64,000 nucleotides of DNA, taken from assembly GCA_015061295.1 (NCBI GenBank), contig SUWU01000007.1:1-64000 (forward strand). The letters run 5' to 3'. A program made the position numbers and the translations under genes. Shown here piece by piece: positions 1-64,000 of the stretch; position 1 is the first letter of the stretch, and each line of letters starts with the position of its first letter. The notes under the pieces are model-generated. The model searched no databases and had not been told where the DNA came from. It worked only from the letters and a program-made list of their open reading frames with translations. The DNA comes from Lentimicrobiaceae bacterium (lineage in GTDB: Bacteria; Bacteroidota; Bacteroidia; Bacteroidales; F082).

Positions 1-81
1 GCTGATAGATCTAAAGGAGCGACCTTCCTTAAGCATCGCCATGTATTTGAGCAATGCTTCACGATCATGTTTTTTACGCAT
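1..81 (-). CDS. Partial transposase OrfA-like protein (N-terminus only)
   Basis: The minus frame starts with ATG at 81 and stays open to the edge for 27 codons. The peptide is basic and then helical (MRKKHDREALLKYM, then EGRSFRSIS), which fits the first helices of a helix-turn-helix domain of the kind that opens IS3-family OrfA. It sits 41 bases inside the presumed IS terminus, the usual place for orfA. Too little is present to name the transposase, and the link to IS3 rests mainly on the terminal repeat. Confidence 0.45.
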   Translation of the reverse strand, partial: MRKKHDREALLKYMAMLKEGRSFRSIS

Positions 82-122
82 AATAAAACCCCAAAAGTTT
101 TTTGTCCAAACTTTTGGGGTCA
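1..122 (-). mobile_element. End of an IS3-family-like insertion sequence, cut by the window edge
   Basis: Read on the minus strand from 122, the sequence begins TGACCCCAAAAGTTTGGACA, which resembles the terminal inverted repeat of IS150-group IS3 elements. Two perfect 13-base arms (88-100 and 108-120) with a 7-base loop form a hairpin just inside the end. A reading frame starting at 81 runs off the left edge. Only this end is in the window, so the second terminal repeat and the target duplication cannot be seen. The family assignment is from memory of the repeat pattern. Confidence 0.55.
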
Positions 123-250
123 CTTCACGATAGCGAAAAAATTAAACAATATATCGTTGATGCGTCTTTTTAATTTATAATTGTATTTATTAAAAATAAT
201 TTTGATTTATTATCGTTTTCTATTTATCATTAACTAAAAAATAACAAAAG

Positions 251-634
251 ATGAAAAGAACTATTTTTATTATTACAGCTATTTTTATGATGGCGTTTGC
301 CTCATGCGATTCAAAGAAAGAAATTAAATCTATTAAATCCAATGAGTTCCGTACAGAGATAATGACACCTGATATTCAACTCGTTGATGTTAGAGTTCCA
401 GAGGCTTTTAATGAAGGACATATTCCAGGAGCTAAGAATTTGGATTTCACTTCAGAGCATTTTGACGATATGATGAAACAATTGGATAAGAAGAATCCTG
501 TCGCTGTCTATTGTCGTGGCGGTCGTCAGAGCATGGAAGCTGCAGAGAAACTTCAAGACGCAGGTTTTGTAGTCATTCACTTGGATGGAGGTATCCTTAC
601 CTGGGACGGAGAAGTGGAGACAATTGGCAATTAG
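251..634 (+). CDS. Rhodanese-like domain lipoprotein
   Basis: This is a 127-residue protein with a lipoprotein signal: hydrophobic residues 4-16 and lipobox FASC with Cys19. A single rhodanese domain follows. It shows the DVR motif near 46, the GHIPGAKN loop near 56 and the active-site loop VYCRGGRQS with Cys88, so the sulfur-carrying Cys is present. Envelope-anchored rhodaneses of this size probably move sulfane sulfur or act in thiol redox chemistry in the periplasm; the substrate cannot be told. A possible -7 box TAATTTTG lies at 197-204. The last codons and the TAG stop lie inside a CAATTAG-type heptamer array (621-655). Confidence 0.85.
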   Translation: MKRTIFIITAIFMMAFASCDSKKEIKSIKSNEFRTEIMTPDIQLVDVRVPEAFNEGHIPGAKNLDFTSEHFDDMMKQLDKKNPVAVYCRGGRQSMEAAEKLQDAGFVVIHLDGGILTWDGEVETIGN

Positions 635-655
635 CAATTAGCAATTAACAATGAC
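621..655. repeat. Heptanucleotide array (CAATTRR units)
   Basis: Five consecutive 7-base units: CAATTGG, CAATTAG, CAATTAG, CAATTAA and CAATGAC. The array begins inside the rhodanese gene and contributes its TAG stop (632-634). It then grades into GACAATGACAATGA-type sequence up to about 671. Confidence 0.8.
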
Positions 656-707
656 TTTTGACAATGACAATGAAGAATTTTTAGTTAATAGTTTATAGTT
701 AATAGTT

Positions 708-746
708 GACTTGTGGTCTTGTTGACATAAAAAAAAGTCATTGTCA
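708..746. repeat. 39-base direct repeat, copy 1
   Basis: The stretch starts GACTTGTGGTCTTGTTGAC, followed by an A-tract and GTCATTGTCA. It recurs at 4324-4361 with one substitution and one missing A. Both copies lie a short distance upstream of a gene start and about 28 bases before a TATCTTT-type -7 box. The pair flanks the PEGA gene and the SDR gene. Confidence 0.85.
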
Positions 747-771
747 GTGTCAATTGTCATCGTCTTTTTCA

Positions 772-779
772 TATCTTTA
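772..779 (+). promoter_or_regulatory. Putative -7 box for the PEGA-repeat gene
   Basis: TATCTTTA matches the Bacteroidetes -7 element TAnnTTTG except for the last base. It lies 24 bases before the ATG at 804. This argues against the earlier in-frame ATG at 741, which would be upstream of the transcript start. The 736-763 stretch just upstream is made of GTCATTGTC-like repeats. Confidence 0.5.
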
Positions 780-803
780 TCGCTTAAAAAAATGATAAAT
801 GAT

Positions 804-3173
804 ATGAAAAGACTTTTTCTTATATTATTGATATTCGTGTCGTTGGATGTTGTCGCGCAGAATGATTATTTTAAAATTAAAGAAGGTTCCTTCACTCATA
901 TAGAAGGAGCGGTGATGGATGATGCTAAGGAGCATACCGATGTTGACAACAAGCCGATGGCGTTGTTTAAGATATCAACAGAGAATATCAATGATGAGGA
1001 ACGCCATAAATTGTATTTCACAGGTAACAGAGTTACTGAGATTAGCGATAAAGTCTATAAGACAGGCTCTGTTTGGATATATGTCACAGCGGAACATTCT
1101 GACTTCCTTGAGATAAGACATCCCGATTATGGCGTCACTCGATTCTATTTCCCAGAGAGCCTCTGCGACTTCTGTACCTACGAGATGGTGCTTCAATACA
1201 TCGACCCTACGCCTGCGGTGGAGACGGGCTTCCTCGCAGTAAGCACAGAACCTAATGAAGCCGATGTTTATGTTGACGGAAAAAGTTATGGTAAGACTAC
1301 AGCTTTCATCACCGACCTCGCGGAAGGTTCTCATACTTTGAAACTTGAGAAACAAGGCTACGTGACGCTGACAAAGTCTATCAATATTGTTAAAGGCGAG
1401 ACCCTGAAACTTAACGAGACCTTGCAGACTGTCAGCTCGCAGAAGACATATCTCATTGTGAAAGCCGACCAACAAGAAGCACTTATCTATATCGACGATG
1501 AGCCGATAAACACAGGCGAGGCTTCTAAGTCTGTCAATATAGGAACGACACACACCTATAAGATAGAATGTAATCTGTATCATGAAGAAAACGGTACTGT
1601 GACGGTGAATGAGAGAATGACGATAGAGAAGAAACTGCGTCCTAACTTCGGATATATAAATGTTTCGACCTCTCCAGAACAGGGCGCGAAGGTGTTCGTT
1701 GACGGAGATTATCTCGGCGTTTCTCCTATAAAGACCGACAAACTCGCAAGCGGTACGCATACCGTAAGAGTGATGAAAGACATGTATAAGATGAAGGAAC
1801 AGTCTTTTACTGTGACTGACGGACAAACGACCAACGCTAACGTGACGATGTCTGCTAACTTCGTGATGCTGACTGTGAACACTGACGCAGACGCAGACAT
1901 TTATGTTGATGAAGAATATAAAGGAAGAGGACGATGGACGGGGAGAGTATCTGAAGGACTTCATAACTTGGAAGCGAGGAAACAGAACCATAGAAGCAGT
2001 AAGACAAGCGTTGATTTAGTGTTAGGAGAAAACAAGACCATAGCCCTTGAAGCGCCGCAACCTATTTCGGGAAGCATAGACGTTAACAGCTCACCGATGA
2101 GCGCAGAGATTTATATTGATGGGAAACATTACGGACAGACACCGAACTATATTAATGAAATCTTGATAGGAACGCATACTCTGAAATTAGAGAAACAAGG
2201 CTGCGTCTCGATAACAAAGACCATAACGATAAAAGAAAACGAGACCTTGAATGTTAATGAAAAACTACAGACAGGAAAAGAGATAGTTATTAAGACTGAC
2301 AAGAGTGGCGACAAGGTTTATGTAGATAATAATTACGTAGGATTGTCACCTATAACCACAACTGTCGTCTTTGGCTCACATAATATCAAAGCAGAACGCG
2401 ACGGCAAGACAGTGAGCAAGGCGATAAATGTCTCTCAATATGGCGGAGACAATAGTGTGATGTTGACGTTTTCTTCTAACGAAACCTTCACTGTTAACGG
2501 CGTTAGTTTTACCATGATAAAAGTAGAAGGCGGCACATTCTCGATGGGTGCAACCTCAGAACAAGGCAGTGATGCTGACAGTGATGAAAAACCTGTACAT
2601 TCTGTTACGCTTTCAGATTATTACATTGGCGAGACAGAGGTGACACAGGAATTGTGGGAAGCTGTGATGGGAACTAATCCAAGTTATTTTAGAGGCTCGC
2701 AGAAACCTGTCGAGAGTGTGTCGTGGAACGACTGTAAGGAATTTATAACAAAGCTGAACCGTCTCACAGGCAAGAACTTCCGACTTCCAACGGAAGCAGA
2801 GTGGGAGTATGCAGCAAGAGGAGGCAACAAATCTAAGGGCTATAAATACAGCGGTAGCAACACAATAGGCAATGTAGCATGGTACAGTGGTAACAGTAGT
2901 TCTACAACTCATAACGTAAAGACAAAATTACCTAATGAACTCGGCATTTACGACATGAGCGGTAATGTATGGGAATGGTGTGAGGATTGGTATGGCAGTT
3001 ACAGTAGCGGTTCACAGACAAATCCAACAGGTCCTTCGTCGGGCTCTAACCGCGTGTATCGTGGCGGCAGCTGTTACTTCAATGCTTTGTACTGCCGCGT
3101 GTCTATTCGTATCTACAATAGTCCCAGCTACCGATACAACAATCTCGGCTTCCGCGTCGTCTGCCTTCCTTAG
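804..3173 (+). CDS. PEGA-repeat protein with C-terminal FGE/SUMF1-type domain
   Basis: A 789-residue exported protein; the signal peptide MKRLFLILLIFVSLDVVAQ sets the start at 804. After an N-terminal region come about six PEGA-type beta repeats (roughly residues 145-550), each with a core such as ADVYVDGKSYGKT or AKVFVDGDYLGVSP followed by a GTHT/GSHT turn. Residues about 560-789 form a formylglycine-generating-enzyme (SUMF1/EgtB/PvdO) fold, with GGTFSMG, TEVTQELWEAVMG, RLPTEAEWEYAARGG, MSGNVWEWCEDW and a terminal LGFRVV. Of the two FGE cysteines, only the second appears conserved (Cys764); the first position is Phe, with Cys757 two residues earlier. Formylglycine synthesis is therefore unlikely, and a binding or scaffold role outside the inner membrane is more plausible. 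Repeats 1 and 5 are near copies (HTLKLEKQG). Downstream is a long low-complexity spacer. Confidence 0.85.
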   Translation: MKRLFLILLIFVSLDVVAQNDYFKIKEGSFTHIEGAVMDDAKEHTDVDNKPMALFKISTENINDEERHKLYFTGNRVTEISDKVYKTGSVWIYVTAEHSDFLEIRHPDYGVTRFYFPESLCDFCTYEMVLQYIDPTPAVETGFLAVSTEPNEADVYVDGKSYGKTTAFITDLAEGSHTLKLEKQGYVTLTKSINIVKGETLKLNETLQTVSSQKTYLIVKADQQEALIYIDDEPINTGEASKSVNIGTTHTYKIECNLYHEENGTVTVNERMTIEKKLRPNFGYINVSTSPEQGAKVFVDGDYLGVSPIKTDKLASGTHTVRVMKDMYKMKEQSFTVTDGQTTNANVTMSANFVMLTVNTDADADIYVDEEYKGRGRWTGRVSEGLHNLEARKQNHRSSKTSVDLVLGENKTIALEAPQPISGSIDVNSSPMSAEIYIDGKHYGQTPNYINEILIGTHTLKLEKQGCVSITKTITIKENETLNVNEKLQTGKEIVIKTDKSGDKVYVDNNYVGLSPITTTVVFGSHNIKAERDGKTVSKAINVSQYGGDNSVMLTFSSNETFTVNGVSFTMIKVEGGTFSMGATSEQGSDADSDEKPVHSVTLSDYYIGETEVTQELWEAVMGTNPSYFRGSQKPVESVSWNDCKEFITKLNRLTGKNFRLPTEAEWEYAARGGNKSKGYKYSGSNTIGNVAWYSGNSSSTTHNVKTKLPNELGIYDMSGNVWEWCEDWYGSYSSGSQTNPTGPSSGSNRVYRGGSCYFNALYCRVSIRIYNSPSYRYNNLGFRVVCLP

Positions 3174-3207
3174 TTAACACTGTAATCCTGCCTGAAATGT
3201 ATGCCCA

Positions 3208-3331
3208 CGTCATCGTCATTGTTCAATGTCATCGTCATTGTTCAATGTCATTGTCATCGTCATCGTTCAATGTCATCGTTCATCGTCATTGTCATTGTCA
3301 TCGTCAATGTCATCGTCATCGTCATTGTTCT
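3208..3331. repeat. Low-complexity GTCATC/GTCATT/GTTCAAT array
   Basis: About 120 bases made almost entirely of GTCATC, GTCATT and GTTCAAT words in irregular order, with no open frame that looks like a protein. The same words occur at 649-671 and 736-763 on the other side of the PEGA gene. It fills most of the 264-base spacer between the PEGA gene and the SDR gene. Confidence 0.8.
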
Positions 3332-3372
3332 GTCGCGCCTACGGAGCTTTTTTATAATCAGAGAATCCTTGT

Positions 3373-3423
3373 AGAGACATATCAATGCTACCTTAAAAAA
3401 TAAACAAACATCGATGCGTCTTT
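3373..3423. repeat. Imperfect inverted repeat, AGAGAC..GCGTCT family, copy 2
   Basis: Arms at 3373-3387 (AGAGACATATCAATG) and 3409-3423 (CATCGATGCGTCTTT) can pair over 15 positions if G-U pairs are allowed, around a 21-base loop. The same arm sequence appears in a nearly perfect hairpin at 36043-36092 and as a half-copy at 153-170. It sits just beyond the 3' end of the SDR gene and could also serve as its transcript end. Confidence 0.6.
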
Positions 3424-3437
3424 TTATGCGCCAACAG

Positions 3438-4199
3438 CTAAGGTCTCAATCCAGAGCCTCCTTGTAGTGTGATCGTCTCTCCCGTGACATAGGAGGCGTC
3501 ATCGGAGGCGAGGAAGACTGCCACTCTTCCGATGTCTTCCATCGGGTCGGCGAAACGTCCGAGAGGAATGCCTTGTATGGTCTTCGCATATAACTCTGGA
3601 TATGCTTCTTTCCATTCGCTGAGACTCTCTGTCATAGCAAGAGGTGCAATCATATTAACCCTGACGCCATCAGGACCCCATTCTGTTGCAGCAACTCTCG
3701 AAAGTCCTCTGATGCCTTCTTTGGCAGCTCCATAAGAACTCTGTCCAGGCTTGCCATACATGCCGGCTCCCGATGCGAAATTGATAACGGAGCCTTTGCT
3801 TTCTTTAAGATATGGAAAAGCTTCTCGCATATAGAAAAACGTGGCATAAAGTCCCGAGTTGATGGCTAAATCAAAGTCTTCTTTGCTATGTTCTATGAGC
3901 GATAATCCCGACTTGGAAGCCTGTGCGTTATTTATCAAAGTGTTTATCTTGCCAAAAGTCTCTACCGTCTTAGCAATGACTTCTTTTATCTTGTTTTCAT
4001 CGGCTCCATCAGCAGCTAAAGCTAATACCTTCACTCCGTAAGTCTCTTCTAATCTCTTCTTGGCTTCTAACAATCTGCCTTCGTTTCTTCCCGTAATTAC
4101 TAAATTTGAGCCTTCTCTCGCAAAAGCTTGTGCCATCCCAAATCCTATCCCTTTACCACCACCAGTTATTATCGTTACGTTATCTTGTAGTCTTTTCAT
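3438..4199 (-). CDS. SDR-family NAD(P)-dependent oxidoreductase
   Basis: A 253-residue classical short-chain dehydrogenase. The Rossmann nucleotide loop TGGGKGIG is at about 12-19. The NNAG motif is altered to NNAQ, the catalytic Ser lies in FASGAG near 142, and YGAAK supplies the Tyr-Lys pair near 155-159. The C-terminal SYVTGETITLQGGSG is typical of the glucose-1-dehydrogenase/FabG-like group. It probably reduces a carbonyl or oxidises an alcohol in the cytoplasm; the substrate is unknown. An ATG eight codons upstream (4223) is possible but lies almost on the expected transcript start: a -7 box TATCTTTG is at 4239-4232, with a TTTG 21 bases further up. It stands alone as a transcription unit. 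Confidence 0.85.
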   Translation of the reverse strand: MKRLQDNVTIITGGGKGIGFGMAQAFAREGSNLVITGRNEGRLLEAKKRLEETYGVKVLALAADGADENKIKEVIAKTVETFGKINTLINNAQASKSGLSLIEHSKEDFDLAINSGLYATFFYMREAFPYLKESKGSVINFASGAGMYGKPGQSSYGAAKEGIRGLSRVAATEWGPDGVRVNMIAPLAMTESLSEWKEAYPELYAKTIQGIPLGRFADPMEDIGRVAVFLASDDASYVTGETITLQGGSGLRP

Positions 4200-4231
4200 A
4201 GTATTTATTTTTATTTCATTCATTAACGTTG

Positions 4232-4264
4232 CAAAGATAGCTTTGTTTATGTGAATTTGTCAAA
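4232..4264 (-). promoter_or_regulatory. Promoter of the SDR gene
   Basis: On the minus strand, TTTG (4264-4261) is followed after 21 bases by TATCTTTG (4239-4232), close to the Bacteroidetes consensus. Expected transcription start is near 4227, about 28 bases before the chosen ATG. Confidence 0.55.
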
Positions 4265-4323
4265 ACGATAATCTCGATATGATAATCGATTATGTTTATT
4301 AAAGACGCAAAGACACTGATACA

Positions 4324-4361
4324 GACTTGTGGTCTTGTTGACTTAAAAAAAGTCATTGTCA
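4324..4361. repeat. 39-base direct repeat, copy 2
   Basis: A near copy of 708-746: GACTTGTGGTCTTGTTGAC, then an A-tract and GTCATTGTCA. It lies immediately upstream of the promoter of the acyl-activating fusion gene. Confidence 0.85.
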
Positions 4362-4386
4362 TAGTCAAAAGTCAGAGTAATTTTAT

Positions 4387-4394
4387 TATCTTTG
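4387..4394 (+). promoter_or_regulatory. Putative -7 box for the acyl-ACP synthetase fusion gene
   Basis: TATCTTTG is a perfect TAnnTTTG element, 24 bases before the ATG at 4419. A TTG codon in frame with the gene lies inside this box (4392), so it cannot be the start. No -33 element sits at the usual spacing; the nearest TTG, in the repeat, is 28 bases away. Confidence 0.5.
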
Positions 4395-4418
4395 CGAGAT
4401 ATTGAAAACTTATTGAAA

Positions 4419-6902
4419 ATGCTTATATCGAAAAAGGATAAGTTTGCCATCACTTTTAAAGATGACAAATATACATACGAGCAACTTCTCAGATACTCGC
4501 AACTTTATGCTGACAAATTCTCGTCAGAGTCGCAACCAGAAAAGATATTGATATGTGCACAGAACTCGCCTGAATGGTGTTTTGCATTCTATGGTGCCAT
4601 GCGTTGTAAGTCGATAGTCGTTCCTTTAGATGCTCAATCGACAAAGAAAGAGATAGAATATGTTATCAACGACTGCCGTCCCGACATCGTCTTTATCTCT
4701 GACGATAAGAAGGAAATGTTTGCTGATCTCAATCTTCAGAATGCACGTCTCATGACAAAAGATGATGTAGTTCTTTCTGATGATGATAATATTCCAGCCA
4801 CAGATATTCCTCTTGGAAATCTCGATGATACCATGTTGATAAACTACACTTCAGGTACTACGGGGAATCCTAAGGGCGTGATGCTTTCTTTTAAAAACGT
4901 GATGTTTAATGTCGATTCTGTGAGTAAGCAGGTGCCTATTTATCAGGAGGACAGCAATGTTATGGTGCTTCTGCCATTGCATCATATACTTCCACTTCTT
5001 GGCAGTCTTGTAGCTCCTCTTTATATGGGTGGCACGCTTCATATAGCAGAGGCTATGAATGCCGAGTCTATCATCAAGACTCTCAACGCAGGAAAAGTAT
5101 CTATCATAATAGGTGTGCCTCGTCTCTATGATATGCTCGTTAAAGGTGTCATGAATAAGATTAACGCTTCATTCGTGACACGTTTGCTTTATAAGATAAC
5201 GAAACTCATCGGCAGCGACGCTGTTTCAAAGGTGATATTCAGTAGCGTCCATAAGAAATTTGGCGGTCATCTGAAATATCTTGTCTCAGGAGGCGCGGCT
5301 CTTTCTATAGAGACAGCAACGATTCTGAAAACGTTGGGTCTCTATGTCCTTGAAGGCTACGGCATGACAGAGACAGCTCCTATGATTTCATTCACTCGTC
5401 CAGGCAGACGTAAAGTAGGTTATGCTGGCGAGCTTCTTCCTAATATTGAAGTCAAGATAGCCGAAAACGGCGAGATTCTCGTCAAAGGCGACAACGTGAT
5501 GAAAGGTTATTACAAACGCGAAGAAGAGACGTCTCAAATCGTGAAAGACGGCTGGCTTCACACTGGCGACATGGGAATATTGGATAAGTACGGACTAAAG
5601 ATAACAGGTCGTATTAAAGAGATTATCGTTACTTCTAACGGTAAGAATATCAATCCTGAATTGTTGGAGAAAGAGTTCCTGAGTGAAAGTAAATACGTAC
5701 AAGAGATAGGTATCTTCTTGAGCGGCGATATCCTTCATGCAGCGATAAGACCAGAGATGACTGCTGTCAGACAGAGCTCTTTAGATGATATGGACGCATT
5801 GATTAAAAACGAAGTGGAACGTTTCAATGCCGAACAACCTCAATATAAGCGTATAAAGCAATATCATATCATGTCGGAGGAACTTCCTAAGACACGACTC
5901 GGTAAGGTGCAGCGTTTCCTCCTTCCTCATATGATAGATAAACCTAAAACAAATAATGTCCAAGAGTCGTTGGAAGGCAAGAGCGAAGTGTATAAGATGT
6001 TAAAATCTTTCGTAGAAGAAGAAACGAAAATGATTGCCAACGAAAACGACCATTTTGAAATAGACCTCTCTATGGACTCTCTGAGTAAGGTATCTCTGCT
6101 CGCTTATATAGAAAATACCTTCGGTATCAATATGAATGAGGAACAGATAGAGAATCTTAACACTCTCGCAAAACTCACTGATTATATCGAAAATAATGAG
6201 CATACATTCAATACAACGACAATAACTTGGAAAGATATCCTCGCTACTAAAGTCGATGTTAAATTAGAGAAACCTGGTATAACGCATTGGGCTACAAATG
6301 TATTCACAAAAGTGCTGTTCTCAATATGTTATCGTTTTAGATTTAAAGGTAATAGAAACCTTCCTAAGAGTCCTTGTATCATTGTGGCGAACCATCGTTG
6401 TGCAATAGATGGATTCTTAATTACTTATAACTTCTCTCATAAGACAAATAAAGACATCTTCTTCTTCGCAAAAGAGAAACATTGGAGAACTAAATTCGCT
6501 CAGTTCTTTGCAAGAAAGAATAATATTATCTTGATGGATATTAACAAAAACGTACGTCAGTCGTTGCAAGAGATGTGCGCCGTCTTGAAGAAAGGAAAGA
6601 ATATCGTGATATTCCCTGAAGGAACACGTTCTCGCGATAATAAGATGAAGAAGTTTAAAGAGACTTTCGCTATATTGAGTAAAGAACTGAATGTCCCTGT
6701 CATTCCTGTCGCTATCACTGGCTCAGAATCAGCTTGTTATGGAGGAAGTATCATTCCTAAGTTCTGGAAGAAAATCGATATTGAAGTCATGGAACCTATG
6801 CTGCCTGCTAAAGACCAGACCGCAGAAAGCTTCAGAGACAAGATCGCAGCGATGATAGAAAAACACCTCGTTGATAATGTGAAATTAACAGTTAACAATT
6901 AA
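4419..6902 (+). CDS. Fusion of acyl-activating enzyme, acyl carrier domain and PlsC-type acyltransferase
   Basis: An 827-residue three-part enzyme. Residues about 1-520 are an ANL adenylation domain, with phosphate loop TSGTTGNPKG near 143, YGMTETAP near 313 and the GWLHTGDMG / GRIKEIIVTSNGKNINP region. Residues about 530-600 resemble an acyl carrier domain, with the phosphopantetheine site in SMDSL (Ser553). Residues about 630-827 are a PlsC (1-acylglycerol-3-phosphate acyltransferase) domain: NHRCAIDG gives the HX4D motif near 659 and FPEGTRSR is near 731. It probably activates free fatty acids, loads the built-in carrier and transfers the acyl group to a lysophospholipid, like an Aas protein carrying its own ACP. 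The terminal TVNN and the stop lie in an AATTAAC heptamer array. Confidence 0.85.
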   Translation: MLISKKDKFAITFKDDKYTYEQLLRYSQLYADKFSSESQPEKILICAQNSPEWCFAFYGAMRCKSIVVPLDAQSTKKEIEYVINDCRPDIVFISDDKKEMFADLNLQNARLMTKDDVVLSDDDNIPATDIPLGNLDDTMLINYTSGTTGNPKGVMLSFKNVMFNVDSVSKQVPIYQEDSNVMVLLPLHHILPLLGSLVAPLYMGGTLHIAEAMNAESIIKTLNAGKVSIIIGVPRLYDMLVKGVMNKINASFVTRLLYKITKLIGSDAVSKVIFSSVHKKFGGHLKYLVSGGAALSIETATILKTLGLYVLEGYGMTETAPMISFTRPGRRKVGYAGELLPNIEVKIAENGEILVKGDNVMKGYYKREEETSQIVKDGWLHTGDMGILDKYGLKITGRIKEIIVTSNGKNINPELLEKEFLSESKYVQEIGIFLSGDILHAAIRPEMTAVRQSSLDDMDALIKNEVERFNAEQPQYKRIKQYHIMSEELPKTRLGKVQRFLLPHMIDKPKTNNVQESLEGKSEVYKMLKSFVEEETKMIANENDHFEIDLSMDSLSKVSLLAYIENTFGINMNEEQIENLNTLAKLTDYIENNEHTFNTTTITWKDILATKVDVKLEKPGITHWATNVFTKVLFSICYRFRFKGNRNLPKSPCIIVANHRCAIDGFLITYNFSHKTNKDIFFFAKEKHWRTKFAQFFARKNNIILMDINKNVRQSLQEMCAVLKKGKNIVIFPEGTRSRDNKMKKFKETFAILSKELNVPVIPVAITGSESACYGGSIIPKFWKKIDIEVMEPMLPAKDQTAESFRDKIAAMIEKHLVDNVKLTVNN

Positions 6903-6910
6903 CAATTAAC
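6883..6910. repeat. Heptanucleotide array (AATTAAC units)
   Basis: Four units: AATTAAC, AGTTAAC, AATTAAC, AATTAAC. The last five residues of the acyltransferase fusion and its TAA stop (6900-6902) are encoded within the array. Confidence 0.8.
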
Positions 6911-6946
6911 AAGGTTATTGACATTAGACTTTAGACATAATAAGAA

Positions 6947-7552
6947 ATGATTAAGAATATAATTTTCGATTTCGGAGGCGTGCTAGTGGATTGGAATCCG
7001 CATTATCTCTTTGATGCTTATTTTAATGATGAAGAGAAATGTAATTATTTCATCGAGAACGTTTGTAACACAGAGTGGAACTCTCAGATGGATAAAGGTA
7101 AGCCCTTTGAAGTAGCTGTCAGAGAGCGAATAGAACAATATCCAGAATTTGAAGAAGCTATAAGATTATATCAAAGCGAATGGATGAAAACGATGGGAGA
7201 GGAGATACCTGGAATGTATGAGCTGATAAAATCTCTCAAAGAAAACGGATTTCCAATAATCTATGGATTGACAAATTGGTCGGCAGAGACATTTCCTCCA
7301 GTACGTGAAAAATATAAAATTTTTTCACTGATAGATCATATCGTTTGTTCTGGCGAAGAGAAACTCTTGAAACCAGATCCTAAGATTTATCAGACATTAT
7401 TGGAACGCTATAATCTTAAAGCAGAAGAGTCTGTCTTCATCGATGATAATGTCAATAATGTAAAAGGCGCGATTGATATGGGAATGAAATCCATAAGATT
7501 CGTCAACGCGGAACAACTACAAGAAGATTTGAATGAATTATTAAACAAATGA
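6947..7552 (+). CDS. HAD-family phosphatase (YihX-like)
   Basis: A 201-residue HAD subfamily IA hydrolase. Motif I is DFGGVLVDWN near residue 8; the usual second Asp of DxD is replaced by Gly, as in YihX-like members. Motif II is the Thr of GLTNWS, motif III the Lys of LKPDPKIY, and motif IV FIDDNVNNV. The helical cap between motifs I and II fits the alpha-D-glucose-1-phosphatase-like group. It probably removes phosphate from a small sugar or nucleotide phosphate in the cytoplasm. It is the first of three closely packed genes (gaps of 4 and 1 bases), so it is likely cotranscribed with the small unknown gene and the exonuclease. Confidence 0.85.
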   Translation: MIKNIIFDFGGVLVDWNPHYLFDAYFNDEEKCNYFIENVCNTEWNSQMDKGKPFEVAVRERIEQYPEFEEAIRLYQSEWMKTMGEEIPGMYELIKSLKENGFPIIYGLTNWSAETFPPVREKYKIFSLIDHIVCSGEEKLLKPDPKIYQTLLERYNLKAEESVFIDDNVNNVKGAIDMGMKSIRFVNAEQLQEDLNELLNK

Positions 7553-7556
7553 TTAT

Positions 7557-7868
7557 ATGAAAACTGTTGAAATTAAAAACTTTGAATTATATACCACAGG
7601 CGTAATTAGTATCGCTTGGAAAGAGAAAGATGAAGATATTTTTATCAATGTCGATTTGGATTTGGCAGCATTGCTGAAGATGTTGAAGATAGAAGGTCTT
7701 TCATATGAGAAAGTTCAACAAATGTCAGAAAATCAAAAGCCTCTGGTGTTTAAGAAGGTTACTTTGTTGCTTTTCCAAGATGACGACAAACCTGGTCAAT
7801 ATTATACTTCAGAATGTATGTTTGAAGATGATGACCTCGATATTTTCCATGCTGAAATAAAGGAATGA
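7557..7868 (+). CDS. Small acidic protein of unknown function
   Basis: A 103-residue protein that I do not recognise. It has no signal peptide, membrane segment or cysteine-rich motif. Charged and strand-forming stretches alternate (TTGVISIAWKEKDEDIFINV, VTLLLFQDDDKP), and the C-terminus is very acidic (CMFEDDDLDIFHAEIKE). It may be a single small beta-rich domain. It lies 4 bases after the HAD gene and 1 base before the exonuclease, which indicates cotranscription. The open frame and tight packing argue that it is a real gene. Confidence 0.65.
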   Translation: MKTVEIKNFELYTTGVISIAWKEKDEDIFINVDLDLAALLKMLKIEGLSYEKVQQMSENQKPLVFKKVTLLLFQDDDKPGQYYTSECMFEDDDLDIFHAEIKE

Positions 7869-7869
7869 A

Positions 7870-8403
7870 ATGTCGGAACAGACTAATAATCAGATTATAA
7901 TTCCCGATCTCCCTGACTTTGCAGCTATTGATTTTGAGTCGGCTAACGGCGACATCAGAAGCGCCTGTAGCGTAGGGATCGTTGTCGTGCGTGACAGGGA
8001 GATTGTGGATACTTACTATAGTCTGATAAAACCGGTTCCAAACCATTATTGCTATTGGAACACCAAAATACATGGAATCAAAAAGGAAGATACCGACGAT
8101 GCTCCTGTCTTTCCTGAAGTGTGGCATGAGGCGTCGAAATATGTGAAGAATCTTCCCCTCGTTGCTCATAACAAGAGCTTTGATGAAAGATGTCTGAAAG
8201 CCTGCTTCGCTCATTATAAGATGAAATATCCTAACTATCAGTTTTATTGTACGTATAGAACCTCCGTCAAGGTACTTCCCGACTTAGAAAATCATCAGCT
8301 TCATACAGTGGCGGCTCACTGTGGCTTCGACTTGAAGAACCATCATCACGCCCTCGCTGATGCCGTGGCATGCGCTCATATCGCAATGGAGATTTTTAAA
8401 TAA
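7870..8403 (+). CDS. DEDDh-type 3'-5' exonuclease (DnaQ-like)
   Basis: A 177-residue stand-alone exonuclease. The metal-binding acidic residues are present: DFES near 19 (Exo I), HNKSFD near 98 (Exo II) and HHALADA near 161 (Exo III, His-x4-Asp), which places it in the DnaQ/PolC epsilon fold. Families of this size trim DNA or RNA 3' ends, or proofread. It lacks the polymerase-binding tail of a canonical DnaQ, so a repair or RNA-turnover role is equally possible. It ends 3 bases from the convergent TonB-receptor gene, with no visible terminator between them. Confidence 0.85.
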   Translation: MSEQTNNQIIIPDLPDFAAIDFESANGDIRSACSVGIVVVRDREIVDTYYSLIKPVPNHYCYWNTKIHGIKKEDTDDAPVFPEVWHEASKYVKNLPLVAHNKSFDERCLKACFAHYKMKYPNYQFYCTYRTSVKVLPDLENHQLHTVAAHCGFDLKNHHHALADAVACAHIAMEIFK

Positions 8404-8406
8404 TAA

Positions 8407-10827
8407 TTAAATCCCGATAATCACGCTGAACATGAAGTTGATTCCCGCTTGGGAGAAATATCCATCTTCAATATATTCTTCCCCGCCAACAGCAGCCTTA
8501 TAAACCCAGGCATTACTACAATACTTACTGTTAAAAATGTTATTGACACTCAGATTGAAATTCAGGTCTTTAAACAGAGTCTGCTTCCATTCATAATTAA
8601 TATTAACATTACTTACGAAATATGGGTCGAGACTCCTTGAAAGGGTAGAGGTGTTGTCGATATATTGTCGTCCGACATATTTCTCCTGAAAGACGATGTC
8701 TAAATGATTGATAGGCGTGACTTTAAAATTAAAGCCTCCGATGATGTTGGGAGAAAAAGAGATGTCCGTCGTTCCTAAATTATTTTCTATCTGTCCTAAA
8801 TAATTCCAGTCGGCATCGTAATTATCGACGTAATCGACATAATTCAGAATCTTATTCTGACTTAAAGCAAAATTGAAGTCCAAGGCGAAATACCTGTTGA
8901 ACTGAAACGCTGCGCTACCTTCCAAACCTAATCTGTAACTTTTATCAACATTTGTCATGATGGTGTTTCCCACATTGTTAATCTCGCCTGTCATCACAAG
9001 CTGGTCTTTATAATCCATGTAGAAAATGTTGGTGTTCAATGCCATTTTTCTGTTTCTGTATGAGTATCCTAATTCATAGTCGGTGAGTTTCTCGTGAGTG
9101 ACGCGTTCTCTTTGAATCTCATCGGCGTCGGTGTAGATGTCGCGGTTTGGTTCTCTGTTGGAATAGGCGACGGAGAAATACGCGCTGTTGTTGTCGTTGA
9201 TGGAATAGAATATACCGCCCTTAGGATTCCAGAAGTTGAAAAGATGTTGTTGTGTCACGTCATTAAGGTCGTCGTGGATGCCCTCGATGGAATAATTGAT
9301 ATGACGATATTGCATCTCAGCGAATAGGTTAAGATGTCCGTTTAACTCGTAATTCGCTGATATAAAGGCATTGTAATATTGTTTGTTACCATTGTTTTCG
9401 TACCATCTGTAATTTAAAGGCACGCCGTATTCAGCCCAATTTATGATGCCGAAATGATCACCATCGTAACGATTCCAGCTGCCTCCGTAGTTGAGGTCGA
9501 ATCTCCCGATTTTATGATTCATGGCGATGTTGAAGCCGTAGTATTTGTTGTCTAACCATTTCTGCTGTATGAGGTTGACGCTTTCGATGACAGTGTCGCC
9601 TATTACGAAAGAAGGAAGTCCGTAACTTGAAAATGACTTGTCGTTTTTATAATTCTCGTAGTAACCTTTTCCTGTGGTGAGAAATGCCGAAGCTGTCAAT
9701 GTCATATTCTGTGAGAAGCTGTGAGCATAATGTATTTGGTAATAAGATTGGTCGTATTTGTCGATTTCGTTTTCATAATAGCCTATGAAGTTGCCGTCTT
9801 TGTCGTACATCATTCCTGAAGGGTTGAAGGTAGGATTTGTGGCGAGGCTGTCTTTCGGTGTGCCGTTCCAAGCCTGATATGTCTCTTCTTTGCCGTTCAT
9901 TATCATGAATTTAAGGAAGTCGTTTTCGTCTGACCATGAAGCTGAGAGCTGATAAGAGAACAAGTCGGAATAAGCTCTGTCGATGTAGCCGTCGGAATTG
10001 ATTTTACTTATTCTTCCGTTGAAGTTAAATCCGTTATTGTTTCTTCCTGATGAGAAGTTGATAGTGTTTTTCAGTGTGTTGAAAGAACCGAATGTGGAGC
10101 TCAGTCTCGCGAAAGGCTCTGTTGTCTGTTCATCTGTTTTTATGTTGATGGAAGCTCCGAATGCTGCTGCGCCGTTGCTTGAATTACCGACGCCTCTCTG
10201 TATCTGTATGTTATCTACTGACGATGCCAAATCCGGTAAGTCGACGAAATAGACTAAGTTAGATTCCGCGTCGTTGACGGGTATTCCGTTCAGTGTGACG
10301 TTGATTCTTGTGAGGTCGCTGCCTCTGATTCTCATTCCCGTATAGCCTACACCCGCACCTGCATCGGAGGTGACGACGACAGAAGGTGTGTTTTGTAATA
10401 AGAAAGGAAGGTCAGAGCCTTGGTTGCTACGTCTAAGTTCCTCAGAATCAATCTCGGAGTAGGTGAGGGGAGTCTTGTCTCCAACACGCGATGCGGTGAC
10501 TATAACCTCGTCTTCCATCAGCACTTCCATCGTCATCGCAATATTTATCTTCGTGTCTTTAGTAACCTTAACATCAGTAGAATAGGTCTTGAAACCTAGA
10601 TATGTAGCTTTTAAAGTATATGTTCCCTTTTTTATATTTTCAAATTTGAAATTACCGTTGTTATCTGTGACAGTGATGAGATTTAATTCTTTCAAAGAAA
10701 CGTGTGCGCCGATTAACACTTCATGATTTTCCTTGTCTATGACGTTACCAGAGATGGTGAATTGTGCGAGAAGATTTAAAGGCATTAGCACTGCTATGAT
10801 GATAATTGATGTAATTTGTTTTAACAT
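8407..10827 (-). CDS. TonB-dependent outer membrane receptor, predicted thiamine uptake
   Basis: An 806-residue receptor with signal peptide (cleaved after LLAQ), a carboxypeptidase-like regulatory domain (about 23-98), a TonB-box-like DEVIVTASR near 106, a plug (about 115-230; MRIRGSD, LNGIPVNDAE, IQRGVGNSSNGAAAFG) and a beta barrel to the C-terminus. No SusD partner follows it, so it is a BtuB-type rather than a SusC-type receptor. A TPP riboswitch lies directly in its leader (10888-10987). TPP-controlled receptors of this kind in Bacteroidetes are predicted to import thiamine or its precursors, so the substrate is inferred from regulation and not from the protein. The chain ends in Ile, not the usual aromatic residue. 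Confidence 0.9.
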   Translation of the reverse strand: MLKQITSIIIIAVLMPLNLLAQFTISGNVIDKENHEVLIGAHVSLKELNLITVTDNNGNFKFENIKKGTYTLKATYLGFKTYSTDVKVTKDTKINIAMTMEVLMEDEVIVTASRVGDKTPLTYSEIDSEELRRSNQGSDLPFLLQNTPSVVVTSDAGAGVGYTGMRIRGSDLTRINVTLNGIPVNDAESNLVYFVDLPDLASSVDNIQIQRGVGNSSNGAAAFGASINIKTDEQTTEPFARLSSTFGSFNTLKNTINFSSGRNNNGFNFNGRISKINSDGYIDRAYSDLFSYQLSASWSDENDFLKFMIMNGKEETYQAWNGTPKDSLATNPTFNPSGMMYDKDGNFIGYYENEIDKYDQSYYQIHYAHSFSQNMTLTASAFLTTGKGYYENYKNDKSFSSYGLPSFVIGDTVIESVNLIQQKWLDNKYYGFNIAMNHKIGRFDLNYGGSWNRYDGDHFGIINWAEYGVPLNYRWYENNGNKQYYNAFISANYELNGHLNLFAEMQYRHINYSIEGIHDDLNDVTQQHLFNFWNPKGGIFYSINDNNSAYFSVAYSNREPNRDIYTDADEIQRERVTHEKLTDYELGYSYRNRKMALNTNIFYMDYKDQLVMTGEINNVGNTIMTNVDKSYRLGLEGSAAFQFNRYFALDFNFALSQNKILNYVDYVDNYDADWNYLGQIENNLGTTDISFSPNIIGGFNFKVTPINHLDIVFQEKYVGRQYIDNTSTLSRSLDPYFVSNVNINYEWKQTLFKDLNFNLSVNNIFNSKYCSNAWVYKAAVGGEEYIEDGYFSQAGINFMFSVIIGI

Positions 10828-10832
10828 AATGC

Positions 10833-10868
10833 ATTGATTTAATTGTTGTTAAATTTAATTAAATCAAT
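10833..10868 (-). promoter_or_regulatory. Hairpin next to the start codon, likely expression platform of the TPP riboswitch
   Basis: Perfect 12-base complementary arms (10833-10844 and 10857-10868) enclose a 12-base loop, and the stem ends 5 bases before the ATG at 10827. Forming it would bury the ribosome entry region. Its upstream arm shares 10864-10868 with a segment complementary to the 5' end of the riboswitch. Confidence 0.65.
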
Positions 10869-10887
10869 AGGAGGAATTTTTGATGTG

Positions 10888-10987
10888 TCTCATTTCCCTG
10901 TCTCGGCATTATCCGTATCAGGTTCAGAGGGTGTGATCTCAGCCTGTCTTTCATTTTACTTTTGTAAAAAAGGCACCCCTATTGAAA
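10888..10987 (-). ncRNA. TPP riboswitch (THI element)
   Basis: Read on the minus strand, the conserved parts occur in order: GGGGTGCC (10979-10972), GGCTGAGATC, ACACCC, then CTGAACCTGAT, GGATAATGCC and AGGGAAATGAG. P1 can form between TTTCA (10987-10983) and TGAGA (10892-10888). An AT-rich P3 extension lies between the two. Promoter, aptamer, switch hairpin and TonB-receptor start follow in that order, so the element controls that gene. High TPP should lower expression. Confidence 0.93.
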
Positions 10988-10990
10988 GTC

Positions 10991-11022
10991 TTGCAAAGTT
11001 ATCATAATTTTCTTTATGTTTG
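10991..11022 (+). promoter_or_regulatory. Promoter of aroQ
   Basis: TTG (10991-10993) and TATGTTTG (11015-11022) are separated by 21 bases. The ATG inside the -7 box (11016) is in frame with aroQ but cannot be the start of a transcript from this promoter. Expected transcription start is near 11028. Confidence 0.6.
10994..11001 (-). promoter_or_regulatory. -7 box for the TPP-riboswitch transcript
   Basis: TAACTTTG on the minus strand fits TAnnTTTG. The expected transcript start, 5 to 8 bases on, falls at about 10987, exactly the first base of the P1 stem. The box overlaps the -33 region of the opposite aroQ promoter. Confidence 0.6.
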
Positions 11023-11039
11023 TAAAAAAAATATTAACG

Positions 11040-11483
11040 ATGAAGATATTGATTTTAAACGGACCGAATTTAAATCTCATAGGTAGAAGAGAAGCAGAGA
11101 TTTATGGAACTGAGTCATTGGTCGATTATATAGAGAAGATGAAATTGGATTTTGTTGAACATCAGATAGATTATTTTCAATCTAATCATGAAGGTGTCTT
11201 GATTGATAAGTTACATGAGGCTTGGGATAATTATGACGGTGTCGTTTTCAATCCAGGAGCTTATTGTCACACTTCCATTGCCTTAGCTGACGCGATACGT
11301 TCTATAGAAACACCTGTCGTTGAAGTGCATATCAGCGACATTTATTCGCGCGAGGAATACAGACGTCATTCGTTTACGGCGGAAGCAAGTGTTAAGAGTG
11401 TCGTCGGTAAAGGCTTGAACGGATATAGGGAAGCAGTAGCGTTTTTGATTGATAGTTTTTTACGAGAAATCTCTTTCGTCTAA
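11040..11483 (+). CDS. aroQ: Type II 3-dehydroquinate dehydratase
   Basis: A 147-residue enzyme of the usual size for the dodecameric type II family. It carries out the third step of the shikimate pathway, 3-dehydroquinate to 3-dehydroshikimate, in the cytoplasm. The N-terminus KILILNGPNLNLIGRRE is the family signature, Tyr22 in IYG is the catalytic Tyr, NPGAYCHTSIAL lies near 73, and EVHISDIYSREEYRRHSF carries the catalytic His near 97. The start at 11040 is chosen because translation from there begins at the conserved N-terminus and the earlier ATG lies within the -7 box. Its last 24 bases overlap the convergent glycosyltransferase gene. Confidence 0.95.
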   Translation: MKILILNGPNLNLIGRREAEIYGTESLVDYIEKMKLDFVEHQIDYFQSNHEGVLIDKLHEAWDNYDGVVFNPGAYCHTSIALADAIRSIETPVVEVHISDIYSREEYRRHSFTAEASVKSVVGKGLNGYREAVAFLIDSFLREISFV

Positions 11484-12479
11484 TACACTGTATAGTTTTT
11501 TCTTTCCTAAGAAATATTTGAAGACGATATTTTTCTGATACACTTGCGAGACTTTCTTGTGGGTGTATTTTTTTCTTTTCTTCTTTAAGATTGGGAGGTG
11601 ACGCAAGAAACTGAGGTGAGCACGGGTCACGGCGAAGAAGTCGGCGAAGCTGCCGTCGCATAGGAATTTGAAAGCTGCAACCCAGTCTAAGAAGAAACGG
11701 TAAAATATTGTCCAGAAGACCTTTCCTTGCGGAAGATTTTTCATTAATAAGGAAAGATTATTCCTGAAGTTGAGGTAAGTCTTTCTGGCAGAAGATTTTG
11801 GTAATGTGCCGCCGCCGATGTGATAAATCTTGGAATCGGGACAATACATTATTTTATAATCTAAATTTTTCATTCTCCAGCAGAAGTCGATTTCTTCCAT
11901 GTGAGCGAAGAAGTCGTCGTCCAATCCGCCGAATTTATGATAGAGTTCTGCTCTTACAAACATGCAAGCTCCTGTTGCCCAGAATACTTCTTTGACATCG
12001 TCATATTGTCCGTTGTCGGTTTCCAAATCTTGGAACATTCTTCCGCGACAGAATGGGTATCCGTATTTGTCGATGAAGCCGCCTGCTGCTCCGGCATATT
12101 CGAATTTTGTCTTGTCGTGATATGACAAGATTTTAGGTTGGCAGGCAGCGATGTTCTCGTCGCTTTCCATAAGTTCTATAACAGGCTCAATCCAATGAGG
12201 CGTGACTTCAATATCTGAGTTGAGAAGTACGTAATAATCGGCTTCTACTTGACGGAGTGCGAGGTTGTAGCCAGTAGCGAATCCGCCGTTGAAGTCGTTG
12301 AGAATAAGTCTGATGTTAGGAAAGTTGTTTCTCATGAAATCCACTGAGTCGTCGGTGGATTTGTTGTCTGCAACTATAATTTCTGCGGTGTTGGAACTAT
12401 TTTCAATGACATTAGGAAGGAACTTTTCCAGGAATGTCTTTCCGTTATAATTCAATATGACTACCGCTACTTTTTTCAT
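11460..12479 (-). CDS. Glycosyltransferase family 2, rhamnosyltransferase-like
   Basis: A 339-residue GT-A fold enzyme. VVILNYNGKTFLEKFLP opens the nucleotide-sugar domain, ADNKSTDDS follows, and NSDIEVTP holds the DxD-like metal site. FGGLDDDFFAHMEEIDFCWR is the acceptor-side acidic motif seen in RfbF/WbbL-like enzymes. The C-terminal part is basic and hydrophobic, suggesting membrane association. It probably adds a sugar to a cell-surface glycan; the donor cannot be told. A TATCTTTG box ends 5 bases before the ATG, so the mRNA may be leaderless. The 3' end overlaps aroQ tail to tail by 24 bases. Confidence 0.88.
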   Translation of the reverse strand: MKKVAVVILNYNGKTFLEKFLPNVIENSSNTAEIIVADNKSTDDSVDFMRNNFPNIRLILNDFNGGFATGYNLALRQVEADYYVLLNSDIEVTPHWIEPVIELMESDENIAACQPKILSYHDKTKFEYAGAAGGFIDKYGYPFCRGRMFQDLETDNGQYDDVKEVFWATGACMFVRAELYHKFGGLDDDFFAHMEEIDFCWRMKNLDYKIMYCPDSKIYHIGGGTLPKSSARKTYLNFRNNLSLLMKNLPQGKVFWTIFYRFFLDWVAAFKFLCDGSFADFFAVTRAHLSFLRHLPILKKKRKKYTHKKVSQVYQKNIVFKYFLGKKKLYSVLDERDFS

Positions 12480-12484
12480 AGGCG

Positions 12485-12492
12485 CAAAGATA
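12485..12492 (-). promoter_or_regulatory. -7 box directly in front of the glycosyltransferase ATG
   Basis: TATCTTTG (minus strand) lies with only 5 bases (CGCCT) between it and the ATG at 12479. Normal start-site spacing would put the first transcribed base at or next to the A of ATG. The box abuts the T-tract of the upstream terminator. Confidence 0.65.
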
Positions 12493-12493
12493 A

Positions 12494-12525
12494 TAAAAAA
12501 AAGACTCCCATTACAGAGAGTCTTT
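12494..12525 (-). terminator. Intrinsic terminator of the GWxTD gene
   Basis: Stem AAAGACTC/GAGTCTTT (12525-12518 with 12507-12500) and a 10-base loop, followed on the minus strand by a run of T. It sits 48 bases after the GWxTD stop codon and runs directly into the next promoter. Confidence 0.85.
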
Positions 12526-12572
12526 CAAAGGTATAAGATAAAATATGTGGTATGTAAGAAAATTTCTTGGTT

Positions 12573-14060
12573 TTATCTTGGGTTTTCGTAATAATCTTTA
12601 GCATCGTCGCCGTAGTTAATATCAGGGTTAACGCTTCCGTTGTCATTGTAATATTCTTGGTAAGGACTATAAGTTCTTGAATATATTTCCGATGTCCAAC
12701 GAGAGTTGTTGAGTTCACCTATAGCGTCGGAGTGTATGAGTTGGAAGTCGTTTGTGGCAATGTCTCTTGTCATGAAGACGAATTTTTTGTTTCTTTGTTT
12801 CTCTAATGTGTAGTAGTGCCATATTTCATAAGGATAAGCTCCAGGCTCGTTATGGTTTTGAACAATTCTGTCTGGTGCTCCATATTTTAAGAAGACGCGT
12901 CCTCTGTCTGTTTCATATCCTTTTATTCTTATAGCTGAAAATGAGTTGTTTACACGTTTAACTTGTGCGTAATAGTTCTCCCATTCAATTTGAGGTGACA
13001 AAGTATTACGGCTGGCCCAGAAACTATAGAAGTATTGTTGCATTGTGGTAATATCATCGGTCTTTATCAAATTGCTAGCATATTCTTTTTCTATTTGCGA
13101 TGATATAGGAGCGAGGGTTCTGATATATTCTCGAATTGTATCAATATTTTCAATGTTGCCGCTGAAGACATCTTTAGGATTGATAGATGATAGTGCCAAA
13201 TTGTCTATCTGGTAGTTGTTGTTGCTTCTTTGGAAAAAGAAACGATTAAAACCTATTATCTCGTTGTTTCTGTTACGGGCTTCAAGTACCAAATAATAAT
13301 TGCCAGAAGGAAGTCCACTGATGTCCATAGTGTTGATTATTACTTCGGTATCTTTTACATTCATTCTTTTACTGAAATAGTAACTGCTTATTTTGGTGTT
13401 GCTTTCAAATGTCATAAGGTATGTGTTGAGAAGGTATTTCTCATTGTCGCCAAGCACTTTTTTTGTGTTGTATATCTCAGCATAGAATGTTAATTTGTTG
13501 ACATTGTCAGGATAATAAGGCATGATCATAGGTATTATGTCGTAGCCATTTTTTGAATTTGCAGATGTTGTTTCGCTTGGCTTATAATCTTCTAAGGCTA
13601 TAATGCTTGAGAAACAGATGTTATCAGGATAGTCGATAATGACATTTTCTTTTACGGTATAAGGTTTCATGCCTTTGTTGTTACTGTCTTCAATGACAAT
13701 TTCCATCTGGTATTCGCCATTTGCCAACGAATAACGCTGAATATCCATAAAGAAATTATTAAGATTTGTGGTGTCGTCAACAGCAGGGCTTGTCACAGTG
13801 TATTTGTCGTAATTTTTTATTTCCTCACCTTGTTTGAATATAACTGTAAGATTTATAGAGGCTTCATATTTTCCATCTGTATTTTTTACATATACGAGAC
13901 TGTTGCAATCGAAAGTGATATATGTCTCTAAATAAGGTGTGTTGTTACCTTCTGTAATGTTAAATGTTCCGTATGATATAAATGAACTGACTTCTTTTTG
14001 TTGCGCATTGACATGAAATGCGATTACATAAATAAATAATAATGTTAATATCTTTTTCAT
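12573..14060 (-). CDS. GWxTD domain-containing exported protein
   Basis: A 495-residue protein with signal peptide (MKKILTLLFIYVIAFHVNAQ). The N-terminal two thirds are beta-rich repeats resembling immunoglobulin-like strands, and the C-terminal third carries the Bacteroidetes GWxTD signature in the form GYETDRGRVFLKYGAPDRI, followed by PYEIWHYY. Members of this family are secreted or periplasmic proteins of unknown biochemical role. A TATCTTTG box lies at 14088-14081, about 20 bases upstream of the start, and a strong terminator follows the gene, so it is probably transcribed alone. The Trp of the signature is Tyr here. Confidence 0.85.
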   Translation of the reverse strand: MKKILTLLFIYVIAFHVNAQQKEVSSFISYGTFNITEGNNTPYLETYITFDCNSLVYVKNTDGKYEASINLTVIFKQGEEIKNYDKYTVTSPAVDDTTNLNNFFMDIQRYSLANGEYQMEIVIEDSNNKGMKPYTVKENVIIDYPDNICFSSIIALEDYKPSETTSANSKNGYDIIPMIMPYYPDNVNKLTFYAEIYNTKKVLGDNEKYLLNTYLMTFESNTKISSYYFSKRMNVKDTEVIINTMDISGLPSGNYYLVLEARNRNNEIIGFNRFFFQRSNNNYQIDNLALSSINPKDVFSGNIENIDTIREYIRTLAPISSQIEKEYASNLIKTDDITTMQQYFYSFWASRNTLSPQIEWENYYAQVKRVNNSFSAIRIKGYETDRGRVFLKYGAPDRIVQNHNEPGAYPYEIWHYYTLEKQRNKKFVFMTRDIATNDFQLIHSDAIGELNNSRWTSEIYSRTYSPYQEYYNDNGSVNPDINYGDDAKDYYENPR

Positions 14061-14185
14061 TGTTAAAATTTATTTTGATGCAAAGATAGCTAAATGTCAA
14101 TAAATTTTAACTTTTAATTTGTGGAAATATATCGACAAAATCTTTATAAGTTGCAGATAATTAAAAGTATATGAAAAATATTTCC

Positions 14186-15781
14186 TCAGAAATTCGATTT
14201 GATATAATCTATTAAGAATATATTTAAATCATCTTTTGTGTTAAAGATATTTTTGATTTTATTACTTCTTTTATTGACAGCTCCGTATGTGAGTCCTAAA
14301 AGAACTGCAATTTCAACATTATTTAAATTCATAAAATTAAGGATAATGAATTTAATATCGCTCGGTGTTATCTCAAATTCTTTTTTTATTGAAGAAATTG
14401 CTTTAGGAAAGCATTTGTTGAAGGTTTTTATTAATAATTGTATCTCGGTAGTGCTTAGTGCAAGTTTGTTATAACTTTGAACGTTTTTTGTTAATATGTT
14501 AATACCTTCGAATGATGATTTAATTTTATTATGTATGGCGCTATCGAAGAAACGTTGATATGCTTCGTCAAAAGATTCGTTGGTTTCTAAACTGACTAAT
14601 TTCTGAGAAATGTCGTTTATGATTTTATCTTTTGACTGTATTATGTCGTTGTTACCACTAATGGTTTCTTCAGCATTGCGTATTTTTTCTTTGTATTGGT
14701 TGTTACTCTTGATGACATATAATACTACAATAGTTATTATAGATAAGATTATTGTTAATAAGATAATGATTATTAGTGAATTATTTTTATTATCGGATTT
14801 ATCATAGTTGTAATTGATGATTGTATATGAGGTGTCATAAAGTTTTTCTAAGTCTAATTTAATAGGTGTTTTCCTAATTTCAATAGAATTGTTTTTTGCT
14901 TGATATTGAATATATAACATCTCATTCTTTTGATCATTCAGGTTGAAATAGGTTTCTGCGAGTTTCTCGGAAAAAACGAGTTTCTCTTGCATATTCCCAT
15001 TTTCAAAGCAATATTTCAGATGGGGGAGTGCCATGCTGTAATTTCTTTCATAGAAATATTTTGTGCCTATGGCAGAGTGAAAGTCGTAATCTTGATTTTT
15101 GATGTTGAAGTGATTTTTGAATATTGAATCTGCACTTTTATAATCGTTTAATTCATATAGTGTTATAATCTTATTGTCGATAATTTTTCGATAGATGTTA
15201 TTAGGAATATTTTCTTGTTCTTCTGCCATTTCAAAATAAATCATGGCAATGTTGGGAATATGATTGTACTGATACAGTTTTCCTATTTTAAGAAGAATGT
15301 TCAGGATTTTCTCTTCGTCATTTGCTGCTTCATAGTCAGATAATGCTTTGTCGTATAATTCTGCTGATGACTTTAGTGAATTGATGTCTTTGTAAATGTC
15401 ACCTAACCTTTCATATATATCGCCTCGATATTGATAATCGTACGATTTTACTATATCAATTTTAGAGAAATAGGAGTTTATGTAGTCTAATGCAAGAAAT
15501 AACTTCTTTGAAGCAGAGATTAATTGTTCAGAAGTGTAATCGTTTGTAGCGTCGAAATAGTAAATTTGTGATATTTTTTGAAGAAATTCTGGTCTTTTGT
15601 GATATTTTTTCGCACATTTTTGGGCCTCAGATATGTTAAATTCTATTAATGAATCATTATTTGTGTAAGAAAAATCAAGAATTTCCTCACAGCATGACTT
15701 TGTCACTTCATTGCATTGTGTTAAAGATAAGGCAATGAATATCAATGATAAAAAGGTGATATTTTTATAAAAACTCTTCAT
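14186..15781 (-). CDS. TPR-transmembrane-HTH regulatory protein
   Basis: A 531-residue protein. The N-terminus is a signal or anchor with a possible lipobox (SLTQC); Gln before Cys is unusual, so lipidation is uncertain. Residues about 40-330 contain several tetratricopeptide-like helical pairs. One membrane span follows near 345-365 (LIIIILLTIILSIITIVVLY), then a coiled coil, then a C-terminal helix-turn-helix of LuxR-like type (MNLNNVEIAVLLGLTYGAVN). This layout, with an outside TPR sensor and an inside DNA-binding end, is common in Bacteroidetes and suggests a one-component membrane regulator. Target genes are unknown. A TATTTTTG box sits 10 bases before the start. Confidence 0.75.
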   Translation of the reverse strand: MKSFYKNITFLSLIFIALSLTQCNEVTKSCCEEILDFSYTNNDSLIEFNISEAQKCAKKYHKRPEFLQKISQIYYFDATNDYTSEQLISASKKLFLALDYINSYFSKIDIVKSYDYQYRGDIYERLGDIYKDINSLKSSAELYDKALSDYEAANDEEKILNILLKIGKLYQYNHIPNIAMIYFEMAEEQENIPNNIYRKIIDNKIITLYELNDYKSADSIFKNHFNIKNQDYDFHSAIGTKYFYERNYSMALPHLKYCFENGNMQEKLVFSEKLAETYFNLNDQKNEMLYIQYQAKNNSIEIRKTPIKLDLEKLYDTSYTIINYNYDKSDNKNNSLIIIILLTIILSIITIVVLYVIKSNNQYKEKIRNAEETISGNNDIIQSKDKIINDISQKLVSLETNESFDEAYQRFFDSAIHNKIKSSFEGINILTKNVQSYNKLALSTTEIQLLIKTFNKCFPKAISSIKKEFEITPSDIKFIILNFMNLNNVEIAVLLGLTYGAVNKRSNKIKNIFNTKDDLNIFLIDYIKSNF

Positions 15782-15849
15782 TTCTGATTACAAAAATACT
15801 GCTTTTATTTGGTGTAATAGGAAAAAAAATAATTTTTTTAAAAAAATAC

Positions 15850-15878
15850 TTGCGCGAAATAAAAAATTTGTATCTTTG
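15850..15878 (+). promoter_or_regulatory. Promoter of the tRNA-Ser gene pair
   Basis: TTG (15850-15852), an 18-base spacer, then TATCTTTG (15871-15878), near the Bacteroidetes consensus. The tRNA begins 5 bases later, so there is little or no 5' leader. Confidence 0.75.
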
Positions 15879-15882
15879 CAGC

Positions 15883-15967
15883 GGAGAAATGGCAGAGCGG
15901 TCGAATGCGGCGGTCTTGAAAACCGTTGTACAGCAATGTACCGGGGGTTCGAATCCCTCTTTCTCCG
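15883..15967 (+). tRNA. tRNA-Ser (anticodon TGA)
   Basis: Acceptor GGAGAAA pairs with TTTCTCC. The anticodon loop reads CTTGAAA with TGA, the variable arm is long as expected for serine, and the T arm carries GGTTCGAATCC. The CCA end is not encoded. Confidence 0.95.
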
Positions 15968-15976
15968 CAGGAGATT

Positions 15977-15998
15977 AAGCGACTACTAAAAGTCGCTT
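15977..15998 (+). terminator. Hairpin after the first tRNA-Ser
   Basis: AAGCGACT/AGTCGCTT (15977-15984 with 15991-15998), 6-base loop, then a T-rich tail TTGTTCTTT. It could end part of the transcript or mark a processing point between the two tRNAs. Confidence 0.6.
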
Positions 15999-16036
15999 TT
16001 GTTCTTTAAAATAGAGTCTCATTGACTCAATAAAAA

Positions 16037-16123
16037 GGAGAAATGCCAGAGTGGTCGAATGGGGCGGTCTCGAAAACCGTTGATCGTATCCACGATCCAA
16101 GGGTTCGAATCCCTTTTTCTCCG
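16037..16123 (+). tRNA. tRNA-Ser (anticodon CGA)
   Basis: Acceptor GGAGAAA/TTTCTCC, anticodon loop CTCGAAA with CGA, long variable arm, T arm GGTTCGAATCC; CCA is not encoded. It is identical to the upstream tRNA in the acceptor and differs mainly in the anticodon and variable arm, consistent with a local duplication. Confidence 0.95.
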
Positions 16124-16128
16124 CATAA

Positions 16129-16166
16129 AAAAGAGAAGCAATTTAATGTTGCTTCTCTTTTTTTTA
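16129..16166 (+). terminator. Intrinsic terminator after the second tRNA-Ser
   Basis: A 13-base stem (AAAAGAGAAGCAA with TTGCTTCTCTTTT, 16129-16141 and 16149-16161), 7-base loop, and a T-tract. Strong rho-independent terminator. Confidence 0.85.
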
Positions 16167-16186
16167 TGATGTCATCAATATCAATA

Positions 16187-16798
16187 TCAATGGAAGAAAA
16201 TAAACCCTATATAAGCACGTGGTCCTACAGGGAGATATAAGTCGTTACTGCCGAAACCGAAGAGACAATCAAATTTCAGTGTTATATGAAATGCTTCTGA
16301 GATACAATAGTCACATCCGACAATAGGGTCGATGGCAACGAATGGGTTTTTATTTATCACTACATTCGTTTCTTGTTCCCAATCGTGGTTGTCACCTTCA
16401 AATATGAAGCAGTCTGTTAAAGCTCCACCACCTATAGTCAATCCAACATATGGCATGAATTTTCCGAATTGCCAATAAAAATCGTTGAGCAATCCAGCCC
16501 AAAAAGTCTTCATATAACTGCCGTTATTCATGAGACTCATTGTTGATACATAGCCTTCTGTGCCAATACGATAGTGCTGGCCGAAATGAAATCTTATCGC
16601 ACCACCAATGCCTTTTGTGATGCCTTCGGCTTTGTAATCTAAAGGCTTGACATCAGTGGATATATAACCAAGATGAAGCATCATTCCGCCATCGTATCCA
16701 TTGAAAATCTTTCTCTTCTCAATATTTTGATTATTAATATCTTGTGAGTAAATGTTTATAGTTAAAAACGTAAATAACAGTAGTAATATCTTTTTCAT
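16187..16798 (-). CDS. Small outer membrane beta-barrel protein
   Basis: A 203-residue protein with a clear signal peptide (MKKILLLLFTFLTINIYSQ). The mature part has alternating hydrophobic strands with Gly/aromatic turns (GGMMLHLGYIS, GIGGAIRFHFG, KFMPYVGLTIGGGAL, FHITLKFDCLFGFG) and ends in aromatic residues (GFIFFH), as expected for an eight-to-ten-strand barrel. No specific family is recognised. Its start is separated from the neighbouring universal stress gene by a TTCATTA array. No clear promoter box is visible. Confidence 0.65.
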   Translation of the reverse strand: MKKILLLLFTFLTINIYSQDINNQNIEKRKIFNGYDGGMMLHLGYISTDVKPLDYKAEGITKGIGGAIRFHFGQHYRIGTEGYVSTMSLMNNGSYMKTFWAGLLNDFYWQFGKFMPYVGLTIGGGALTDCFIFEGDNHDWEQETNVVINKNPFVAIDPIVGCDYCISEAFHITLKFDCLFGFGSNDLYLPVGPRAYIGFIFFH

Positions 16799-16836
16799 AT
16801 TTTTTTTTCTTATTCAACATTATACACTGTCCATTG

Positions 16837-16885
16837 TTCATTATTCATTATTCATTATTCATTATTCATTATTCATTATTCATTA
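16837..16885. repeat. TTCATTA heptanucleotide array, 7 perfect copies
   Basis: Seven identical TTCATTA units in tandem. On the minus strand they read TAATGAA, so the array supplies the last residues and the TAA stop of the universal stress gene. It then continues into the spacer towards the barrel gene. Confidence 0.95.
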
Positions 16886-17745
16886 TCCTTAAATGTCAGC
16901 ATTGGAATGTTTAAATTGAAAAATGCATCTTTGTCTAATTTTTCTTTAAACATAAAATCGAAGAAACCTTTACGATAGGCGATAAATGAACTGAGACTTA
17001 TATCGTTACGTTCGCAGAAAATCTTAAGAGCCTGAGGCGCGTTGTCGGTGTGTACGAGTTGGAAATGTATCTCTCCTTCAAATTCTTTCTTAAGGAAAGC
17101 CTGTTCTAGTTGTTCCATCTGTATAGACTCATTGGGATTATCGGTATCTTCCATAAAATGAATGACATGAATATGTGGTTTATAAGGTTTTAATATCTTG
17201 AATATTCTGTCAATAGTAGTGATGTCGTTTTCACTGAAGTCTGTAGCATAAACCACTTCTTTGCTTTCTCTCCAATTGTATCCATTAGGAATAAATAACA
17301 TAGGTACGTCGCATCTTGTCATAACACTTTTTACTAAGCTGCCTTCTAAGAAACGTTTGCCTCCTTTGCCTCGTGTGCCCATTAAAATAAGGTCGGGATT
17401 CTCTTTCTTAGATAGTTCAATCAATTCTTCTTCTGGATCGCCACTGACTAAAATAGGACGTACTGTGATGTTGTTAGCACATTCTTCCTTGATTAAATCA
17501 ACGAGATATTGGGTCTTTTCTTCCATTATCTGTTGGGAATTTTTCTCTAATTCAATGAGAATCTCTGTGGTGAAGTAGTTGTCGGTGTCCATATTACCAG
17601 GATAACTATTGCTTCCAATAAAGATATTGTCCATGTAAGCGTGAAATATGATTATCTCGCCACCTGTATCTTTTAAAAAATCTATAGCATAGGGTAATAG
17701 CACTTTGTTCTCTTCAGAGAAGTCTGTCGATAATATGATCTTCAT
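16876..17745 (-). CDS. Universal stress protein with two Usp domains
   Basis: A 289-residue tandem UspA protein. The first domain (about 1-145) starts MKIILSTDFSEEN and carries the ATP-binding motif GTRGKGGKRFLEGS (Gly-x2-Gly-x9-Gly-Ser). The second (about 155-289) begins VVYATDFSEND and lacks a clear nucleotide motif. Tandem Usp proteins bind ATP and act in stress or energy-limitation survival in the cytoplasm. A TACTTTTG box at 17776-17769 may be its -7 element. The stop codon lies inside a TTCATTA heptamer array. Confidence 0.9.
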   Translation of the reverse strand: MKIILSTDFSEENKVLLPYAIDFLKDTGGEIIIFHAYMDNIFIGSNSYPGNMDTDNYFTTEILIELEKNSQQIMEEKTQYLVDLIKEECANNITVRPILVSGDPEEELIELSKKENPDLILMGTRGKGGKRFLEGSLVKSVMTRCDVPMLFIPNGYNWRESKEVVYATDFSENDITTIDRIFKILKPYKPHIHVIHFMEDTDNPNESIQMEQLEQAFLKKEFEGEIHFQLVHTDNAPQALKIFCERNDISLSSFIAYRKGFFDFMFKEKLDKDAFFNLNIPMLTFKDNE

Positions 17746-17870
17746 TTTTATTCAATTTTTTATTCCTACAAAAGTAACAAAATCTTTTCTTTTATGCTAT
17801 GTATTTCTAAAATAAATATTAAGGTCTTATTGCTATTTTTTTATATCTTTACAAAAATTAATTATTATCA

Positions 17871-19445
17871 ATGAAATACGAATTACTTAACAAAAGAGCT
17901 TGGGTTATTGTGCTGATATTCATTGTCTTTGTTGGATTGATGATACAATATCCTTATATGAATGAGTTTCCATCTTTTATTCATGCGTGGTCGCAGGCCG
18001 ATAGATATTCCATTGCAATAGGATTTATTAACAATGATTTTGATCTGTTTCACCCTGAGACATTAATATATAACAAGCAGTTTCCGCATCGGTGGGATTA
18101 CGCATTCGATAATACAATCACTTCTGTTGATTTCCCAATATTAGAATATATCGTTGCTATCATAATGAAAATTACGGGAATAACTTCACCATGGATTTTC
18201 AGGACTTGTACGTTGTTGGTCGCTATGCTGGGAATGTTCTTTTTATATAGACTATCATTCTTGATAACGAAAGACTGGGTTAAGTCTATGTTTGTCACAA
18301 TGATTGCGATGACGTCTCCTACTTATGCTTATTATTTCAATGGATTTATTCCAGGGATACCAGCATTCACATTTGCGATAATAGCATTATATTGTTACGT
18401 GAAATATTTAAACAATAATAAGATAAAAACTTTTTGTTTTTCATTATTATTCATAACATTATCGGTGCTGACGCGCATGTCGTTTGCTGTTGTTTGGGTT
18501 GCATTATTGGGATTTGAGTTTTTGAGGATTTTAAGAAAAGAAACAACTTTTCTCGATAAGTTGTTACCCGTTGTAATTTCAATAGTTGTGTTTTTGTCGT
18601 ATTATTTATGGAACAAACACCTTGCTGCTGAAAATGGCACTCTGTTCTTGGGAGAATTGCTTCCGGCTAACGATTGGGCTGGTTTCTGGGATATGATGAA
18701 TGCTGCAAAAGAAAATTGGCAATATCATTATTTTGGAAAAATACATTATCGTCTGTTTTTGATAATACTAGTTTCCTCAATATCGTATCTAATATACAAG
18801 AAGATTAGATTTAAAAATGTTGAAAATGCACAAGATAATAAATCTTTGTCGTTATGGATTTTTACCGCTATCGTATTATTCGGATATGTTTTGTTTACAA
18901 TTGCGATGGCGAAGCAATTCCCACATCACGACTATTATATCATTGACACATATTTTCTTCCTTTATTATTGCTGTTTATTCTCATTCTTAATGTTTTACC
19001 CAAAATTGAAAGTTATAAGTCTGGAATAATATCCTTTATTATAACAGCTATTTTTGTTGTGATGATGATTACTAATGTTAATGAGATGCAGAAGAATAGA
19101 CGAACAATTGATAAGGGGAGAGAGTCTGAACGTACTATCAGGAATTATCAAGGTTCTGAACAATATCTCGATTCGTTGGGGATTTCTAAGGATGCTAAGA
19201 TTTTATCATTATGGTCTTATCCTCAGAATACGCCTTTTATATTGATGAACAGAAAAGGTTTTACGGAGATGTGGTATGAAAAAGAAATTATTGATGCAGG
19301 AATGTTGTTTGATTATGATTATGTTATCGTAGAGAATGAAGTCTATGAATATGAGAACGAAAAGAATGCCTGGAGATATGTCTTCGAGCAATTGGAATAT
19401 TATTCAGATAATGGAAAAATTATGATTTTTATCAAAAAAAGATAA
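17871..19445 (+). CDS. GT39/ArnT-like polytopic membrane glycosyltransferase
   Basis: A 524-residue membrane protein with about ten predicted spans. It has an early periplasmic loop containing HAWSQADRYSIAIG, reminiscent of the first loop of GT39/PMT and ArnT-like enzymes, which use polyprenyl-phosphate sugars. The C-terminal part is soluble (about 410-524). Such enzymes transfer a sugar to lipid or protein on the outer face of the inner membrane; donor and acceptor cannot be told. It stands alone, preceded by a TATCTTTA box (17844-17851). Classification as a glycosyltransferase rests on general layout and this one loop. Confidence 0.7.
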   Translation: MKYELLNKRAWVIVLIFIVFVGLMIQYPYMNEFPSFIHAWSQADRYSIAIGFINNDFDLFHPETLIYNKQFPHRWDYAFDNTITSVDFPILEYIVAIIMKITGITSPWIFRTCTLLVAMLGMFFLYRLSFLITKDWVKSMFVTMIAMTSPTYAYYFNGFIPGIPAFTFAIIALYCYVKYLNNNKIKTFCFSLLFITLSVLTRMSFAVVWVALLGFEFLRILRKETTFLDKLLPVVISIVVFLSYYLWNKHLAAENGTLFLGELLPANDWAGFWDMMNAAKENWQYHYFGKIHYRLFLIILVSSISYLIYKKIRFKNVENAQDNKSLSLWIFTAIVLFGYVLFTIAMAKQFPHHDYYIIDTYFLPLLLLFILILNVLPKIESYKSGIISFIITAIFVVMMITNVNEMQKNRRTIDKGRESERTIRNYQGSEQYLDSLGISKDAKILSLWSYPQNTPFILMNRKGFTEMWYEKEIIDAGMLFDYDYVIVENEVYEYENEKNAWRYVFEQLEYYSDNGKIMIFIKKR

Positions 19446-19473
19446 CGGTAATGTAAATAAAAATTAACTTTCA

Positions 19474-19504
19474 TTTGTTCAACTATGAAGATGAATTATC
19501 TTTA
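19474..19504 (+). promoter_or_regulatory. Promoter of dcuB
   Basis: TTTG (19474-19477), exactly 19 bases, then TATCTTTA (19497-19504). A second overlapping box TATCTTTG (19503-19510) follows. The spacing matches the Bacteroidetes consensus. Confidence 0.65.
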
Positions 19505-19548
19505 TCTTTGTAAGTCTTCTTGATGTTAAAGATTAAAATTATAAGTAT

Positions 19549-20847
19549 ATGTTAATACAGCTTTTATTTGTTCTTGTTTGTATCATCATCGGTGCTCGTA
19601 TCGGCGGCATCGGTTTGGGTGTCATGGGAGGCTTAGGCGTCGCTATTTTGACTTTTGTTTTTGGTCTTCAGCCTACTTCACCACCTATTGATGTTATGTT
19701 GATGATCGCTGCTGTCATTTCAGCGGCTGGTGCGATGCAAGCGGCTGGAGGTCTCGATTTCTTGGTTAACATAGCAGAAAAGATTTTGAGAAAGCATCCT
19801 CAGAATGTCACGCTTTTAGCTCCTTTAGTTACATATTCTTTCACATTTTTAGCAGGAACAGGTCACGTCGCTTACTCGGTGTTACCTGTCATCGCTGAGG
19901 TTGCGCGTGAGACAAAGATACGTCCAGAACGTCCGCTCGGCATCGCTGTCATCGCTTCTCAACAAGCTATCACAGCCTCGCCAATATCGGCAGCTACTGT
20001 AGCATTGCTCGGACTTCTTGCAGGTTTCGACATCACACTCTTCGACATACTTAAGATAACAATACCAGCAACATTGATAGGTGTAATAGTCGGTGCCTTC
20101 GCTTCTATGAAAGTGGGTAAAGAACTCGTCGATGACCCTGAATATCAAAGACGACTCGCAAACGGTGAACTCGATGATCATCATGTTGAGGTAAGTGAGA
20201 TAAAAAATCAATTCGGCGCTAAATTGTCGGTGATACTTTTCGTGGCAGCTACTGTACTTATAGTTCTCTTCGGTTCTATTCCTTCAATGCGTCCGACTTT
20301 CGACGGACAATCTCTCGGAATGCCTTCTATCATCGAGATATTGATGCTTACAACAGCAGCTATCATCTTGTTAGCCACCAAGACCTCTGGAGCTAAAGCT
20401 GCTCAGGGTAGCGTCTTCTCCGCCGGTATGCAGGCAGTCATCGCTATCTTCGGCGTCGCATGGATGGGCGATACCTTTATTAATGGTAACATCGCACAAC
20501 TTACGTCCTCCATCGAAGGTATTGTGAAAGAGATGCCTTGGCTCTTCGGTATAGCTCTCTTCGTGATGTCTATTCTCCTTTATAGTCAGGCTGCTACGGT
20601 GCGAGCTATCATGCCGCTCGGCGTAGCTCTCGGTCTTAACCCAATGTTGTTGATAGCTTTATTCCCAGCAGTGAACGGCTACTTCTTCATTCCTAATTAT
20701 CCTACTGTAGTAGCAGCTATTAACTTCGACAGAACAGGAACGACAAAAATAGGTAAGTATATTCTCAACCATTCCTTCATGATGCCAGGATTAGTAGCTA
20801 CGATAGTTGGAATAGGTGTGGGGTTGTTGTTGATACAGATATTTTAA
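19549..20847 (+). CDS. dcuB: Anaerobic C4-dicarboxylate transporter, DcuB type
   Basis: A 432-residue inner membrane antiporter of the Dcu family, full length for it. It follows DcuB more closely than DcuA: GARIGGIGLGVMGGLG at the start, TSPPIDVML, SGAMQ-like AAGAMQAAGGLD, LAGTGHVAYSVLPVIAEVA, ITASPISAATVALL, and near the end FDRTGTTKIGKYILNHSF. It exchanges fumarate, malate or aspartate for succinate, which supports fumarate respiration and succinate excretion in anaerobic Bacteroidales. It is transcribed alone, with a good promoter upstream, and faces the metal exporter-like gene 12 bases beyond its stop. Confidence 0.92.
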   Translation: MLIQLLFVLVCIIIGARIGGIGLGVMGGLGVAILTFVFGLQPTSPPIDVMLMIAAVISAAGAMQAAGGLDFLVNIAEKILRKHPQNVTLLAPLVTYSFTFLAGTGHVAYSVLPVIAEVARETKIRPERPLGIAVIASQQAITASPISAATVALLGLLAGFDITLFDILKITIPATLIGVIVGAFASMKVGKELVDDPEYQRRLANGELDDHHVEVSEIKNQFGAKLSVILFVAATVLIVLFGSIPSMRPTFDGQSLGMPSIIEILMLTTAAIILLATKTSGAKAAQGSVFSAGMQAVIAIFGVAWMGDTFINGNIAQLTSSIEGIVKEMPWLFGIALFVMSILLYSQAATVRAIMPLGVALGLNPMLLIALFPAVNGYFFIPNYPTVVAAINFDRTGTTKIGKYILNHSFMMPGLVATIVGIGVGLLLIQIF

Positions 20848-20859
20848 AGTCACAGAGTC

Positions 20860-22098
20860 TCAAATAATCACTCCTACTAAGACTGCTAACACTACTTTAA
20901 TTCCTTTTGACACGATGAAGGCTTTGCGTGATTCTGCTAACAAAGGCAATGCTCCGTGTCCGTCTTGAACTATACAGTTGGCAAGTAATATTCCTAATGG
21001 TAAGTCGCCGTTAGCGAATAATATAAGGAAGATTAAATGCGGTCCCGACTGCGGAATGAGACCTATTAATATAGCAACTATTAAAACTATAAAAGGCTTG
21101 GAATCTATTATCTCATGTATGTTGACGAAATTATTGATTATTGTCAAACATAATATCACGCCGAAAGTCCAGAGAAATATCTTAGGAAGATGAACCTTGA
21201 TGACATGCTGCCAAAGATGCTCTTCCAAAAAATGTTCTTCTGCAACGACAACAATTACCAAAATTGTAATAAATAAGACTATCAATATAATACGAATCCA
21301 ATCAGCTTCTCCACCATGGCTATGATCATGACTATGACTATGATCATGACTATGACTATGACACTGACTATGACAATCAACTTGGTGACTTGGCGACTCA
21401 GAGACTTGGTGACTATGATTATGGCAATCAACTTGGTGACTTGGTGACTCAGCGACTTGGTGACTCTCCAAAGAATGTATAACGCTCTCTTCAGTTTGTC
21501 CTCCCATCAACAAGTTGAGGTGATGAGAGCCGTCTATGACGCCGCTTAGAACCATAATCAAAACGCCGAGACTCATAGTGATGAGTAAGGCTCTTACGAA
21601 ACTGATATTCTTGATATTCGACTTCACGCTATGTTTATGATGATGCGCGTGGTTACACGATTCGTTTTCGTGTATGGGAAATGACATTTCTTTGTGCAAG
21701 CCGACGAACTTATTTTTCATCGTAAGTTGCAGAATTACAGCTACGATTATTGATAATACAATTAGTATTAAATTTATAAGTAATGCTTTTTCTGGAAATA
21801 ATGAGAACATGAAGAAGGCCTCATCGCCAGTTGTAGAAATTAAGGCTGCCATCAAAGCAGGGAAGTTAAGAACTCTGTGAACGTACAGTGAGACAACGGT
21901 ATAAGTCCCGAGACAACCTGGAATGATGCCCATAATTATTGCAAACAAAATCTGGAGCCAAGGCTTGCTTTGTAATTTGTTCGACCATAATCCTCCTGTC
22001 CTGACATTGATAAATTCAATTACCATCATCATTCCAAGAACCAATGTTGTAATTATAAGTGTCTGCTGTAGAATAATATAAAAAGTATTTAATGTCAT
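20860..22098 (-). CDS. 10-TM metal exporter-like permease (ArsP_2/putative Mn transporter family) with His-rich loop
   Basis: A 412-residue polytopic membrane protein with two sets of spans related by internal similarity (IPGCLGTYTVVSLY in the first half, IPQSGPHLIFLILF in the second). This is the layout of the putative 10-TM heavy-metal exporter family. The central loop (about 145-275) is extremely His-rich (SHSHDHSHSHDHSHGG) and also contains two copies of a 17-residue unit beginning SHQV and ending VDCH. A metal-binding or metal-sensing loop is the natural reading. Zn, Mn, Co or Ni export cannot be told apart. It is convergent with dcuB. Confidence 0.75.
   Translation of the reverse strand: MTLNTFYIILQQTLIITTLVLGMMMVIEFINVRTGGLWSNKLQSKPWLQILFAIIMGIIPGCLGTYTVVSLYVHRVLNFPALMAALISTTGDEAFFMFSLFPEKALLINLILIVLSIIVAVILQLTMKNKFVGLHKEMSFPIHENESCNHAHHHKHSVKSNIKNISFVRALLITMSLGVLIMVLSGVIDGSHHLNLLMGGQTEESVIHSLESHQVAESPSHQVDCHNHSHQVSESPSHQVDCHSQCHSHSHDHSHSHDHSHGGEADWIRIILIVLFITILVIVVVAEEHFLEEHLWQHVIKVHLPKIFLWTFGVILCLTIINNFVNIHEIIDSKPFIVLIVAILIGLIPQSGPHLIFLILFANGDLPLGILLANCIVQDGHGALPLLAESRKAFIVSKGIKVVLAVLVGVII
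21374..21465. repeat. Intragenic 41-base direct repeat with 51-base period
   Basis: 21374-21414 and 21425-21465 are near-identical (two or so differences) and lie 51 bases apart, so each period adds 17 codons to the loop of the exporter. Within each unit the words ACTTGGTGACT/GACTTGG recur. It is flanked at 21321-21370 by a run of CATGACTATGACTATGAT, which encodes the His/Ser/Asp tract. Confidence 0.85.
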
Positions 22099-22258
22099 GA
22101 TCTTTTATTTTTTTTTGGATTACAAATATACGAATTTTAAGTCAATGAGTCAATAAGTCAATAAGTGGAGGTTGTTCTTATAGTTTTAAATAATTGTTAA
22201 ATATGAAACAAAATCATTACTTGAATGTTGTTTAAGCAAATCATAAAAACAACAGATT

Positions 22259-23566
22259 ATGAAAAAGTTTACATCATTAAAAAAAGTCCTCGCATTAACG
22301 GCTTTTGTTGTTTTGCTTGGAGATTATGCTTTCGCTCAGTTTTCGTTGAGTGGAGAAGTCAGACCTCGTATGGAATATCTTCACGGATATTCTACATTAA
22401 CTGATAAAGACTCTGATCCTGCGGGATTTGCATCGCAGAGGACCAGAATCAATTTTAATTACTATAACAATCGTGTTAAGATGGGCGTTTCTGTACAGGA
22501 TGTCTTCTTGTGGGGTTCTCAACCTCAATTGTTCTCGACATCAAATAATTTAAGTGTTCACCAGGCTTGGGGACAATATTTTTTAACGCCATCACTTTCA
22601 TTGAAATTGGGTCGTCAGGAACTTGTTTATGATGATGAAAGAATCTTTGGAGCTTCTAACTGGGATCAGCAGGGCAGAAGTCATGATGTAGCATTGTTAC
22701 GTTATGATGGTATGTTTAAACTTGATGTCGGTGCAGCTTTCAATCAAGATCAGAAGCATCTGAATGGAGCTCATTACGGCTTAAATAACTACAAGATGAT
22801 GCAATTTGTATGGTTAAATACCGACATAGTTGATAATCTTAATGTTAGTCTTTTGTTCTTGAATAATGGTTATCAGTATGATTATGTTTTGTATAATAAT
22901 GATAACAATTACAATAGAACTAAAGACATCTTTAATCAAACTTTTGGTGGTCGTATGATGCTTACACCAGGTGATTTCAACTTCCACGCATCTGCTTATT
23001 ATACAATGGGTAAAGATATGGAAGATAGAGACTTATCGGCTTATTATGTTGGATTAGGCTTGGATTACGAGTTGGCTAATGAATGGGATTTAGGTATCGG
23101 TTGGGAGCATCTCTCAGGTACTTCGCAAAAAGAGATGATAGAAAATCCTGATGGTTACAAAAACAGATCTTTCAACCCATTCTATGGTAGCTCCCATAAA
23201 TTTAATGGCTTCATGGATTATTTTAATGCTACTGATAATTGGGCTAATACCGTTGGACTTAACGACTTGTATGCTTCAGTGCAGTTCTCACATAGAAGAT
23301 TTGAAATAAATCTTACAGGTCATGCTTTCTTGACAGCAGCCACTGTAATAAAAGATGGAAATGTTAATGAAACAATGGAACCTTATCTTGGCACTGAAAT
23401 AGATTTGACAATGTCGTATAAACTTTCAAATGTTTCAAATGTTGTAATGGGTTATAGTCAGATGCTTGGCTCTGAGACACTTCAAAATCTCAAAGGGGGA
23501 AACAAAGATGCTTTCAACAACTATGCTTACCTCATGTTTACTTTTAAACCTATGTTCCTAAAATAA
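22259..23566 (+). CDS. Alginate-export-family-like outer membrane porin
   Basis: A 435-residue barrel protein with signal peptide (cleaved near YAFAQ). SGEVRPRMEY near the mature N-terminus, FASQRTRINFNY, SLKLGRQELVYDDERIFG and NWDQQGRSHDV match the AlgE-like alginate-export domain pattern, a 16-to-18-strand outer membrane barrel. In Bacteroidetes this family is found as general porins, so alginate itself need not be the substrate. The chain ends FTFKPMFLK. A terminator at 23595-23625 follows. No clear -7 box is seen in the long AT-rich leader (22099-22258), which contains TCAATAAG octamers at its far end. Confidence 0.8.
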   Translation: MKKFTSLKKVLALTAFVVLLGDYAFAQFSLSGEVRPRMEYLHGYSTLTDKDSDPAGFASQRTRINFNYYNNRVKMGVSVQDVFLWGSQPQLFSTSNNLSVHQAWGQYFLTPSLSLKLGRQELVYDDERIFGASNWDQQGRSHDVALLRYDGMFKLDVGAAFNQDQKHLNGAHYGLNNYKMMQFVWLNTDIVDNLNVSLLFLNNGYQYDYVLYNNDNNYNRTKDIFNQTFGGRMMLTPGDFNFHASAYYTMGKDMEDRDLSAYYVGLGLDYELANEWDLGIGWEHLSGTSQKEMIENPDGYKNRSFNPFYGSSHKFNGFMDYFNATDNWANTVGLNDLYASVQFSHRRFEINLTGHAFLTAATVIKDGNVNETMEPYLGTEIDLTMSYKLSNVSNVVMGYSQMLGSETLQNLKGGNKDAFNNYAYLMFTFKPMFLK

Positions 23567-23594
23567 ACTGATAAATCACTATTTTTTTGCTGCG

Positions 23595-23625
23595 GTAGAG
23601 AGGCTTCTGTCTCTCTACTTTTTTT
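23595..23625 (+). terminator. Intrinsic terminator of the porin gene
   Basis: Stem GTAGAGAG/CTCTCTAC (23595-23602 with 23611-23618), 8-base loop, then seven T. The last T is also the first base of the -7 box for rimM. Confidence 0.88.
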
Positions 23626-23632
23626 ATCTTTG
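23625..23632 (+). promoter_or_regulatory. -7 box for rimM, fused to the preceding terminator
   Basis: TATCTTTG starts on the last T of the terminator T-tract and lies 14 bases before the rimM ATG, giving a leader of only about 7 bases. Confidence 0.7.
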
Positions 23633-23646
23633 CAGAAAAAATATTC

Positions 23647-24174
23647 ATGACAAAAGATAAATGTTTTTACATAGGAAAGATAGTTAAGACTCACGGACTT
23701 AAAGGCGAAGTGACTTTGCGTATCGATAATGAGCAATTTGATGAGATAGAAGAGTTAAATTATTTCTTATTGGATATTAACGACAAACTTATTCCTTTCT
23801 TCATTGAAAATATCGTTTATCATTCTAACAAGGCTTTCGTTTTGTTCCAAGATTTGAAGAATTTAGAAGCTGCAAATCAACTTGTTGGGTGTGTGGTCTA
23901 TCTTCCATTAGATTTGCTTCCAGAAAAAGATGGCAATGATTTCTATTCTCATGAAGTGATTGATTTTGTTGTGGTAGATGAGGAGAAAGGTGAGCTAGGT
24001 AAAGTGCAGGAGATAATAGAATATCCTACGCAATCTATCATTCAAATTATAAAAAATGATAAAGAAATCTTGATTCCTATTCACGATGACATAATTAAAA
24101 ATGTGGATAGGGAAGGGAAGAAGATATTAATTAATGCTCCCGCAGGACTGATTGATATGTATTTGGAAAATTGA
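23647..24174 (+). CDS. rimM: Ribosome maturation factor RimM
   Basis: A 175-residue protein of standard RimM length. The N-terminal RimM domain opens with YIGKIVKTHGLKGEVTLRI, and the C-terminal PRC-barrel part (about 95-170) has FYSHEVIDFVV, GELGKVQEI and an ILIP..DDIIKNVD core. It binds ribosomal protein S19 and helps mature the 16S rRNA 3' domain. The tRNA methyltransferase gene follows 3 bases downstream, so both are cotranscribed from the box at 23625. Unlike many genomes, rpsP and trmD are not adjacent. Confidence 0.93.
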   Translation: MTKDKCFYIGKIVKTHGLKGEVTLRIDNEQFDEIEELNYFLLDINDKLIPFFIENIVYHSNKAFVLFQDLKNLEAANQLVGCVVYLPLDLLPEKDGNDFYSHEVIDFVVVDEEKGELGKVQEIIEYPTQSIIQIIKNDKEILIPIHDDIIKNVDREGKKILINAPAGLIDMYLEN

Positions 24175-24177
24175 TTT

Positions 24178-24891
24178 ATGGATTGTCGTCCTTTTTTCTT
24201 TAAGAAGTTTGGAATGTTTCATCATCGTTCTACGATGCGTATTGGTACCGATGCGGTTCTTTTTGCGCAATGGGTCGATGTGAAATCTTTTGATAATGCT
24301 TTGGATATTGGAACAGGAAGTGGTATAATTCCATTGATTCTTTCACAGAAAGGAGTAGCTTATGTTGATGCTGTTGAATTAGATGCCGACTCCTGTGAAG
24401 AGGCAAGACAGAATTTCGAGATCTCCATGTGGAAAGAGAAGTTGAAAATTTATAACGACGATGTGAGAGTCTTTTCAGATAATGTTAATAAGAAATATGA
24501 CTTGATAGTCTCAAATCCGCCCTTTTATGCCAGCGACGTGAAACCGATACGAGATAAAAAAGTGATGGCACGTCATGTCTCAACATTAAGCTTTAAAGAT
24601 TTGTTGTGTTCCGCAAAAAAAATGATGAAAGAAGACTCGCGCTTTGCTGTAGTTCTGCCATTTTATGAATCACGATTGTTTATAAAAGAAGCAGAATATT
24701 TAGGATTTCATCTTCAGAAAGAAATGCAGATAATTCCTATCGAAGGTAAAGACGCTAATAGAGTTAATATGCAGTTTGTCTTAAATAAAGTCGATGAGGT
24801 TGAAACAGAGTTGTTTACGATAAGAAATAAAGATTATTCCTATACGGAAGATTATAAAATTTTCCTCAAAGATTATTATTTAGATTTCTAA
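24178..24891 (+). CDS. trmN6: tRNA1(Val) (adenine(37)-N6)-methyltransferase
   Basis: A 237-residue SAM-dependent methyltransferase of the YfiC/TrmN6 group. It starts with the typical FFFKKFGMFHHRSTMRIGTD segment, which precedes the SAM-binding loop DIGTGSGIIPL near 42. The acidic end of motif II is VELDAD, and the catalytic amino-methyltransferase motif is SNPPFY near 114. It methylates N6 of A37 in tRNA-Val. It lies 3 bases after rimM, a pairing that groups two RNA-maturation factors in one transcript. Confidence 0.9.
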   Translation: MDCRPFFFKKFGMFHHRSTMRIGTDAVLFAQWVDVKSFDNALDIGTGSGIIPLILSQKGVAYVDAVELDADSCEEARQNFEISMWKEKLKIYNDDVRVFSDNVNKKYDLIVSNPPFYASDVKPIRDKKVMARHVSTLSFKDLLCSAKKMMKEDSRFAVVLPFYESRLFIKEAEYLGFHLQKEMQIIPIEGKDANRVNMQFVLNKVDEVETELFTIRNKDYSYTEDYKIFLKDYYLDF

Positions 24892-24901
24892 AAAAAATTC
24901 G

Positions 24902-24909
24902 TATGTTTG
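24902..24909 (+). promoter_or_regulatory. -7 box for the lipocalin-like lipoprotein
   Basis: TATGTTTG fits TAnnTTTG, 19 bases before the ATG at 24929. Confidence 0.55.
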
Positions 24910-24928
24910 CAAAAGGAAATTAAATGAT

Positions 24929-25258
24929 ATGAAAAAGATATTAACTTTTATGATTTCGTTGATGACATTAAGTTTTATGTCATGTTCGCCTTCTCCTGTT
25001 GGTAGTTGGGTAGAACCTACAGGTGGCTCAGAAGAGATAAGTTTTACACTTAACAAAGACGGCTCTGCAAACTCTGTAAATATGGGCTTCGTAGAGTTTA
25101 AAAATTGGGAAAGAAATGGTGATTTGTTAATATTAAAAGGTGCTAATGTCGGTTCTGTGAAACGCGATTTTGTTGACACCATGAAGATAGAGAAAATTAC
25201 TAAGACAGAGATGGTCTTATCTCAAGCAGGTTATACAATAACTTATATAAGAAAATAA
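24929..25258 (+). CDS. Lipocalin-like small lipoprotein
   Basis: A 109-residue lipoprotein: signal MKKILTFMISLMTLSF, lipobox FMSC with Cys19. The short mature domain has the pattern of the lipocalin-like (DUF4923/lipocalin_5-type) proteins of Bacteroidetes: GSWVEP at the start, EISFTLNKDGSANS, ILKGANVGS and a strand-rich end (MVLSQAGYTITYIRK). Likely an anchored ligand-binding or structural envelope protein; no ligand can be inferred. It has its own promoter box and is followed by a GC-rich hairpin. Confidence 0.72.
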   Translation: MKKILTFMISLMTLSFMSCSPSPVGSWVEPTGGSEEISFTLNKDGSANSVNMGFVEFKNWERNGDLLILKGANVGSVKRDFVDTMKIEKITKTEMVLSQAGYTITYIRK

Positions 25259-25281
25259 TAACGAGCAGAATTTTTATTATT

Positions 25282-25312
25282 AAGAAGCCGACCGACATCG
25301 TGCCGGCTTCTT
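25282..25312 (+). terminator. Hairpin after the lipocalin-like gene
   Basis: A 9-base stem AAGAAGCCG/CGGCTTCTT (25282-25290 with 25304-25312) with a 13-base loop, 23 bases after the stop codon. The T-tract is poor (TTCC), so termination may be partial. Confidence 0.55.
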
Positions 25313-25348
25313 CCATTAACGAATAGAAAAATAACAACAAATATCGAT

Positions 25349-26290
25349 ATGAGTAAATTAGTCGTAGTGGCTTTAGGCGGAAACGCATTATTAAGAAGCA
25401 ATCAGAAAGGAACATATAACGAACAGATGTCGAATGTAACAGAGACCTGTGAGGCTTTGCTTGATTTTATTAGACGTGGTGACCGTCTGATAATAGGTCA
25501 TGGCAATGGACCACAAGTTGGTAACGTGATGTTGCAACATGAAGCAGGTCAGAAGATATTTGACTTACCTTCAATGCCAATGGATTATTGTGTGTCTGAA
25601 ACACAAGGGTCGATAGGATATTTTATAGAGTTAGGCTTTAAGAAAGTATTGGCACAAGCAAATATAAATAGAAATGTCGTTACCTTGGTAACGCAAGTTG
25701 TTGTGGATAAAGATGATCCTATGTTTAAAAATCCTACAAAGCCAGTAGGACCATACTATTCTCAGCATGATGCAGAAGAATACGCTCAACAAACAGGAGC
25801 TATTTTTAAAGAAGATCCAAGAGGTCGTGGTTGGCGTAAAGTGGTACCATCACCACAACCAGTAAAAATCAATAACATAGAAATCGTTAAAGCTCTCACA
25901 GATGAAGGTCATATCGTAGTGACTGTCGGTGGCGGCGGTATCCCTGTGGTAGAGAAAGATGGTTATGTAGTTGGCGTTGAAGCTGTCATTGATAAAGACC
26001 TCGCATCATCATTAGCTGCTATCCAATCTAAAGCTGATGCTTTCTATATCTTGACTGATGTGCCGCAAGCATATATCAACTTTAAAAAAGAGAACCAAGA
26101 AGCATTAGGAATAATTACTGTCACTCAGGCTAAGAAGTATCTTGAAGAAGGTCAGTTTACAGAAGGTAGCATGGCTCCTAAGATGAGAGCAGCTATAAAG
26201 TTTGTGGAAGCTACAGGTAACGAGGCTGTTATCACTGATGCTACGACATTGTCCGATGAAAAAGGCGGGACAAGAATAATAGCTGGTTGA
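25349..26290 (+). CDS. arcC: Carbamate kinase
   Basis: A 313-residue enzyme of the amino-acid kinase fold, full length for ArcC. VVVALGGNALL at the N-terminus, IIGHGNGPQVGN near 50, VTVGGGGIPVV near 193, EAVIDKDLASSLAA near 212 and GSMAPKMRAAIKFVE near 273 are family signatures for carbamoyl phosphate and ADP/ATP binding. It makes ATP from carbamoyl phosphate, the last step of arginine or citrulline fermentation in the cytoplasm. No arginine deiminase or ornithine carbamoyltransferase gene is nearby, so any such pathway is dispersed. A strong bidirectional terminator follows. Confidence 0.95.
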   Translation: MSKLVVVALGGNALLRSNQKGTYNEQMSNVTETCEALLDFIRRGDRLIIGHGNGPQVGNVMLQHEAGQKIFDLPSMPMDYCVSETQGSIGYFIELGFKKVLAQANINRNVVTLVTQVVVDKDDPMFKNPTKPVGPYYSQHDAEEYAQQTGAIFKEDPRGRGWRKVVPSPQPVKINNIEIVKALTDEGHIVVTVGGGGIPVVEKDGYVVGVEAVIDKDLASSLAAIQSKADAFYILTDVPQAYINFKKENQEALGIITVTQAKKYLEEGQFTEGSMAPKMRAAIKFVEATGNEAVITDATTLSDEKGGTRIIAG

Positions 26291-26300
26291 AACAATAACA

Positions 26301-26332
26301 AAAAGGGTGTGATTTAAATCACACCCTTTTTT
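26301..26332. terminator. Bidirectional terminator between arcC and dnaB
   Basis: A perfect palindrome (26301-26315 with 26316-26330) of AAAAGGGTGTGATTT and its complement. It is extended on both sides by AACAA/TTGTT, with A-run and T-run flanks serving either strand. It fills the whole 46-base gap between the convergent genes. Confidence 0.88.
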
Positions 26333-26336
26333 GTTA

Positions 26337-27851
26337 TCAGAAATCATCGTTGTTGTTAATCCTTGATGGAATCCTCTTCATCCCTGGTTGATCGAATTTT
26401 GAGTTTGGAGAAAAACTAGTGGTTTCAATGATGTTTTGTTCTGGATCTTCGAACTTAGCATATTGTCCTATGAATTTTAAGTTGACATCGCCTAACTTAC
26501 CGTTACGGTGTTTTGCTATGCTGATGATACTCTTTCCTTTGGTACTTTCTCCATCTTCCTCTGAGAGTCCGTAATATTCTGGACGATATATAAACAACAC
26601 CATGTCGGCATCTTGTTCGATAGCACCAGATTCACGCAAGTCGGATAAGATAGGTTTTTTTGAACCAGTACGTGTCTCTACGCTACGGCTTAACTGTGAC
26701 AGTGCTAAGACAGGAACATCAAGTTCTTTGGCGAGACTCTTTAACGAACGGCTGATAGTGCTAATCTCCTGCTCGCGAGTTCCGTTCTTCTCTCCTTTGG
26801 CTGTCATAAGTTGTAGATAATCGATGAAGATCATCTGGATGTCGTGTTGTTGTTTTAAACGACGACATTTTGCTCTAAGGTCGAAGATCGACAGCTGAGG
26901 CGTGTCGTCGATAAAGATCTTGGCGTTGACAAGTGGCGTGACCATGCTGTTGAGTTGCTGCCATTCATACTCAGCAAGATTGCCTGTCCTTAACTTGTCG
27001 GCGGTTAACATCGTTTCTGTGGAGATAAGACGTGTTACCAATTGTACCGACGACATCTCTAATGAGAAGAATGCTATAGGCTTATCAAAATCAACGGCTG
27101 CATTACGTGCCAAGTTTAAAGCAAATGCTGTCTTACCCATACTTGGACGGGCTGCTAAAATGATAAGGTCTGATTTCTGCCAGCCTTGTGTTATACGGTC
27201 AAGCTCTGTATATCCCGATGGAACACCTCGTAAAGTAGATGTGCTATTACGTGCTGTCTCAATATCCTTGATGGCGAGTGTGACCAAATCGGGCATCTGG
27301 TTGTGACTCTTCTTTAAGTTATTCTCGCTGATCTGGAATATCTTGTTCTCTGCATTGTTAAGCAAATCAAAGACATCAGTGGTGTCTTCGTATGCATCCC
27401 GTATGATTTCAGATGATATGACAATAAGTTGTCGCTGAATGTATTTCTGTAATATAATACGAGCGTGATACTCTATGTTCGCAGAACTTACAACACGATT
27501 TGTTAATAATGAAATGTAATACGGACCTCCAACAACATCTAAGTTGCCATTGCTTTTTAATTGATTGGTAACAGTTAAAATGTCGATAGGCTCCGATTTA
27601 GCAAACAGTTCCTTAATAGCACTATATATCATCTGATGAGTCTCTTTGTAAAAGACCTCAGGTGTCAATATGTCAATGACTGCGTTGACAGCATTTTTTT
27701 CTAACATCAAAGCACCAAGCACAACTTCCTCTAAATCTATTGCCTGCGGAGGAATACGAGCTTGATTGGCAAGTATATCAGATTGTTGAAGACTAGTGTT
27801 TCTCGTGCGACTATATGTCGCTTTCTTATAATTTGTATTCTCGTTGTTCAT
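26337..27851 (-). CDS. dnaB: Replicative DNA helicase DnaB
   Basis: A 504-residue hexameric helicase. The N-terminal DnaB domain (about 30-135; PPQAIDLEEVVLGALML) is followed by a linker and the RecA-like core: Walker A AARPSMGKTAFAL near 233, AFFSLEMSS, FIDYLQLM as Walker B and LSDLRESGAIEQDAD as the arginine-finger/H4 region. No intein interrupts the motor. It unwinds DNA ahead of the replisome. A possible TAATTTTG box is at 27863-27856, only 4 bases from the ATG, so the mRNA may have almost no leader. It ends in a terminator shared with arcC. Confidence 0.96.
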   Translation of the reverse strand: MNNENTNYKKATYSRTRNTSLQQSDILANQARIPPQAIDLEEVVLGALMLEKNAVNAVIDILTPEVFYKETHQMIYSAIKELFAKSEPIDILTVTNQLKSNGNLDVVGGPYYISLLTNRVVSSANIEYHARIILQKYIQRQLIVISSEIIRDAYEDTTDVFDLLNNAENKIFQISENNLKKSHNQMPDLVTLAIKDIETARNSTSTLRGVPSGYTELDRITQGWQKSDLIILAARPSMGKTAFALNLARNAAVDFDKPIAFFSLEMSSVQLVTRLISTETMLTADKLRTGNLAEYEWQQLNSMVTPLVNAKIFIDDTPQLSIFDLRAKCRRLKQQHDIQMIFIDYLQLMTAKGEKNGTREQEISTISRSLKSLAKELDVPVLALSQLSRSVETRTGSKKPILSDLRESGAIEQDADMVLFIYRPEYYGLSEEDGESTKGKSIISIAKHRNGKLGDVNLKFIGQYAKFEDPEQNIIETTSFSPNSKFDQPGMKRIPSRINNNDDF

Positions 27852-27935
27852 GCAACAAAATTACAACAAAATATCTATTGTTGATAAGATGTTGATAACT
27901 TTTATTGCTTTTATAATATCTTGATTTATAATATT

Positions 27936-29336
27936 TTATGACATTAGTTTTTTGTGTATTTTTTGTAGATATACATTTTCTTCTTCCATGTCTTTCTCTA
28001 CTAAAATACGTTCTAACTGATTCTCGCTTGTAGCGTTAAGAATTATTCTGCTATGTTCAAAGACTTCATCTTTATCAAATAATCCTTCGTAAATGCTCTT
28101 TAACGTGAAATTGTATTTTGTCTTTTTACTAAAGTAATCGGATTCTTTTAAAATATCTCTTAAGTTGGTGATTTTGTGAGAAATGTCTTTAGATTCTATG
28201 ATGTTGTATCTGTGCATTAAAATATTTAGGTTCTGCTCTGAGAAGTAAATGATTTTCTCATAACGACCTAATTCTTCTGTTAAGATTTTTAAGCCATCTT
28301 CCATCATTGAGTAATCCTCTAAACAATTCCAATTGACAACAGTATTGTCGGTGTTTGAAAGTATTGAAAAAGCTAAGACTATTTCCTGGTAAGGTTTGTG
28401 ACCTTCCAAAATAGGGACCGCAGGTCGGTAAAATAAGATGTTTAGAAAGGCTATCGACTCTGTTCTTTTTCCTATCAAATCATAGAAAGTCTTGTAGTTT
28501 AGGTAGTATGTGTTTTGTTCTAAAGTCTCTATCTGGCTCATTTCTAATGATAAAGGATCGATGATTTTTTTGAAACTTCTGTTGTCGGTTATGCCGCTAT
28601 TGTATAGTGAGAATAGTTCTTTGTCGCTATAATCTGTTGTGTGTAAGAAGCTGTCTTGCGGTATTTTCTTCCAGCAATGACCTAAAAATTCGCATTTATA
28701 TGGGGAAAAACATTGAGTGCCAATATTAATTCTCGGAGCGTTGTTGAGCGCTACTACACTTTTATATTCGTTAACTTTTTTATCGATAATATTTAATTGT
28801 TGTTCGGCATAATCCTTAACCGATTTAAATATGAATAATTGTTTAACATCGATGTCACCGTTTTTAACATATTCGTTATTAATATACATCAGTTGCATGT
28901 CGCTTATTGGTACTTTGCAGCCGTTTAACACATAATATTGTAGAGCGGCGTCTTTGTAATAAGTTTCGCTTAACGACAACGAACTTTTCACTTCTATGGC
29001 ACGCCATTTATCGCCGTCGCGAACGAGTATGTCGAGCATTATCAGGGTGTCGTTGTAGATAAAGATGGCTTCATACATAGTGTTGATGTCAGGATTGTTG
29101 AGATTCTCCATCGTCTTTTCAAACATTTTTTGAAATAGGGAAGGAGATGATGGAGTCATATTGATGCCATTGGGGAAATAAGTTCTAGCAAGTACGCCGA
29201 CATCTGTACCTCTTTTAAATTTTGCTCTTTGCTCAATGCTTAATTTATCGCGCAGATAAGGGTGTTTTTTATACATGTAAAGAGCTTTCTGACATTGTTC
29301 ACCTTTTATAAATGTCGATTTTGAAAGTATGTGCAT
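27936..29336 (-). CDS. DUF2779-like protein with PD-(D/E)XK nuclease features and a Cys cluster
   Basis: A 466-residue protein. The N-terminus STFIKGEQCQKALYMYKKHP is the typical opening of the DUF2779 family. The first half shows a Cas4/RecB-type nuclease core: Asp102 in IMLDIL and Glu115/Lys117 in AIEVKSS, followed by a helix with YYKDAALQYY (Gln in motif QxxxY). Cys15 with Cys209, Cys215 and Cys221 (QCFSPYKCEFLGHC) could bind an Fe-S cluster as in Cas4 and AddB. The C-terminal half is a separate domain in which I recognise no motif. Its ATG is 1 base from the stop of the MATE gene, so translation is probably coupled. Function unknown; DNA processing is inferred. No CRISPR array or cas gene is nearby. 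Confidence 0.75.
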   Translation of the reverse strand: MHILSKSTFIKGEQCQKALYMYKKHPYLRDKLSIEQRAKFKRGTDVGVLARTYFPNGINMTPSSPSLFQKMFEKTMENLNNPDINTMYEAIFIYNDTLIMLDILVRDGDKWRAIEVKSSLSLSETYYKDAALQYYVLNGCKVPISDMQLMYINNEYVKNGDIDVKQLFIFKSVKDYAEQQLNIIDKKVNEYKSVVALNNAPRINIGTQCFSPYKCEFLGHCWKKIPQDSFLHTTDYSDKELFSLYNSGITDNRSFKKIIDPLSLEMSQIETLEQNTYYLNYKTFYDLIGKRTESIAFLNILFYRPAVPILEGHKPYQEIVLAFSILSNTDNTVVNWNCLEDYSMMEDGLKILTEELGRYEKIIYFSEQNLNILMHRYNIIESKDISHKITNLRDILKESDYFSKKTKYNFTLKSIYEGLFDKDEVFEHSRIILNATSENQLERILVEKDMEEENVYLQKIHKKLMS

Positions 29337-29337
29337 A

Positions 29338-30645
29338 TTAATTATTGTTGACGTTTTGAATTATGTTTTTCTTTGCCATGAGAGTCATCACAATACCTCT
29401 TGTTAGCATGAAACACAAGAAAGCGATCCAAAGTCCGTGATTTTCTAACGAAGGCACTAAGATGTACCACGCTGGCAAGAATACGAATATAGAAGCTATT
29501 ATCATTGTGTTTCTCACAGCCTTTGATGCTGTGGCTCCTATGTATATACCATCCCATATGAATGCAGCAAATGTTATTATAGGAATGATGATCATGTAAA
29601 CGTAATAAGGTTGTATCTGTTCGAGTATGTTAGGATCGTTGGAGATGATCTTGACAAATGTGGAAGGGAACAATCCGTAAAGTATTGTGAAAGGAATGCT
29701 GATAGAGAACCCCCATATGAGTAGTAGTTTGATAGTCTTTTTAAGACTGACAGCATCTTTAGAACCTATAAATCTTCCTGTTAGAGCTTCTCCCGCATAA
29801 GCGAAGCCATCGGTGAAGTAGGAGAATATATAGAATGACTGCAATAATATCATGTTGATTGCTAATATATTATCGCCTAATTTTGCAGATTGGTTGGTGA
29901 AAAAAGCGATGCTTATTATTAGGAGGAAACTGCGTATCATCAAGTCGGTGTTGACTTTAAAGAAACGTTTTATCTTTTTGAAATCGAACAAGATCTTCTT
30001 TTCAATTTTGATGAAATACTTTCTATAATCTTTTATTAACAGAATGATGGCTAATGTGAGTCCGCTATATTGTGCCAACACAGTTCCTAAGGCGACGCCT
30101 GTGACATTTTGTTTCAGCACTATTACAAATAAAATACTGAATAAGATGTTAAACACATTTATTAATATTGCTATAAACATCGGACTTTTGGTGTTTTGCA
30201 TTCCCACAAACCATCCATTTAGACAATAGAGCATGATGTTGGCAGGAGCAGCCCATATCCTAATATAGAAATATGATAAGGCGAGCGACTTGACATCATC
30301 GCTTCCATCTAATAAAAACTGGCTTATCTTAGCTATGGGATTTTGTAATATTAATATCAAAATGATTATAGGAATGCCAATACATATTGATCTGTAAAGT
30401 GAATAAATAGTTTCTGTTTTGTCGTTGCTGCCATATGCCTGTGCTGTAAATCCTGTCGTTCCTGCACGTAGAAAACTGAAAAATGAATATAATACGCTGA
30501 AGATTGTTCCTCCCAAAGCTATGGCACCTATGTATGTGGCGGAACCTAAATGTCCCATCAATATCATATCTACCAAACCTAATAAAGGTATTGTTATATT
30601 ACTGATAATGTTAGGTATTGCTAACTTGAGTATTGTTTTGTTCAT
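29338..30645 (-). CDS. MATE-family multidrug/Na+ antiporter (DinF-like)
   Basis: A 435-residue membrane protein with about twelve spans, the usual MATE length. The start MNKTILKLAIPNIISNITIP is conserved; an in-frame ATG 21 codons earlier (30708) lies upstream of the -7 box and is unlikely. LVDMILMGHLGSATYIGAIALGG is the first MATE motif, and the second half repeats the pattern (FYIFSYFTDGFAYAGEALTG). It probably exports cationic compounds in exchange for Na+ or H+. Promoter box TAAATTTG is at 30670-30663. It forms a two-gene operon with the DUF2779-like gene. Confidence 0.88.
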   Translation of the reverse strand: MNKTILKLAIPNIISNITIPLLGLVDMILMGHLGSATYIGAIALGGTIFSVLYSFFSFLRAGTTGFTAQAYGSNDKTETIYSLYRSICIGIPIIILILILQNPIAKISQFLLDGSDDVKSLALSYFYIRIWAAPANIMLYCLNGWFVGMQNTKSPMFIAILINVFNILFSILFVIVLKQNVTGVALGTVLAQYSGLTLAIILLIKDYRKYFIKIEKKILFDFKKIKRFFKVNTDLMIRSFLLIISIAFFTNQSAKLGDNILAINMILLQSFYIFSYFTDGFAYAGEALTGRFIGSKDAVSLKKTIKLLLIWGFSISIPFTILYGLFPSTFVKIISNDPNILEQIQPYYVYMIIIPIITFAAFIWDGIYIGATASKAVRNTMIIASIFVFLPAWYILVPSLENHGLWIAFLCFMLTRGIVMTLMAKKNIIQNVNNN

Positions 30646-30662
30646 TGATATTGTCTTTTTTG

Positions 30663-30670
30663 CAAATTTA
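30663..30670 (-). promoter_or_regulatory. -7 box for the MATE operon
   Basis: TAAATTTG on the minus strand, 17 bases before the ATG at 30645. It shows that the ATG at 30708 lies upstream of transcription. Confidence 0.55.
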
Positions 30671-30698
30671 AGAAATAACAATGATTGTGTATAATAAG

Positions 30699-30734
30699 TA
30701 ATCCACATTTTTTATTGTGGAAAATTGTGGAAAA
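30699..30734. promoter_or_regulatory. Three DnaA-box-like nonamers
   Basis: TAATCCACA (30699-30707) and two inverted copies of TTTTCCACA (30716-30724 and 30726-30734) lie within 36 bases. The last two fit TTWTNCACA exactly and are one helical turn apart. They sit in the AT-rich gap between the divergent MATE operon and the lipoprotein gene. Confidence 0.4.
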
Positions 30735-30752
30735 AATCTACAATATTCCACG

Positions 30753-30782
30753 TTGTGTATTTAAATATTTTTTTTAAATTTG
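30753..30782 (+). promoter_or_regulatory. Consensus promoter of the coiled-coil lipoprotein
   Basis: TTG (30753-30755), exactly 19 bases, then TAAATTTG (30775-30782). The transcript would start near 30788 and carry a leader of about 110 bases. In the leader GTCTAATT (30787-30794) can pair with AATTAGAC (30846-30853). Confidence 0.75.
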
Positions 30783-30900
30783 CATTGTCTAATTTGATTA
30801 TCAATAAATTGAATTTTTAGCGCAATTTATATGATGATGGCACGGAATTAGACTTACATTTTTTGGCTTGAAATTGTCTAACTAAAAAAAATTATAAACA

Positions 30901-31746
30901 ATGAAAAAGACTTTAACTATTTTATCAGTAGCATTAGTAGCTTTCATGTTAAGCTCATGCGTAGAGAAATCAAAGAAGTATCAACAATTATTAGCAGAGA
31001 AAGAAGCTGTCGTTCTTGAAAATCAAAACATTGAGAAAGAATACAATGCAGCTCTTGGTATCATCAGTGATGTTGAAAACAATCTTAGCGCAATTCGTGA
31101 TGCAGAAGGTATGATGCTTATTGAAAATGAAGGTAGTACACAAAGAGATCAACTTAACTCAGAATTGATTCAAATTAAAGAATCAATGGCAGTTAATCGT
31201 GCTAAATTAGATTCATTGTCAAATGTATTGGCAAAATCAAACAAAGACAGATCTTATCTCCGTAACACAGTAAAGAAATTACAAGCTCAATTAGAGGAAA
31301 AAGAAGCTACAATAGTTGCTATGCAAGAACAACTTGCACAAAAAGATCAAGAAATTGCTGGTTTGAATACAACAGTAAGCAACTTGAACGAAGATCTTAG
31401 CAAAGTTAATGCTGAAAAAGATGAACAAAGCCGTCTTATCGCTGAACAAATTACAGAAATGAACACTGTATATTATATCGGTGCTAAGAAAAAAGAACTT
31501 AAAGAACAAGGTATCCTTACTTCAAAATATATCTTAAGAAGTGAAGTTCCAACAGAAGCATTTACAAAAGTTGACAAACGTGAATTATCAGAAGTCACAT
31601 TTGAAGGTAAAAAAATCACTGTTCTTTCAGCACATCCACTTGAATCTTACACAATCGTAAAGAAAGATGGTCAAGTAACATTACAAATCGTTGACCAAGA
31701 AGCTTTCTGGAGTGTAACCAAATATTTGGTCATGGTTACCAAATAA
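30901..31746 (+). CDS. Coiled-coil lipoprotein
   Basis: A 281-residue lipoprotein: signal MKKTLTILSVALVAFML, lipobox LSSC with Cys20. Residues about 25-195 are heptad-rich coiled coil (NTVKKLQAQLEEKEATIVAM and similar), followed by a compact C-terminal domain of about 85 residues (VYYIGAKKKELKEQGILTSK onward, with SAHPLESYTIVKKDG). Bacteroidetes hold many such proteins of unknown role. Codon choice is unusually uniform (GAA, AAA, CTT/TTA, CGT), and the promoter spacing is ideal, which suggests high expression. The long leader may be regulatory. A strong terminator follows, so it is monocistronic. Confidence 0.78.
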   Translation: MKKTLTILSVALVAFMLSSCVEKSKKYQQLLAEKEAVVLENQNIEKEYNAALGIISDVENNLSAIRDAEGMMLIENEGSTQRDQLNSELIQIKESMAVNRAKLDSLSNVLAKSNKDRSYLRNTVKKLQAQLEEKEATIVAMQEQLAQKDQEIAGLNTTVSNLNEDLSKVNAEKDEQSRLIAEQITEMNTVYYIGAKKKELKEQGILTSKYILRSEVPTEAFTKVDKRELSEVTFEGKKITVLSAHPLESYTIVKKDGQVTLQIVDQEAFWSVTKYLVMVTK

Positions 31747-31768
31747 TTTTTCTGCTCGTTTTCAATAT

Positions 31769-31806
31769 GAAAAACCGGTGTCGCCAGATGCCGGTTTTTC
31801 TTTTTT
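31769..31806 (+). terminator. Intrinsic terminator of the coiled-coil lipoprotein
   Basis: Stem GAAAAACCGG/CCGGTTTTTC (31769-31778 with 31791-31800), 12-base loop, then TTTTTT. Confidence 0.9.
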
Positions 31807-31874
31807 ATATAAAATTATCGTAAATCATCTTTAATAAAGAAAAATATCATTAAATTTGCAAGAGTAATTTTGAG

Positions 31875-33248
31875 ATGAAAAAGAGGATATTGATAATAGA
31901 AGACGATGTCGCATTTGGCACAATGTTAAATACATGGTTCTCTAAGAATCAGTGGGAGCCAGTTTTGATGTCTAAAGTGGAAAATGCAAAACAGGAACTT
32001 TTTGCTGACAAATTCGACTTGGTACTTAGTGATTTACGTCTTCCCGATGGCGATGGTATTATGTTGTTAGAATGGATGCGTGAAAATAATATGCTAACAC
32101 CTTTTATTATCATGACAAGCTATTCTGATGTACAGACTGCTGTACATGCAATGAAAATGGGCGCCTTCGATTATTTGTCAAAACCTATCAATCCGACAAT
32201 TTTACAACAAAAGATAGATTTGGCAATGAAACATTCTGTCGTGGAGGCTACAAAAACAAATGCCGCTACCAAGAAATCTAAATCTAATTCACCAAGAAAG
32301 GTTATTAAAGGTAATAGCTCTATAATGCGTCGCCTATATTCTCATATCGATTTAGTAGCTCCTACAAAAATGTCGGTACTTATTCTGGGTGAAAGCGGAA
32401 CAGGTAAAGAATATATAGCTCGAATGATACACGAGAATAGCACAAGAAAAGATAAACCTTTTGTTGCCGTCGATTGTGGAAGCCTTTCTGTTGAGTTAGC
32501 TCCTTCTGAATTGTTCGGTCATAAAAAAGGCTCCTTCACCTCTGCAATATCAGATAAAACAGGTGTCTTCCTCGAAGCTAACGGTGGAACAGTATTCCTC
32601 GATGAGGTCGGTAATCTCTCATATGAAGTACAAAAACAACTACTTAGAGCCTTGCAAGAACAAAAGATTCGTCCTGTAGGTTCTGCTTCAGATGTTAATA
32701 TTGATGTGAGAATAATAGCTGCAACAAACGAAGACCTCGAAAAAGCTATTGATGAAGGTCGCTTCCGCCAAGATTTATACCATCGTATTAACGAGTTCTC
32801 TGTCAACGTGCCACCTTTACGTGATAGGGTAGATGATATTGAAGAGTTCTGTTATCACTTTATAGAACAAGCTAATGAAGAACTTGGTAAAGATGTGAAA
32901 AAAATATCTGATGATGCATTGTCTGCAATAAAGCAACATCAATGGACAGGAAACCTTAGAGAGTTGCGTAACGTGATACGTCGTTCTGTATTGTTTGCAA
33001 ATAATGATACGCTCACAAAAGATAATCTGCCTGAGTTTAATCATAGCAGATCTAATGCAATGACAACTGTTGTGGTAAAAGAGACTCGCGACCAGAAAGA
33101 CTGGGCTCTTACAAAAGGTGATGAGAAAGAACAGATAGAAGCAGCTCTTAAAGAAGCTCGTGGCAATAAAACTATAGCAGCAAGATTACTCCAAATCGAC
33201 AGAAAGACTTTGTATAATAAGATGCACCTATATAATATAGACTTATAG
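31875..33248 (+). CDS. NtrC-family response regulator (sigma-54-type AAA+ activator)
   Basis: A 457-residue regulator with three domains. The receiver (about 1-120) has acidic pocket IIEDD and phospho-acceptor Asp53 in LSDLRLPDGDG. The AAA+ core (about 145-375) has Walker A GESGTGKE near 172 and Walker B VFLDEVGNL. The Fis-type HTH is at the C-terminus (GNKTIAARLLQIDRKTLYNK). The sigma-54 contact loop normally reading GAFTGA is GSFTSA here (about 219-224); the Phe-Thr core is kept, so activity is possible but altered. A TAAATTTG box lies at 31851-31858. The gene is convergent with, and 0 bases from, the hybrid kinase, its likely partner. Confidence 0.9.
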   Translation: MKKRILIIEDDVAFGTMLNTWFSKNQWEPVLMSKVENAKQELFADKFDLVLSDLRLPDGDGIMLLEWMRENNMLTPFIIMTSYSDVQTAVHAMKMGAFDYLSKPINPTILQQKIDLAMKHSVVEATKTNAATKKSKSNSPRKVIKGNSSIMRRLYSHIDLVAPTKMSVLILGESGTGKEYIARMIHENSTRKDKPFVAVDCGSLSVELAPSELFGHKKGSFTSAISDKTGVFLEANGGTVFLDEVGNLSYEVQKQLLRALQEQKIRPVGSASDVNIDVRIIAATNEDLEKAIDEGRFRQDLYHRINEFSVNVPPLRDRVDDIEEFCYHFIEQANEELGKDVKKISDDALSAIKQHQWTGNLRELRNVIRRSVLFANNDTLTKDNLPEFNHSRSNAMTTVVVKETRDQKDWALTKGDEKEQIEAALKEARGNKTIAARLLQIDRKTLYNKMHLYNIDL

Positions 33249-35678
33249 TCATTCTATATCATATCTATCTGAGAGATAACTAATAAATTCGTCAACGTTA
33301 TTCATGAAATCGATGGATCTGTCTCTCCAATCAGGAAATGATTCGCTGTCTTTGCCTCTCATCTTATCCATCTTAAATAAAAATTCGGCTGCCTCATCTT
33401 GACTTAATTGTACAAACATAGGATACATCTTATGACAAAGATTTACAGCCTTGTCAAAATCATTGTCAGTAATGATTTTATTGAAGATAAGTAAGTTGTC
33501 TGATGTGGTAGCTACAAATGATTTTAAAATATTTTTAATATCATCATCGTTGTCGAACATATTACATAGTTTCGGGAAGTCATTATAATACTTCGATTTG
33601 TCGTCACTATCTTGTTCTATAACGATTTCAGAATTAAATAATGTTGCAATATCTTTGATGGAGAAAGGCTTTCTCAAATAACCGTCGAAGCCTTTTCCTT
33701 TAGCAATGTGTTCGTTGTACTCGGAGCGTGCTGTCATTAAGATGACTTTCTTCTCAGGATTTATTTCTTTTACTTTTTTTAATGCTTCAAGACCGTTGAA
33801 AGCACCCATCTCTCTGTCGGTCAATATGATGTCGTAAAGGTCTAACGACTTACAATATTCGTCAAATTCAAGAGAGGAGTGGCATATGTCGCATCGTATG
33901 TTAATTTTCTTTAACATAGATTCTATCACACTAAGTAAGGTGTCGTCGTCGTCGATAACTAAAATCCTTTTCTCAGAATTATAGGTTATTTCTTGATTAT
34001 CAATTCTGTCTTTTACAAAATCTACAGGTATTCTAACGATAAAAGTAGATCCTATATCAAGTTTAGAACTTACTTCTATATCACCATTGAGTAAGTCGAT
34101 GAGTCCTTTTACTACAAACAGACCGAATCCATTACCTTCTATTATACTCTCTTGGTTGTCGAGGCGGCTGAATGGTTTGAATATCTCATTCAACTTATCT
34201 TGAGGGATGCCGATGCCATTATCGGTGACGTTAAAAATCAATTCTTTATCGTTGTTTCTGATGCTGAAGTTGATGTTTCCTTTGAGTGTATATTTGATGG
34301 CGTTAGATAATAAATTACTTAAAATCTGTTTTATTTTAAGAGCATCGGATTTTACGAAACAGCTGTTATTTAATTTGTTTTCATAAATGAAGCTGAGATG
34401 TTTTTTTTCTGCTATTGGAGCAAACATCTCGCATAGCTCGTTGCATAACTCCCCAATGTTGAAGATGGATAGTATTATTGTCTCTTTGCCTTGATCTAAT
34501 CTTGAGAAATTCAATAAGTTGCTGAGTAACGATAATATATGTTCAGAAGAATTTCTCATCGAAGCAATCATGCGCTTTTCTTCTGCGTTGTTGTTGTCTA
34601 TCTGCATTAGTTCAAGATAACCAAGTATCGATGATAAGGGAGCTTTGATGTCGTGTGACACTGAGAGCAATAATTTGTGTCGGCTTTCCATGATTTCTTC
34701 GGTACGTCTTTTGGCTTCTTCCGTGGCTTTCCTTGCGGCAACAACTTTTTTGACGTCAGAGAAGATAAAGAATATAAAAGTTAAAATTACGCATAAAGCT
34801 ATGATGGCTATTAAAATAGAGAGATTTATGTTTTTATTCATCATGACTTCGCTGTCGTGTATTTCGTTCATGACAGAGTCTAAAGTATCCTTGTGAAGTT
34901 TTATTAACAATACTGATATTTCTTTAGATATTTCTTGGTCGTTGAGTATAAGGTTGTTGTATTTAGCTTCAACTTTTTCAATTTGTTTGATGTAATTATT
35001 CCTTCCTGTATTAGTATGTAATTGTATTTCTTCTATAAGTTTTTGAGTTTCTCCGTCTTCTTCAATGATGGTATCGATGATAGTTTTAGAAACAAGTACA
35101 ATGCTGTCGGAAGTTTTATCGGGGGAGAAGACATCGCTTAGGCGTTGGAAAAATCCTTTTTTCTCGCTTTTGTATATTATCGTATCTTGTATCGTGGTTG
35201 ATATAGTGGTATTGTTTGCTTTTGGTTGATAATTTTCGACTATGGCATAAATCTCTTTATATGGATTGAAAGCGCTAAATTGAGTGCTTATCTCTTTGAT
35301 GATGTTTTCCTTTCTTTTCAGAAGAGAAATGATCTGATTTAATGTATTTTTGTCGTAATTGTCGTTATATCTGACGATAGAGTCGTTAAGAGATTTTATT
35401 CTTGTGAGTGTTATGTTGAAGTTGTTGAGGTGAATTTTGTTTGCCGAATGCGTATATAGGTTAGCGTAAGCTTGAGCTTTGTTGACATTTCCTATTATTG
35501 AATTTGTGATATTTAATATCTCTTCGTTTCTTTCTATGTTTTCTTTTTGTAAGTTGATAGATTTCTTTAAATTGACAATATAATAAATCATTCCGATGCA
35601 AAGCAATGATGCGAGCAGATATATTATCACTGCATTTTGTTTTACGCGACTTTCATATTGACGATTGATACCTTTCAT
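33249..35678 (-). CDS. Hybrid sensor histidine kinase with receiver and Hpt-like domain
   Basis: An 809-residue phosphorelay protein. It has TM1 at about 12-35, a periplasmic sensor of about 250 residues with long helices, and TM2 near 290-310. The HisKA domain has SVSHDIKAPLSSILGY (His about 341) and the ATPase has NLLSNAIKYT, DNGIGIPQD and GNGFGLFVVKG. A receiver follows with Asp about 619 in LTDREMG, and a C-terminal Hpt-like helical domain has LCHKMYPMFVQL (His about 747). The earlier ATG (10 codons up) lies in the promoter: a TATCTTTG box ends 5 bases before the chosen ATG, suggesting a leaderless mRNA. The gene meets the NtrC-like regulator tail to tail, which points to a functional pair. 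Confidence 0.9.
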   Translation of the reverse strand: MKGINRQYESRVKQNAVIIYLLASLLCIGMIYYIVNLKKSINLQKENIERNEEILNITNSIIGNVNKAQAYANLYTHSANKIHLNNFNITLTRIKSLNDSIVRYNDNYDKNTLNQIISLLKRKENIIKEISTQFSAFNPYKEIYAIVENYQPKANNTTISTTIQDTIIYKSEKKGFFQRLSDVFSPDKTSDSIVLVSKTIIDTIIEEDGETQKLIEEIQLHTNTGRNNYIKQIEKVEAKYNNLILNDQEISKEISVLLIKLHKDTLDSVMNEIHDSEVMMNKNINLSILIAIIALCVILTFIFFIFSDVKKVVAARKATEEAKRRTEEIMESRHKLLLSVSHDIKAPLSSILGYLELMQIDNNNAEEKRMIASMRNSSEHILSLLSNLLNFSRLDQGKETIILSIFNIGELCNELCEMFAPIAEKKHLSFIYENKLNNSCFVKSDALKIKQILSNLLSNAIKYTLKGNINFSIRNNDKELIFNVTDNGIGIPQDKLNEIFKPFSRLDNQESIIEGNGFGLFVVKGLIDLLNGDIEVSSKLDIGSTFIVRIPVDFVKDRIDNQEITYNSEKRILVIDDDDTLLSVIESMLKKINIRCDICHSSLEFDEYCKSLDLYDIILTDREMGAFNGLEALKKVKEINPEKKVILMTARSEYNEHIAKGKGFDGYLRKPFSIKDIATLFNSEIVIEQDSDDKSKYYNDFPKLCNMFDNDDDIKNILKSFVATTSDNLLIFNKIITDNDFDKAVNLCHKMYPMFVQLSQDEAAEFLFKMDKMRGKDSESFPDWRDRSIDFMNNVDEFISYLSDRYDIE

Positions 35679-35683
35679 AATCG

Positions 35684-35691
35684 CAAAGATA
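35684..35691 (-). promoter_or_regulatory. -7 box directly in front of the hybrid kinase ATG
   Basis: TATCTTTG (minus) with 5 bases (CGATT) before the ATG at 35678, the same spacing as at the glycosyltransferase gene. Its first T belongs to the T-tract of the upstream terminator. Confidence 0.65.
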
Positions 35692-35724
35692 AAAAAAAGA
35701 GACATCATTTTTTATTGATGTCTC
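35691..35724 (-). terminator. Intrinsic terminator of the RND/PII-like operon
   Basis: Stem GAGACATCA/TGATGTCTC (35724-35716 with 35707-35699), 8-base loop, then eight T on the minus strand, running into TATCTTTG. Confidence 0.9.
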
Positions 35725-35731
35725 ATATTTT

Positions 35732-36025
35732 TTAGATTGTCTTTTCAATTTTCCAGCTGAAAGCTCTTAGTCCAAGTTTCTCTGTCACTAAGTCGAGTTC
35801 ATGAAGAGCATCGAGTATCTCATCAACGAATTCATCTTCTACAAAAGTCAAGATGGCGTCGTTGAAAGTAGGCCATGTGTGTGTGCCCATGTGAGGTTCG
35901 CCGCCTCTGCTGCCACGACCGTTTATCTCATTCCAACGAGTGAAACCTCTTGTGTGATGTTGTTCTAACAACTCGATAACTTCTTCATAATATGCTTGGT
36001 TATATGCTATGAATATTCCTGTCAT
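35732..36025 (-). CDS. PII-like small protein of the RND efflux operon
   Basis: A 97-residue protein with the beta-alpha-beta pattern of PII-like (ferredoxin-fold) proteins: GIFIAYNQAYYEEVIELLEQ, a loop rich in Gly, Arg and His (NGRGSRGGEPHMGTHTWP), then DAILTFVEDEFVDEILDALH and a final strand. It lacks the full T-loop and nucleotide signature of GlnB. Small PII-like proteins (such as DUF3240) accompany RND metal or drug pumps in other bacteria, which fits its position as the last gene after the pump. A regulatory or metal-sensing role is inferred only from that context. Confidence 0.65.
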   Translation of the reverse strand: MTGIFIAYNQAYYEEVIELLEQHHTRGFTRWNEINGRGSRGGEPHMGTHTWPTFNDAILTFVEDEFVDEILDALHELDLVTEKLGLRAFSWKIEKTI

Positions 36026-36042
36026 GATTATTATTATTTATG

Positions 36043-36092
36043 AGAGACGCATCAATGTTTGAATATATCTTAGGTAACATTGATACGTCTCT
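36043..36092. repeat. Inverted repeat, AGAGAC..GCGTCT family, copy 3
   Basis: AGAGACGCATCAATGTT (36043-36059) and its complement (36076-36092) match at 16 of 17 positions around a 16-base loop. It lies between the RND pump gene and the PII-like gene, where the folded RNA could slow decay or reduce read-through. Related arms occur at 3373-3423 and 153-170. Confidence 0.8.
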
Positions 36093-36099
36093 AAAATTG

Positions 36100-39000
36100 T
36101 TAATTCTTAATTTTTAATTGCTTCTTTGCTTGGCGTTTTTCTCTTCTTGAGATGAAGATTGCATAGAGGGTAGGGATGAGGACAAGGGTGATTAATGTTG
36201 ATACCGTCAAGCCCCATGATACTGTGATACCCAAACCGTTCCACATCTCAGCACCTTCGCCGCTACCTAATGCCATCGGTATCATACCGAGAACAGTTGT
36301 CAAGGTTGTCATCAAGATTGGACGCAGACGTTGTTGTGATGCTGTAGTAACAGCAGTATTTACGTCCATACCTCTTTCACGACATAAGATAACGTAGTCG
36401 ATGAGTACGATACCGTTTTTAACAACGATACCGACAAGAATCAAGATACCGATCATTGCCATGACGTCTAATGCCATATTATTTACAGCTAGGCCGATGA
36501 GGACGCCGACGATAGCGAATGGAACTGAGAACATGATGACGAATGGGTCGAGTAATGACTCAAATTGCGATGCCATCACGACGTAAACCAAGATAATGAT
36601 TAATATCAATAAGGTGAACAATCCAGAGAATGAGTCTTGTTGATTTTCATAGTCACCAGCAATTTTTACCATGAATTCAGTAGGTATTTCAGCTTTTTCG
36701 ATATGTTGTTGTGCTACTTCTACAGCTTCACTCAATGCGTATCCTTTAGCAACAACACCTGTTACTGTTACAACACGTTCACGGTCTTTACGTTCAATTT
36801 TAGGAGGTGTCATACCTTCAACCACTTGAGCTACGTCTTTCACTCTGATGCTTTGTCCTTGTGAACCATAGAGTATGATGTTTTCAATGTCTTCGATACT
36901 TTGACGGAACTCAGGTGCATAACGAACTCTGATGTTATATTCATCGCCGTCTTCACGGAAGAATGTCATAATTGAACCGTTGATACGATTTCTTACCATA
37001 GTAGATGCAGTCGTGACATCGATGCCGTTGAGTCTCAATTTCTCTCTGTCAAAATCTACATAATATTCTGGAGTGTAGTCATCGCGGCTGACAAGAACTT
37101 GTGAGAACTGAGGTGTGTTGAGAAGACTGTCTCTCAATCCGAAAGCTATTCTGTCGGAATTTTGGAAGTCGTAACCATAAATCTCAAGTTTTAATGATGT
37201 AGCGCCACCCATACCCATACCTTCGCTTACATTATACTTCTTGATAATGGTGTTATTCTTTAAGTCTTTACGGATATATTCTGCTATTTCCTGAGTACTT
37301 CTTCCACGCTCTGTCTTTCTTCCTAAGTCGATATTCATCGAGATGATATGTGTTCCGTTGTTTTGCATTGAAGCGAAAGCGTTGTCTTCATCAGCCATAC
37401 CATAGTTGTAGTTAAGCATCTGGATCTCAGGAATCTCACTTCTGTATTTTGTCGATAACTCATTAGCAAGTTGTCCTGTTATCTCTTCACCTGTACCAAC
37501 AGGAAGCTCAATGCTTATCGAAAGACGACCTTGGTCCATAGCAGGGAGGAAGCCTGATTTCATATTTGGAAGTGTGGTGACGCATGTTACAACGAATATA
37601 AGCAATGCGATAAATACCACTGTTTTACGGTGTGTTACAGCCCAATTGATGAGACGAGCGTAGCCGCGGCTGAGAGCGTCGAGACCTTTGTTAATAGGTG
37701 TGAATAAGATTGTGTGCCATCTGTGTGATCTTGGGTTTTGTTTCAACATTCTTGAACACATCATAGGAACGAGTGTCAAAGCAGCTGAGGTCGATACAAT
37801 CATGATGATACTTACGATCCATCCTAACTGTTTGAAGAAGATGCCGATGATGCCGTCAACCATTGTAAGTGGCAAGAACACAGCGAGCATTGTTAATGTA
37901 GAAGCGATAACTGAAATAGAAACTTCTTGTGTTGCATGAACTGCAGCTTCTTTAGGTTTTGCGCCTCTGTCGATATGAGAGGTGATATTCTCCAAGACAA
38001 CGATAGCATCGTCAACGACCATACCGATGGCGATAGTCAAAGCACTCATAGAGATAATGTTAAGAGTGTTGCCCGTAGCAAAGAGGTAAATCACTGAAGC
38101 TACCAAAGAGATAGGAATTGAAAGAACGATAATGATTGTAGCTCTCCATCTTCCTAAGAAAAGGAATACGACGGCCATAACTAACAAGAATGTAATCATG
38201 ATTGTTTCTTTCAATGAGTTGATGGTGTCGATGATGTTTGTTGAACCGTCGATGATGATATTTATGTTAATATCAGAAGGAAGGTCTCTCTGTATCTTTT
38301 TAAGTTCTTTCTTTATTCCTTTAACTACTTGTACAGTATTAGCGTCAGTTTGTTTTTGAATGGTGATCATGGCACCTTGTTTGCCGTTGCTGAACACTTT
38401 TTGCAGACGCTCTTGTTCGCCGTCATTGACTTTTGCCACATCTCTTAGATACACGGGAGCTCCATTAGGCGAAGTGCCGACTATGACATTCAACATCTCT
38501 TCTGCCGACTTAAATTCCTTTTCAACACGGACAGAATATGTATTAGAACCGATGTCGATAGTGCCAGCAGGAGTGTTACGGTTTTCATATGCCAATGTAG
38601 ATGATATCGATTCTACAGTGATTCCGTATGCTGCCAATTTATCAGGGTCAACGAAGACTTGTATCTCACGTTTTGGCGCTCCTGATACAGAGATAGTACC
38701 AACACCATTGACACGTGCTAATGGCGTAGCTACCTTATCGTCCAATATCTTATCTAAGCTGCTGAGACTTTCTTCTGCTGTTGCCGATAAAAGCATGATA
38801 GGCATATCTTCCATGCTGAATTTGAAGATAGTAGGGATACTGACAGCATCGGGGAGAGCCTGCGTTACCATGTCTAATTTGTCGCGAACATCGTTAGTGG
38901 CTTCGTTGATGTCGATACCGTATTCAAATTCTAATGAAATGACAGAGATATTCTCTTTCGATGTTGAAGAAAGGTGTTTTAGGTTACTAACGCTATTGAG

Positions 39001-39210
39001 CGAATTTTCCAATGGCTTAGTGACGTTAGTCTCGATGTCGGCTGCACTCGCGCCCGAATATGATGTCACAACTAAGATAGTATTTTCTCCCATGTCGGGG
39101 AATAAGTTGGTCGATAACTTAGTGAGAGAAAATATACCTAAAATAGCTACCGTTACGAAGATAAGTGCTACTGTGACAGGTTTATTTACTGATGTTCTAT
39201 ATAAACTCAT
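36100..39210 (-). CDS. RND multidrug efflux pump, HAE1 (AcrB-like) family
   Basis: A 1036-residue inner membrane pump with the twofold RND layout: TM1 and a large periplasmic porter loop, six spans, then a second copy of the set. The start YRTSVNKPVTVALIFVTVAI, the motif GASAADIETNVTKPLE, and TIAIGMVVDDAIVVLEN with the proton-relay acidic pair are typical of the hydrophobe/amphiphile group, not of CusA. It uses the proton gradient to expel drugs, dyes or bile acids. The gene follows the adaptor by 7 bases and belongs to the operon outer channel, adaptor, pump, PII-like protein. The channel gene coming first is common in Bacteroidetes. Confidence 0.93.
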   Translation of the reverse strand: MSLYRTSVNKPVTVALIFVTVAILGIFSLTKLSTNLFPDMGENTILVVTSYSGASAADIETNVTKPLENSLNSVSNLKHLSSTSKENISVISLEFEYGIDINEATNDVRDKLDMVTQALPDAVSIPTIFKFSMEDMPIMLLSATAEESLSSLDKILDDKVATPLARVNGVGTISVSGAPKREIQVFVDPDKLAAYGITVESISSTLAYENRNTPAGTIDIGSNTYSVRVEKEFKSAEEMLNVIVGTSPNGAPVYLRDVAKVNDGEQERLQKVFSNGKQGAMITIQKQTDANTVQVVKGIKKELKKIQRDLPSDININIIIDGSTNIIDTINSLKETIMITFLLVMAVVFLFLGRWRATIIIVLSIPISLVASVIYLFATGNTLNIISMSALTIAIGMVVDDAIVVLENITSHIDRGAKPKEAAVHATQEVSISVIASTLTMLAVFLPLTMVDGIIGIFFKQLGWIVSIIMIVSTSAALTLVPMMCSRMLKQNPRSHRWHTILFTPINKGLDALSRGYARLINWAVTHRKTVVFIALLIFVVTCVTTLPNMKSGFLPAMDQGRLSISIELPVGTGEEITGQLANELSTKYRSEIPEIQMLNYNYGMADEDNAFASMQNNGTHIISMNIDLGRKTERGRSTQEIAEYIRKDLKNNTIIKKYNVSEGMGMGGATSLKLEIYGYDFQNSDRIAFGLRDSLLNTPQFSQVLVSRDDYTPEYYVDFDREKLRLNGIDVTTASTMVRNRINGSIMTFFREDGDEYNIRVRYAPEFRQSIEDIENIILYGSQGQSIRVKDVAQVVEGMTPPKIERKDRERVVTVTGVVAKGYALSEAVEVAQQHIEKAEIPTEFMVKIAGDYENQQDSFSGLFTLLILIIILVYVVMASQFESLLDPFVIMFSVPFAIVGVLIGLAVNNMALDVMAMIGILILVGIVVKNGIVLIDYVILCRERGMDVNTAVTTASQQRLRPILMTTLTTVLGMIPMALGSGEGAEMWNGLGITVSWGLTVSTLITLVLIPTLYAIFISRREKRQAKKQLKIKN

Positions 39211-39217
39211 GTTTCAA

Positions 39218-40237
39218 TTATTTTACTACTTCAACTTCAATGTTGTTTTTAAGTCTTGTTTGTCCTGTCGTAACAACAATATCGCCATCGTTTAAGCCAC
39301 TGATGACCTCGTATCTGTCGCCCATTCTGGTACCTAACTTAACAGGAGTATAACTTACAGTGTTATCTTCGTTCAAGACATAAACATATTTGTCGTCTGC
39401 GCCTACTTGTTTTAACACTGCCTTGTCTGGAATAACAACGCGATAGTTATCGCCATAGTTGATGGTTACGCGTGTAAACATACCTGGACGTAATTTTTCA
39501 TCTTTATTGTCAACTATAATCTCAACAGGGAAGGTGTGTGAACGAGGATCTATGGTTGGGTAAATTAAATTAACTCTGCCTTTGAATGTTTCGTTAGGGA
39601 AAGCGTCGGCTGTCAACTCTACCTCCATACCTTTCTTAACCTTGGAATAATTGCTTTCGCTGATGTTGATTAACATTTTAACGGGGGTTATGTCTTGTAC
39701 AACGAAAAGAGGTTGAGCCATGGCGTACATGTCACCTTCATCGTAGTTACGATTTGTGATGATGCCGCTGATTGGGCTTGTTAAAATAGTGTTTTCTAAT
39801 AAGTTATCATAACTTTTCTTTGAGACTTCGTAAGCAAGTGTTATCTTTTCAAAATCAGATTGTGATGCTGCACCTATATCGTGTAATTCTTTTATACGAC
39901 CATATTCTATAGAGTCGTTGGTCATTTGTAATTTTATTTTCTCAAGGTTGATGGCATCCATGGTGGCAAGTCTCTGTCCTTTCTTTACATGGTCGCCAAC
40001 TTCAACCAAAATCTCATTGATACGTGATGCTGACTGTGGTGTGATGTTGTTGACAATATCGGCTTCTACTGTGGTAGGGTATGTGCTTAATTGTGGTACG
40101 TTCTCAGCACGTGCTGTTACTACTGTTACCTTAGGAGCTTCTTCAACTACAACTGTTTGTTGTTCAGCAGGCTTTTGTCCGCATGAAGCCATCAGCAAAG
40201 CCGTCGAAATAATTAATAAAGATTTAAATTGTTTCAT
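39218..40237 (-). CDS. RND periplasmic adaptor (membrane fusion) lipoprotein
   Basis: A 339-residue adaptor: signal MKQFKSLLIISTALL with lipobox MASC (Cys18), so it is anchored in the inner membrane. It has the usual order of lipoyl half-motifs (INEILVEVGDHVKKGQRLATM, then ILTSPISGIITNRNYDEGD) around a helical hairpin (about 85-135), a beta-barrel domain and a membrane-proximal end (VISGLNDGDIVVTTGQTRL). It links the pump to the TolC-like channel. The chosen ATG gives the signal peptide and a 16-base gap from the channel gene; an upstream ATG at 40270 would overlap that gene and add a charged stretch ahead of the signal. Confidence 0.92.
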   Translation of the reverse strand: MKQFKSLLIISTALLMASCGQKPAEQQTVVVEEAPKVTVVTARAENVPQLSTYPTTVEADIVNNITPQSASRINEILVEVGDHVKKGQRLATMDAINLEKIKLQMTNDSIEYGRIKELHDIGAASQSDFEKITLAYEVSKKSYDNLLENTILTSPISGIITNRNYDEGDMYAMAQPLFVVQDITPVKMLINISESNYSKVKKGMEVELTADAFPNETFKGRVNLIYPTIDPRSHTFPVEIIVDNKDEKLRPGMFTRVTINYGDNYRVVIPDKAVLKQVGADDKYVYVLNEDNTVSYTPVKLGTRMGDRYEVISGLNDGDIVVTTGQTRLKNNIEVEVVK

Positions 40238-40253
40238 TGTATTATTTGTTTTT

Positions 40254-41600
40254 TTATTGATTATCATCATTGTTTTCTTTATTCTCTGTTACATATTCAA
40301 CACCCATCAACTCATCGATCGATGCTTTGTTAATCATAAATTGATATATCGCTTGACTCATCGTGAGTTGGGCTTGAGTAAGAGCCAACTGAGCATCGTT
40401 GAGTTCTACTAAAGTGGCTTTGCCAAGTTCATACATCTTCTCCGAAATATCATAGCTTTTTTGTGCCATCTCTAATGTGGCTTCTGCTGCTGTATATCTT
40501 TTTACACTTGTATTCATTTGGTTTTTGTAATTCTCTAATGCTATGTTTAAGTTACGTTCTGTGTCTTCGATGTTAAGCCTCAATATGTCTTGAGTCTTCT
40601 TGTACTGACGTATGTTGTTGCGTTTTGAGAAACCATCGAAGATTGGAATGTTAAGACTCAATGCTACTACAGAATAGGGATTCCAATTCATGTCGAAAGT
40701 GTTACCCATAGCGTTGTAATTGTACGCAAACTGAGCCGAAAGAGTAGGGATATATTGGAATTTGCTCATTTTTATTGTGCGTGATAACATCTCATCTTGA
40801 AGTTTTAATTGTAATAAATTGGTGTTGTTCTCGAAGCTGATGCTGTCAGATACAAGCATTGATGACAAAACCTCGTCCTCATAATCTGCAAGTCTTCCTT
40901 CGATGTCGATATTGGTGTTTAGATCTATGCCCATGATGGCTTTGAGTTGCCATATCGCTAACACAACAGAGTTCTCTGCATTGAAGACCTCAGGCTCGGC
41001 ATTATTTACATTGACTTTGGCTCTCAGATATTCAAACTCCGATGCTTTGCCTACTTTATATTTTTTCTCTGTGTCTTCAAAATTCTTCTGTGCGTTGTCG
41101 TAAACCTCTTTATAGACATTGTATGCTTCTTTGGCAAGAAGAACTGCATAAAACGATTGTTTAACTTGTGATACTAAAGATATTTTCGAAGAACGAGCTT
41201 GCTCTATGGCGAGTTCAACATCTAAAGCGGAAAGTTTCAAACTTTGCCATAATTGAGCGTTGACGAGTGGCATCGCTGCAGTAATACCAGCTGAGACATT
41301 GTTGTCGGTACCGACTTCAATCTCTAAAGGTTCTCCCATGCCCATGTCCATTACCATGACTTGTTTCTTTAAAGTCCTTTGATAGTTGCCTGTAGCACTG
41401 ATGTTTGGATACAATGCAGAATAGGCTCCTTTCTTAGCATAACCTGTCTTTTCGATGGTCATGTCGGCAATTTTTATCGTATTACTCTCCGATAAAGCGA
41501 TTTCTATCGCCTCGTCCAACGTAATTTTCTCCTGAGCATTCAAAAAAATGCTTCCTGATAAAAGTGCGATTAATAATAATAACTGTTTGAGTTTTAACAT
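40254..41600 (-). CDS. TolC-family outer membrane efflux channel
   Basis: A 448-residue outer membrane factor with signal peptide (cleaved after LNAQ). It shows the duplicated alpha-helical pattern of TolC: LDEAIEIALSESNTIKIADM in repeat 1 and ENYKNQMNTSVKRYTAAEAT in repeat 2, with strands such as YPNISATGNYQ and IPTLSAQFAYNYN. It forms the exit duct of the tripartite pump encoded downstream in the same operon. The start at 41600 gives the signal peptide directly; the ATG nine codons earlier adds a charged leader and is less likely. A 257-base AT-rich spacer separates it from trkH, and no clear -7 box was found for the operon. Confidence 0.92.
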   Translation of the reverse strand: MLKLKQLLLLIALLSGSIFLNAQEKITLDEAIEIALSESNTIKIADMTIEKTGYAKKGAYSALYPNISATGNYQRTLKKQVMVMDMGMGEPLEIEVGTDNNVSAGITAAMPLVNAQLWQSLKLSALDVELAIEQARSSKISLVSQVKQSFYAVLLAKEAYNVYKEVYDNAQKNFEDTEKKYKVGKASEFEYLRAKVNVNNAEPEVFNAENSVVLAIWQLKAIMGIDLNTNIDIEGRLADYEDEVLSSMLVSDSISFENNTNLLQLKLQDEMLSRTIKMSKFQYIPTLSAQFAYNYNAMGNTFDMNWNPYSVVALSLNIPIFDGFSKRNNIRQYKKTQDILRLNIEDTERNLNIALENYKNQMNTSVKRYTAAEATLEMAQKSYDISEKMYELGKATLVELNDAQLALTQAQLTMSQAIYQFMINKASIDELMGVEYVTENKENNDDNQ

Positions 41601-41627
41601 TTTGTGTTTATTTTTTTGTTGATTCAT

Positions 41628-41884
41628 AACTTATTCCTTCAATATGCAAAAAAACAAAATAATATCGAAAAAATCATCAAAATATTTCCTGTTTTTATGA
41701 TTTTTTTTTACGTAATTCAATGTTTGATTTATTTTATTCAATGAACTTGTAATTTGTTACAATTTTATCATAATTCTATTTGCAGATGATGATTAAAAAA
41801 AATAACACCGTTTTATCAAAAATTGTTTGTGACAACGTAAAAAATTGTACTTTTACCGCTGAAATTTTATGATGTTTTACATAT
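41628..41884. other. AT-rich divergent spacer between the RND operon and trkH
   Basis: 257 bases with no protein-like frame. A possible trkH promoter is TTTG at 41824-41827 followed after 18-19 bases by TACTTTTA near 41847-41854. The rest is AT-rich with T-runs and no convincing hairpin or operator. Confidence 0.4.
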
Positions 41885-43411
41885 ATGAGAGCAAGGATTA
41901 TAGGATTGTTTTTGTTGTTTGAGGCTTCTTTTATGTTGTTGGCTTCGTTGGTTGCCTTGTTTTATTACTACCGCTGCGGTGAAGGTGATGTTTTGGCATT
42001 AACAGTCTCAACCATAATAACGGCAATATCTGGTTTTATCATGATTTCTGCTGGAAGAAAAAAGTCTCACCTGAAGCATAATCCTGAAGATATAGAAAGC
42101 TTTGAGGTTAAAGATTCATTTTTTATCGTTACCATAACATGGATTATCTTTGCCATTTTTGGAATGTTGCCTTATCTCTTGAATGGCACTGTTGACAATG
42201 TGACAGATGCTTTCTTTGAAGCTATGTCGGGATTTACTACAACGGGAGCTACCTTGTTGAATAATATAGATGAACAGCCTCATGGTATTTTGTTTTGGAG
42301 AAGTGTGTCGCAGTGGTTGGGTGGTCTTGGTATAATTGTGTTGTTCCTTGCCATTATGCCTGCTTTAAACCGTAGCTCCAACAAAGTCATGATGTTCTCT
42401 GCCGAGATGTCTGGAATAGGTATAAAGAAACTTCATCCTAAGATGATGATGACGGCACGTAAACTGCTCGGTATATATGTCATATTCACTATTTTGTGCA
42501 GTTTTATGTATTGGTTAGGTCCAATGAATACATTCGATGCCATATGTCATGGATTGACAACGATGTCGAGTGGAGGCTTCAGCACGCATCAGGCAAGTAT
42601 CAGCTATTATAACTCTCCATATATTGAGTATGTGGCATCTTTCTTTATGTTTGCCTCAGGTATCAACTTCTCATTATATTATTTTTTATTTACAGGACAA
42701 GGTAAGTTGTTTAGGGAGAACGAGGAGCTACGATGGTATATCGGGGCTGTTATTCTTATGATAACGATAATGATGCTATTGTTTAACTTCGCTCCCCAGA
42801 TAGGAACGATGCTGACAAATGAGGAGTCGTATCCTGTTGGCTTTGAGAATAGATTTAGGACATCTCTTTTCCATGTGACATCTATCATTACCTCTACATG
42901 CTATCAAGCAAACAACTTCGACTACGATCAATGGGGTAGTCTTTTCCTTGTAATAACATTCATCATGATGGCGAGTGGCGCTTGTGCTGGTTCTACCAGC
43001 GGTGGTATTAAAATTATCAGAGAGGTGATTTCTATAAAGTCAATCAACAATATCTTCCGACATCTGCTTCACCCTAATGCCTTGTTTACAGTCAAAGTCT
43101 CTAATGAGGCTATTGACGATGATAGGACGAGAAGAGTCGTTAATTTCTTGATAATATTTTTCTTGCTTTATGTGTTGGGCGTGCTATTGTTTATTATAAG
43201 TGGAAGCCCCTTGCAAGAGAGCATGTTCAATTGTATCTCGGCACTCGGTAATAGTGGGCCAGGTTCAGGAAGCACAGGTCCTTCGGCATCGTTCTCAGAG
43301 ATGTCGGATATGGGAAAATGGACAATGTCGGTGCTTATGTTAGTTGGTCGTCTTGAGATATATACAGTATTGGTAACGTTTTTGAGATTGTTCGGTGGAA
43401 GGAAATATTAA
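41885..43411 (+). CDS. trkH: TrkH-family potassium uptake protein
   Basis: A 508-residue channel-like subunit with four M1-P-M2 repeats. The selectivity-filter loops can be seen: FTTTGATLL, MSSGGFSTH, TSTCYQAN and LGNSGPGSG. It moves K+ across the inner membrane with a cytosolic TrkA-type regulator, which is not in this window. The start MRARIIGLFLLFEASFMLLA is conserved. A LytS/LytTR pair follows after 87 bases with its own promoter, so joint transcription is not required. The gene is divergent from the RND operon. Confidence 0.93.
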   Translation: MRARIIGLFLLFEASFMLLASLVALFYYYRCGEGDVLALTVSTIITAISGFIMISAGRKKSHLKHNPEDIESFEVKDSFFIVTITWIIFAIFGMLPYLLNGTVDNVTDAFFEAMSGFTTTGATLLNNIDEQPHGILFWRSVSQWLGGLGIIVLFLAIMPALNRSSNKVMMFSAEMSGIGIKKLHPKMMMTARKLLGIYVIFTILCSFMYWLGPMNTFDAICHGLTTMSSGGFSTHQASISYYNSPYIEYVASFFMFASGINFSLYYFLFTGQGKLFRENEELRWYIGAVILMITIMMLLFNFAPQIGTMLTNEESYPVGFENRFRTSLFHVTSIITSTCYQANNFDYDQWGSLFLVITFIMMASGACAGSTSGGIKIIREVISIKSINNIFRHLLHPNALFTVKVSNEAIDDDRTRRVVNFLIIFFLLYVLGVLLFIISGSPLQESMFNCISALGNSGPGSGSTGPSASFSEMSDMGKWTMSVLMLVGRLEIYTVLVTFLRLFGGRKY

Positions 43412-43451
43412 TCTTTAGTGATAATTTCCTTTGATTTAGTGATTTTATTTC

Positions 43452-43479
43452 TTGAACATAACATGTTGTGTTATCTTTG
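43452..43479 (+). promoter_or_regulatory. Promoter of the LytS/LytTR operon
   Basis: TTG (43452-43454), 17 bases, then TATCTTTG (43472-43479). Expected transcript start is near 43485, so the in-frame TTG at 43490 is too early and ATG 43499 is preferred. Confidence 0.6.
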
Positions 43480-43498
43480 CCAAAACTGATTGACAGAA

Positions 43499-44575
43499 AT
43501 GAAAGATAGTGTTAAAACCTTTTTTGGAAGTAAAATTAGAGTCATCGCCGCATGGGTTGCGGTGTTCTTGTTTTTCTTTCTCTCGTTCTGGGCTGGATGG
43601 ACTGCATCTTTCGTTCATGCGCTGTTGCTTACAGCATGTCTTTTGCTGGCTAGTAATATAGAAACGAAGTATATTATAAAACTCTTGCAAAAAGGCAACA
43701 TCTTCTTGTTCTTTGTGATAAATGTCCTTTTCGTAATAATAATGGCATCAATCACAACATATATAGAATCGTTTATGTTGGTTATTATGAGCAAGCATAT
43801 CTCAATCAGTACACCTCAGTTAGATGGAGCTAAAGCTTTTATATTTCCTTTTCTTATCAGAATAGTTTTGTTTACGGCAACGGTGGCTATTTCAACTATT
43901 GCCGTTATGCAGAGAGCGGAAAAAGAGAGCCAAAGAATTAAGAATGAACTAAAAAGTGAGAAACTTGATATGGAGTTACGTTTCCTTAAATCACAAATGA
44001 CTCCTCATTTCCTTTTCAATGCCTTGAATAATATTTATTCGCTCGTTTATACAAAAGATGAGAATGCTCCCCAAAGCGTGCTTAAACTCTCTGATATGAT
44101 GCGTTATGTGATGGTGGATTGTCAGGTAGATGAGATTTCTTTGGACAAGGAGATGAAATACATCGATGCTTATATCGATTTTCAACAAATGGGTATGGAA
44201 AATAAGTCGAATGTTATTTTCGAGAAAAATATTAGAAACTATGATTTTAAGATACCTCCAATGATACTTCAACCCTTGGTGGAAAATAGTTTTAAGCATA
44301 GTCGCGTCGTTAATGATCCTGATGGATATGTTCATTTTTATCTGTTTCAAGAAAATAACAGCCTGCTTTTTACTGCAAAAAATTCAGTCAAAGGCGTGTC
44401 GTTATCTGTGGTCGATTCTAATAAAAAACAACAACAGGGTATTGGCTTGTCAAATGTTAAAAAAAGATTGGAATTGTATTACGGAAAGAACTATTCTTTT
44501 GATGTAAAACAGGAAGATGATAATTATATTGTAACAATAAAAATAGGAGATATAAATAATGAAAAGAAAGTATAA
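43499..44575 (+). CDS. LytS-type sensor histidine kinase
   Basis: A 358-residue kinase of the His_kinase (PF06580) type. Four membrane spans (about 12-140) are followed by a coiled linker (EKESQRIKNELKSEKLDMELRF is the start of the signalling helix). The phospho-accepting His is in QMTPHFLFNALNNIYSL (about 171), and the ATPase core has IPPMILQPLVENSFKH and GIGLSNVKKRL. It reads a membrane or envelope signal and phosphorylates the regulator encoded next. The ATG of that regulator overlaps its 3' end by 17 bases, so translation is coupled. The signal is unknown; proximity to trkH may be incidental. Confidence 0.9.
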   Translation: MKDSVKTFFGSKIRVIAAWVAVFLFFFLSFWAGWTASFVHALLLTACLLLASNIETKYIIKLLQKGNIFLFFVINVLFVIIMASITTYIESFMLVIMSKHISISTPQLDGAKAFIFPFLIRIVLFTATVAISTIAVMQRAEKESQRIKNELKSEKLDMELRFLKSQMTPHFLFNALNNIYSLVYTKDENAPQSVLKLSDMMRYVMVDCQVDEISLDKEMKYIDAYIDFQQMGMENKSNVIFEKNIRNYDFKIPPMILQPLVENSFKHSRVVNDPDGYVHFYLFQENNSLLFTAKNSVKGVSLSVVDSNKKQQQGIGLSNVKKRLELYYGKNYSFDVKQEDDNYIVTIKIGDINNEKKV

Positions 44576-45257
44576 TGTTTTAATTGTTGATGATGAGTTC
44601 CTCGCTAGAAAACTTTTGTCGGAATATGTCTCAAAAGTCGATTACCTTCAACTTATCGATACTTGTTCTGATGCTACTAAAGCGATGGAAGTTCTTCATA
44701 AGGAACAGATAGATATTCTCTTGCTCGACATTCAAATGCCAGATATCTCAGGTATGGAAATGCTAAAACTGATTGATAAAAAACCTTCTGTTATCCTTAC
44801 AACAGCATATTCTGAATATGCCGTAGATGCTTTCTCTCTTGGTGTTATCGATTATCTTCTTAAACCTTTCGACTATGCAAGATTTTTGCAAGCAATAAAT
44901 AAGGCTGTCAATATCAATACCTCTACTACTGTGGCTAATACGGATATGTCTAACGATTATCTGATGGTAAAGGCTGATTACAAATTGTATAAGGTGAACT
45001 ACGATGACTTGTTGTTTATTGAAGGTCAGCACGAATATGTCACTTTTCATACCAAAGCCAAGCGTATCACAGCATTATATTCCTTGAAAAATCTTGAAGA
45101 TACTCTTCCTAAGGATAGATTCGTGAGAGTCCATAAATCGTTCATCGTTTCAATAAAAAATATTGAAGATATTGATAAGACGAACGTCAGCGTTGCTGGA
45201 AGTAAGATACCTGTAGGCGCAAGTTATCGCGATGCTCTTATTGAGAGACTTTCGTAA
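44559..45257 (+). CDS. LytTR-family response regulator
   Basis: A 232-residue regulator. The receiver (about 1-120) has LIVDDEF and the phospho-acceptor Asp57 in LLLDIQMPDISGM; the switch Thr is in VILTTAYS and the Lys in LLKPFD. The LytTR DNA-binding domain (about 135-232) has YDDLLFIEGQHEYVTFHT and DRFVRVHKSFIVSIKNI. It pairs with the overlapping LytS-type kinase. Such systems often control envelope or transport genes. AGAGGATT octamers lie just after its stop. Confidence 0.92.
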   Translation: MKRKYNVLIVDDEFLARKLLSEYVSKVDYLQLIDTCSDATKAMEVLHKEQIDILLLDIQMPDISGMEMLKLIDKKPSVILTTAYSEYAVDAFSLGVIDYLLKPFDYARFLQAINKAVNINTSTTVANTDMSNDYLMVKADYKLYKVNYDDLLFIEGQHEYVTFHTKAKRITALYSLKNLEDTLPKDRFVRVHKSFIVSIKNIEDIDKTNVSVAGSKIPVGASYRDALIERLS

Positions 45258-45354
45258 AGGGTTAATGGAGTAGAGGATTAGAGGATTAGAGATGTTATTT
45301 AATATTCCCTTTATCCCTTTCATCCTTTCCTCACTTTACATCCTTTCCTCCTTT

Positions 45355-46620
45355 TCAAACCTCTAAAACATGAACCTTCTCTAAGGTGTTGCTCGATGGT
45401 CTTTGATATATCTTTAAATCGAACATTGAGACAACGGCAAATACATGGTCGAAGATATCGCTCTGGATATTTTCATATGAGATCCATTCTTTGTTTGAGC
45501 TGAAAGCATAAATCTGAATCGGGATGCCGTATTCTGTTGGAGCTAACTGTCTGACCATGAATGTCATGTTTTTGTTGATATAAGGACAATCATTTAGATA
45601 TTCATGAAGATATGCTCTGAAAATTCCAATGTTGGTCTGTCGTCTTCCATTTACTAAATTGGAAGTGTCTATGTTATTATGTTTGTTGTATTCTTTAATT
45701 TCATTTTCTTTGTCTTCAATATATTTTGAAACTAACTGAAATTTCTTGAAACGTTCTAACATCTCAGGCGTACAAAATTTGACGGTGTCAGCATCGATGA
45801 CAAAAGAACGAGCGATACGACGACCTCCAGAGTTCTCCATTCCTCTCCAGTTGGTAAAAGAATCAGAAATCAGTGTGTATGTTGGTATTGTTGTTATAGT
45901 CTTGTCCCAGTTCTGTACTTTTACTGTTGTTAAACCTATTTCTAAAACTTCACCATCAGCTTTGCTTTTCTCCATCACGATCCAATCGCCGATACGAAGC
46001 ATGTCGTTGAGTGTCAGCTGAAGTCCTCCAACAAAACCAAGTATTGGGTCTTTAAAGATTAACATTAAAACAGCTGATAATGTTCCTAATCCTATTAAGA
46101 TGCTGGATAGCTGTCGTTGTGTTAATATAGCTACGATGAGTAAGATACATACAATGTAGATGATGGCTTTCACCACTTGTACGAAACCTTTTATCGGTTT
46201 GCTTTTAGAGACTTCGTATGTATCGTAAATCTGACTTAATGTCGTTATTATGGCATCGAGGATACGACAATAAATAAAGACTTCATATACTTTTGTCAAT
46301 AAGATTATTATGTTATATATTGTAGGATAGTCAGGTATTGCCGATGATATATAGTTTCTGATAATATAAGCTGGTATCAAAAGACATAATCTTCGGAAGA
46401 TATTGTTGTTGATAATGAGATCGTCTCTTTTTGATTCACTTTTTTTAATGAATACAAACAAGGTCTTTTTTAAAATCAGATGTGCTATATAGAACAATGA
46501 TAATGCTATAGCGAATAAAATAATGGCACTGATTAGTTCTGACAGAATAACTGAGAACGATCCTGTTATTCCAAATTTCTCGAATAACTTTACTAAAAAT
46601 TCTATAAGTTTTGTAAACAT
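45355..46620 (-). CDS. MscS-family mechanosensitive ion channel
   Basis: A 421-residue channel of the longer MscM/YbdG-like type. There are about five spans in residues 1-200, with the pore helix before LIFKDPILGFVGGLQLTLND. The MscS beta domain follows (MLRIGDWIVMEKSKADGEVLEIGLTTVKVQNWD), with TIPTYTLISDSFTNWRGM and a cytoplasmic C-terminal domain. It opens under membrane tension to release solutes. It starts 4 bases after the diacylglycerol kinase gene and so is the last gene of an envelope-related operon. Confidence 0.9.
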   Translation of the reverse strand: MFTKLIEFLVKLFEKFGITGSFSVILSELISAIILFAIALSLFYIAHLILKKTLFVFIKKSESKRDDLIINNNIFRRLCLLIPAYIIRNYISSAIPDYPTIYNIIILLTKVYEVFIYCRILDAIITTLSQIYDTYEVSKSKPIKGFVQVVKAIIYIVCILLIVAILTQRQLSSILIGLGTLSAVLMLIFKDPILGFVGGLQLTLNDMLRIGDWIVMEKSKADGEVLEIGLTTVKVQNWDKTITTIPTYTLISDSFTNWRGMENSGGRRIARSFVIDADTVKFCTPEMLERFKKFQLVSKYIEDKENEIKEYNKHNNIDTSNLVNGRRQTNIGIFRAYLHEYLNDCPYINKNMTFMVRQLAPTEYGIPIQIYAFSSNKEWISYENIQSDIFDHVFAVVSMFDLKIYQRPSSNTLEKVHVLEV

Positions 46621-46624
46621 AATG

Positions 46625-47515
46625 TTATTGATTATTTGCTAATAATATGTTAAGACTTAATGGTTTAATCTCTACTGTTATGTCTTTGCTCATCGGTACT
46701 GCCTCTCCGTCGATGTTGGCTACTTCTTCATCCTTACGTATTACCTTTATTTTCTTAGCTTTATATATATCGATGAAATTACTCTTGTCGATTTGCTCTG
46801 CCAAGAAATATGTTGCCATTATTGGTATCTCTAAAATATTAGGCTTTTTGAACACGCAGACATCGAGGAAGCCGTCTTGAACGCTTGCTTTTGGTGATAT
46901 CTTGGCGTTATAACCAAATTGATTGGAATTGGCGAATGTCACGAAGAAAGGTGTACATTCTATCGTTGTTTTGTCATCTAAGATAAGAGTGTATTCTTTT
47001 TGTTTATAGTTGGGATATTTTTCTGTAATCAGTTTCGCATAGGTGATGAAGCCTCTGTGCTTGTCTTTTGCAAAATAATCGGCTATCAATGCGTCGAAGC
47101 CTATTCCTGCCAAGCTGATGAAAGGGATGTCGTTCATGACAGCAGTATCCATCTTATAGCATTTGCCGTTATTGATTATGTCTGCGATAAGTCGCTCTGC
47201 TTTGAAAGGAAGCCCGAGATGTCGAGCCAATCCGTTGCCAGAACCTAATGGAATTATAACGAGAACTTGTCGCTTGCCGATAAGACATTTTGCAATTTCA
47301 TTGATAGTGCCATCACCACCAACGGCTGCGATAAAATCATATTCATCGTCAATAGCCTTCATTGTCAATTCGGTAGCATGACCTGCATATTCTGTGAAAA
47401 CAATCTTATAATCGTATTGATTTTTGTCGATATGATTCTCAACAAGACTCGGAAAGCTATTTTTGTTGTGATGTCCAGAAATAGGATTTACTATAAATAT
47501 GATTTTGTGTTTCAT
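46625..47515 (-). CDS. Diacylglycerol/lipid kinase (YegS/DgkB family)
   Basis: A 296-residue lipid kinase. IIFIVNPISGHHNKNSF is the N-terminal motif, AAVGGDGTINEIAKCL (near 64) is the nucleotide-binding GGDGT loop, and IPLGSGNGLARHLG follows. The C-terminal domain has DVCVFKKPNILEIP and VANIDGEAVPMSKDITVEI. It phosphorylates diacylglycerol or a related lipid in the inner leaflet. Its ATG overlaps the stop of the upstream sulfatase-fold gene (ATGA), which indicates translational coupling. Since enzymes of that fold release diacylglycerol when they take head groups from phospholipids, the kinase may recycle the by-product. Confidence 0.9.
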   Translation of the reverse strand: MKHKIIFIVNPISGHHNKNSFPSLVENHIDKNQYDYKIVFTEYAGHATELTMKAIDDEYDFIAAVGGDGTINEIAKCLIGKRQVLVIIPLGSGNGLARHLGLPFKAERLIADIINNGKCYKMDTAVMNDIPFISLAGIGFDALIADYFAKDKHRGFITYAKLITEKYPNYKQKEYTLILDDKTTIECTPFFVTFANSNQFGYNAKISPKASVQDGFLDVCVFKKPNILEIPIMATYFLAEQIDKSNFIDIYKAKKIKVIRKDEEVANIDGEAVPMSKDITVEIKPLSLNILLANNQ

Positions 47516-49446
47516 TTTTCGATATATGTTTTATTTCGGTTCATTCTGTTGTTGTATTGCTGCAATCTCAATTTAAACTCTTTGTCTAAATCGCTCCAAT
47601 CATATAACTCGTTTTTTATTATATTGTTTGATAGATTTTCATCTTTGATGTCATATACTGCTTGTATATTGTTTCCATCACTTTGCATAAAGAATTTTCC
47701 ATCAGAATATTGATAAATATTGTTTAAAAAACTTGTATATGATGGCTTTTGAATACTGTCAAACAGATTTCGTCCGAAGCTGAAGACATCTTCATCAATG
47801 CCAAGGATACTCAATATAGAGATGTTAATATCTGTTTGTTGTGCAATTTCATCAACTCTTTCTTTCTTAATGATATTGGGCGAGTAGAACGCTATAGGAA
47901 TTTGGTAGGCTCCTTTGATGTTTCTATATTTATCGTAATGATGTTCTGAATTTCCATGATCGGAGACTATTACAAATATAGTGTTGTCAAACCATTCATA
48001 TTGAGTGATTTTTTTAAAGAATAACAACAAGGCATCATCAACGTATCTTATTGTCTTCTCAAAAGGAGTGTTGTTGGATAAATAGTCTGGCACTTTATAA
48101 TCATCGGGCAATGAATATGGTACGTGAGAAGAAAGTAGATATATTGTTGCTGCGAAAGGTTCTTCGTATTCATTTATTTTCTCGGCACTATATTGCAGAA
48201 ATGGCATGTCATAAATTCCCCATGTGCCGTCATAATCATTGTCGTTGTTGTATTCGTTTCTACCGTAATAGTCATCGAAACCATTTGATTTTGAAGTGGA
48301 ATAAAAATTCATTGAGCCATTGTTGCCTCCATGTAAGAAGGTAGTACTGTAACCATGTCTCTTGAGAACAGAGCCTAAGCCGTCTATTCTGTTGCTTGCA
48401 TATTTTGAGCTCGGATAGTCGGTTGACATTAGTGAAGGAATGCCTGTCATCAATGATGGCAACGACTCTATGGAACGACGACCGTTCGACATACCATCAA
48501 AGGTAAGGCTCTCCTTGAATAGAGAGTCGAGAAATGGAGTCAGACTTTGTTTGTATTCTGTGTTATAGTATCCGATCATTTCTTGTCCAATACCTTCTAA
48601 TATTATCAAAACAACATTATATCCTTCAGCCTCGCCATAGATAAATCTATTGTTATTTAAATCTTTATGAATAGGAGTGTATAGTTCTTCTATCTCTTCG
48701 TTATCGAAAAAGTCAATGTTATCAAGCGTTGCTGATGATGAACCATAGAAAATACTAAAAGGAGTGTTTATCACTAATGGCGCATATTTCGTTGTATAAT
48801 TGGTGGCTGTTACCATCGAGATAGGAATCAGTTGAAATCCTCCGCGTATGCCAATAACTGATAATGCTATAACAGCTACAAAGACAATAGATTGCTTGAT
48901 GTACCATACAAGATTAAATGCCGACACACTATCCTTGACTTTTGTCTTCTTCATTATCAATATTATGACAAAGAGTAATATGAAGAATAGCAAGAACATG
49001 TACCAAAATTGTGTTATAAAACTTATGATAAGACCACCTTGATTATCGTCGGTGCCTTTGAAAAATGTGAATAATTCTGAACACATTCTTTTGTCTAACC
49101 ATCTGAAATATATGACATCAATAAGATTTAAAGCTACTGCGACGGAGTTCGTTACTACAAAAATGATGTCAACGATTTTCTTGTATATCTTGTTAAATTT
49201 GTATCGTATTGGCAGGCAGTAGAGTATTATCAGTGGACTGTTGTAGATGATAAGTGTGTTAATGTCAAAACGTAATCCGTTGAAAAATAATTTATATAAT
49301 TCTGAAGAGCTTATGTCGGGGAAACTCTTTGTGTTGAAAAGATAAAGACACCAACGAGTTAATGCAAGTAATAATAGCATTGAAGATAGTCTTATGACAA
49401 GCATCTTCCATAATTCAATTTCTCTGTTTTTACAAACGCTCCCCAT
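47512..49446 (-). CDS. Sulfatase-fold membrane transferase (LTA synthase/phosphoethanolamine transferase-like)
   Basis: A 644-residue protein. Five N-terminal spans (about 20-220) are followed by a periplasmic alkaline-phosphatase-fold domain: VVLIILEGIGQEM (metal-binding acidic residue), SNGRRSIESLPSLMTGIPS with the probable nucleophile after RR, TFLHGGNNGSMNFY, and VIVSDHGNSEHHYDK near the end. Such enzymes move phosphoglycerol or phosphoethanolamine from phospholipid to a surface glycan or lipid A. The start at 49446 follows a -7 box (TAAATTTG, 49465-49458); an ATG at 49515 is upstream of it. It is first in the operon with the lipid kinase and MscS channel. Substrate not known. Confidence 0.85.
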   Translation of the reverse strand: MGSVCKNREIELWKMLVIRLSSMLLLLALTRWCLYLFNTKSFPDISSSELYKLFFNGLRFDINTLIIYNSPLIILYCLPIRYKFNKIYKKIVDIIFVVTNSVAVALNLIDVIYFRWLDKRMCSELFTFFKGTDDNQGGLIISFITQFWYMFLLFFILLFVIILIMKKTKVKDSVSAFNLVWYIKQSIVFVAVIALSVIGIRGGFQLIPISMVTATNYTTKYAPLVINTPFSIFYGSSSATLDNIDFFDNEEIEELYTPIHKDLNNNRFIYGEAEGYNVVLIILEGIGQEMIGYYNTEYKQSLTPFLDSLFKESLTFDGMSNGRRSIESLPSLMTGIPSLMSTDYPSSKYASNRIDGLGSVLKRHGYSTTFLHGGNNGSMNFYSTSKSNGFDDYYGRNEYNNDNDYDGTWGIYDMPFLQYSAEKINEYEEPFAATIYLLSSHVPYSLPDDYKVPDYLSNNTPFEKTIRYVDDALLLFFKKITQYEWFDNTIFVIVSDHGNSEHHYDKYRNIKGAYQIPIAFYSPNIIKKERVDEIAQQTDINISILSILGIDEDVFSFGRNLFDSIQKPSYTSFLNNIYQYSDGKFFMQSDGNNIQAVYDIKDENLSNNIIKNELYDWSDLDKEFKLRLQQYNNRMNRNKTYIEK

Positions 49447-49457
49447 TTTATTTTTTT

Positions 49458-49465
49458 GCAAATTT
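49458..49465 (-). promoter_or_regulatory. -7 box for the transferase/lipid kinase/MscS operon
   Basis: TAAATTTG on the minus strand, 11 bases upstream of the ATG at 49446. Confidence 0.55.
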
Positions 49466-49530
49466 AATAAAAATATCCCTAATATTTGCCCTTTTTTGAT
49501 TAATTTTGAAATCAAAATTATTGTTGCTAT

Positions 49531-51237
49531 ATGAGATGTAAAATATTGATTTTGTTATTGTTTACTTATTCGTTTCTTTTCTCACAGAATGAGAAGTTTC
49601 CTCAGTATCCTAATCCTGTAAAAATTCCGATTTCTCTTTCTGCAACCTTTGCTGAACTTAGGAGTAATGCTTTTCATGCTGGTGTCGATATTAGGACTCA
49701 AGGTGTTGAGGGAAAGGAGGTCTTTGCTGTCGCCGATGGTTATGTGAGTAGGATAGGTGTGTCGCCTTATGGATATGGTAAAGTGTTGTATATTACTCAT
49801 AATGATGGCTTTACTTCGGTATATGCTCATATGTCTAAATTTAATAAAATGATAACTGATTTTGTTAAAGATAAACAATATAAAGATGAGTCTTTTGACC
49901 AAAATATTATGTTGAAAGAAAATGAGTTTCCAATAAAAAGAGGCGATTTCCTTGGATTTACAGGTAATAGCGGCAGTTCTGGTGGTCCGCATCTTCATTA
50001 TGAAATTCGTTATACCAAAACTCAGGAGCCTGTCAACCCTCTTTGCTTTGGATTGAAAATTAAAGATACTAAGAAGCCTGTTATCAAAGGTTTGGCGATT
50101 TATCCTTTGGAAAATTCAATCGTAAATAACAATGATACAACAATATATCTGAACGTTAATTATAATGAGGGTGTATATTCTCTTGATAATTCTATCTTTA
50201 CCGTAAGTGGTGATATTGCTTTTGGAATAAATGTCTATGACCAAGCTGATGGCGCTAATAATAAGAATGGTCCTTATAGCATCGAGCTTTTCGCTGATAA
50301 TGAACTGATATTTAATATTATATCTGATAAATATTCATATAATGAGACTCGATATATCAACAGTCTTATCGATTATTCTCGCTATGTAAAGAATAAAGAA
50401 CGTTTTGTCAGGACGGAGATTGATAAATACAACAATCTCGGCTTATATGAAACTCGAAAAGGTGTAGTGCCTGTTAATCAAGGTGATACTATAGATATGA
50501 AATATGTAGTCAAAGATTATAATGGAAATAAATCGGTGTTGAATTTTACTTTGATAGGAGTGAAGCTACATGTAGATGAGATTGACGATCTCGTTTATGA
50601 TACAGAGTCTTATTATGAAGTTATTGATGGTAACCCATTGAATATCACGTTAAAAGACTTTGAAATGGATATACCTAAAATGGCTTTCTATCGTGATGTT
50701 GTTATTGAAACAACATTGTCGGATACAATGAGCAATATTTACTCTGATTATGTTTATCATATTGGTAATGAGGAGATACCTGTTCATAAAAAGGCTACTC
50801 TTAGGATAAAGCCTAAGACTGATTACATCGGTGACACATTATTGTACGTGGCGTTGTTGAATACAAATAATGAGTTTGTATTCCTCGGGAATAAAACTGT
50901 TGACGATTATATTGAAGCGAAGACTAATGTCTTAGGTAGTTATCTTATTGCAAGAGATACTATTGCACCGTCAATAATTCCTGTTAATTTCAAAACAAAT
51001 TCTTCTATCTCCGAAAATTGGTCGTTGAGAGTAGAGATTGAGGATAAGGAAACAGGCATAAAGGATTATGCTATGTTCGTTAATGGCAGATGGGTTCTTG
51101 CAGATTATGATGCGAAGAATAAGTTACTGATGTATCAGATTGATAATCATATTAAGGAAGGTGATAATATTCTGAAGGTCGTTGTTACCGATATGGTTGG
51201 AAATAAAAATATCTATTCAACAACACTTACTCGTTAG
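49531..51237 (+). CDS. M23-family metallopeptidase (LytM-type) with C-terminal beta domains
   Basis: A 568-residue secreted protein with signal peptide (cleaved near FLFSQ). The LytM catalytic domain (about 40-175) has the zinc ligands His49 and Asp53 in HAGVDI and His154/His156 in HLHYEIR. VFAVADGYVSRIG and LGFTGNSGSSGGPHLH are also typical. The remaining 390 residues are beta-rich and resemble several immunoglobulin-like modules, with EDKETGIKDYAMFVNG in the last. It is likely a periplasmic endopeptidase cutting peptidoglycan crosslinks. It is divergent from the transferase operon, and its last 11 bases overlap the convergent beta-helix gene. Confidence 0.92.
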   Translation: MRCKILILLLFTYSFLFSQNEKFPQYPNPVKIPISLSATFAELRSNAFHAGVDIRTQGVEGKEVFAVADGYVSRIGVSPYGYGKVLYITHNDGFTSVYAHMSKFNKMITDFVKDKQYKDESFDQNIMLKENEFPIKRGDFLGFTGNSGSSGGPHLHYEIRYTKTQEPVNPLCFGLKIKDTKKPVIKGLAIYPLENSIVNNNDTTIYLNVNYNEGVYSLDNSIFTVSGDIAFGINVYDQADGANNKNGPYSIELFADNELIFNIISDKYSYNETRYINSLIDYSRYVKNKERFVRTEIDKYNNLGLYETRKGVVPVNQGDTIDMKYVVKDYNGNKSVLNFTLIGVKLHVDEIDDLVYDTESYYEVIDGNPLNITLKDFEMDIPKMAFYRDVVIETTLSDTMSNIYSDYVYHIGNEEIPVHKKATLRIKPKTDYIGDTLLYVALLNTNNEFVFLGNKTVDDYIEAKTNVLGSYLIARDTIAPSIIPVNFKTNSSISENWSLRVEIEDKETGIKDYAMFVNGRWVLADYDAKNKLLMYQIDNHIKEGDNILKVVVTDMVGNKNIYSTTLTR

Positions 51238-52681
51238 GTACAAATTGATAAGCTCCAGCATCAGGGGTGTTGCCTCTTGCAACTCCGTCTAAATCATATT
51301 GTAATATTCCTGTTGAATATAAAGGATTGCCAATGCCAATAGCAGGGGAGAGTGTGTCGAGATGATAATTAAACGTCTCGTAATCTTTAAATTTAGGGTC
51401 TTTGTTGAAAACGCATTCGTTGAAGTTGCTAAAAGAGCCTTTGTTTTTATAAGTGGTTTTAATGAGACTGTTGTTGAATGTGTATGTTGTGTCGCCCATG
51501 ATGTAGAAATCTGTTTCAAATTCATTGCTTTGATTTCCGTACATGATGCTGTTGTTCATCTCGAAGAAGAAATTTGTGGCGTATTGATCTCCATAAGGGT
51601 CTTGATAAACATTGTTGAAGAAAAGGGAAGGCGTTGTACGAGTAGAGTTTTTCCAATAATTTGCTATTGTGTTTTGTTCAAAGATATATTCGCCGCCTCC
51701 AGTAAGAGCCATCGCATAATTACCGCAATTGGCTACTACGGTATTTGTAGCTTTCATGTTGTATAGGTTAGCATAAATTCCCATACCTGTATGATTTTCA
51801 ATAATTGTGTTATGAATTAGGAGAGGAGCTTTGTTGTTTTTTATAAATGTTTGAGCTTGTATCCCGATGAAGCCGTTTCTGATTATCGCATGATTTATGG
51901 AATGACCGTGACCTTCACGGGCTTCCATGAGCCAGATTCTATCCCATTGACCTGGTTCATCTTTGTAATAGCTCTCTAACCTGTCTCCTTGGAATATAAC
52001 AGGATTTGATGCAGAACCTTCAACTCGCAATTGTCCTTCGCTGAAAGCCCAAAGACCACCGCCATTATGGAAGTGTACTTTTGTTCCTTCTTCTATGACT
52101 AATGTGCCATATGAATCTATTAATGCGTAACCATAAACGACATATGGCTTCTCCGATGTCCAATGTATTTCTTGTAAACTATCGGCAACGATTTTATATT
52201 TAGGAAATCCTTGTGTATATTGATTTGCGATAATGTAGTTCGCATTTTGTCCATATGCAGTAAGACTGATGGTTTGTCTATTGCCATTGGTTTCAAAAAT
52301 CAATTTGTCTTCAACAAAGAAAGGGTTATTTTGGTCGTTTGGGTTTATGGTAACTCTGACAAAGGCGAAGAGACTGTCGTTTGCGTATATCTCCATGTCG
52401 GAGAAGTCGTTGCCAGACTCACCGTCGATATTAATAGAAAACTGTGATGTGTTACCTCCGGCTAATCGTATGGAACCGATTTTTAGATTTTCATTGTTAT
52501 TATTGTATATCATTAAGTAACGTGTAGATGAGCCTATCGAAGTGAATACAGTGTCAAAAGATATAGTGTCGGTGGAGAAATCTAATTTCAATGATTTGTC
52601 ATCGCTGTATATCTTATCTTTTTTACACGAACCTAATGTAAATGCTAAAACGATGATGATTGCCCAGAGATATTTATACAT
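51227..52681 (-). CDS. Right-handed beta-helix lipoprotein
   Basis: A 484-residue lipoprotein (signal MYKYLWAIIIVLAFTL, lipobox LGSC, Cys19). An N-terminal beta-sandwich region (FDTVFTSIGSSTRYLMIYNN) leads into a parallel beta-helix with short repeats such as IEEGTKVHFHNGGGLWAF, HSINHAIIRNGFIGIQA and LIHNTIIENHTGMGIYANL. The end GVARGNTPDAGAYQ is the choice-of-anchor-Q-like tail seen in Bacteroidetes surface beta-helix proteins. It may bind or cut polysaccharide; no catalytic residues could be assigned. It follows the thioredoxin gene by 41 bases and overlaps the M23 gene by 11 bases, tail to tail. Confidence 0.82.
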   Translation of the reverse strand: MYKYLWAIIIVLAFTLGSCKKDKIYSDDKSLKLDFSTDTISFDTVFTSIGSSTRYLMIYNNNNENLKIGSIRLAGGNTSQFSINIDGESGNDFSDMEIYANDSLFAFVRVTINPNDQNNPFFVEDKLIFETNGNRQTISLTAYGQNANYIIANQYTQGFPKYKIVADSLQEIHWTSEKPYVVYGYALIDSYGTLVIEEGTKVHFHNGGGLWAFSEGQLRVEGSASNPVIFQGDRLESYYKDEPGQWDRIWLMEAREGHGHSINHAIIRNGFIGIQAQTFIKNNKAPLLIHNTIIENHTGMGIYANLYNMKATNTVVANCGNYAMALTGGGEYIFEQNTIANYWKNSTRTTPSLFFNNVYQDPYGDQYATNFFFEMNNSIMYGNQSNEFETDFYIMGDTTYTFNNSLIKTTYKNKGSFSNFNECVFNKDPKFKDYETFNYHLDTLSPAIGIGNPLYSTGILQYDLDGVARGNTPDAGAYQFVPNE

Positions 52682-52722
52682 AATTGAAATCGTAATAGTT
52701 AGATTACGCTGTAATAATCTTA

Positions 52723-53253
52723 TTATTGTTCTTGCGTCTTAGAAAAGTCTTCAAAGGTAGAGTGCATGAAAGCGTCTGTGCCTATGTATTTTAATATTGT
52801 AATGAAATCTTCAGCTTTAGAATAGCCAGGGACAACTGTTAATGCTTGATTTTTTTCATTCATGAAGACATACGAAGGATACGACATCTTGCCTTGTAAT
52901 AAAGCAGCTGCTAACTGGTGGGTGCTTCTCTTTGTTCCTGTTGCATCATTGACAAAGGTATATCCCATAAACTCAACAGGTTCTTTCTGTTCTGCATTAA
53001 ACTTTACTGCATAGAAGTTTTCATTCATATATTCCACTATCATCGGATCTACAAATGTGGTTTGATCCATCTTTGTACACCATCCACACCAGTCTGTATA
53101 GACGTCGATGAATATTTTCTTTGGAGCAGTCTCGTTAAGTTTGACGGCTTCTTCAAATGTCATCCAATTGATTTTTTTAACATCCTGTGCTGAGATGTTG
53201 TTAGTGATAAACAGACCTATCACTGCTATGATAATGATATTTACTTTTTTCAT
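52723..53253 (-). CDS. Exported thioredoxin-fold protein
   Basis: A 176-residue protein with signal peptide (cleaved after ISAQ) and the active site DWCGWCTKM (Cys56, Cys59), preceded by KKIFIDVYT. It is of the DUF255/thioredoxin_7-like type with the insertion VEFMGYTFVNDATGTKR. It would reduce or shuttle disulfides in the periplasm. It starts 2 bases after smpB ends and is followed by the beta-helix lipoprotein, so the three are probably cotranscribed. Confidence 0.88.
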   Translation of the reverse strand: MKKVNIIIIAVIGLFITNNISAQDVKKINWMTFEEAVKLNETAPKKIFIDVYTDWCGWCTKMDQTTFVDPMIVEYMNENFYAVKFNAEQKEPVEFMGYTFVNDATGTKRSTHQLAAALLQGKMSYPSYVFMNEKNQALTVVPGYSKAEDFITILKYIGTDAFMHSTFEDFSKTQEQ

Positions 53254-53255
53254 GA

Positions 53256-53726
53256 TTAATCGTATTTATATTTCGCTCTTTCTATTTCTTTTTTATTGTC
53301 TTTGTCTTTAAGGTTGTCACGCTTATCGTAGAAGTGTTTTCCTTTAGCTAAGGCGACAGTGACTTTTGCTAAGCCATTGTCGTTGATAAACATCTCTGTT
53401 GGTACTATGGTAAATCCTTTTTCGTTTGATTTGGTTTTTAGTTTGTTAAGTTCTCTTCTTGTAAGTAGGAGCTTCCTCTCGCGTTTAGGATCATGGTTGT
53501 TGTAGGTGCCATGAGAGTACTCAGCAATATGCATTCCAATGACGAAGAGTTCGTTGTTTTTGAAGGTACAATATGAGTCGGCGAGACTTGCTTTGCCATC
53601 TCTGATGCTTTTTATCTCGGTGCCTGTCAGCACAATGCCAGCCATATAAGTATCTATCACGAAATACTCAAAAGATACTCTCTTGTTTTTAATGTGGATT
53701 TTATTTTGTGTTTTTTCTTTCGCCAT
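53256..53726 (-). CDS. smpB: SsrA-binding protein SmpB
   Basis: A 156-residue protein of normal SmpB size. [56 protein letters not shown] and [14 protein letters not shown] are the family's OB-fold motifs, and the C-terminal tail is basic ([20 protein letters not shown]), as needed to enter the ribosomal mRNA channel. It binds tmRNA and rescues stalled ribosomes. The tmRNA gene is not in the window. A spacer with repeated CTCCTGAA/GGAGTTAGGA words (53745-53815) separates it from the SPFH gene. Confidence 0.96.
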
Positions 53727-53817
53727 ATTTTCATCTAATTAGAAATCAGGAGTTAGGATTTAGGAATTGATTTCTTCTTCCTTGATGTCCTGAACTCCTG
53801 AATTCCAGAACTCCTAT

Positions 53818-54669
53818 TTATTTAACGTCACCGAGAATTATTGGCATTCCATCATTGCCGCCAATGACGACAACCTTTGAGTTAGGCGATTCGGCGAGTT
53901 TCAAAGTCGCTTCAATGCCTTTGTCGCGGAGAATTTTGTCGGTGATACTTGCGCTTACTATACTATTAGCTTTTGCTTTACCTTCTGCTTCAACACGTTG
54001 ACGTTCCGCTTCTTGTGCAGCTTTTTCAAGTTTGAACTCATATTCTAATGCCTCTTGTTCTTGCTTCAACTTACTCTCAATAGCAGATTTGATAGTAGGA
54101 GGTAAGGTAACAGAACGGATTAGAACCTGATTTAGTTGAACATATTTCTCGTCTAAAAGTTTTTTTGTCTCAACAAAAATCTCTTCTTGTATCACATCGC
54201 GTTTTGTTGAATATATCTGTTCTGGCGTGTAACGTCCAACTACGCTTCTTGCTGCTGAACGCATCGCTGGAACAACGACTCTTGTTAAGTATTGTGTTCC
54301 TATCTGTGCGTGAAGCTTTCCTAAATCTTCCCATTTAGGTTGATACCATGTGGAAAATTCTATCTTGATTTCCAAACCGTTTGATGACAATGCACTCATC
54401 TCTTCTGAAATCTCTTGCTGACGTGTCTCATAGACTATTATCTCGTTCCATGGTGCCAAGAAGTGGAAACCTTCTTCATATGTTCTTGATGTATCAACGC
54501 CGCCACCAAATAAACGGAACATGACACCACCGTGACCTGCAGGGATTGTTTTTGTTATTCTACCCCAAAAAAGTATCACTAAAAAAACAGCTGCTACTAC
54601 TATAATAATAGGGGTGTACTTTCTTAACTCATTGTTGTTGCGATTGTTTGATTGTTGTGAATATTCCAT
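53818..54669 (-). CDS. Prohibitin/SPFH-domain membrane protein
   Basis: A 283-residue protein with one N-terminal membrane anchor (about 18-38, TPIIIVVAAVFLVILFW). A prohibitin/band 7 domain follows: TIPAGHGGVMFRLFGGG, EGFHFLAPWNEI, ETRQQEISEEM and VVPAMRSAARSVVGRYTPEQI. The C-terminus is a coiled coil (SKLKQEQEALEYEFKLEKA). Bacterial prohibitins form large rings in the inner membrane and often modulate membrane proteases such as FtsH. It stands 62 bases after the HHH gene on the same strand. Confidence 0.92.
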   Translation of the reverse strand: MEYSQQSNNRNNNELRKYTPIIIVVAAVFLVILFWGRITKTIPAGHGGVMFRLFGGGVDTSRTYEEGFHFLAPWNEIIVYETRQQEISEEMSALSSNGLEIKIEFSTWYQPKWEDLGKLHAQIGTQYLTRVVVPAMRSAARSVVGRYTPEQIYSTKRDVIQEEIFVETKKLLDEKYVQLNQVLIRSVTLPPTIKSAIESKLKQEQEALEYEFKLEKAAQEAERQRVEAEGKAKANSIVSASITDKILRDKGIEATLKLAESPNSKVVVIGGNDGMPIILGDVK

Positions 54670-54731
54670 GATTTAAAAGTTTTTATAATTTTACAAAGAT
54701 ACGTTTTTTTTCTGAATAAAATGATTAATAT

Positions 54732-56819
54732 CTAAAAAGACCATATTAATTGTAACTTACAATCGCCTCTGAAATTGTTATATATGGTCTCTAATCCAGA
54801 GCCTATCTCGTTTTTGTTATCATAAAATGTAAATCCAATCTTAGAGGATAATTGTAACTGTTCCCAAAGTTTTACCTTTCCAACTAAATATGTCCTAACG
54901 CCTTTGCCTGTTAATCCTCCAACAGCAAACGCATGTAATACATCATTTTCATACGTATAAATACTGCCTTTCTCAGTGTCGAATATGGCGTATCTAAATG
55001 AGAGATTATATCTTTTCTCTGGAGGTGCGTATATTATGTCTTGATAAATAAGATATGAGTTGTGACAGCCATCTTCGTACTTGTTGAAATGGTATTCTAC
55101 TCTGTTCTTGAGAGTTATATCATTGGATAAACTATATGTAGCATGAAAACGAATCATGTTTGTTTTTTCTTTAACCAAGTATTTCTGATATATTTCTGTA
55201 TTACTTGTGTTCTTATCTTTACCTTTATTTCTATATTCTATGAAAAATAGAGTGTTTTTGTTTGCTTGATAATTTAACTGGGTATTAAATTCATATCCAT
55301 CACTTGGTGAATATGCACTGCTTTTTATCCATTGTGATCTGTTAAAATCTAAATTTGTGATAAGTTTACAATTTGGAGCAATGGAGATGATGTTGCCAAA
55401 ATAGAAGCCTTCTTCATTCCTTGGTTTACTTCCAGATGCGTAAGCATTACTGTAAAAACATTGATAGTCTTTGGTATAGTTGCGATATAAAACATTGAAC
55501 TCTATATATCCGGTAGGTAGGATTGTAACTCCAATAAGTCCTGCCAATCCCTTGTTGTCACTCATCGCAATTTCACCATAAAGCAGCACCTTTTCTAAGA
55601 TGTAATAGAAATCGACACCTTGGTTAACAAGACTGCTGCCATTGAAATGGAATAGCTTGTAAATATTATCATTTTGATTTAATCTCGCACTTAGATCTGT
55701 CTTATGTAATGTATATCCTATCTGAAAATTGGAGATTCTATAGCTGAGATTTAATCCATATAATTGCTGTTGAATAGATTTCCTATCTGATATTTCATTA
55801 TATGTTCTATGTAATCCGCTCTGCTGTAAACTGCTGATTTCTAAAATGTCGCCATTGATGCTATCGTATGATACTACGTTGGCATCACTTTTTTTGTTTG
55901 AAAAAAATATTGTTAGTTCTAAGTCTTTAAACTTAAGTGTACTTGCTATTCCCCTAAAATAATGTGCTTCATTTGCTGATTTACTCGCGATGATTTTCTT
56001 GTTTCTTCTTAACAGACTTCCTCCATTTGTCGTGAGTGCTATTCCTGAGCTCATTGTAAGTCCTTGCCCCATAGATAGTTTATAATCACCGATAGCTAAT
56101 GTCTTAATGAATTTGATGTCTTTTGCAACAGCATGAAAAGAGAAAAAATCAAAGCTGGTATAGCATCTGTCACCGAGAAGTTTCCTTATTGAATCGTTGA
56201 TGTTATGTCTGAAAAGATATTCTCCAGGATCCTTTTCTAAGACAAAACCAGCTTCAATTTTATCTCTAAAAGTGTAATTGTAACGAAAGTATATTCTCTG
56301 CGGACTGCCTAAATAAGCCGAGTTCGGATTCATATAAAATACAGAATCTTCAATGTCTCGATATCCTTCTTTCTTGTTAAGACTTTGATCTATCTCTAAT
56401 AATATCTTATTCTTCCCATATCTTAAAACATCTTTTAGCTTGATTTTACTACTACTTTCACGTTGAAAGCAAATTAATGGCTTGATTATCTCAATACTAA
56501 TAGTGTCTAATCCTTCTATTTCATAAAGCTCTTCGATAAAAAGTATATCGCCATAATCTTTTCTATATTTCTTGATGTTTTCTAATTGAAAGATATTTAT
56601 GAGCTTCAAATCAATAAGCTGATATATATCGTCACTATTGATGTCAACTGGATTATCGGTTAGATTCCAATAATCTTCAATTATTTCTGAATAATCATTT
56701 TCTTCATTATTGCTTTCAGAAATACGTTCCATCTGATTGATGATTAAATCATTGTTAATCTGAGCTATGACATCTTGATATGCAATAAAAATAATAATAA
56801 ATAGAAACATCTTTTCCAT
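54732..56819 (-). CDS. Helix-hairpin-helix outer membrane protein
   Basis: A 695-residue protein with signal peptide (ending DVIAQ). After a short linker comes a ComEA-like helix-hairpin-helix segment (about 45-125: PVDINSDDIYQLIDLKLINI, LFIEELYEIEGLDTISIEII). A large beta-barrel-like region of about 560 residues follows, ending in aromatic strands (CKLQLIWSF). HHH modules usually bind DNA, so an outer membrane barrel with a periplasmic HHH is unusual elsewhere but recurrent in Bacteroidetes. The role is unknown. It is 13 bases downstream of the PorV-like gene, indicating an operon. Confidence 0.75.
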   Translation of the reverse strand: MEKMFLFIIIFIAYQDVIAQINNDLIINQMERISESNNEENDYSEIIEDYWNLTDNPVDINSDDIYQLIDLKLINIFQLENIKKYRKDYGDILFIEELYEIEGLDTISIEIIKPLICFQRESSSKIKLKDVLRYGKNKILLEIDQSLNKKEGYRDIEDSVFYMNPNSAYLGSPQRIYFRYNYTFRDKIEAGFVLEKDPGEYLFRHNINDSIRKLLGDRCYTSFDFFSFHAVAKDIKFIKTLAIGDYKLSMGQGLTMSSGIALTTNGGSLLRRNKKIIASKSANEAHYFRGIASTLKFKDLELTIFFSNKKSDANVVSYDSINGDILEISSLQQSGLHRTYNEISDRKSIQQQLYGLNLSYRISNFQIGYTLHKTDLSARLNQNDNIYKLFHFNGSSLVNQGVDFYYILEKVLLYGEIAMSDNKGLAGLIGVTILPTGYIEFNVLYRNYTKDYQCFYSNAYASGSKPRNEEGFYFGNIISIAPNCKLITNLDFNRSQWIKSSAYSPSDGYEFNTQLNYQANKNTLFFIEYRNKGKDKNTSNTEIYQKYLVKEKTNMIRFHATYSLSNDITLKNRVEYHFNKYEDGCHNSYLIYQDIIYAPPEKRYNLSFRYAIFDTEKGSIYTYENDVLHAFAVGGLTGKGVRTYLVGKVKLWEQLQLSSKIGFTFYDNKNEIGSGLETIYNNFRGDCKLQLIWSF

Positions 56820-56832
56820 GAATATACCTCCG

Positions 56833-57666
56833 TCACAATTCTTTGTTCCTCTTTATTTTAAATATAAAACTACAATTTAATGATGTACCTAATTTGATGT
56901 GCATCTGTCCGCAAATGTCTATGATACAATTTTTGTATTCGTATCCGAAACCGAAAGTAAACAACTCAGGTCTTAGCTGAAAACCACTTCTTATAAATGT
57001 ATTATGATATATCTCATACTCTATGCCTAATCGATATGAGAAATTATCTTCTAAGTTCTCTTCAACTTCGCTTGTCAAAAGAAAATCGTCAGTCATTTTA
57101 TACGACACTCCTAATCTCATGATTATAGGAATTTTATTGTTGTTTGGACTTCTTATTTTGATGTGTATAGGATTGAAGAGATATGTGCCAAAACATATTC
57201 TCTCATTGATGTTATATTGCATTCCAATCTCGAAAGTAGCAGTAGATGTTCTCCCGTATGTCTCTGAGAATTTTATAAGGAGGTAATCTAACTTTAATCC
57301 AATTCTTAAATTAGGTCCGAAACTTCTTGAGAATCCTATCCCAAAAATGTTTTCATTATAATGTTGATATCCAAATTGTGATACGCTTACTCCGAATACA
57401 CCCAATTTAATTGGTAATAAAACTCCAGCATTTTTATATCCGAGTTCTTTGAGTAAGAATCTGTTTTCGTATGATATTCCGATGCTAATGTCTTTAAACA
57501 TGGCAAATCCAGCTGGATTGTTGTGGCATGACCAGAAATCTGTTAGAGCGACGGAGCATAGACCAAACGAGGATGCTCTTCCACCAACGGGCTGCTTCAG
57601 ATCCCATGCGTATAATGGTATTACACAGACATAGATTATTAATATCGTAGGCAATAATCGTTTCAT
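56833..57666 (-). CDS. PorV/PorQ-like outer membrane beta-barrel protein
   Basis: A 277-residue barrel with signal peptide (cleaved near PLYA). The opening GGRASSFGLCSVALTDFWSCHNNPAG is the FadL/PorV-type N-terminal motif (normally GxGGAGVALTDDASAxYWNPAG). The rest is alternating strands ending NCSFIFKIK. PorV and PorQ serve type IX secretion in related bacteria, but this chain is shorter and no other T9SS gene is in the window. The ATG at 57666 gives the signal peptide directly; one at 57711 lies upstream of the -7 box TAGATTTG (57697-57690). Confidence 0.72.
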   Translation of the reverse strand: MKRLLPTILIIYVCVIPLYAWDLKQPVGGRASSFGLCSVALTDFWSCHNNPAGFAMFKDISIGISYENRFLLKELGYKNAGVLLPIKLGVFGVSVSQFGYQHYNENIFGIGFSRSFGPNLRIGLKLDYLLIKFSETYGRTSTATFEIGMQYNINERICFGTYLFNPIHIKIRSPNNNKIPIIMRLGVSYKMTDDFLLTSEVEENLEDNFSYRLGIEYEIYHNTFIRSGFQLRPELFTFGFGYEYKNCIIDICGQMHIKLGTSLNCSFIFKIKRNKEL

Positions 57667-57689
57667 TTTTTTGGTATAATTGGTTACTG

Positions 57690-57697
57690 CAAATCTA
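57690..57697 (-). promoter_or_regulatory. -7 box for the PorV-like/HHH operon
   Basis: TAGATTTG on the minus strand, 23 bases before the ATG at 57666, fixing that start. Confidence 0.55.
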
Positions 57698-57794
57698 CGT
57701 AAAAAAATCATTCTTTTTGAAAAAAAATGTATCTTTGTGTAGTTAAAATTTTTGTGAAACTTGTTAAAAAATAATAAGAGTAATATTTAATGTT

Positions 57795-58313
57795 ATGGAG
57801 TATCTAATCTATTTATTAGCAGTGCTTTTTATTGTTGTAGGCGTCATCGGTGACATCGTCCCTGGATTGCCAGGCGTGCCTATCAGTTACGCAGCGATGT
57901 TGTTGTTGCAATTTTTTACAGACATAACGTACTCTACATCGACACTTGTTATCTATGGAATAGTGTGTCTTCTGATAACTGTTTTGGATTATTTTGTCCC
58001 GATTTGGGGAACAAAGAAGTTTGGAGGCACCAAAGCTGGAGTTAGGGGAAGTACCATTGGATTGATTATAGGTGTGATTGTTTTACCTTTATTGGGAATA
58101 GTCCTCGGTCCTTTTGGTATTATTGGAATCATTGCAGGGCCATTTGTTGGCGCGTACATAGGGGAGAAGATGAGCGGTGTTGACGACACACTAGCATGGC
58201 GTTCGGCTTTCGGTTCTTTTGTCGGGTTTGTGGCAGGAACATTATTGAAAGTGGTTTATTCCATAGTCATTGGTTTCGTCGTTATAAAAGATATTATTGT
58301 CTCATTTTTTTAA
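57795..58313 (+). CDS. DUF456 family membrane protein
   Basis: A 172-residue membrane protein with about four to five spans and Gly-rich helices (VVGVIGDIVPGLPGVPISY, GTKKFGGTKAGVRGSTIG, GPFVGAYIGEKMSG). These are the conserved DUF456 features, including the glycine-zipper-like central part. Function unknown in general. It is divergent from the PorV-like operon and followed by a decayed ATPase gene. Confidence 0.88.
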   Translation: MEYLIYLLAVLFIVVGVIGDIVPGLPGVPISYAAMLLLQFFTDITYSTSTLVIYGIVCLLITVLDYFVPIWGTKKFGGTKAGVRGSTIGLIIGVIVLPLLGIVLGPFGIIGIIAGPFVGAYIGEKMSGVDDTLAWRSAFGSFVGFVAGTLLKVVYSIVIGFVVIKDIIVSFF

Positions 58314-58441
58314 ATACTCAGAGACTTATTTGTATGCGACCTCAATTGAGTTTATAGCTATGTTCTTCTATACTCACAGATTAAGTTAAATTTCGTCATA
58401 GAAAGATACAAAAAGACATTTTGTCGGATTTTTGGTTTTAA

Positions 58442-58449
58442 TAATTTTG
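58442..58449 (+). promoter_or_regulatory. -7 box of the decayed ATPase gene
   Basis: TAATTTTG fits TAnnTTTG, 15 bases before the ATG at 58465. The promoter appears to have outlived the gene. The 128 bases before it hold nothing recognisable. Confidence 0.45.
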
Positions 58450-58464
58450 TGGAAAAATTAAAAT

Positions 58465-58977
58465 ATGATATATCTGGATAGTTTTAGATTTCCGACTCTT
58501 GAAAGAGAGGATGAATTTCTGTCAAATTATTATTCCTAAATTCCTCGTCATTTTAATTTTGAGACGGGTGAAGGTCTCGATAAATTAAAGGAAATAAAAC
58601 ATGCGAGGAAGATGAGTCCTTCTGAATATCTTAAGGAAAAGATAGGAGAGAGGACAGCATTATTTTCCAATGGCGAGACAGGATTCATGAAATTTATTGA
58701 AAGCATCGTTCCCGACAGATTGTATATTCTTGATGAGCCGGAGAATAGTCTGTCGTGCGAACTACAGATGAAACTGGCTCAATATATAGAAGAATCATCA
58801 CGTTATTTAGGGTGTCAGTTTATCATTGCGACGCATTCACCTTTCTTACTTGCGCTTGAAAATGCCAAGATATACAATCTCGACGGGAATCCTGCAACGT
58901 TGTCGTGTTTTGGTGATCTCCCTAATATGAAATTGTTTTACAATTTATTCAAGAAACACGAGGAAGAATTTAAATAA
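58465..58977 (+). pseudogene. Decayed AAA family ATPase (internal deletion and stop)
   Basis: From ATG 58465 the frame reads MIYLDSFRFPTLEREDEFL, the usual start of a Bacteroidetes AAA ATPase of about 240 residues. It meets TAA at 58537. In the same frame the rest resumes far along the family sequence (GLDKLKEIKHARKMSPSEYL), with FSNGETGFMKFIE, Walker B RLYILDEPENSLS and the switch IIATHSPFLLA, and ends KKHEEEFK. The middle, with the Walker A loop, is missing. A remaining ORF from 58612 (121 codons) could give only a C-terminal piece without ATP-binding Lys, so the gene is probably non-functional. The family comparison is from memory. Confidence 0.8.
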
Positions 58978-59002
58978 ATAAAACTCCTAATTCCCAATAG
59001 AA

Positions 59003-60712
59003 TCACATCTCTTCCACGACTCTCTTCTTCCATGAGTCGGGGTAGCCTGCTTGCTTAGGCTTTGCAGGATAGCCGTGTCCGTTGTCGATGAATCTGCCGT
59101 TTTCTTCTTGCTTGATGTTGCTGTCGAGATATTTTACCAACAAGAAGTTATCTAATTCTTTCCAACGTCTTACGGTGTTTTGTCCCGATTTTGAAGAGTA
59201 GTCTGTTAAGAATGCAATGGCTTCTTCTTTAGAATTATTTAAAAATTCGATGGCTTTCTTGTCAATATCTTTTACTTCATTCTGATATTGCGTCTCCAAT
59301 TCTTTCTGTACTTTCTGTATGTCGCCTATGACTCTGTTATAGAAAAGGTATTTGAAATGAGCCACTCTGTTGAAAACCCAAAACGCTGCATTGTCGGAAT
59401 ACGTTATCATGTTGCCGTTGCCTTGTCTAAATTCCTCTGGCACTTCTGTTATAGAACAATAGAAAGGAGTATAGACTGTTGAGTTAGTGTCATCTACGCC
59501 GAACCATATGATACCTCCTATTTCGTTTGGTAACCAATTTCTTGTCTGTGCTATGAAAGAGAAACCTGTTTGTTGTGTGACGGTGCTTCTCTCGTGGAAA
59601 TATTCCTCACCTTCATATTCCCAATAGAGCGGCGTCCAGCGATATGGCGAACCAAATGGATCAGAGCCTGCTCCTTGTGACTTGTCTAACTCAGTGTTTT
59701 GAAAATGATTACGCATGAAATACATCATGTCGTCTAAAGAGATTTTACGGTTAGGTTTTACATAAAGAGGCATCCTTGGATTGTCTAAGTTCTTTCCTGT
59801 CGCGTAGTCCCAATATTGATCCATGTCGTCGCAAACATCGTTAAACATCATCCATACGCGGAGGTCGCAGATGCGTGCTGCTGCAAAATCTACTGGAGCG
59901 AAGGCTGCACTGAAGTCAAAGTCGGCGTCTTTGCCATTGAAATAATTCTTTCTTCTCGCAAAATCAATAATGTCGTGCTTATAAATGACTTCTACATCTT
60001 GATTATATAGTTTTTTCCAGTCTTTGTCGGTGATAGATTTTTTGCCGTCGCGCAGAGGGAAGGTGGTGATACGAGCTGCGTTGGCGTGGCCTGAGACGTA
60101 GCCATCAGGTATTCTTATCGCGACCCATACCGCGCCCTTGTCGGCATTGACGGTGTCGTTCAATTTCTTATCATATTTAGGCGTGTAGCCTTTGCCTATT
60201 ATCTCCATATACCATACCTCGTTGGCGTCAGATATGGAGAATGTCTCGCCATCGCTGCCATAGCCGTATTCTTCTACTAAGTCTGCCATGATTCTTATTG
60301 CTTTGCGTGCCGAGGTGCTACGTTCTAACGCCATGAACATGAGGCTGCCATAATCTATAATTCCTGTTGGGTCGATGAGCTCGGTACGACCTCCGAAAGT
60401 TGTTTCTCCAAGAGCGACTTGATTTTCATTGATATAACCAACAACCTGATAAGTGTGAGCAGGCTGAGGTACGTAGCCTCTGATGGCGTTGGTGCCGCGG
60501 TCGTAGATGGTTCTCATATCGCCAGGATTCCAGTCGGCAGCGGGAGTGAAGTAGAGCTCGCCGTATCTGATGTGCGAGTCGGCGGCGTAGGTGATGAAGT
60601 TGGAGCCATCGACGGAGGCACCTTTGGTCACTAAAAAGTTGGTACAGGCGTTAGAATCAATGGTGAATAATGATATTAATAAAATGAGTGATAATAATTT
60701 GATGTTTTTCAT
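59003..60712 (-). CDS. C69-family dipeptidase
   Basis: A 569-residue secreted N-terminal-nucleophile peptidase. The signal peptide MKNIKLLSLILLISLFTIDSNA is cut before Cys23 in ACTNFLVTKGAS, which becomes the catalytic N-terminal Cys. TYAADSHIRYGELYF, ALGETTFGGR, SISDANEVWYMEIIGKG and VAIRIPDGYVSGHANAARI are typical of PepD-like dipeptidases. These cut dipeptides in the periplasm and are numerous in amino-acid-fermenting Bacteroidales. A TATCTTTG box at 60742-60735 precedes it, divergent from rarA. Confidence 0.93.
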   Translation of the reverse strand: MKNIKLLSLILLISLFTIDSNACTNFLVTKGASVDGSNFITYAADSHIRYGELYFTPAADWNPGDMRTIYDRGTNAIRGYVPQPAHTYQVVGYINENQVALGETTFGGRTELIDPTGIIDYGSLMFMALERSTSARKAIRIMADLVEEYGYGSDGETFSISDANEVWYMEIIGKGYTPKYDKKLNDTVNADKGAVWVAIRIPDGYVSGHANAARITTFPLRDGKKSITDKDWKKLYNQDVEVIYKHDIIDFARRKNYFNGKDADFDFSAAFAPVDFAAARICDLRVWMMFNDVCDDMDQYWDYATGKNLDNPRMPLYVKPNRKISLDDMMYFMRNHFQNTELDKSQGAGSDPFGSPYRWTPLYWEYEGEEYFHERSTVTQQTGFSFIAQTRNWLPNEIGGIIWFGVDDTNSTVYTPFYCSITEVPEEFRQGNGNMITYSDNAAFWVFNRVAHFKYLFYNRVIGDIQKVQKELETQYQNEVKDIDKKAIEFLNNSKEEAIAFLTDYSSKSGQNTVRRWKELDNFLLVKYLDSNIKQEENGRFIDNGHGYPAKPKQAGYPDSWKKRVVEEM

Positions 60713-60734
60713 GATCGTGAAATTTTCTTTTACG

Positions 60735-60771
60735 CAAAGATAAGTATTTCCCGTTGAAAATATTATCTTTG
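60735..60771. promoter_or_regulatory. Divergent -7 boxes for the C69 dipeptidase and rarA
   Basis: TATCTTTG on the minus strand (60742-60735) lies 22 bases before the dipeptidase ATG. TATCTTTG on the plus strand (60764-60771) lies 13 bases before the rarA ATG. The two boxes are only 21 bases apart, so the polymerases would exclude each other. Confidence 0.6.
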
Positions 60772-60784
60772 TGGAAAATAATTA

Positions 60785-62074
60785 ATGATGAAATATCAAT
60801 CTATTCCTTTGGCTGAGCGCCTGCGTCCGACTTCGTTAGATCAGTATATAGGACAGGAACATCTTGTTGGTGAGAATGCTGTTTTGCGTCGTGCCATCGA
60901 GAGTGGTCGAATCCATTCTATGATATTTTGGGGTCCTCCTGGCGTGGGTAAGACTACATTGGCATCTATTATCTCAAAGCAAGTAAAAAGGCAGTTTTAT
61001 GTCCTTAGTGCTGTAAGCAGCGGCGTGAAGGAAGTGCGTGAGGTATTCGATAGAGCGCGTATGGCTCCCGACACTCCGATACTCTTTATCGATGAAATCC
61101 ATAGGTTTAGCAAGTCACAGCAGGATTCGCTTCTTAATGCTGTCGAGAAAGGTCTTGTGATACTAATAGGTGCTACTACGGAGAATCCGAGTTTCGAGGT
61201 TATTTCACCTTTGCTTTCACGATGTCAGGTTTATGTTTTGAAGTCTTTGGAAAAAAATGACTTAGATAAACTTTTGAATAATGCTGTTTCAGTCTTGGAA
61301 AAAGATTACGGTAAGAAGATTGAACTCCAGGAGAAAGAAGCCTTGATGCACATCAGCGGTGGCGATGCTCGTAAGCTACTTAATGCTATAGATTTAGTTG
61401 TTGGAATGATTTATGAGGCTAATCCTGAGGCGGAAGTCTTGACGATTACCAATGATGTCACTACACAATATATTCAGAGTAATTTGTTGAAATACGATAG
61501 GTTGGGGGAGATGCACTACGACATCATTTCTGCTTTTATCAAGTCGATGCGTGGCTCAGACCCTAATGCGGCTGTCTATTATTTAGCTCGTATGTTGGAG
61601 GCTGGTGAAGATCCTCTTTTTATCGCTCGTCGTATGTTGATTCTCGCATCTGAAGATATTGGCAATGCTAATCCTAACGCTTTATTATTAGCTAACACTT
61701 GTTTCGATGCAGTGAATAAAATAGGTTATCCTGAAAGCAGAATTATCCTCTCACAGACTGCAATTTATCTTGCTTCGTCGCCGAAAAGCAACGCTTCTTA
61801 TATGGCTATCAATACTGCTCAGGAAGTCGTTCGTAAGACAGGCAACCTCAGTGTGCCTATGCATTTACGCAACGCCCCAACTAAGCTGATGAAGGATATC
61901 GGTTATAGCGATGGATATAAATACGCTCACGATTATCAAGGTAATTTCGTGGAACAGGAATTTCTTCCGCAAGAGATTTCTGGAACATGTTTCTATTCAC
62001 CTCAGAATAATCCTCGTGAAAACGAGATGCGAAACTCTCTGAGAAATAAATGGAAAGAGAAATACGGATATTGA
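60785..62074 (+). CDS. rarA: Replication-associated recombination protein A (RarA/MgsA)
   Basis: A 429-residue AAA+ ATPase of the clamp-loader-like RarA family. PLAERLRPTSLDQYIGQEHL at the start, Walker A WGPPGVGKTTLA (near 50-57), Walker B ILFIDEIHRFSKSQQD, sensor 1 GATTENPSFE, and the tetramerisation domain (SMRGSDPNAAVYYLARMLEAG; MHLRNAPTKLMKDIGY). It acts at stalled replication forks and single-strand DNA ends. Two start codons in tandem (60785 and 60788) are equally possible. A short TTAATTGACAATTAACAATG stretch follows its stop. Confidence 0.95.
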   Translation: MMKYQSIPLAERLRPTSLDQYIGQEHLVGENAVLRRAIESGRIHSMIFWGPPGVGKTTLASIISKQVKRQFYVLSAVSSGVKEVREVFDRARMAPDTPILFIDEIHRFSKSQQDSLLNAVEKGLVILIGATTENPSFEVISPLLSRCQVYVLKSLEKNDLDKLLNNAVSVLEKDYGKKIELQEKEALMHISGGDARKLLNAIDLVVGMIYEANPEAEVLTITNDVTTQYIQSNLLKYDRLGEMHYDIISAFIKSMRGSDPNAAVYYLARMLEAGEDPLFIARRMLILASEDIGNANPNALLLANTCFDAVNKIGYPESRIILSQTAIYLASSPKSNASYMAINTAQEVVRKTGNLSVPMHLRNAPTKLMKDIGYSDGYKYAHDYQGNFVEQEFLPQEISGTCFYSPQNNPRENEMRNSLRNKWKEKYGY

Positions 62075-62165
62075 TTTAATTGACAATTAACAATGTATAA
62101 TGTACATTAAATAATTGGGGATATAATCCTATAGAGGTACACGGATGTGTGGCTTGAAATTGAGA

Positions 62166-62762
62166 TTATAAATTGTCGTTATTTTGTAATTCTTTCCAGA
62201 TCTCAACAATTTGTGGAAATAACATCTGTTTCCCATCATTAATGATGACGAAATCTGATTTTTGTATTTTTGTTGCTTCGTCCCATTGCAGTCGCATCCT
62301 CGAGCGGATGTTTTCTTCGTTGCAGTTGTCGCGTAACATGGCTCGCTGAACTCTGACATCTTCTGGTGCAGAGACGAATATGATCTTATCAAATTGATTT
62401 TCAAATTTCTTCTCAAACAAAATTGCTGATTCAAATAGCACGAAATCAGAGGATTGTTGTTCACACCATCTGTCGAAGGTCTCGTTTAACTTAGGATACA
62501 GAAGCGTTTCTATGAATTGTAGCGCCTTGGGATTTTGAAAGAGATGATAGGAGAGGAGCTTCTTGTTTAAGGTGCCGTCTTTGAAATAAACGTCGTCTCT
62601 GAAATAATCTAATATCTGTGTTTTTATCTCAGGAAGTAGATATAGCTTTTTTGTCTCTTCATCGGAATAGAAAGTGTTGATTCCAAGATAGTTAAATGTC
62701 TTACAGACGAAACTCTTTCCGCAGCCTATATTGCCTGTTATTCCTACTTTCTTAATTTTCAT
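62166..62762 (-). CDS. coaE: Dephospho-CoA kinase
   Basis: A 198-residue P-loop kinase for the last step of coenzyme A synthesis. KKVGITGNIGCGKSFVCKTF holds the P-loop (10-17), FYSDEETKKLY is the substrate/lid region, and FVLFESAILFEKKFENQFD carries the Walker-B-like part. Its ATG lies inside the 3' end of the YbbR-like gene (11-base overlap), so translation is probably coupled. A start seven codons earlier would deepen the overlap and precede the conserved N-terminus. The order yajC, ybbR-like, coaE is common in Bacteroidetes. Confidence 0.93.
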   Translation of the reverse strand: MKIKKVGITGNIGCGKSFVCKTFNYLGINTFYSDEETKKLYLLPEIKTQILDYFRDDVYFKDGTLNKKLLSYHLFQNPKALQFIETLLYPKLNETFDRWCEQQSSDFVLFESAILFEKKFENQFDKIIFVSAPEDVRVQRAMLRDNCNEENIRSRMRLQWDEATKIQKSDFVIINDGKQMLFPQIVEIWKELQNNDNL

Positions 62763-63711
62763 CTTCAATAATGATGTATTCAACCTCTTTGGGTTCTATA
62801 CTTATAATCTTAGTATTACTCGGATAATCAGTGATGTATATAGGGAGGAAATTTGATTTCTGTGATATTGATGCAGTGTCTATTTCGATGCTGAAAGACT
62901 TGTCGTTGATTATGTTATAATCCGTTAAAGAAACGATGTATTTTATTTTTACCTTGTCTGGAAATAATCTTAATCTATGTTTTGAGTAATTCTTTATCTC
63001 AACATTGGCTACTGCTTCTGTGTATCTGTCAACATCCATTCTCACATTGACGGTCTTGATGTCGGCATTAACATCTTTCTCTAATTTGACAGGGATACTG
63101 ATGTCTATTTTTGAATTAATGTTTCTAAAATTTTGTTTTTCAGTATATACGTTAGTGATACTTTTTAATACGTTTTCAGGTCCGTAAATGGTGATGCTAT
63201 CTGGTGTTATGATGATGTTGCCATGTCTATTATATTGGCTTTCATAACTTATGTCGATATTCGGAAGTACTTTGACTTTCTTGGAACTCAGTCGTTCCAT
63301 TTTTAATATTATCCTATTTTCATCGAAAGATATATCGTTGGGTGTCAACGATAAGAAATTGGCTATCTTGTCTTTGGCATAACTGCTTCCAAAAGAGTAG
63401 GTGCTTCCGCTGTCTTTATGCAGAGGCACCTCCTCTAATGAAATCTCTACTTTACGTCTCGACATAGGCTTAAAATAATAATTTAATAACTTGAAGCCCG
63501 TTGTCGATAATGTGATTTTAATTGTTTGTGTGTCATTCGTTATGACTAAGTCAGATGGCTGATCTTTTAGTGTAATGGTAAGAGGTTCTGTTACTGTGTA
63601 GTTTGCCGACAACTTGATTATCAACCATAATAACGCAGCTATGAATATAAAGAAAAACATGCTGCTTGCTTGTTGTAACGGTTGTTGCTTATTATTTTTA
63701 TTTCTTACCAT
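62752..63711 (-). CDS. YbbR-like domain protein
   Basis: A 319-residue protein with one N-terminal membrane anchor (about 17-37, SMFFFIFIAALLWLIIKL) and a periplasmic part of YbbR-type beta repeats (IDISYESQYNRHGNIIITP followed by DSITIYGPENVLKSITNVYT is the clearest). In Firmicutes YbbR (CdaR) regulates the c-di-AMP cyclase, but here no cyclase gene is adjacent. The location between yajC and coaE is the usual Bacteroidetes arrangement. Role unknown. Confidence 0.87.
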   Translation of the reverse strand: MVRNKNNKQQPLQQASSMFFFIFIAALLWLIIKLSANYTVTEPLTITLKDQPSDLVITNDTQTIKITLSTTGFKLLNYYFKPMSRRKVEISLEEVPLHKDSGSTYSFGSSYAKDKIANFLSLTPNDISFDENRIILKMERLSSKKVKVLPNIDISYESQYNRHGNIIITPDSITIYGPENVLKSITNVYTEKQNFRNINSKIDISIPVKLEKDVNADIKTVNVRMDVDRYTEAVANVEIKNYSKHRLRLFPDKVKIKYIVSLTDYNIINDKSFSIEIDTASISQKSNFLPIYITDYPSNTKIISIEPKEVEYIIIEDEN

Positions 63712-63723
63712 CTTACAATAAAA

Positions 63724-64000
63724 TTATGCAGCGCCACCTACTTGACTAGCATTAGGAATGATAGCTGATTTTTCAAATTCAATCTTTGTGTTGTGGTCAA
63801 CGCTAATGACAACAGTGTGTTCTTTCACTTCTTCAACTTTACCATGGATGCCACCGATAGTGACGACTTTATCGCCTTTTTGAAGGTTTTCGCGGAATTT
63901 CTGTTGTTCTTTAGCTCTCTTGTTTTGAGGTCTGATAAAGAATAACCAGAAGATGACGAAGATTAAAACAATCATTAGGAGTCCTGACCAAGAGGAACCT
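63724..64000 (-). CDS. yajC: Preprotein translocase subunit YajC (5' end beyond window)
   Basis: The frame is open to the right edge, so the N-terminus is missing. About 91 codons are present: GSSWSGLLM, then one membrane span (IVLIFVIFWLFFIRPQNKR) and the cytoplasmic beta domain ENLQKGDKVVTIGGIHGKV, ending VGGAA. The ATG at 63975 is inside the span and is not the true start; the gene continues upstream of the window. YajC associates with SecDF and YidC at the Sec channel. It precedes the YbbR-like gene by 12 bases, likely the same operon. Confidence 0.93.
   Translation of the reverse strand, partial: GSSWSGLLMIVLIFVIFWLFFIRPQNKRAKEQQKFRENLQKGDKVVTIGGIHGKVEEVKEHTVVISVDHNTKIEFEKSAIIPNASQVGGAA

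Follow-up and report, generated by a model that had tools for sequence, protein, structure and literature searches.

A TPP riboswitch leader with three competing strands, upstream of a putative thiamine receptor gene of a Lentimicrobiaceae bacterium, and its probable mode of control without a Shine-Dalgarno sequence

Results

A TPP aptamer precedes a gene for a TonB-dependent receptor

The window analyzed here is a stretch of 64,000 nt of the genome of a Lentimicrobiaceae bacterium (assembly GCA_015061295.1, contig SUWU01000007.1, positions 1-64,000). The leader under study is on the minus strand, where, from 11001 down to 10820, a promoter box, an aptamer, a 50-base platform and an ATG follow each other. 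The aptamer (THI element, 10878-10990) matches the TPP family RF00059 with 58.8 bits, the gathering score being 54.3, and it has the same sensor domain as this family, although its P1 is weak, with an A.A mismatch. Directly 5' of the aptamer the box TAACTTTG (10994-11001) is found, which is of the TAnnTTTG type, being the -7 consensus of the Bacteroidota as quoted in PMC7366714. The ATG (10827-10825) is the start of an open reading frame (8407-10827, minus strand) coding for a TonB-dependent outer membrane receptor of 806 residues, in which the CarbopepD_reg_2, Plug and TonB_dep_Rec_b-barrel domains are detected above their cut-offs; none of the NCBIfam models reaches its cut-off with this sequence. 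The riboswitch upstream suggests that the substrate is thiamine, and this putative thiamine receptor may be OMthi-like, OMthi being a TonB receptor of Bacteroides (PMC5613172).

The leader is the single RF00059 match found in the genome to which the window belongs (93.7% complete). The ThiC family is absent from the search of this one genome (0/1, at 93.7% completeness), and therefore the host likely depends on thiamine uptake. The only PnuC-family match of the genome (L265, G000:C48) is a reading frame that overlaps at its end with the beginning of a second one, which we take to be NadR-like. Because of this neighbor, the PnuC-family gene is not called a thiamine transporter, and the substrate of its protein may be nicotinamide riboside instead. 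The closest relatives among the matches listed are metagenome-assembled genomes titled Bacteroidales or Lentimicrobiaceae bacterium, several of which are named for gut samples of grazing animals, and the best receptors among the relatives listed are 94% identical, in a listing that may omit records of the window's own genome. Elsewhere in the window there are two adjacent tRNA genes (15883-15967 and 16037-16123), which differ in sequence and whose variable arms are both long when aligned to the Rfam model.

Three pairings of the leader share bases

In the initial annotation, P1 of the aptamer was drawn between TTTCA (10987-10983) and TGAGA (10892-10888). These letters and positions are correct, one of the pairs being a G.U pair; the P1 of Rfam is formed by 10985-10981 and 10890-10894, contains the A.A mismatch and leaves the two outermost pairs of the earlier assignment outside. 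Also the start-hiding hairpin agrees with its earlier description: ATTGATTTAATT (10868-10857) and AATTAAATCAAT (10844-10833, referred to as strand c) form a perfect helix of 12 bp, with the ATG five bases later. A 13th pair, U10869.G10832, extends the hairpin to 10832-10869, and the hairpin covers positions -17 to -6 relative to the AUG. The third pairing, between TCAATAGG (10985-10978) and CCTATTGA (10871-10864), is present as described but was taken too short: it continues via G10977.U10872 and G10976-C10873, such that strand a (10985-10976), which in the aptamer is the 5' side of P1 and P2, is paired with strand b (10873-10864) over ten pairs, including one G.U, with a duplex energy of -14.0 kcal/mol. 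Strand b is the proposed 'anti' segment, which would pair with strand a in the ON state or, via its 3' half, with strand c in the OFF state.

The third pairing was said to exclude both P1 and the hairpin. It does share bases with both, and additionally it occupies the 5' strand of P2 (10980-10977, of which the partner is 10928-10931 in the Rfam alignment); with P2 broken too, the switch should be stronger than one acting on P1 alone. At the hairpin side, however, only 5 of the 12 pairs (10868-10864) are affected and the top 7 pairs could still form alongside the third pairing, so the hairpin has to open at its base only. Judged from the sequence and its comparison, the aptamer and the start region are linked by mutually exclusive pairings.

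The energy of the third pairing is reached in 0/200 dinucleotide shuffles of the platform, the self-fold of the platform (-8.4 kcal/mol) in 1/200, and the formation of both pairings via one common segment in 0/100 and 0/200 shuffles in two runs. Hairpins are easily found in an A+T-rich leader like this one, yet it is very improbable that the complementarity is a matter of chance in view of these shuffles (0/200, 1/200 and 0/100), its recurrence in 36/38 of the window-like (class-1) leaders and the joint change of the strands across families.

The two states are predicted to have similar energies

It had been proposed to fold the leader with and without P1. When the third pairing is forced, the predicted energy is -32.4 kcal/mol, which is also the unconstrained minimum free energy (MFE); forcing the full aptamer, including P1, gives -25.5 kcal/mol, with formation of the hairpin, and forcing only P2, P3 and P5 gives -30.8 kcal/mol. 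At positions -10 to -7 the predicted unpaired probability is 0.73-0.94 when the third pairing is forced and 0.14-0.19 when the aptamer is, whereas the AUG itself is predicted to be nearly equally accessible in both states. In the unconstrained ensemble the -10 to -7 positions are mostly closed (unpaired probability 0.23-0.46), and therefore folding by itself, at the level of these predictions, does not place the ligand-free RNA in the ON state.

In predictions for 35 distinct leaders of class 1, the anti state is at a median of 0.2 kcal/mol below the aptamer-locked state, being the lower of the two in 21/35, and at a median of 3.5 kcal/mol above the free MFE, with 9/35 leaders within 1 kcal/mol of it. 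These values concern the core helices; an earlier version in which every predicted duplex pair was forced (median difference between anti state and free MFE of 4.0) was replaced. In these models neither state clearly outweighs the other, a balance that a switch requires.

The architecture recurs within the genus

An RF00059 match is present in 82/99 genomes of the genus, at 93 places, from which 92 leaders were fetched (the partial place G021:C12 was left out). L010, which is at a contig end, L035, of which the start is distant, and L123 were excluded and 89 leaders were classified: class 1 (38, window-like), class 2 (38, other receptors), thiD (8) and thiM (5). The genes of the classes were named from motifs of the N-termini, and Pfam was used to check ten of them, by which 6/6 receptors have the Plug domain, 2/2 thiD proteins fit Phos_pyr_kin and 2/2 thiM proteins fit HK. 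The architecture seen in the window is common to 38 of the 92 TPP leaders fetched from the genus.

The promoter box recurs as TANNTTTG in 89/89 genus leaders (classes 1-4), compared with 6/123 background windows, when searching from 40 bases upstream of the aptamer to 6 bases inside it, and it is found in 82/95 leaders from other families and named relatives. It begins 8 to 15 bases 5' of the aptamer in 88 genus leaders and 34 bases in the remaining one. With the box positioned just 5' of the aptamer, transcripts would begin close to strand a, nearly at the 5' strand of P1.

Within class 1, the hairpin core TTGATTTA/TAAATCAA is identical in 36/38 leaders, the exceptions being L116, which has a mismatch, and L120, in which a pair is U.G. 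The upper part of the hairpin shows modest covariation, with 12 cells changed on both sides, a value as high being obtained in 6/500 shuffles; the covariation score of the hairpin is 0.057, compared with a higher 0.084 when the arms are slid by +3, and dealing whole arms anew among the class-1 leaders gives 12/1000. P1, as named in the initial annotation, is paired in 58.8% of the cells (34 distinct class-1 rows), and sliding it by +1 and +2 gives 12 and 18 cells changed on both sides, compared with 9 for the unslid pairing. For the third pairing, 0 cells are changed on both sides in class 1, which is no better than in shuffles; covariation carries little information within the genus because the strands hardly vary.

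A three-way score was calculated in which one 12-base segment must suit the start zone as well as the aptamer strand. It is reached by at most 5/100 shuffles in 36/38 class-1 and in 8/8 thiD leaders, compared with 4/38 class-2 and 0/5 thiM leaders. Because the thiD platform is built from letters unrelated to those of class 1, it is to be read as a separate instance of the three-strand design. In the thiD leaders (L126-L133) the 3' arm of the hairpin (..AGTGGT) reaches the ATG in 7/8 cases, the exception being L127.

The three strands change together in other families

The order, which is Bacteroidales by the titles of the named relatives, was sampled with 101 leaders from other families (41 + 60), mostly those with the higher-scoring aptamers among the matches listed rather than a random sample. 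Five of these (L157, L158, L167, L175 and L184) were dropped by hand and more by the distance to the start, leaving 90; in addition, 20/71 loci of the named relatives were scanned, of which 13 have an aptamer and 10 were scored. Start codons are those of the longest reading frame, some being shifted by hand to an inner Met. Scores of single leaders are weak outside the genus. In an earlier scoring of 35 of the first 41 leaders, 13 were at or below 5/100 shuffles; in the full set, p<=0.05 is obtained for 28/90 leaders, compared with 19/90 when the aptamer strand is reversed, and for the named relatives the numbers are 2/10 and 2/10. As the reversed-aptamer control is raised too, these scores were set aside in favor of a comparison of own and foreign partners.

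For this comparison, eight loci with doubtful or missing starts were removed and identical rows were merged, giving 96 distinct leaders, of which 95 come from outside the genus set and one is that of the window. When strand b is chosen by its fit to the aptamer alone, it fits its own start zone better (-6.24) than foreign start zones (-4.34), a difference reached in 0/5000 permutations. Conversely, when the 5' arm is chosen by its fit to the start zone, it fits its own aptamer strand (-8.98) better than foreign ones (-7.26), again with 0/5000. Shuffled own start zones (n=95) give 0/200, and own aptamer strands of which the variable part is shuffled (n=94) give 0/300; therefore base composition is not the explanation. 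The same shuffle tests are passed by class 1 and thiD (0/200 and 0/300). The covariation that had been asked for is thus absent for the third pairing within the genus but clear over the 96 distinct leaders. Nevertheless, only in 36/96 and 40/96 leaders of the two tests does the own partner rank among the best tenth, which indicates that the design is common, but either not universal or not always recognizable.

It could be argued that the hairpin is a constitutive element, serving mRNA stability or low expression, and that the third pairing is a by-product of the fixed letters of strand b. This would agree with the nearly invariant hairpin core and with the lack of covariation of the third pairing in the genus, but it does not account for the arm selected by the start zone preferring its own aptamer strand outside the genus (0/5000 foreign, 0/300 shuffled), and we regard it as improbable.

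The replacement of the letters is visible in individual leaders, with b and c being CCCUAUCGGUUUU and AAAACCGAU in L003, CCCUAUUGGUUUU and AAAACCAAU in L147, CCCUGAUGUU and AACAUCA in both L143 and L154, CCCCAUUGCUUUU and AAAAGCAAU in L149, and CCCCUGUUUAUUUG and AAAUAAACAG in L056. In L024, ACCUCAU is paired with AUGAGGU and the hidden strand contains the start codon. A stem directly before the AUG is seen in L204 and L259 (UUCU/AGAA) and in L209 and L212 (GGCUGU/AUAGCC).

Class-2 and thiM leaders do not pass the tests of this design

The shuffle tests are not passed by class 2 (own start zones 138/200, aptamer strand 100/300, with 35 and 30 distinct leaders, respectively) nor by thiM (193/200 and 295/300, with 5 and 4 leaders). 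The 38 class-2 leaders (for example L004, L006, L008, L009 and L012) have a nearly fixed CCCCTTCACATTT, of which CCCCTTTGCATTT is a near form in L090, L091, L093 and L096. Its CCCCTT is complementary to the AAGGGG of P2, and the start hairpin is without support. A weak hairpin over the AUG (CUU..CAUUU/AAAUG..AAG) can be drawn in this class, but it was rejected, as only 4/38 leaders pass the three-way score and the class does not pass the shuffle tests. In the thiM leaders (L014, L044, L046, L050 and L051) the 5' strand of the aptamer pairs over about 14 bp with a downstream GGATGCTTCTTTGA (TGGATGC.. in L050). This long a-b pairing is reached by at most 1/200 shuffles in 4/5 leaders and by 4/200 in the fifth; a three-strand design was not assigned to these leaders, the three-way score being reached by 7 to 24/100 shuffles and the OFF partner having no support.

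Discussion

The TPP riboswitch described here probably represses the translation of the TonB receptor mRNA, with strand b having two partners and with no Shine-Dalgarno sequence being involved. In the absence of TPP, strand b (10873-10864) would pair with strand a (10985-10976), taking apart the base of the aptamer (P1 and P2), and the strand beside the start codon would be freed, allowing ribosomes to load. When TPP is bound, P1 and P2 would be held and strand b released, which would then close the hairpin with strand c (10844-10833), covering positions -17 to -6, a region that the ribosomes of Bacteroidota, initiating without a Shine-Dalgarno sequence, presumably need open. The two-state reading that was made from the window alone is supported by the comparison across families. 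The pairings, their excess over chance and their joint change across families are properties of the sequences, and the near-equal energies of the two states are predictions from them, whereas the binding of TPP, the direction of the switch and the control of translation rather than of the mRNA level are what we infer.

By eye, the hidden strand, being AATTAAATCAAT and the GCATT that leads to the ATG, has no purine-rich Shine-Dalgarno sequence. According to PMC6847099, Bacteroidetes mRNAs lack this sequence, and what tunes their initiation is structure together with A at -3 and -6. Because initiation would depend on structure near the start in this way, a helix over -17 to -6 is a natural OFF state, which TPP would bring about.

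Control at the level of transcription, with TPP triggering early termination in the leader, has also to be considered. Both levels of control are available to TPP riboswitches, and in B. thetaiotaomicron the transcripts of the biosynthesis operon, though not those of the two transport operons, were lowered by thiamine (PMC5613172). However, 0 terminator-like sites are found in 10600-11200 (0.1 per shuffle on average), and no platform of the terminator type, a G+C-rich hairpin followed by a T run, was found in this range. Also the start-hiding hairpin itself argues against termination: it is rich in A+T, no run of T follows it, and 5 bases separate its end from the ATG. Early termination is thus unlikely, with the proviso that for Rho-dependent termination in the leader the sequence cannot decide.

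The E. coli thiM TPP riboswitch is similar in that one of its segments is contested by the aptamer strand and the start region. It hides a Shine-Dalgarno sequence, whereas the present leader hides an A+T-rich stretch before the AUG. Within the phylum, the closest comparison is with the TPP riboswitches of Bacteroides, which have the same ligand and the same kind of gene. By its title, the preprint of Costliow, Degnan and Vanderpool (bioRxiv 2019, 867226), cited in PMC7366714 and PMC10294740, describes control by TPP in Bacteroides that is exerted on transcription or translation. In the literature covered, which did not extend to subscription papers and preprints, a description of start hiding without a Shine-Dalgarno sequence in such leaders was not found. 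The design, kept by relatives with other letters, is real but mostly of the expected kind: the aptamer family is known and TPP control in Bacteroides has been reported, and it is the hiding of a start region lacking a Shine-Dalgarno sequence that may be new.

How TPP riboswitches work in Bacteroidetes was called uncertain in 2017 (PMC5613172). With natural variants from many families in which the strands match, the three-strand model opens the mechanism to a direct test. Whether TPP leaders of the Bacteroidales commonly keep this three-strand hiding of a start without a Shine-Dalgarno sequence, with lineages having rewritten all three strands together, is in our judgment evenly balanced. If true, it would answer in general terms how translation is brought under riboswitch control when ribosomes do not rely on a Shine-Dalgarno sequence.
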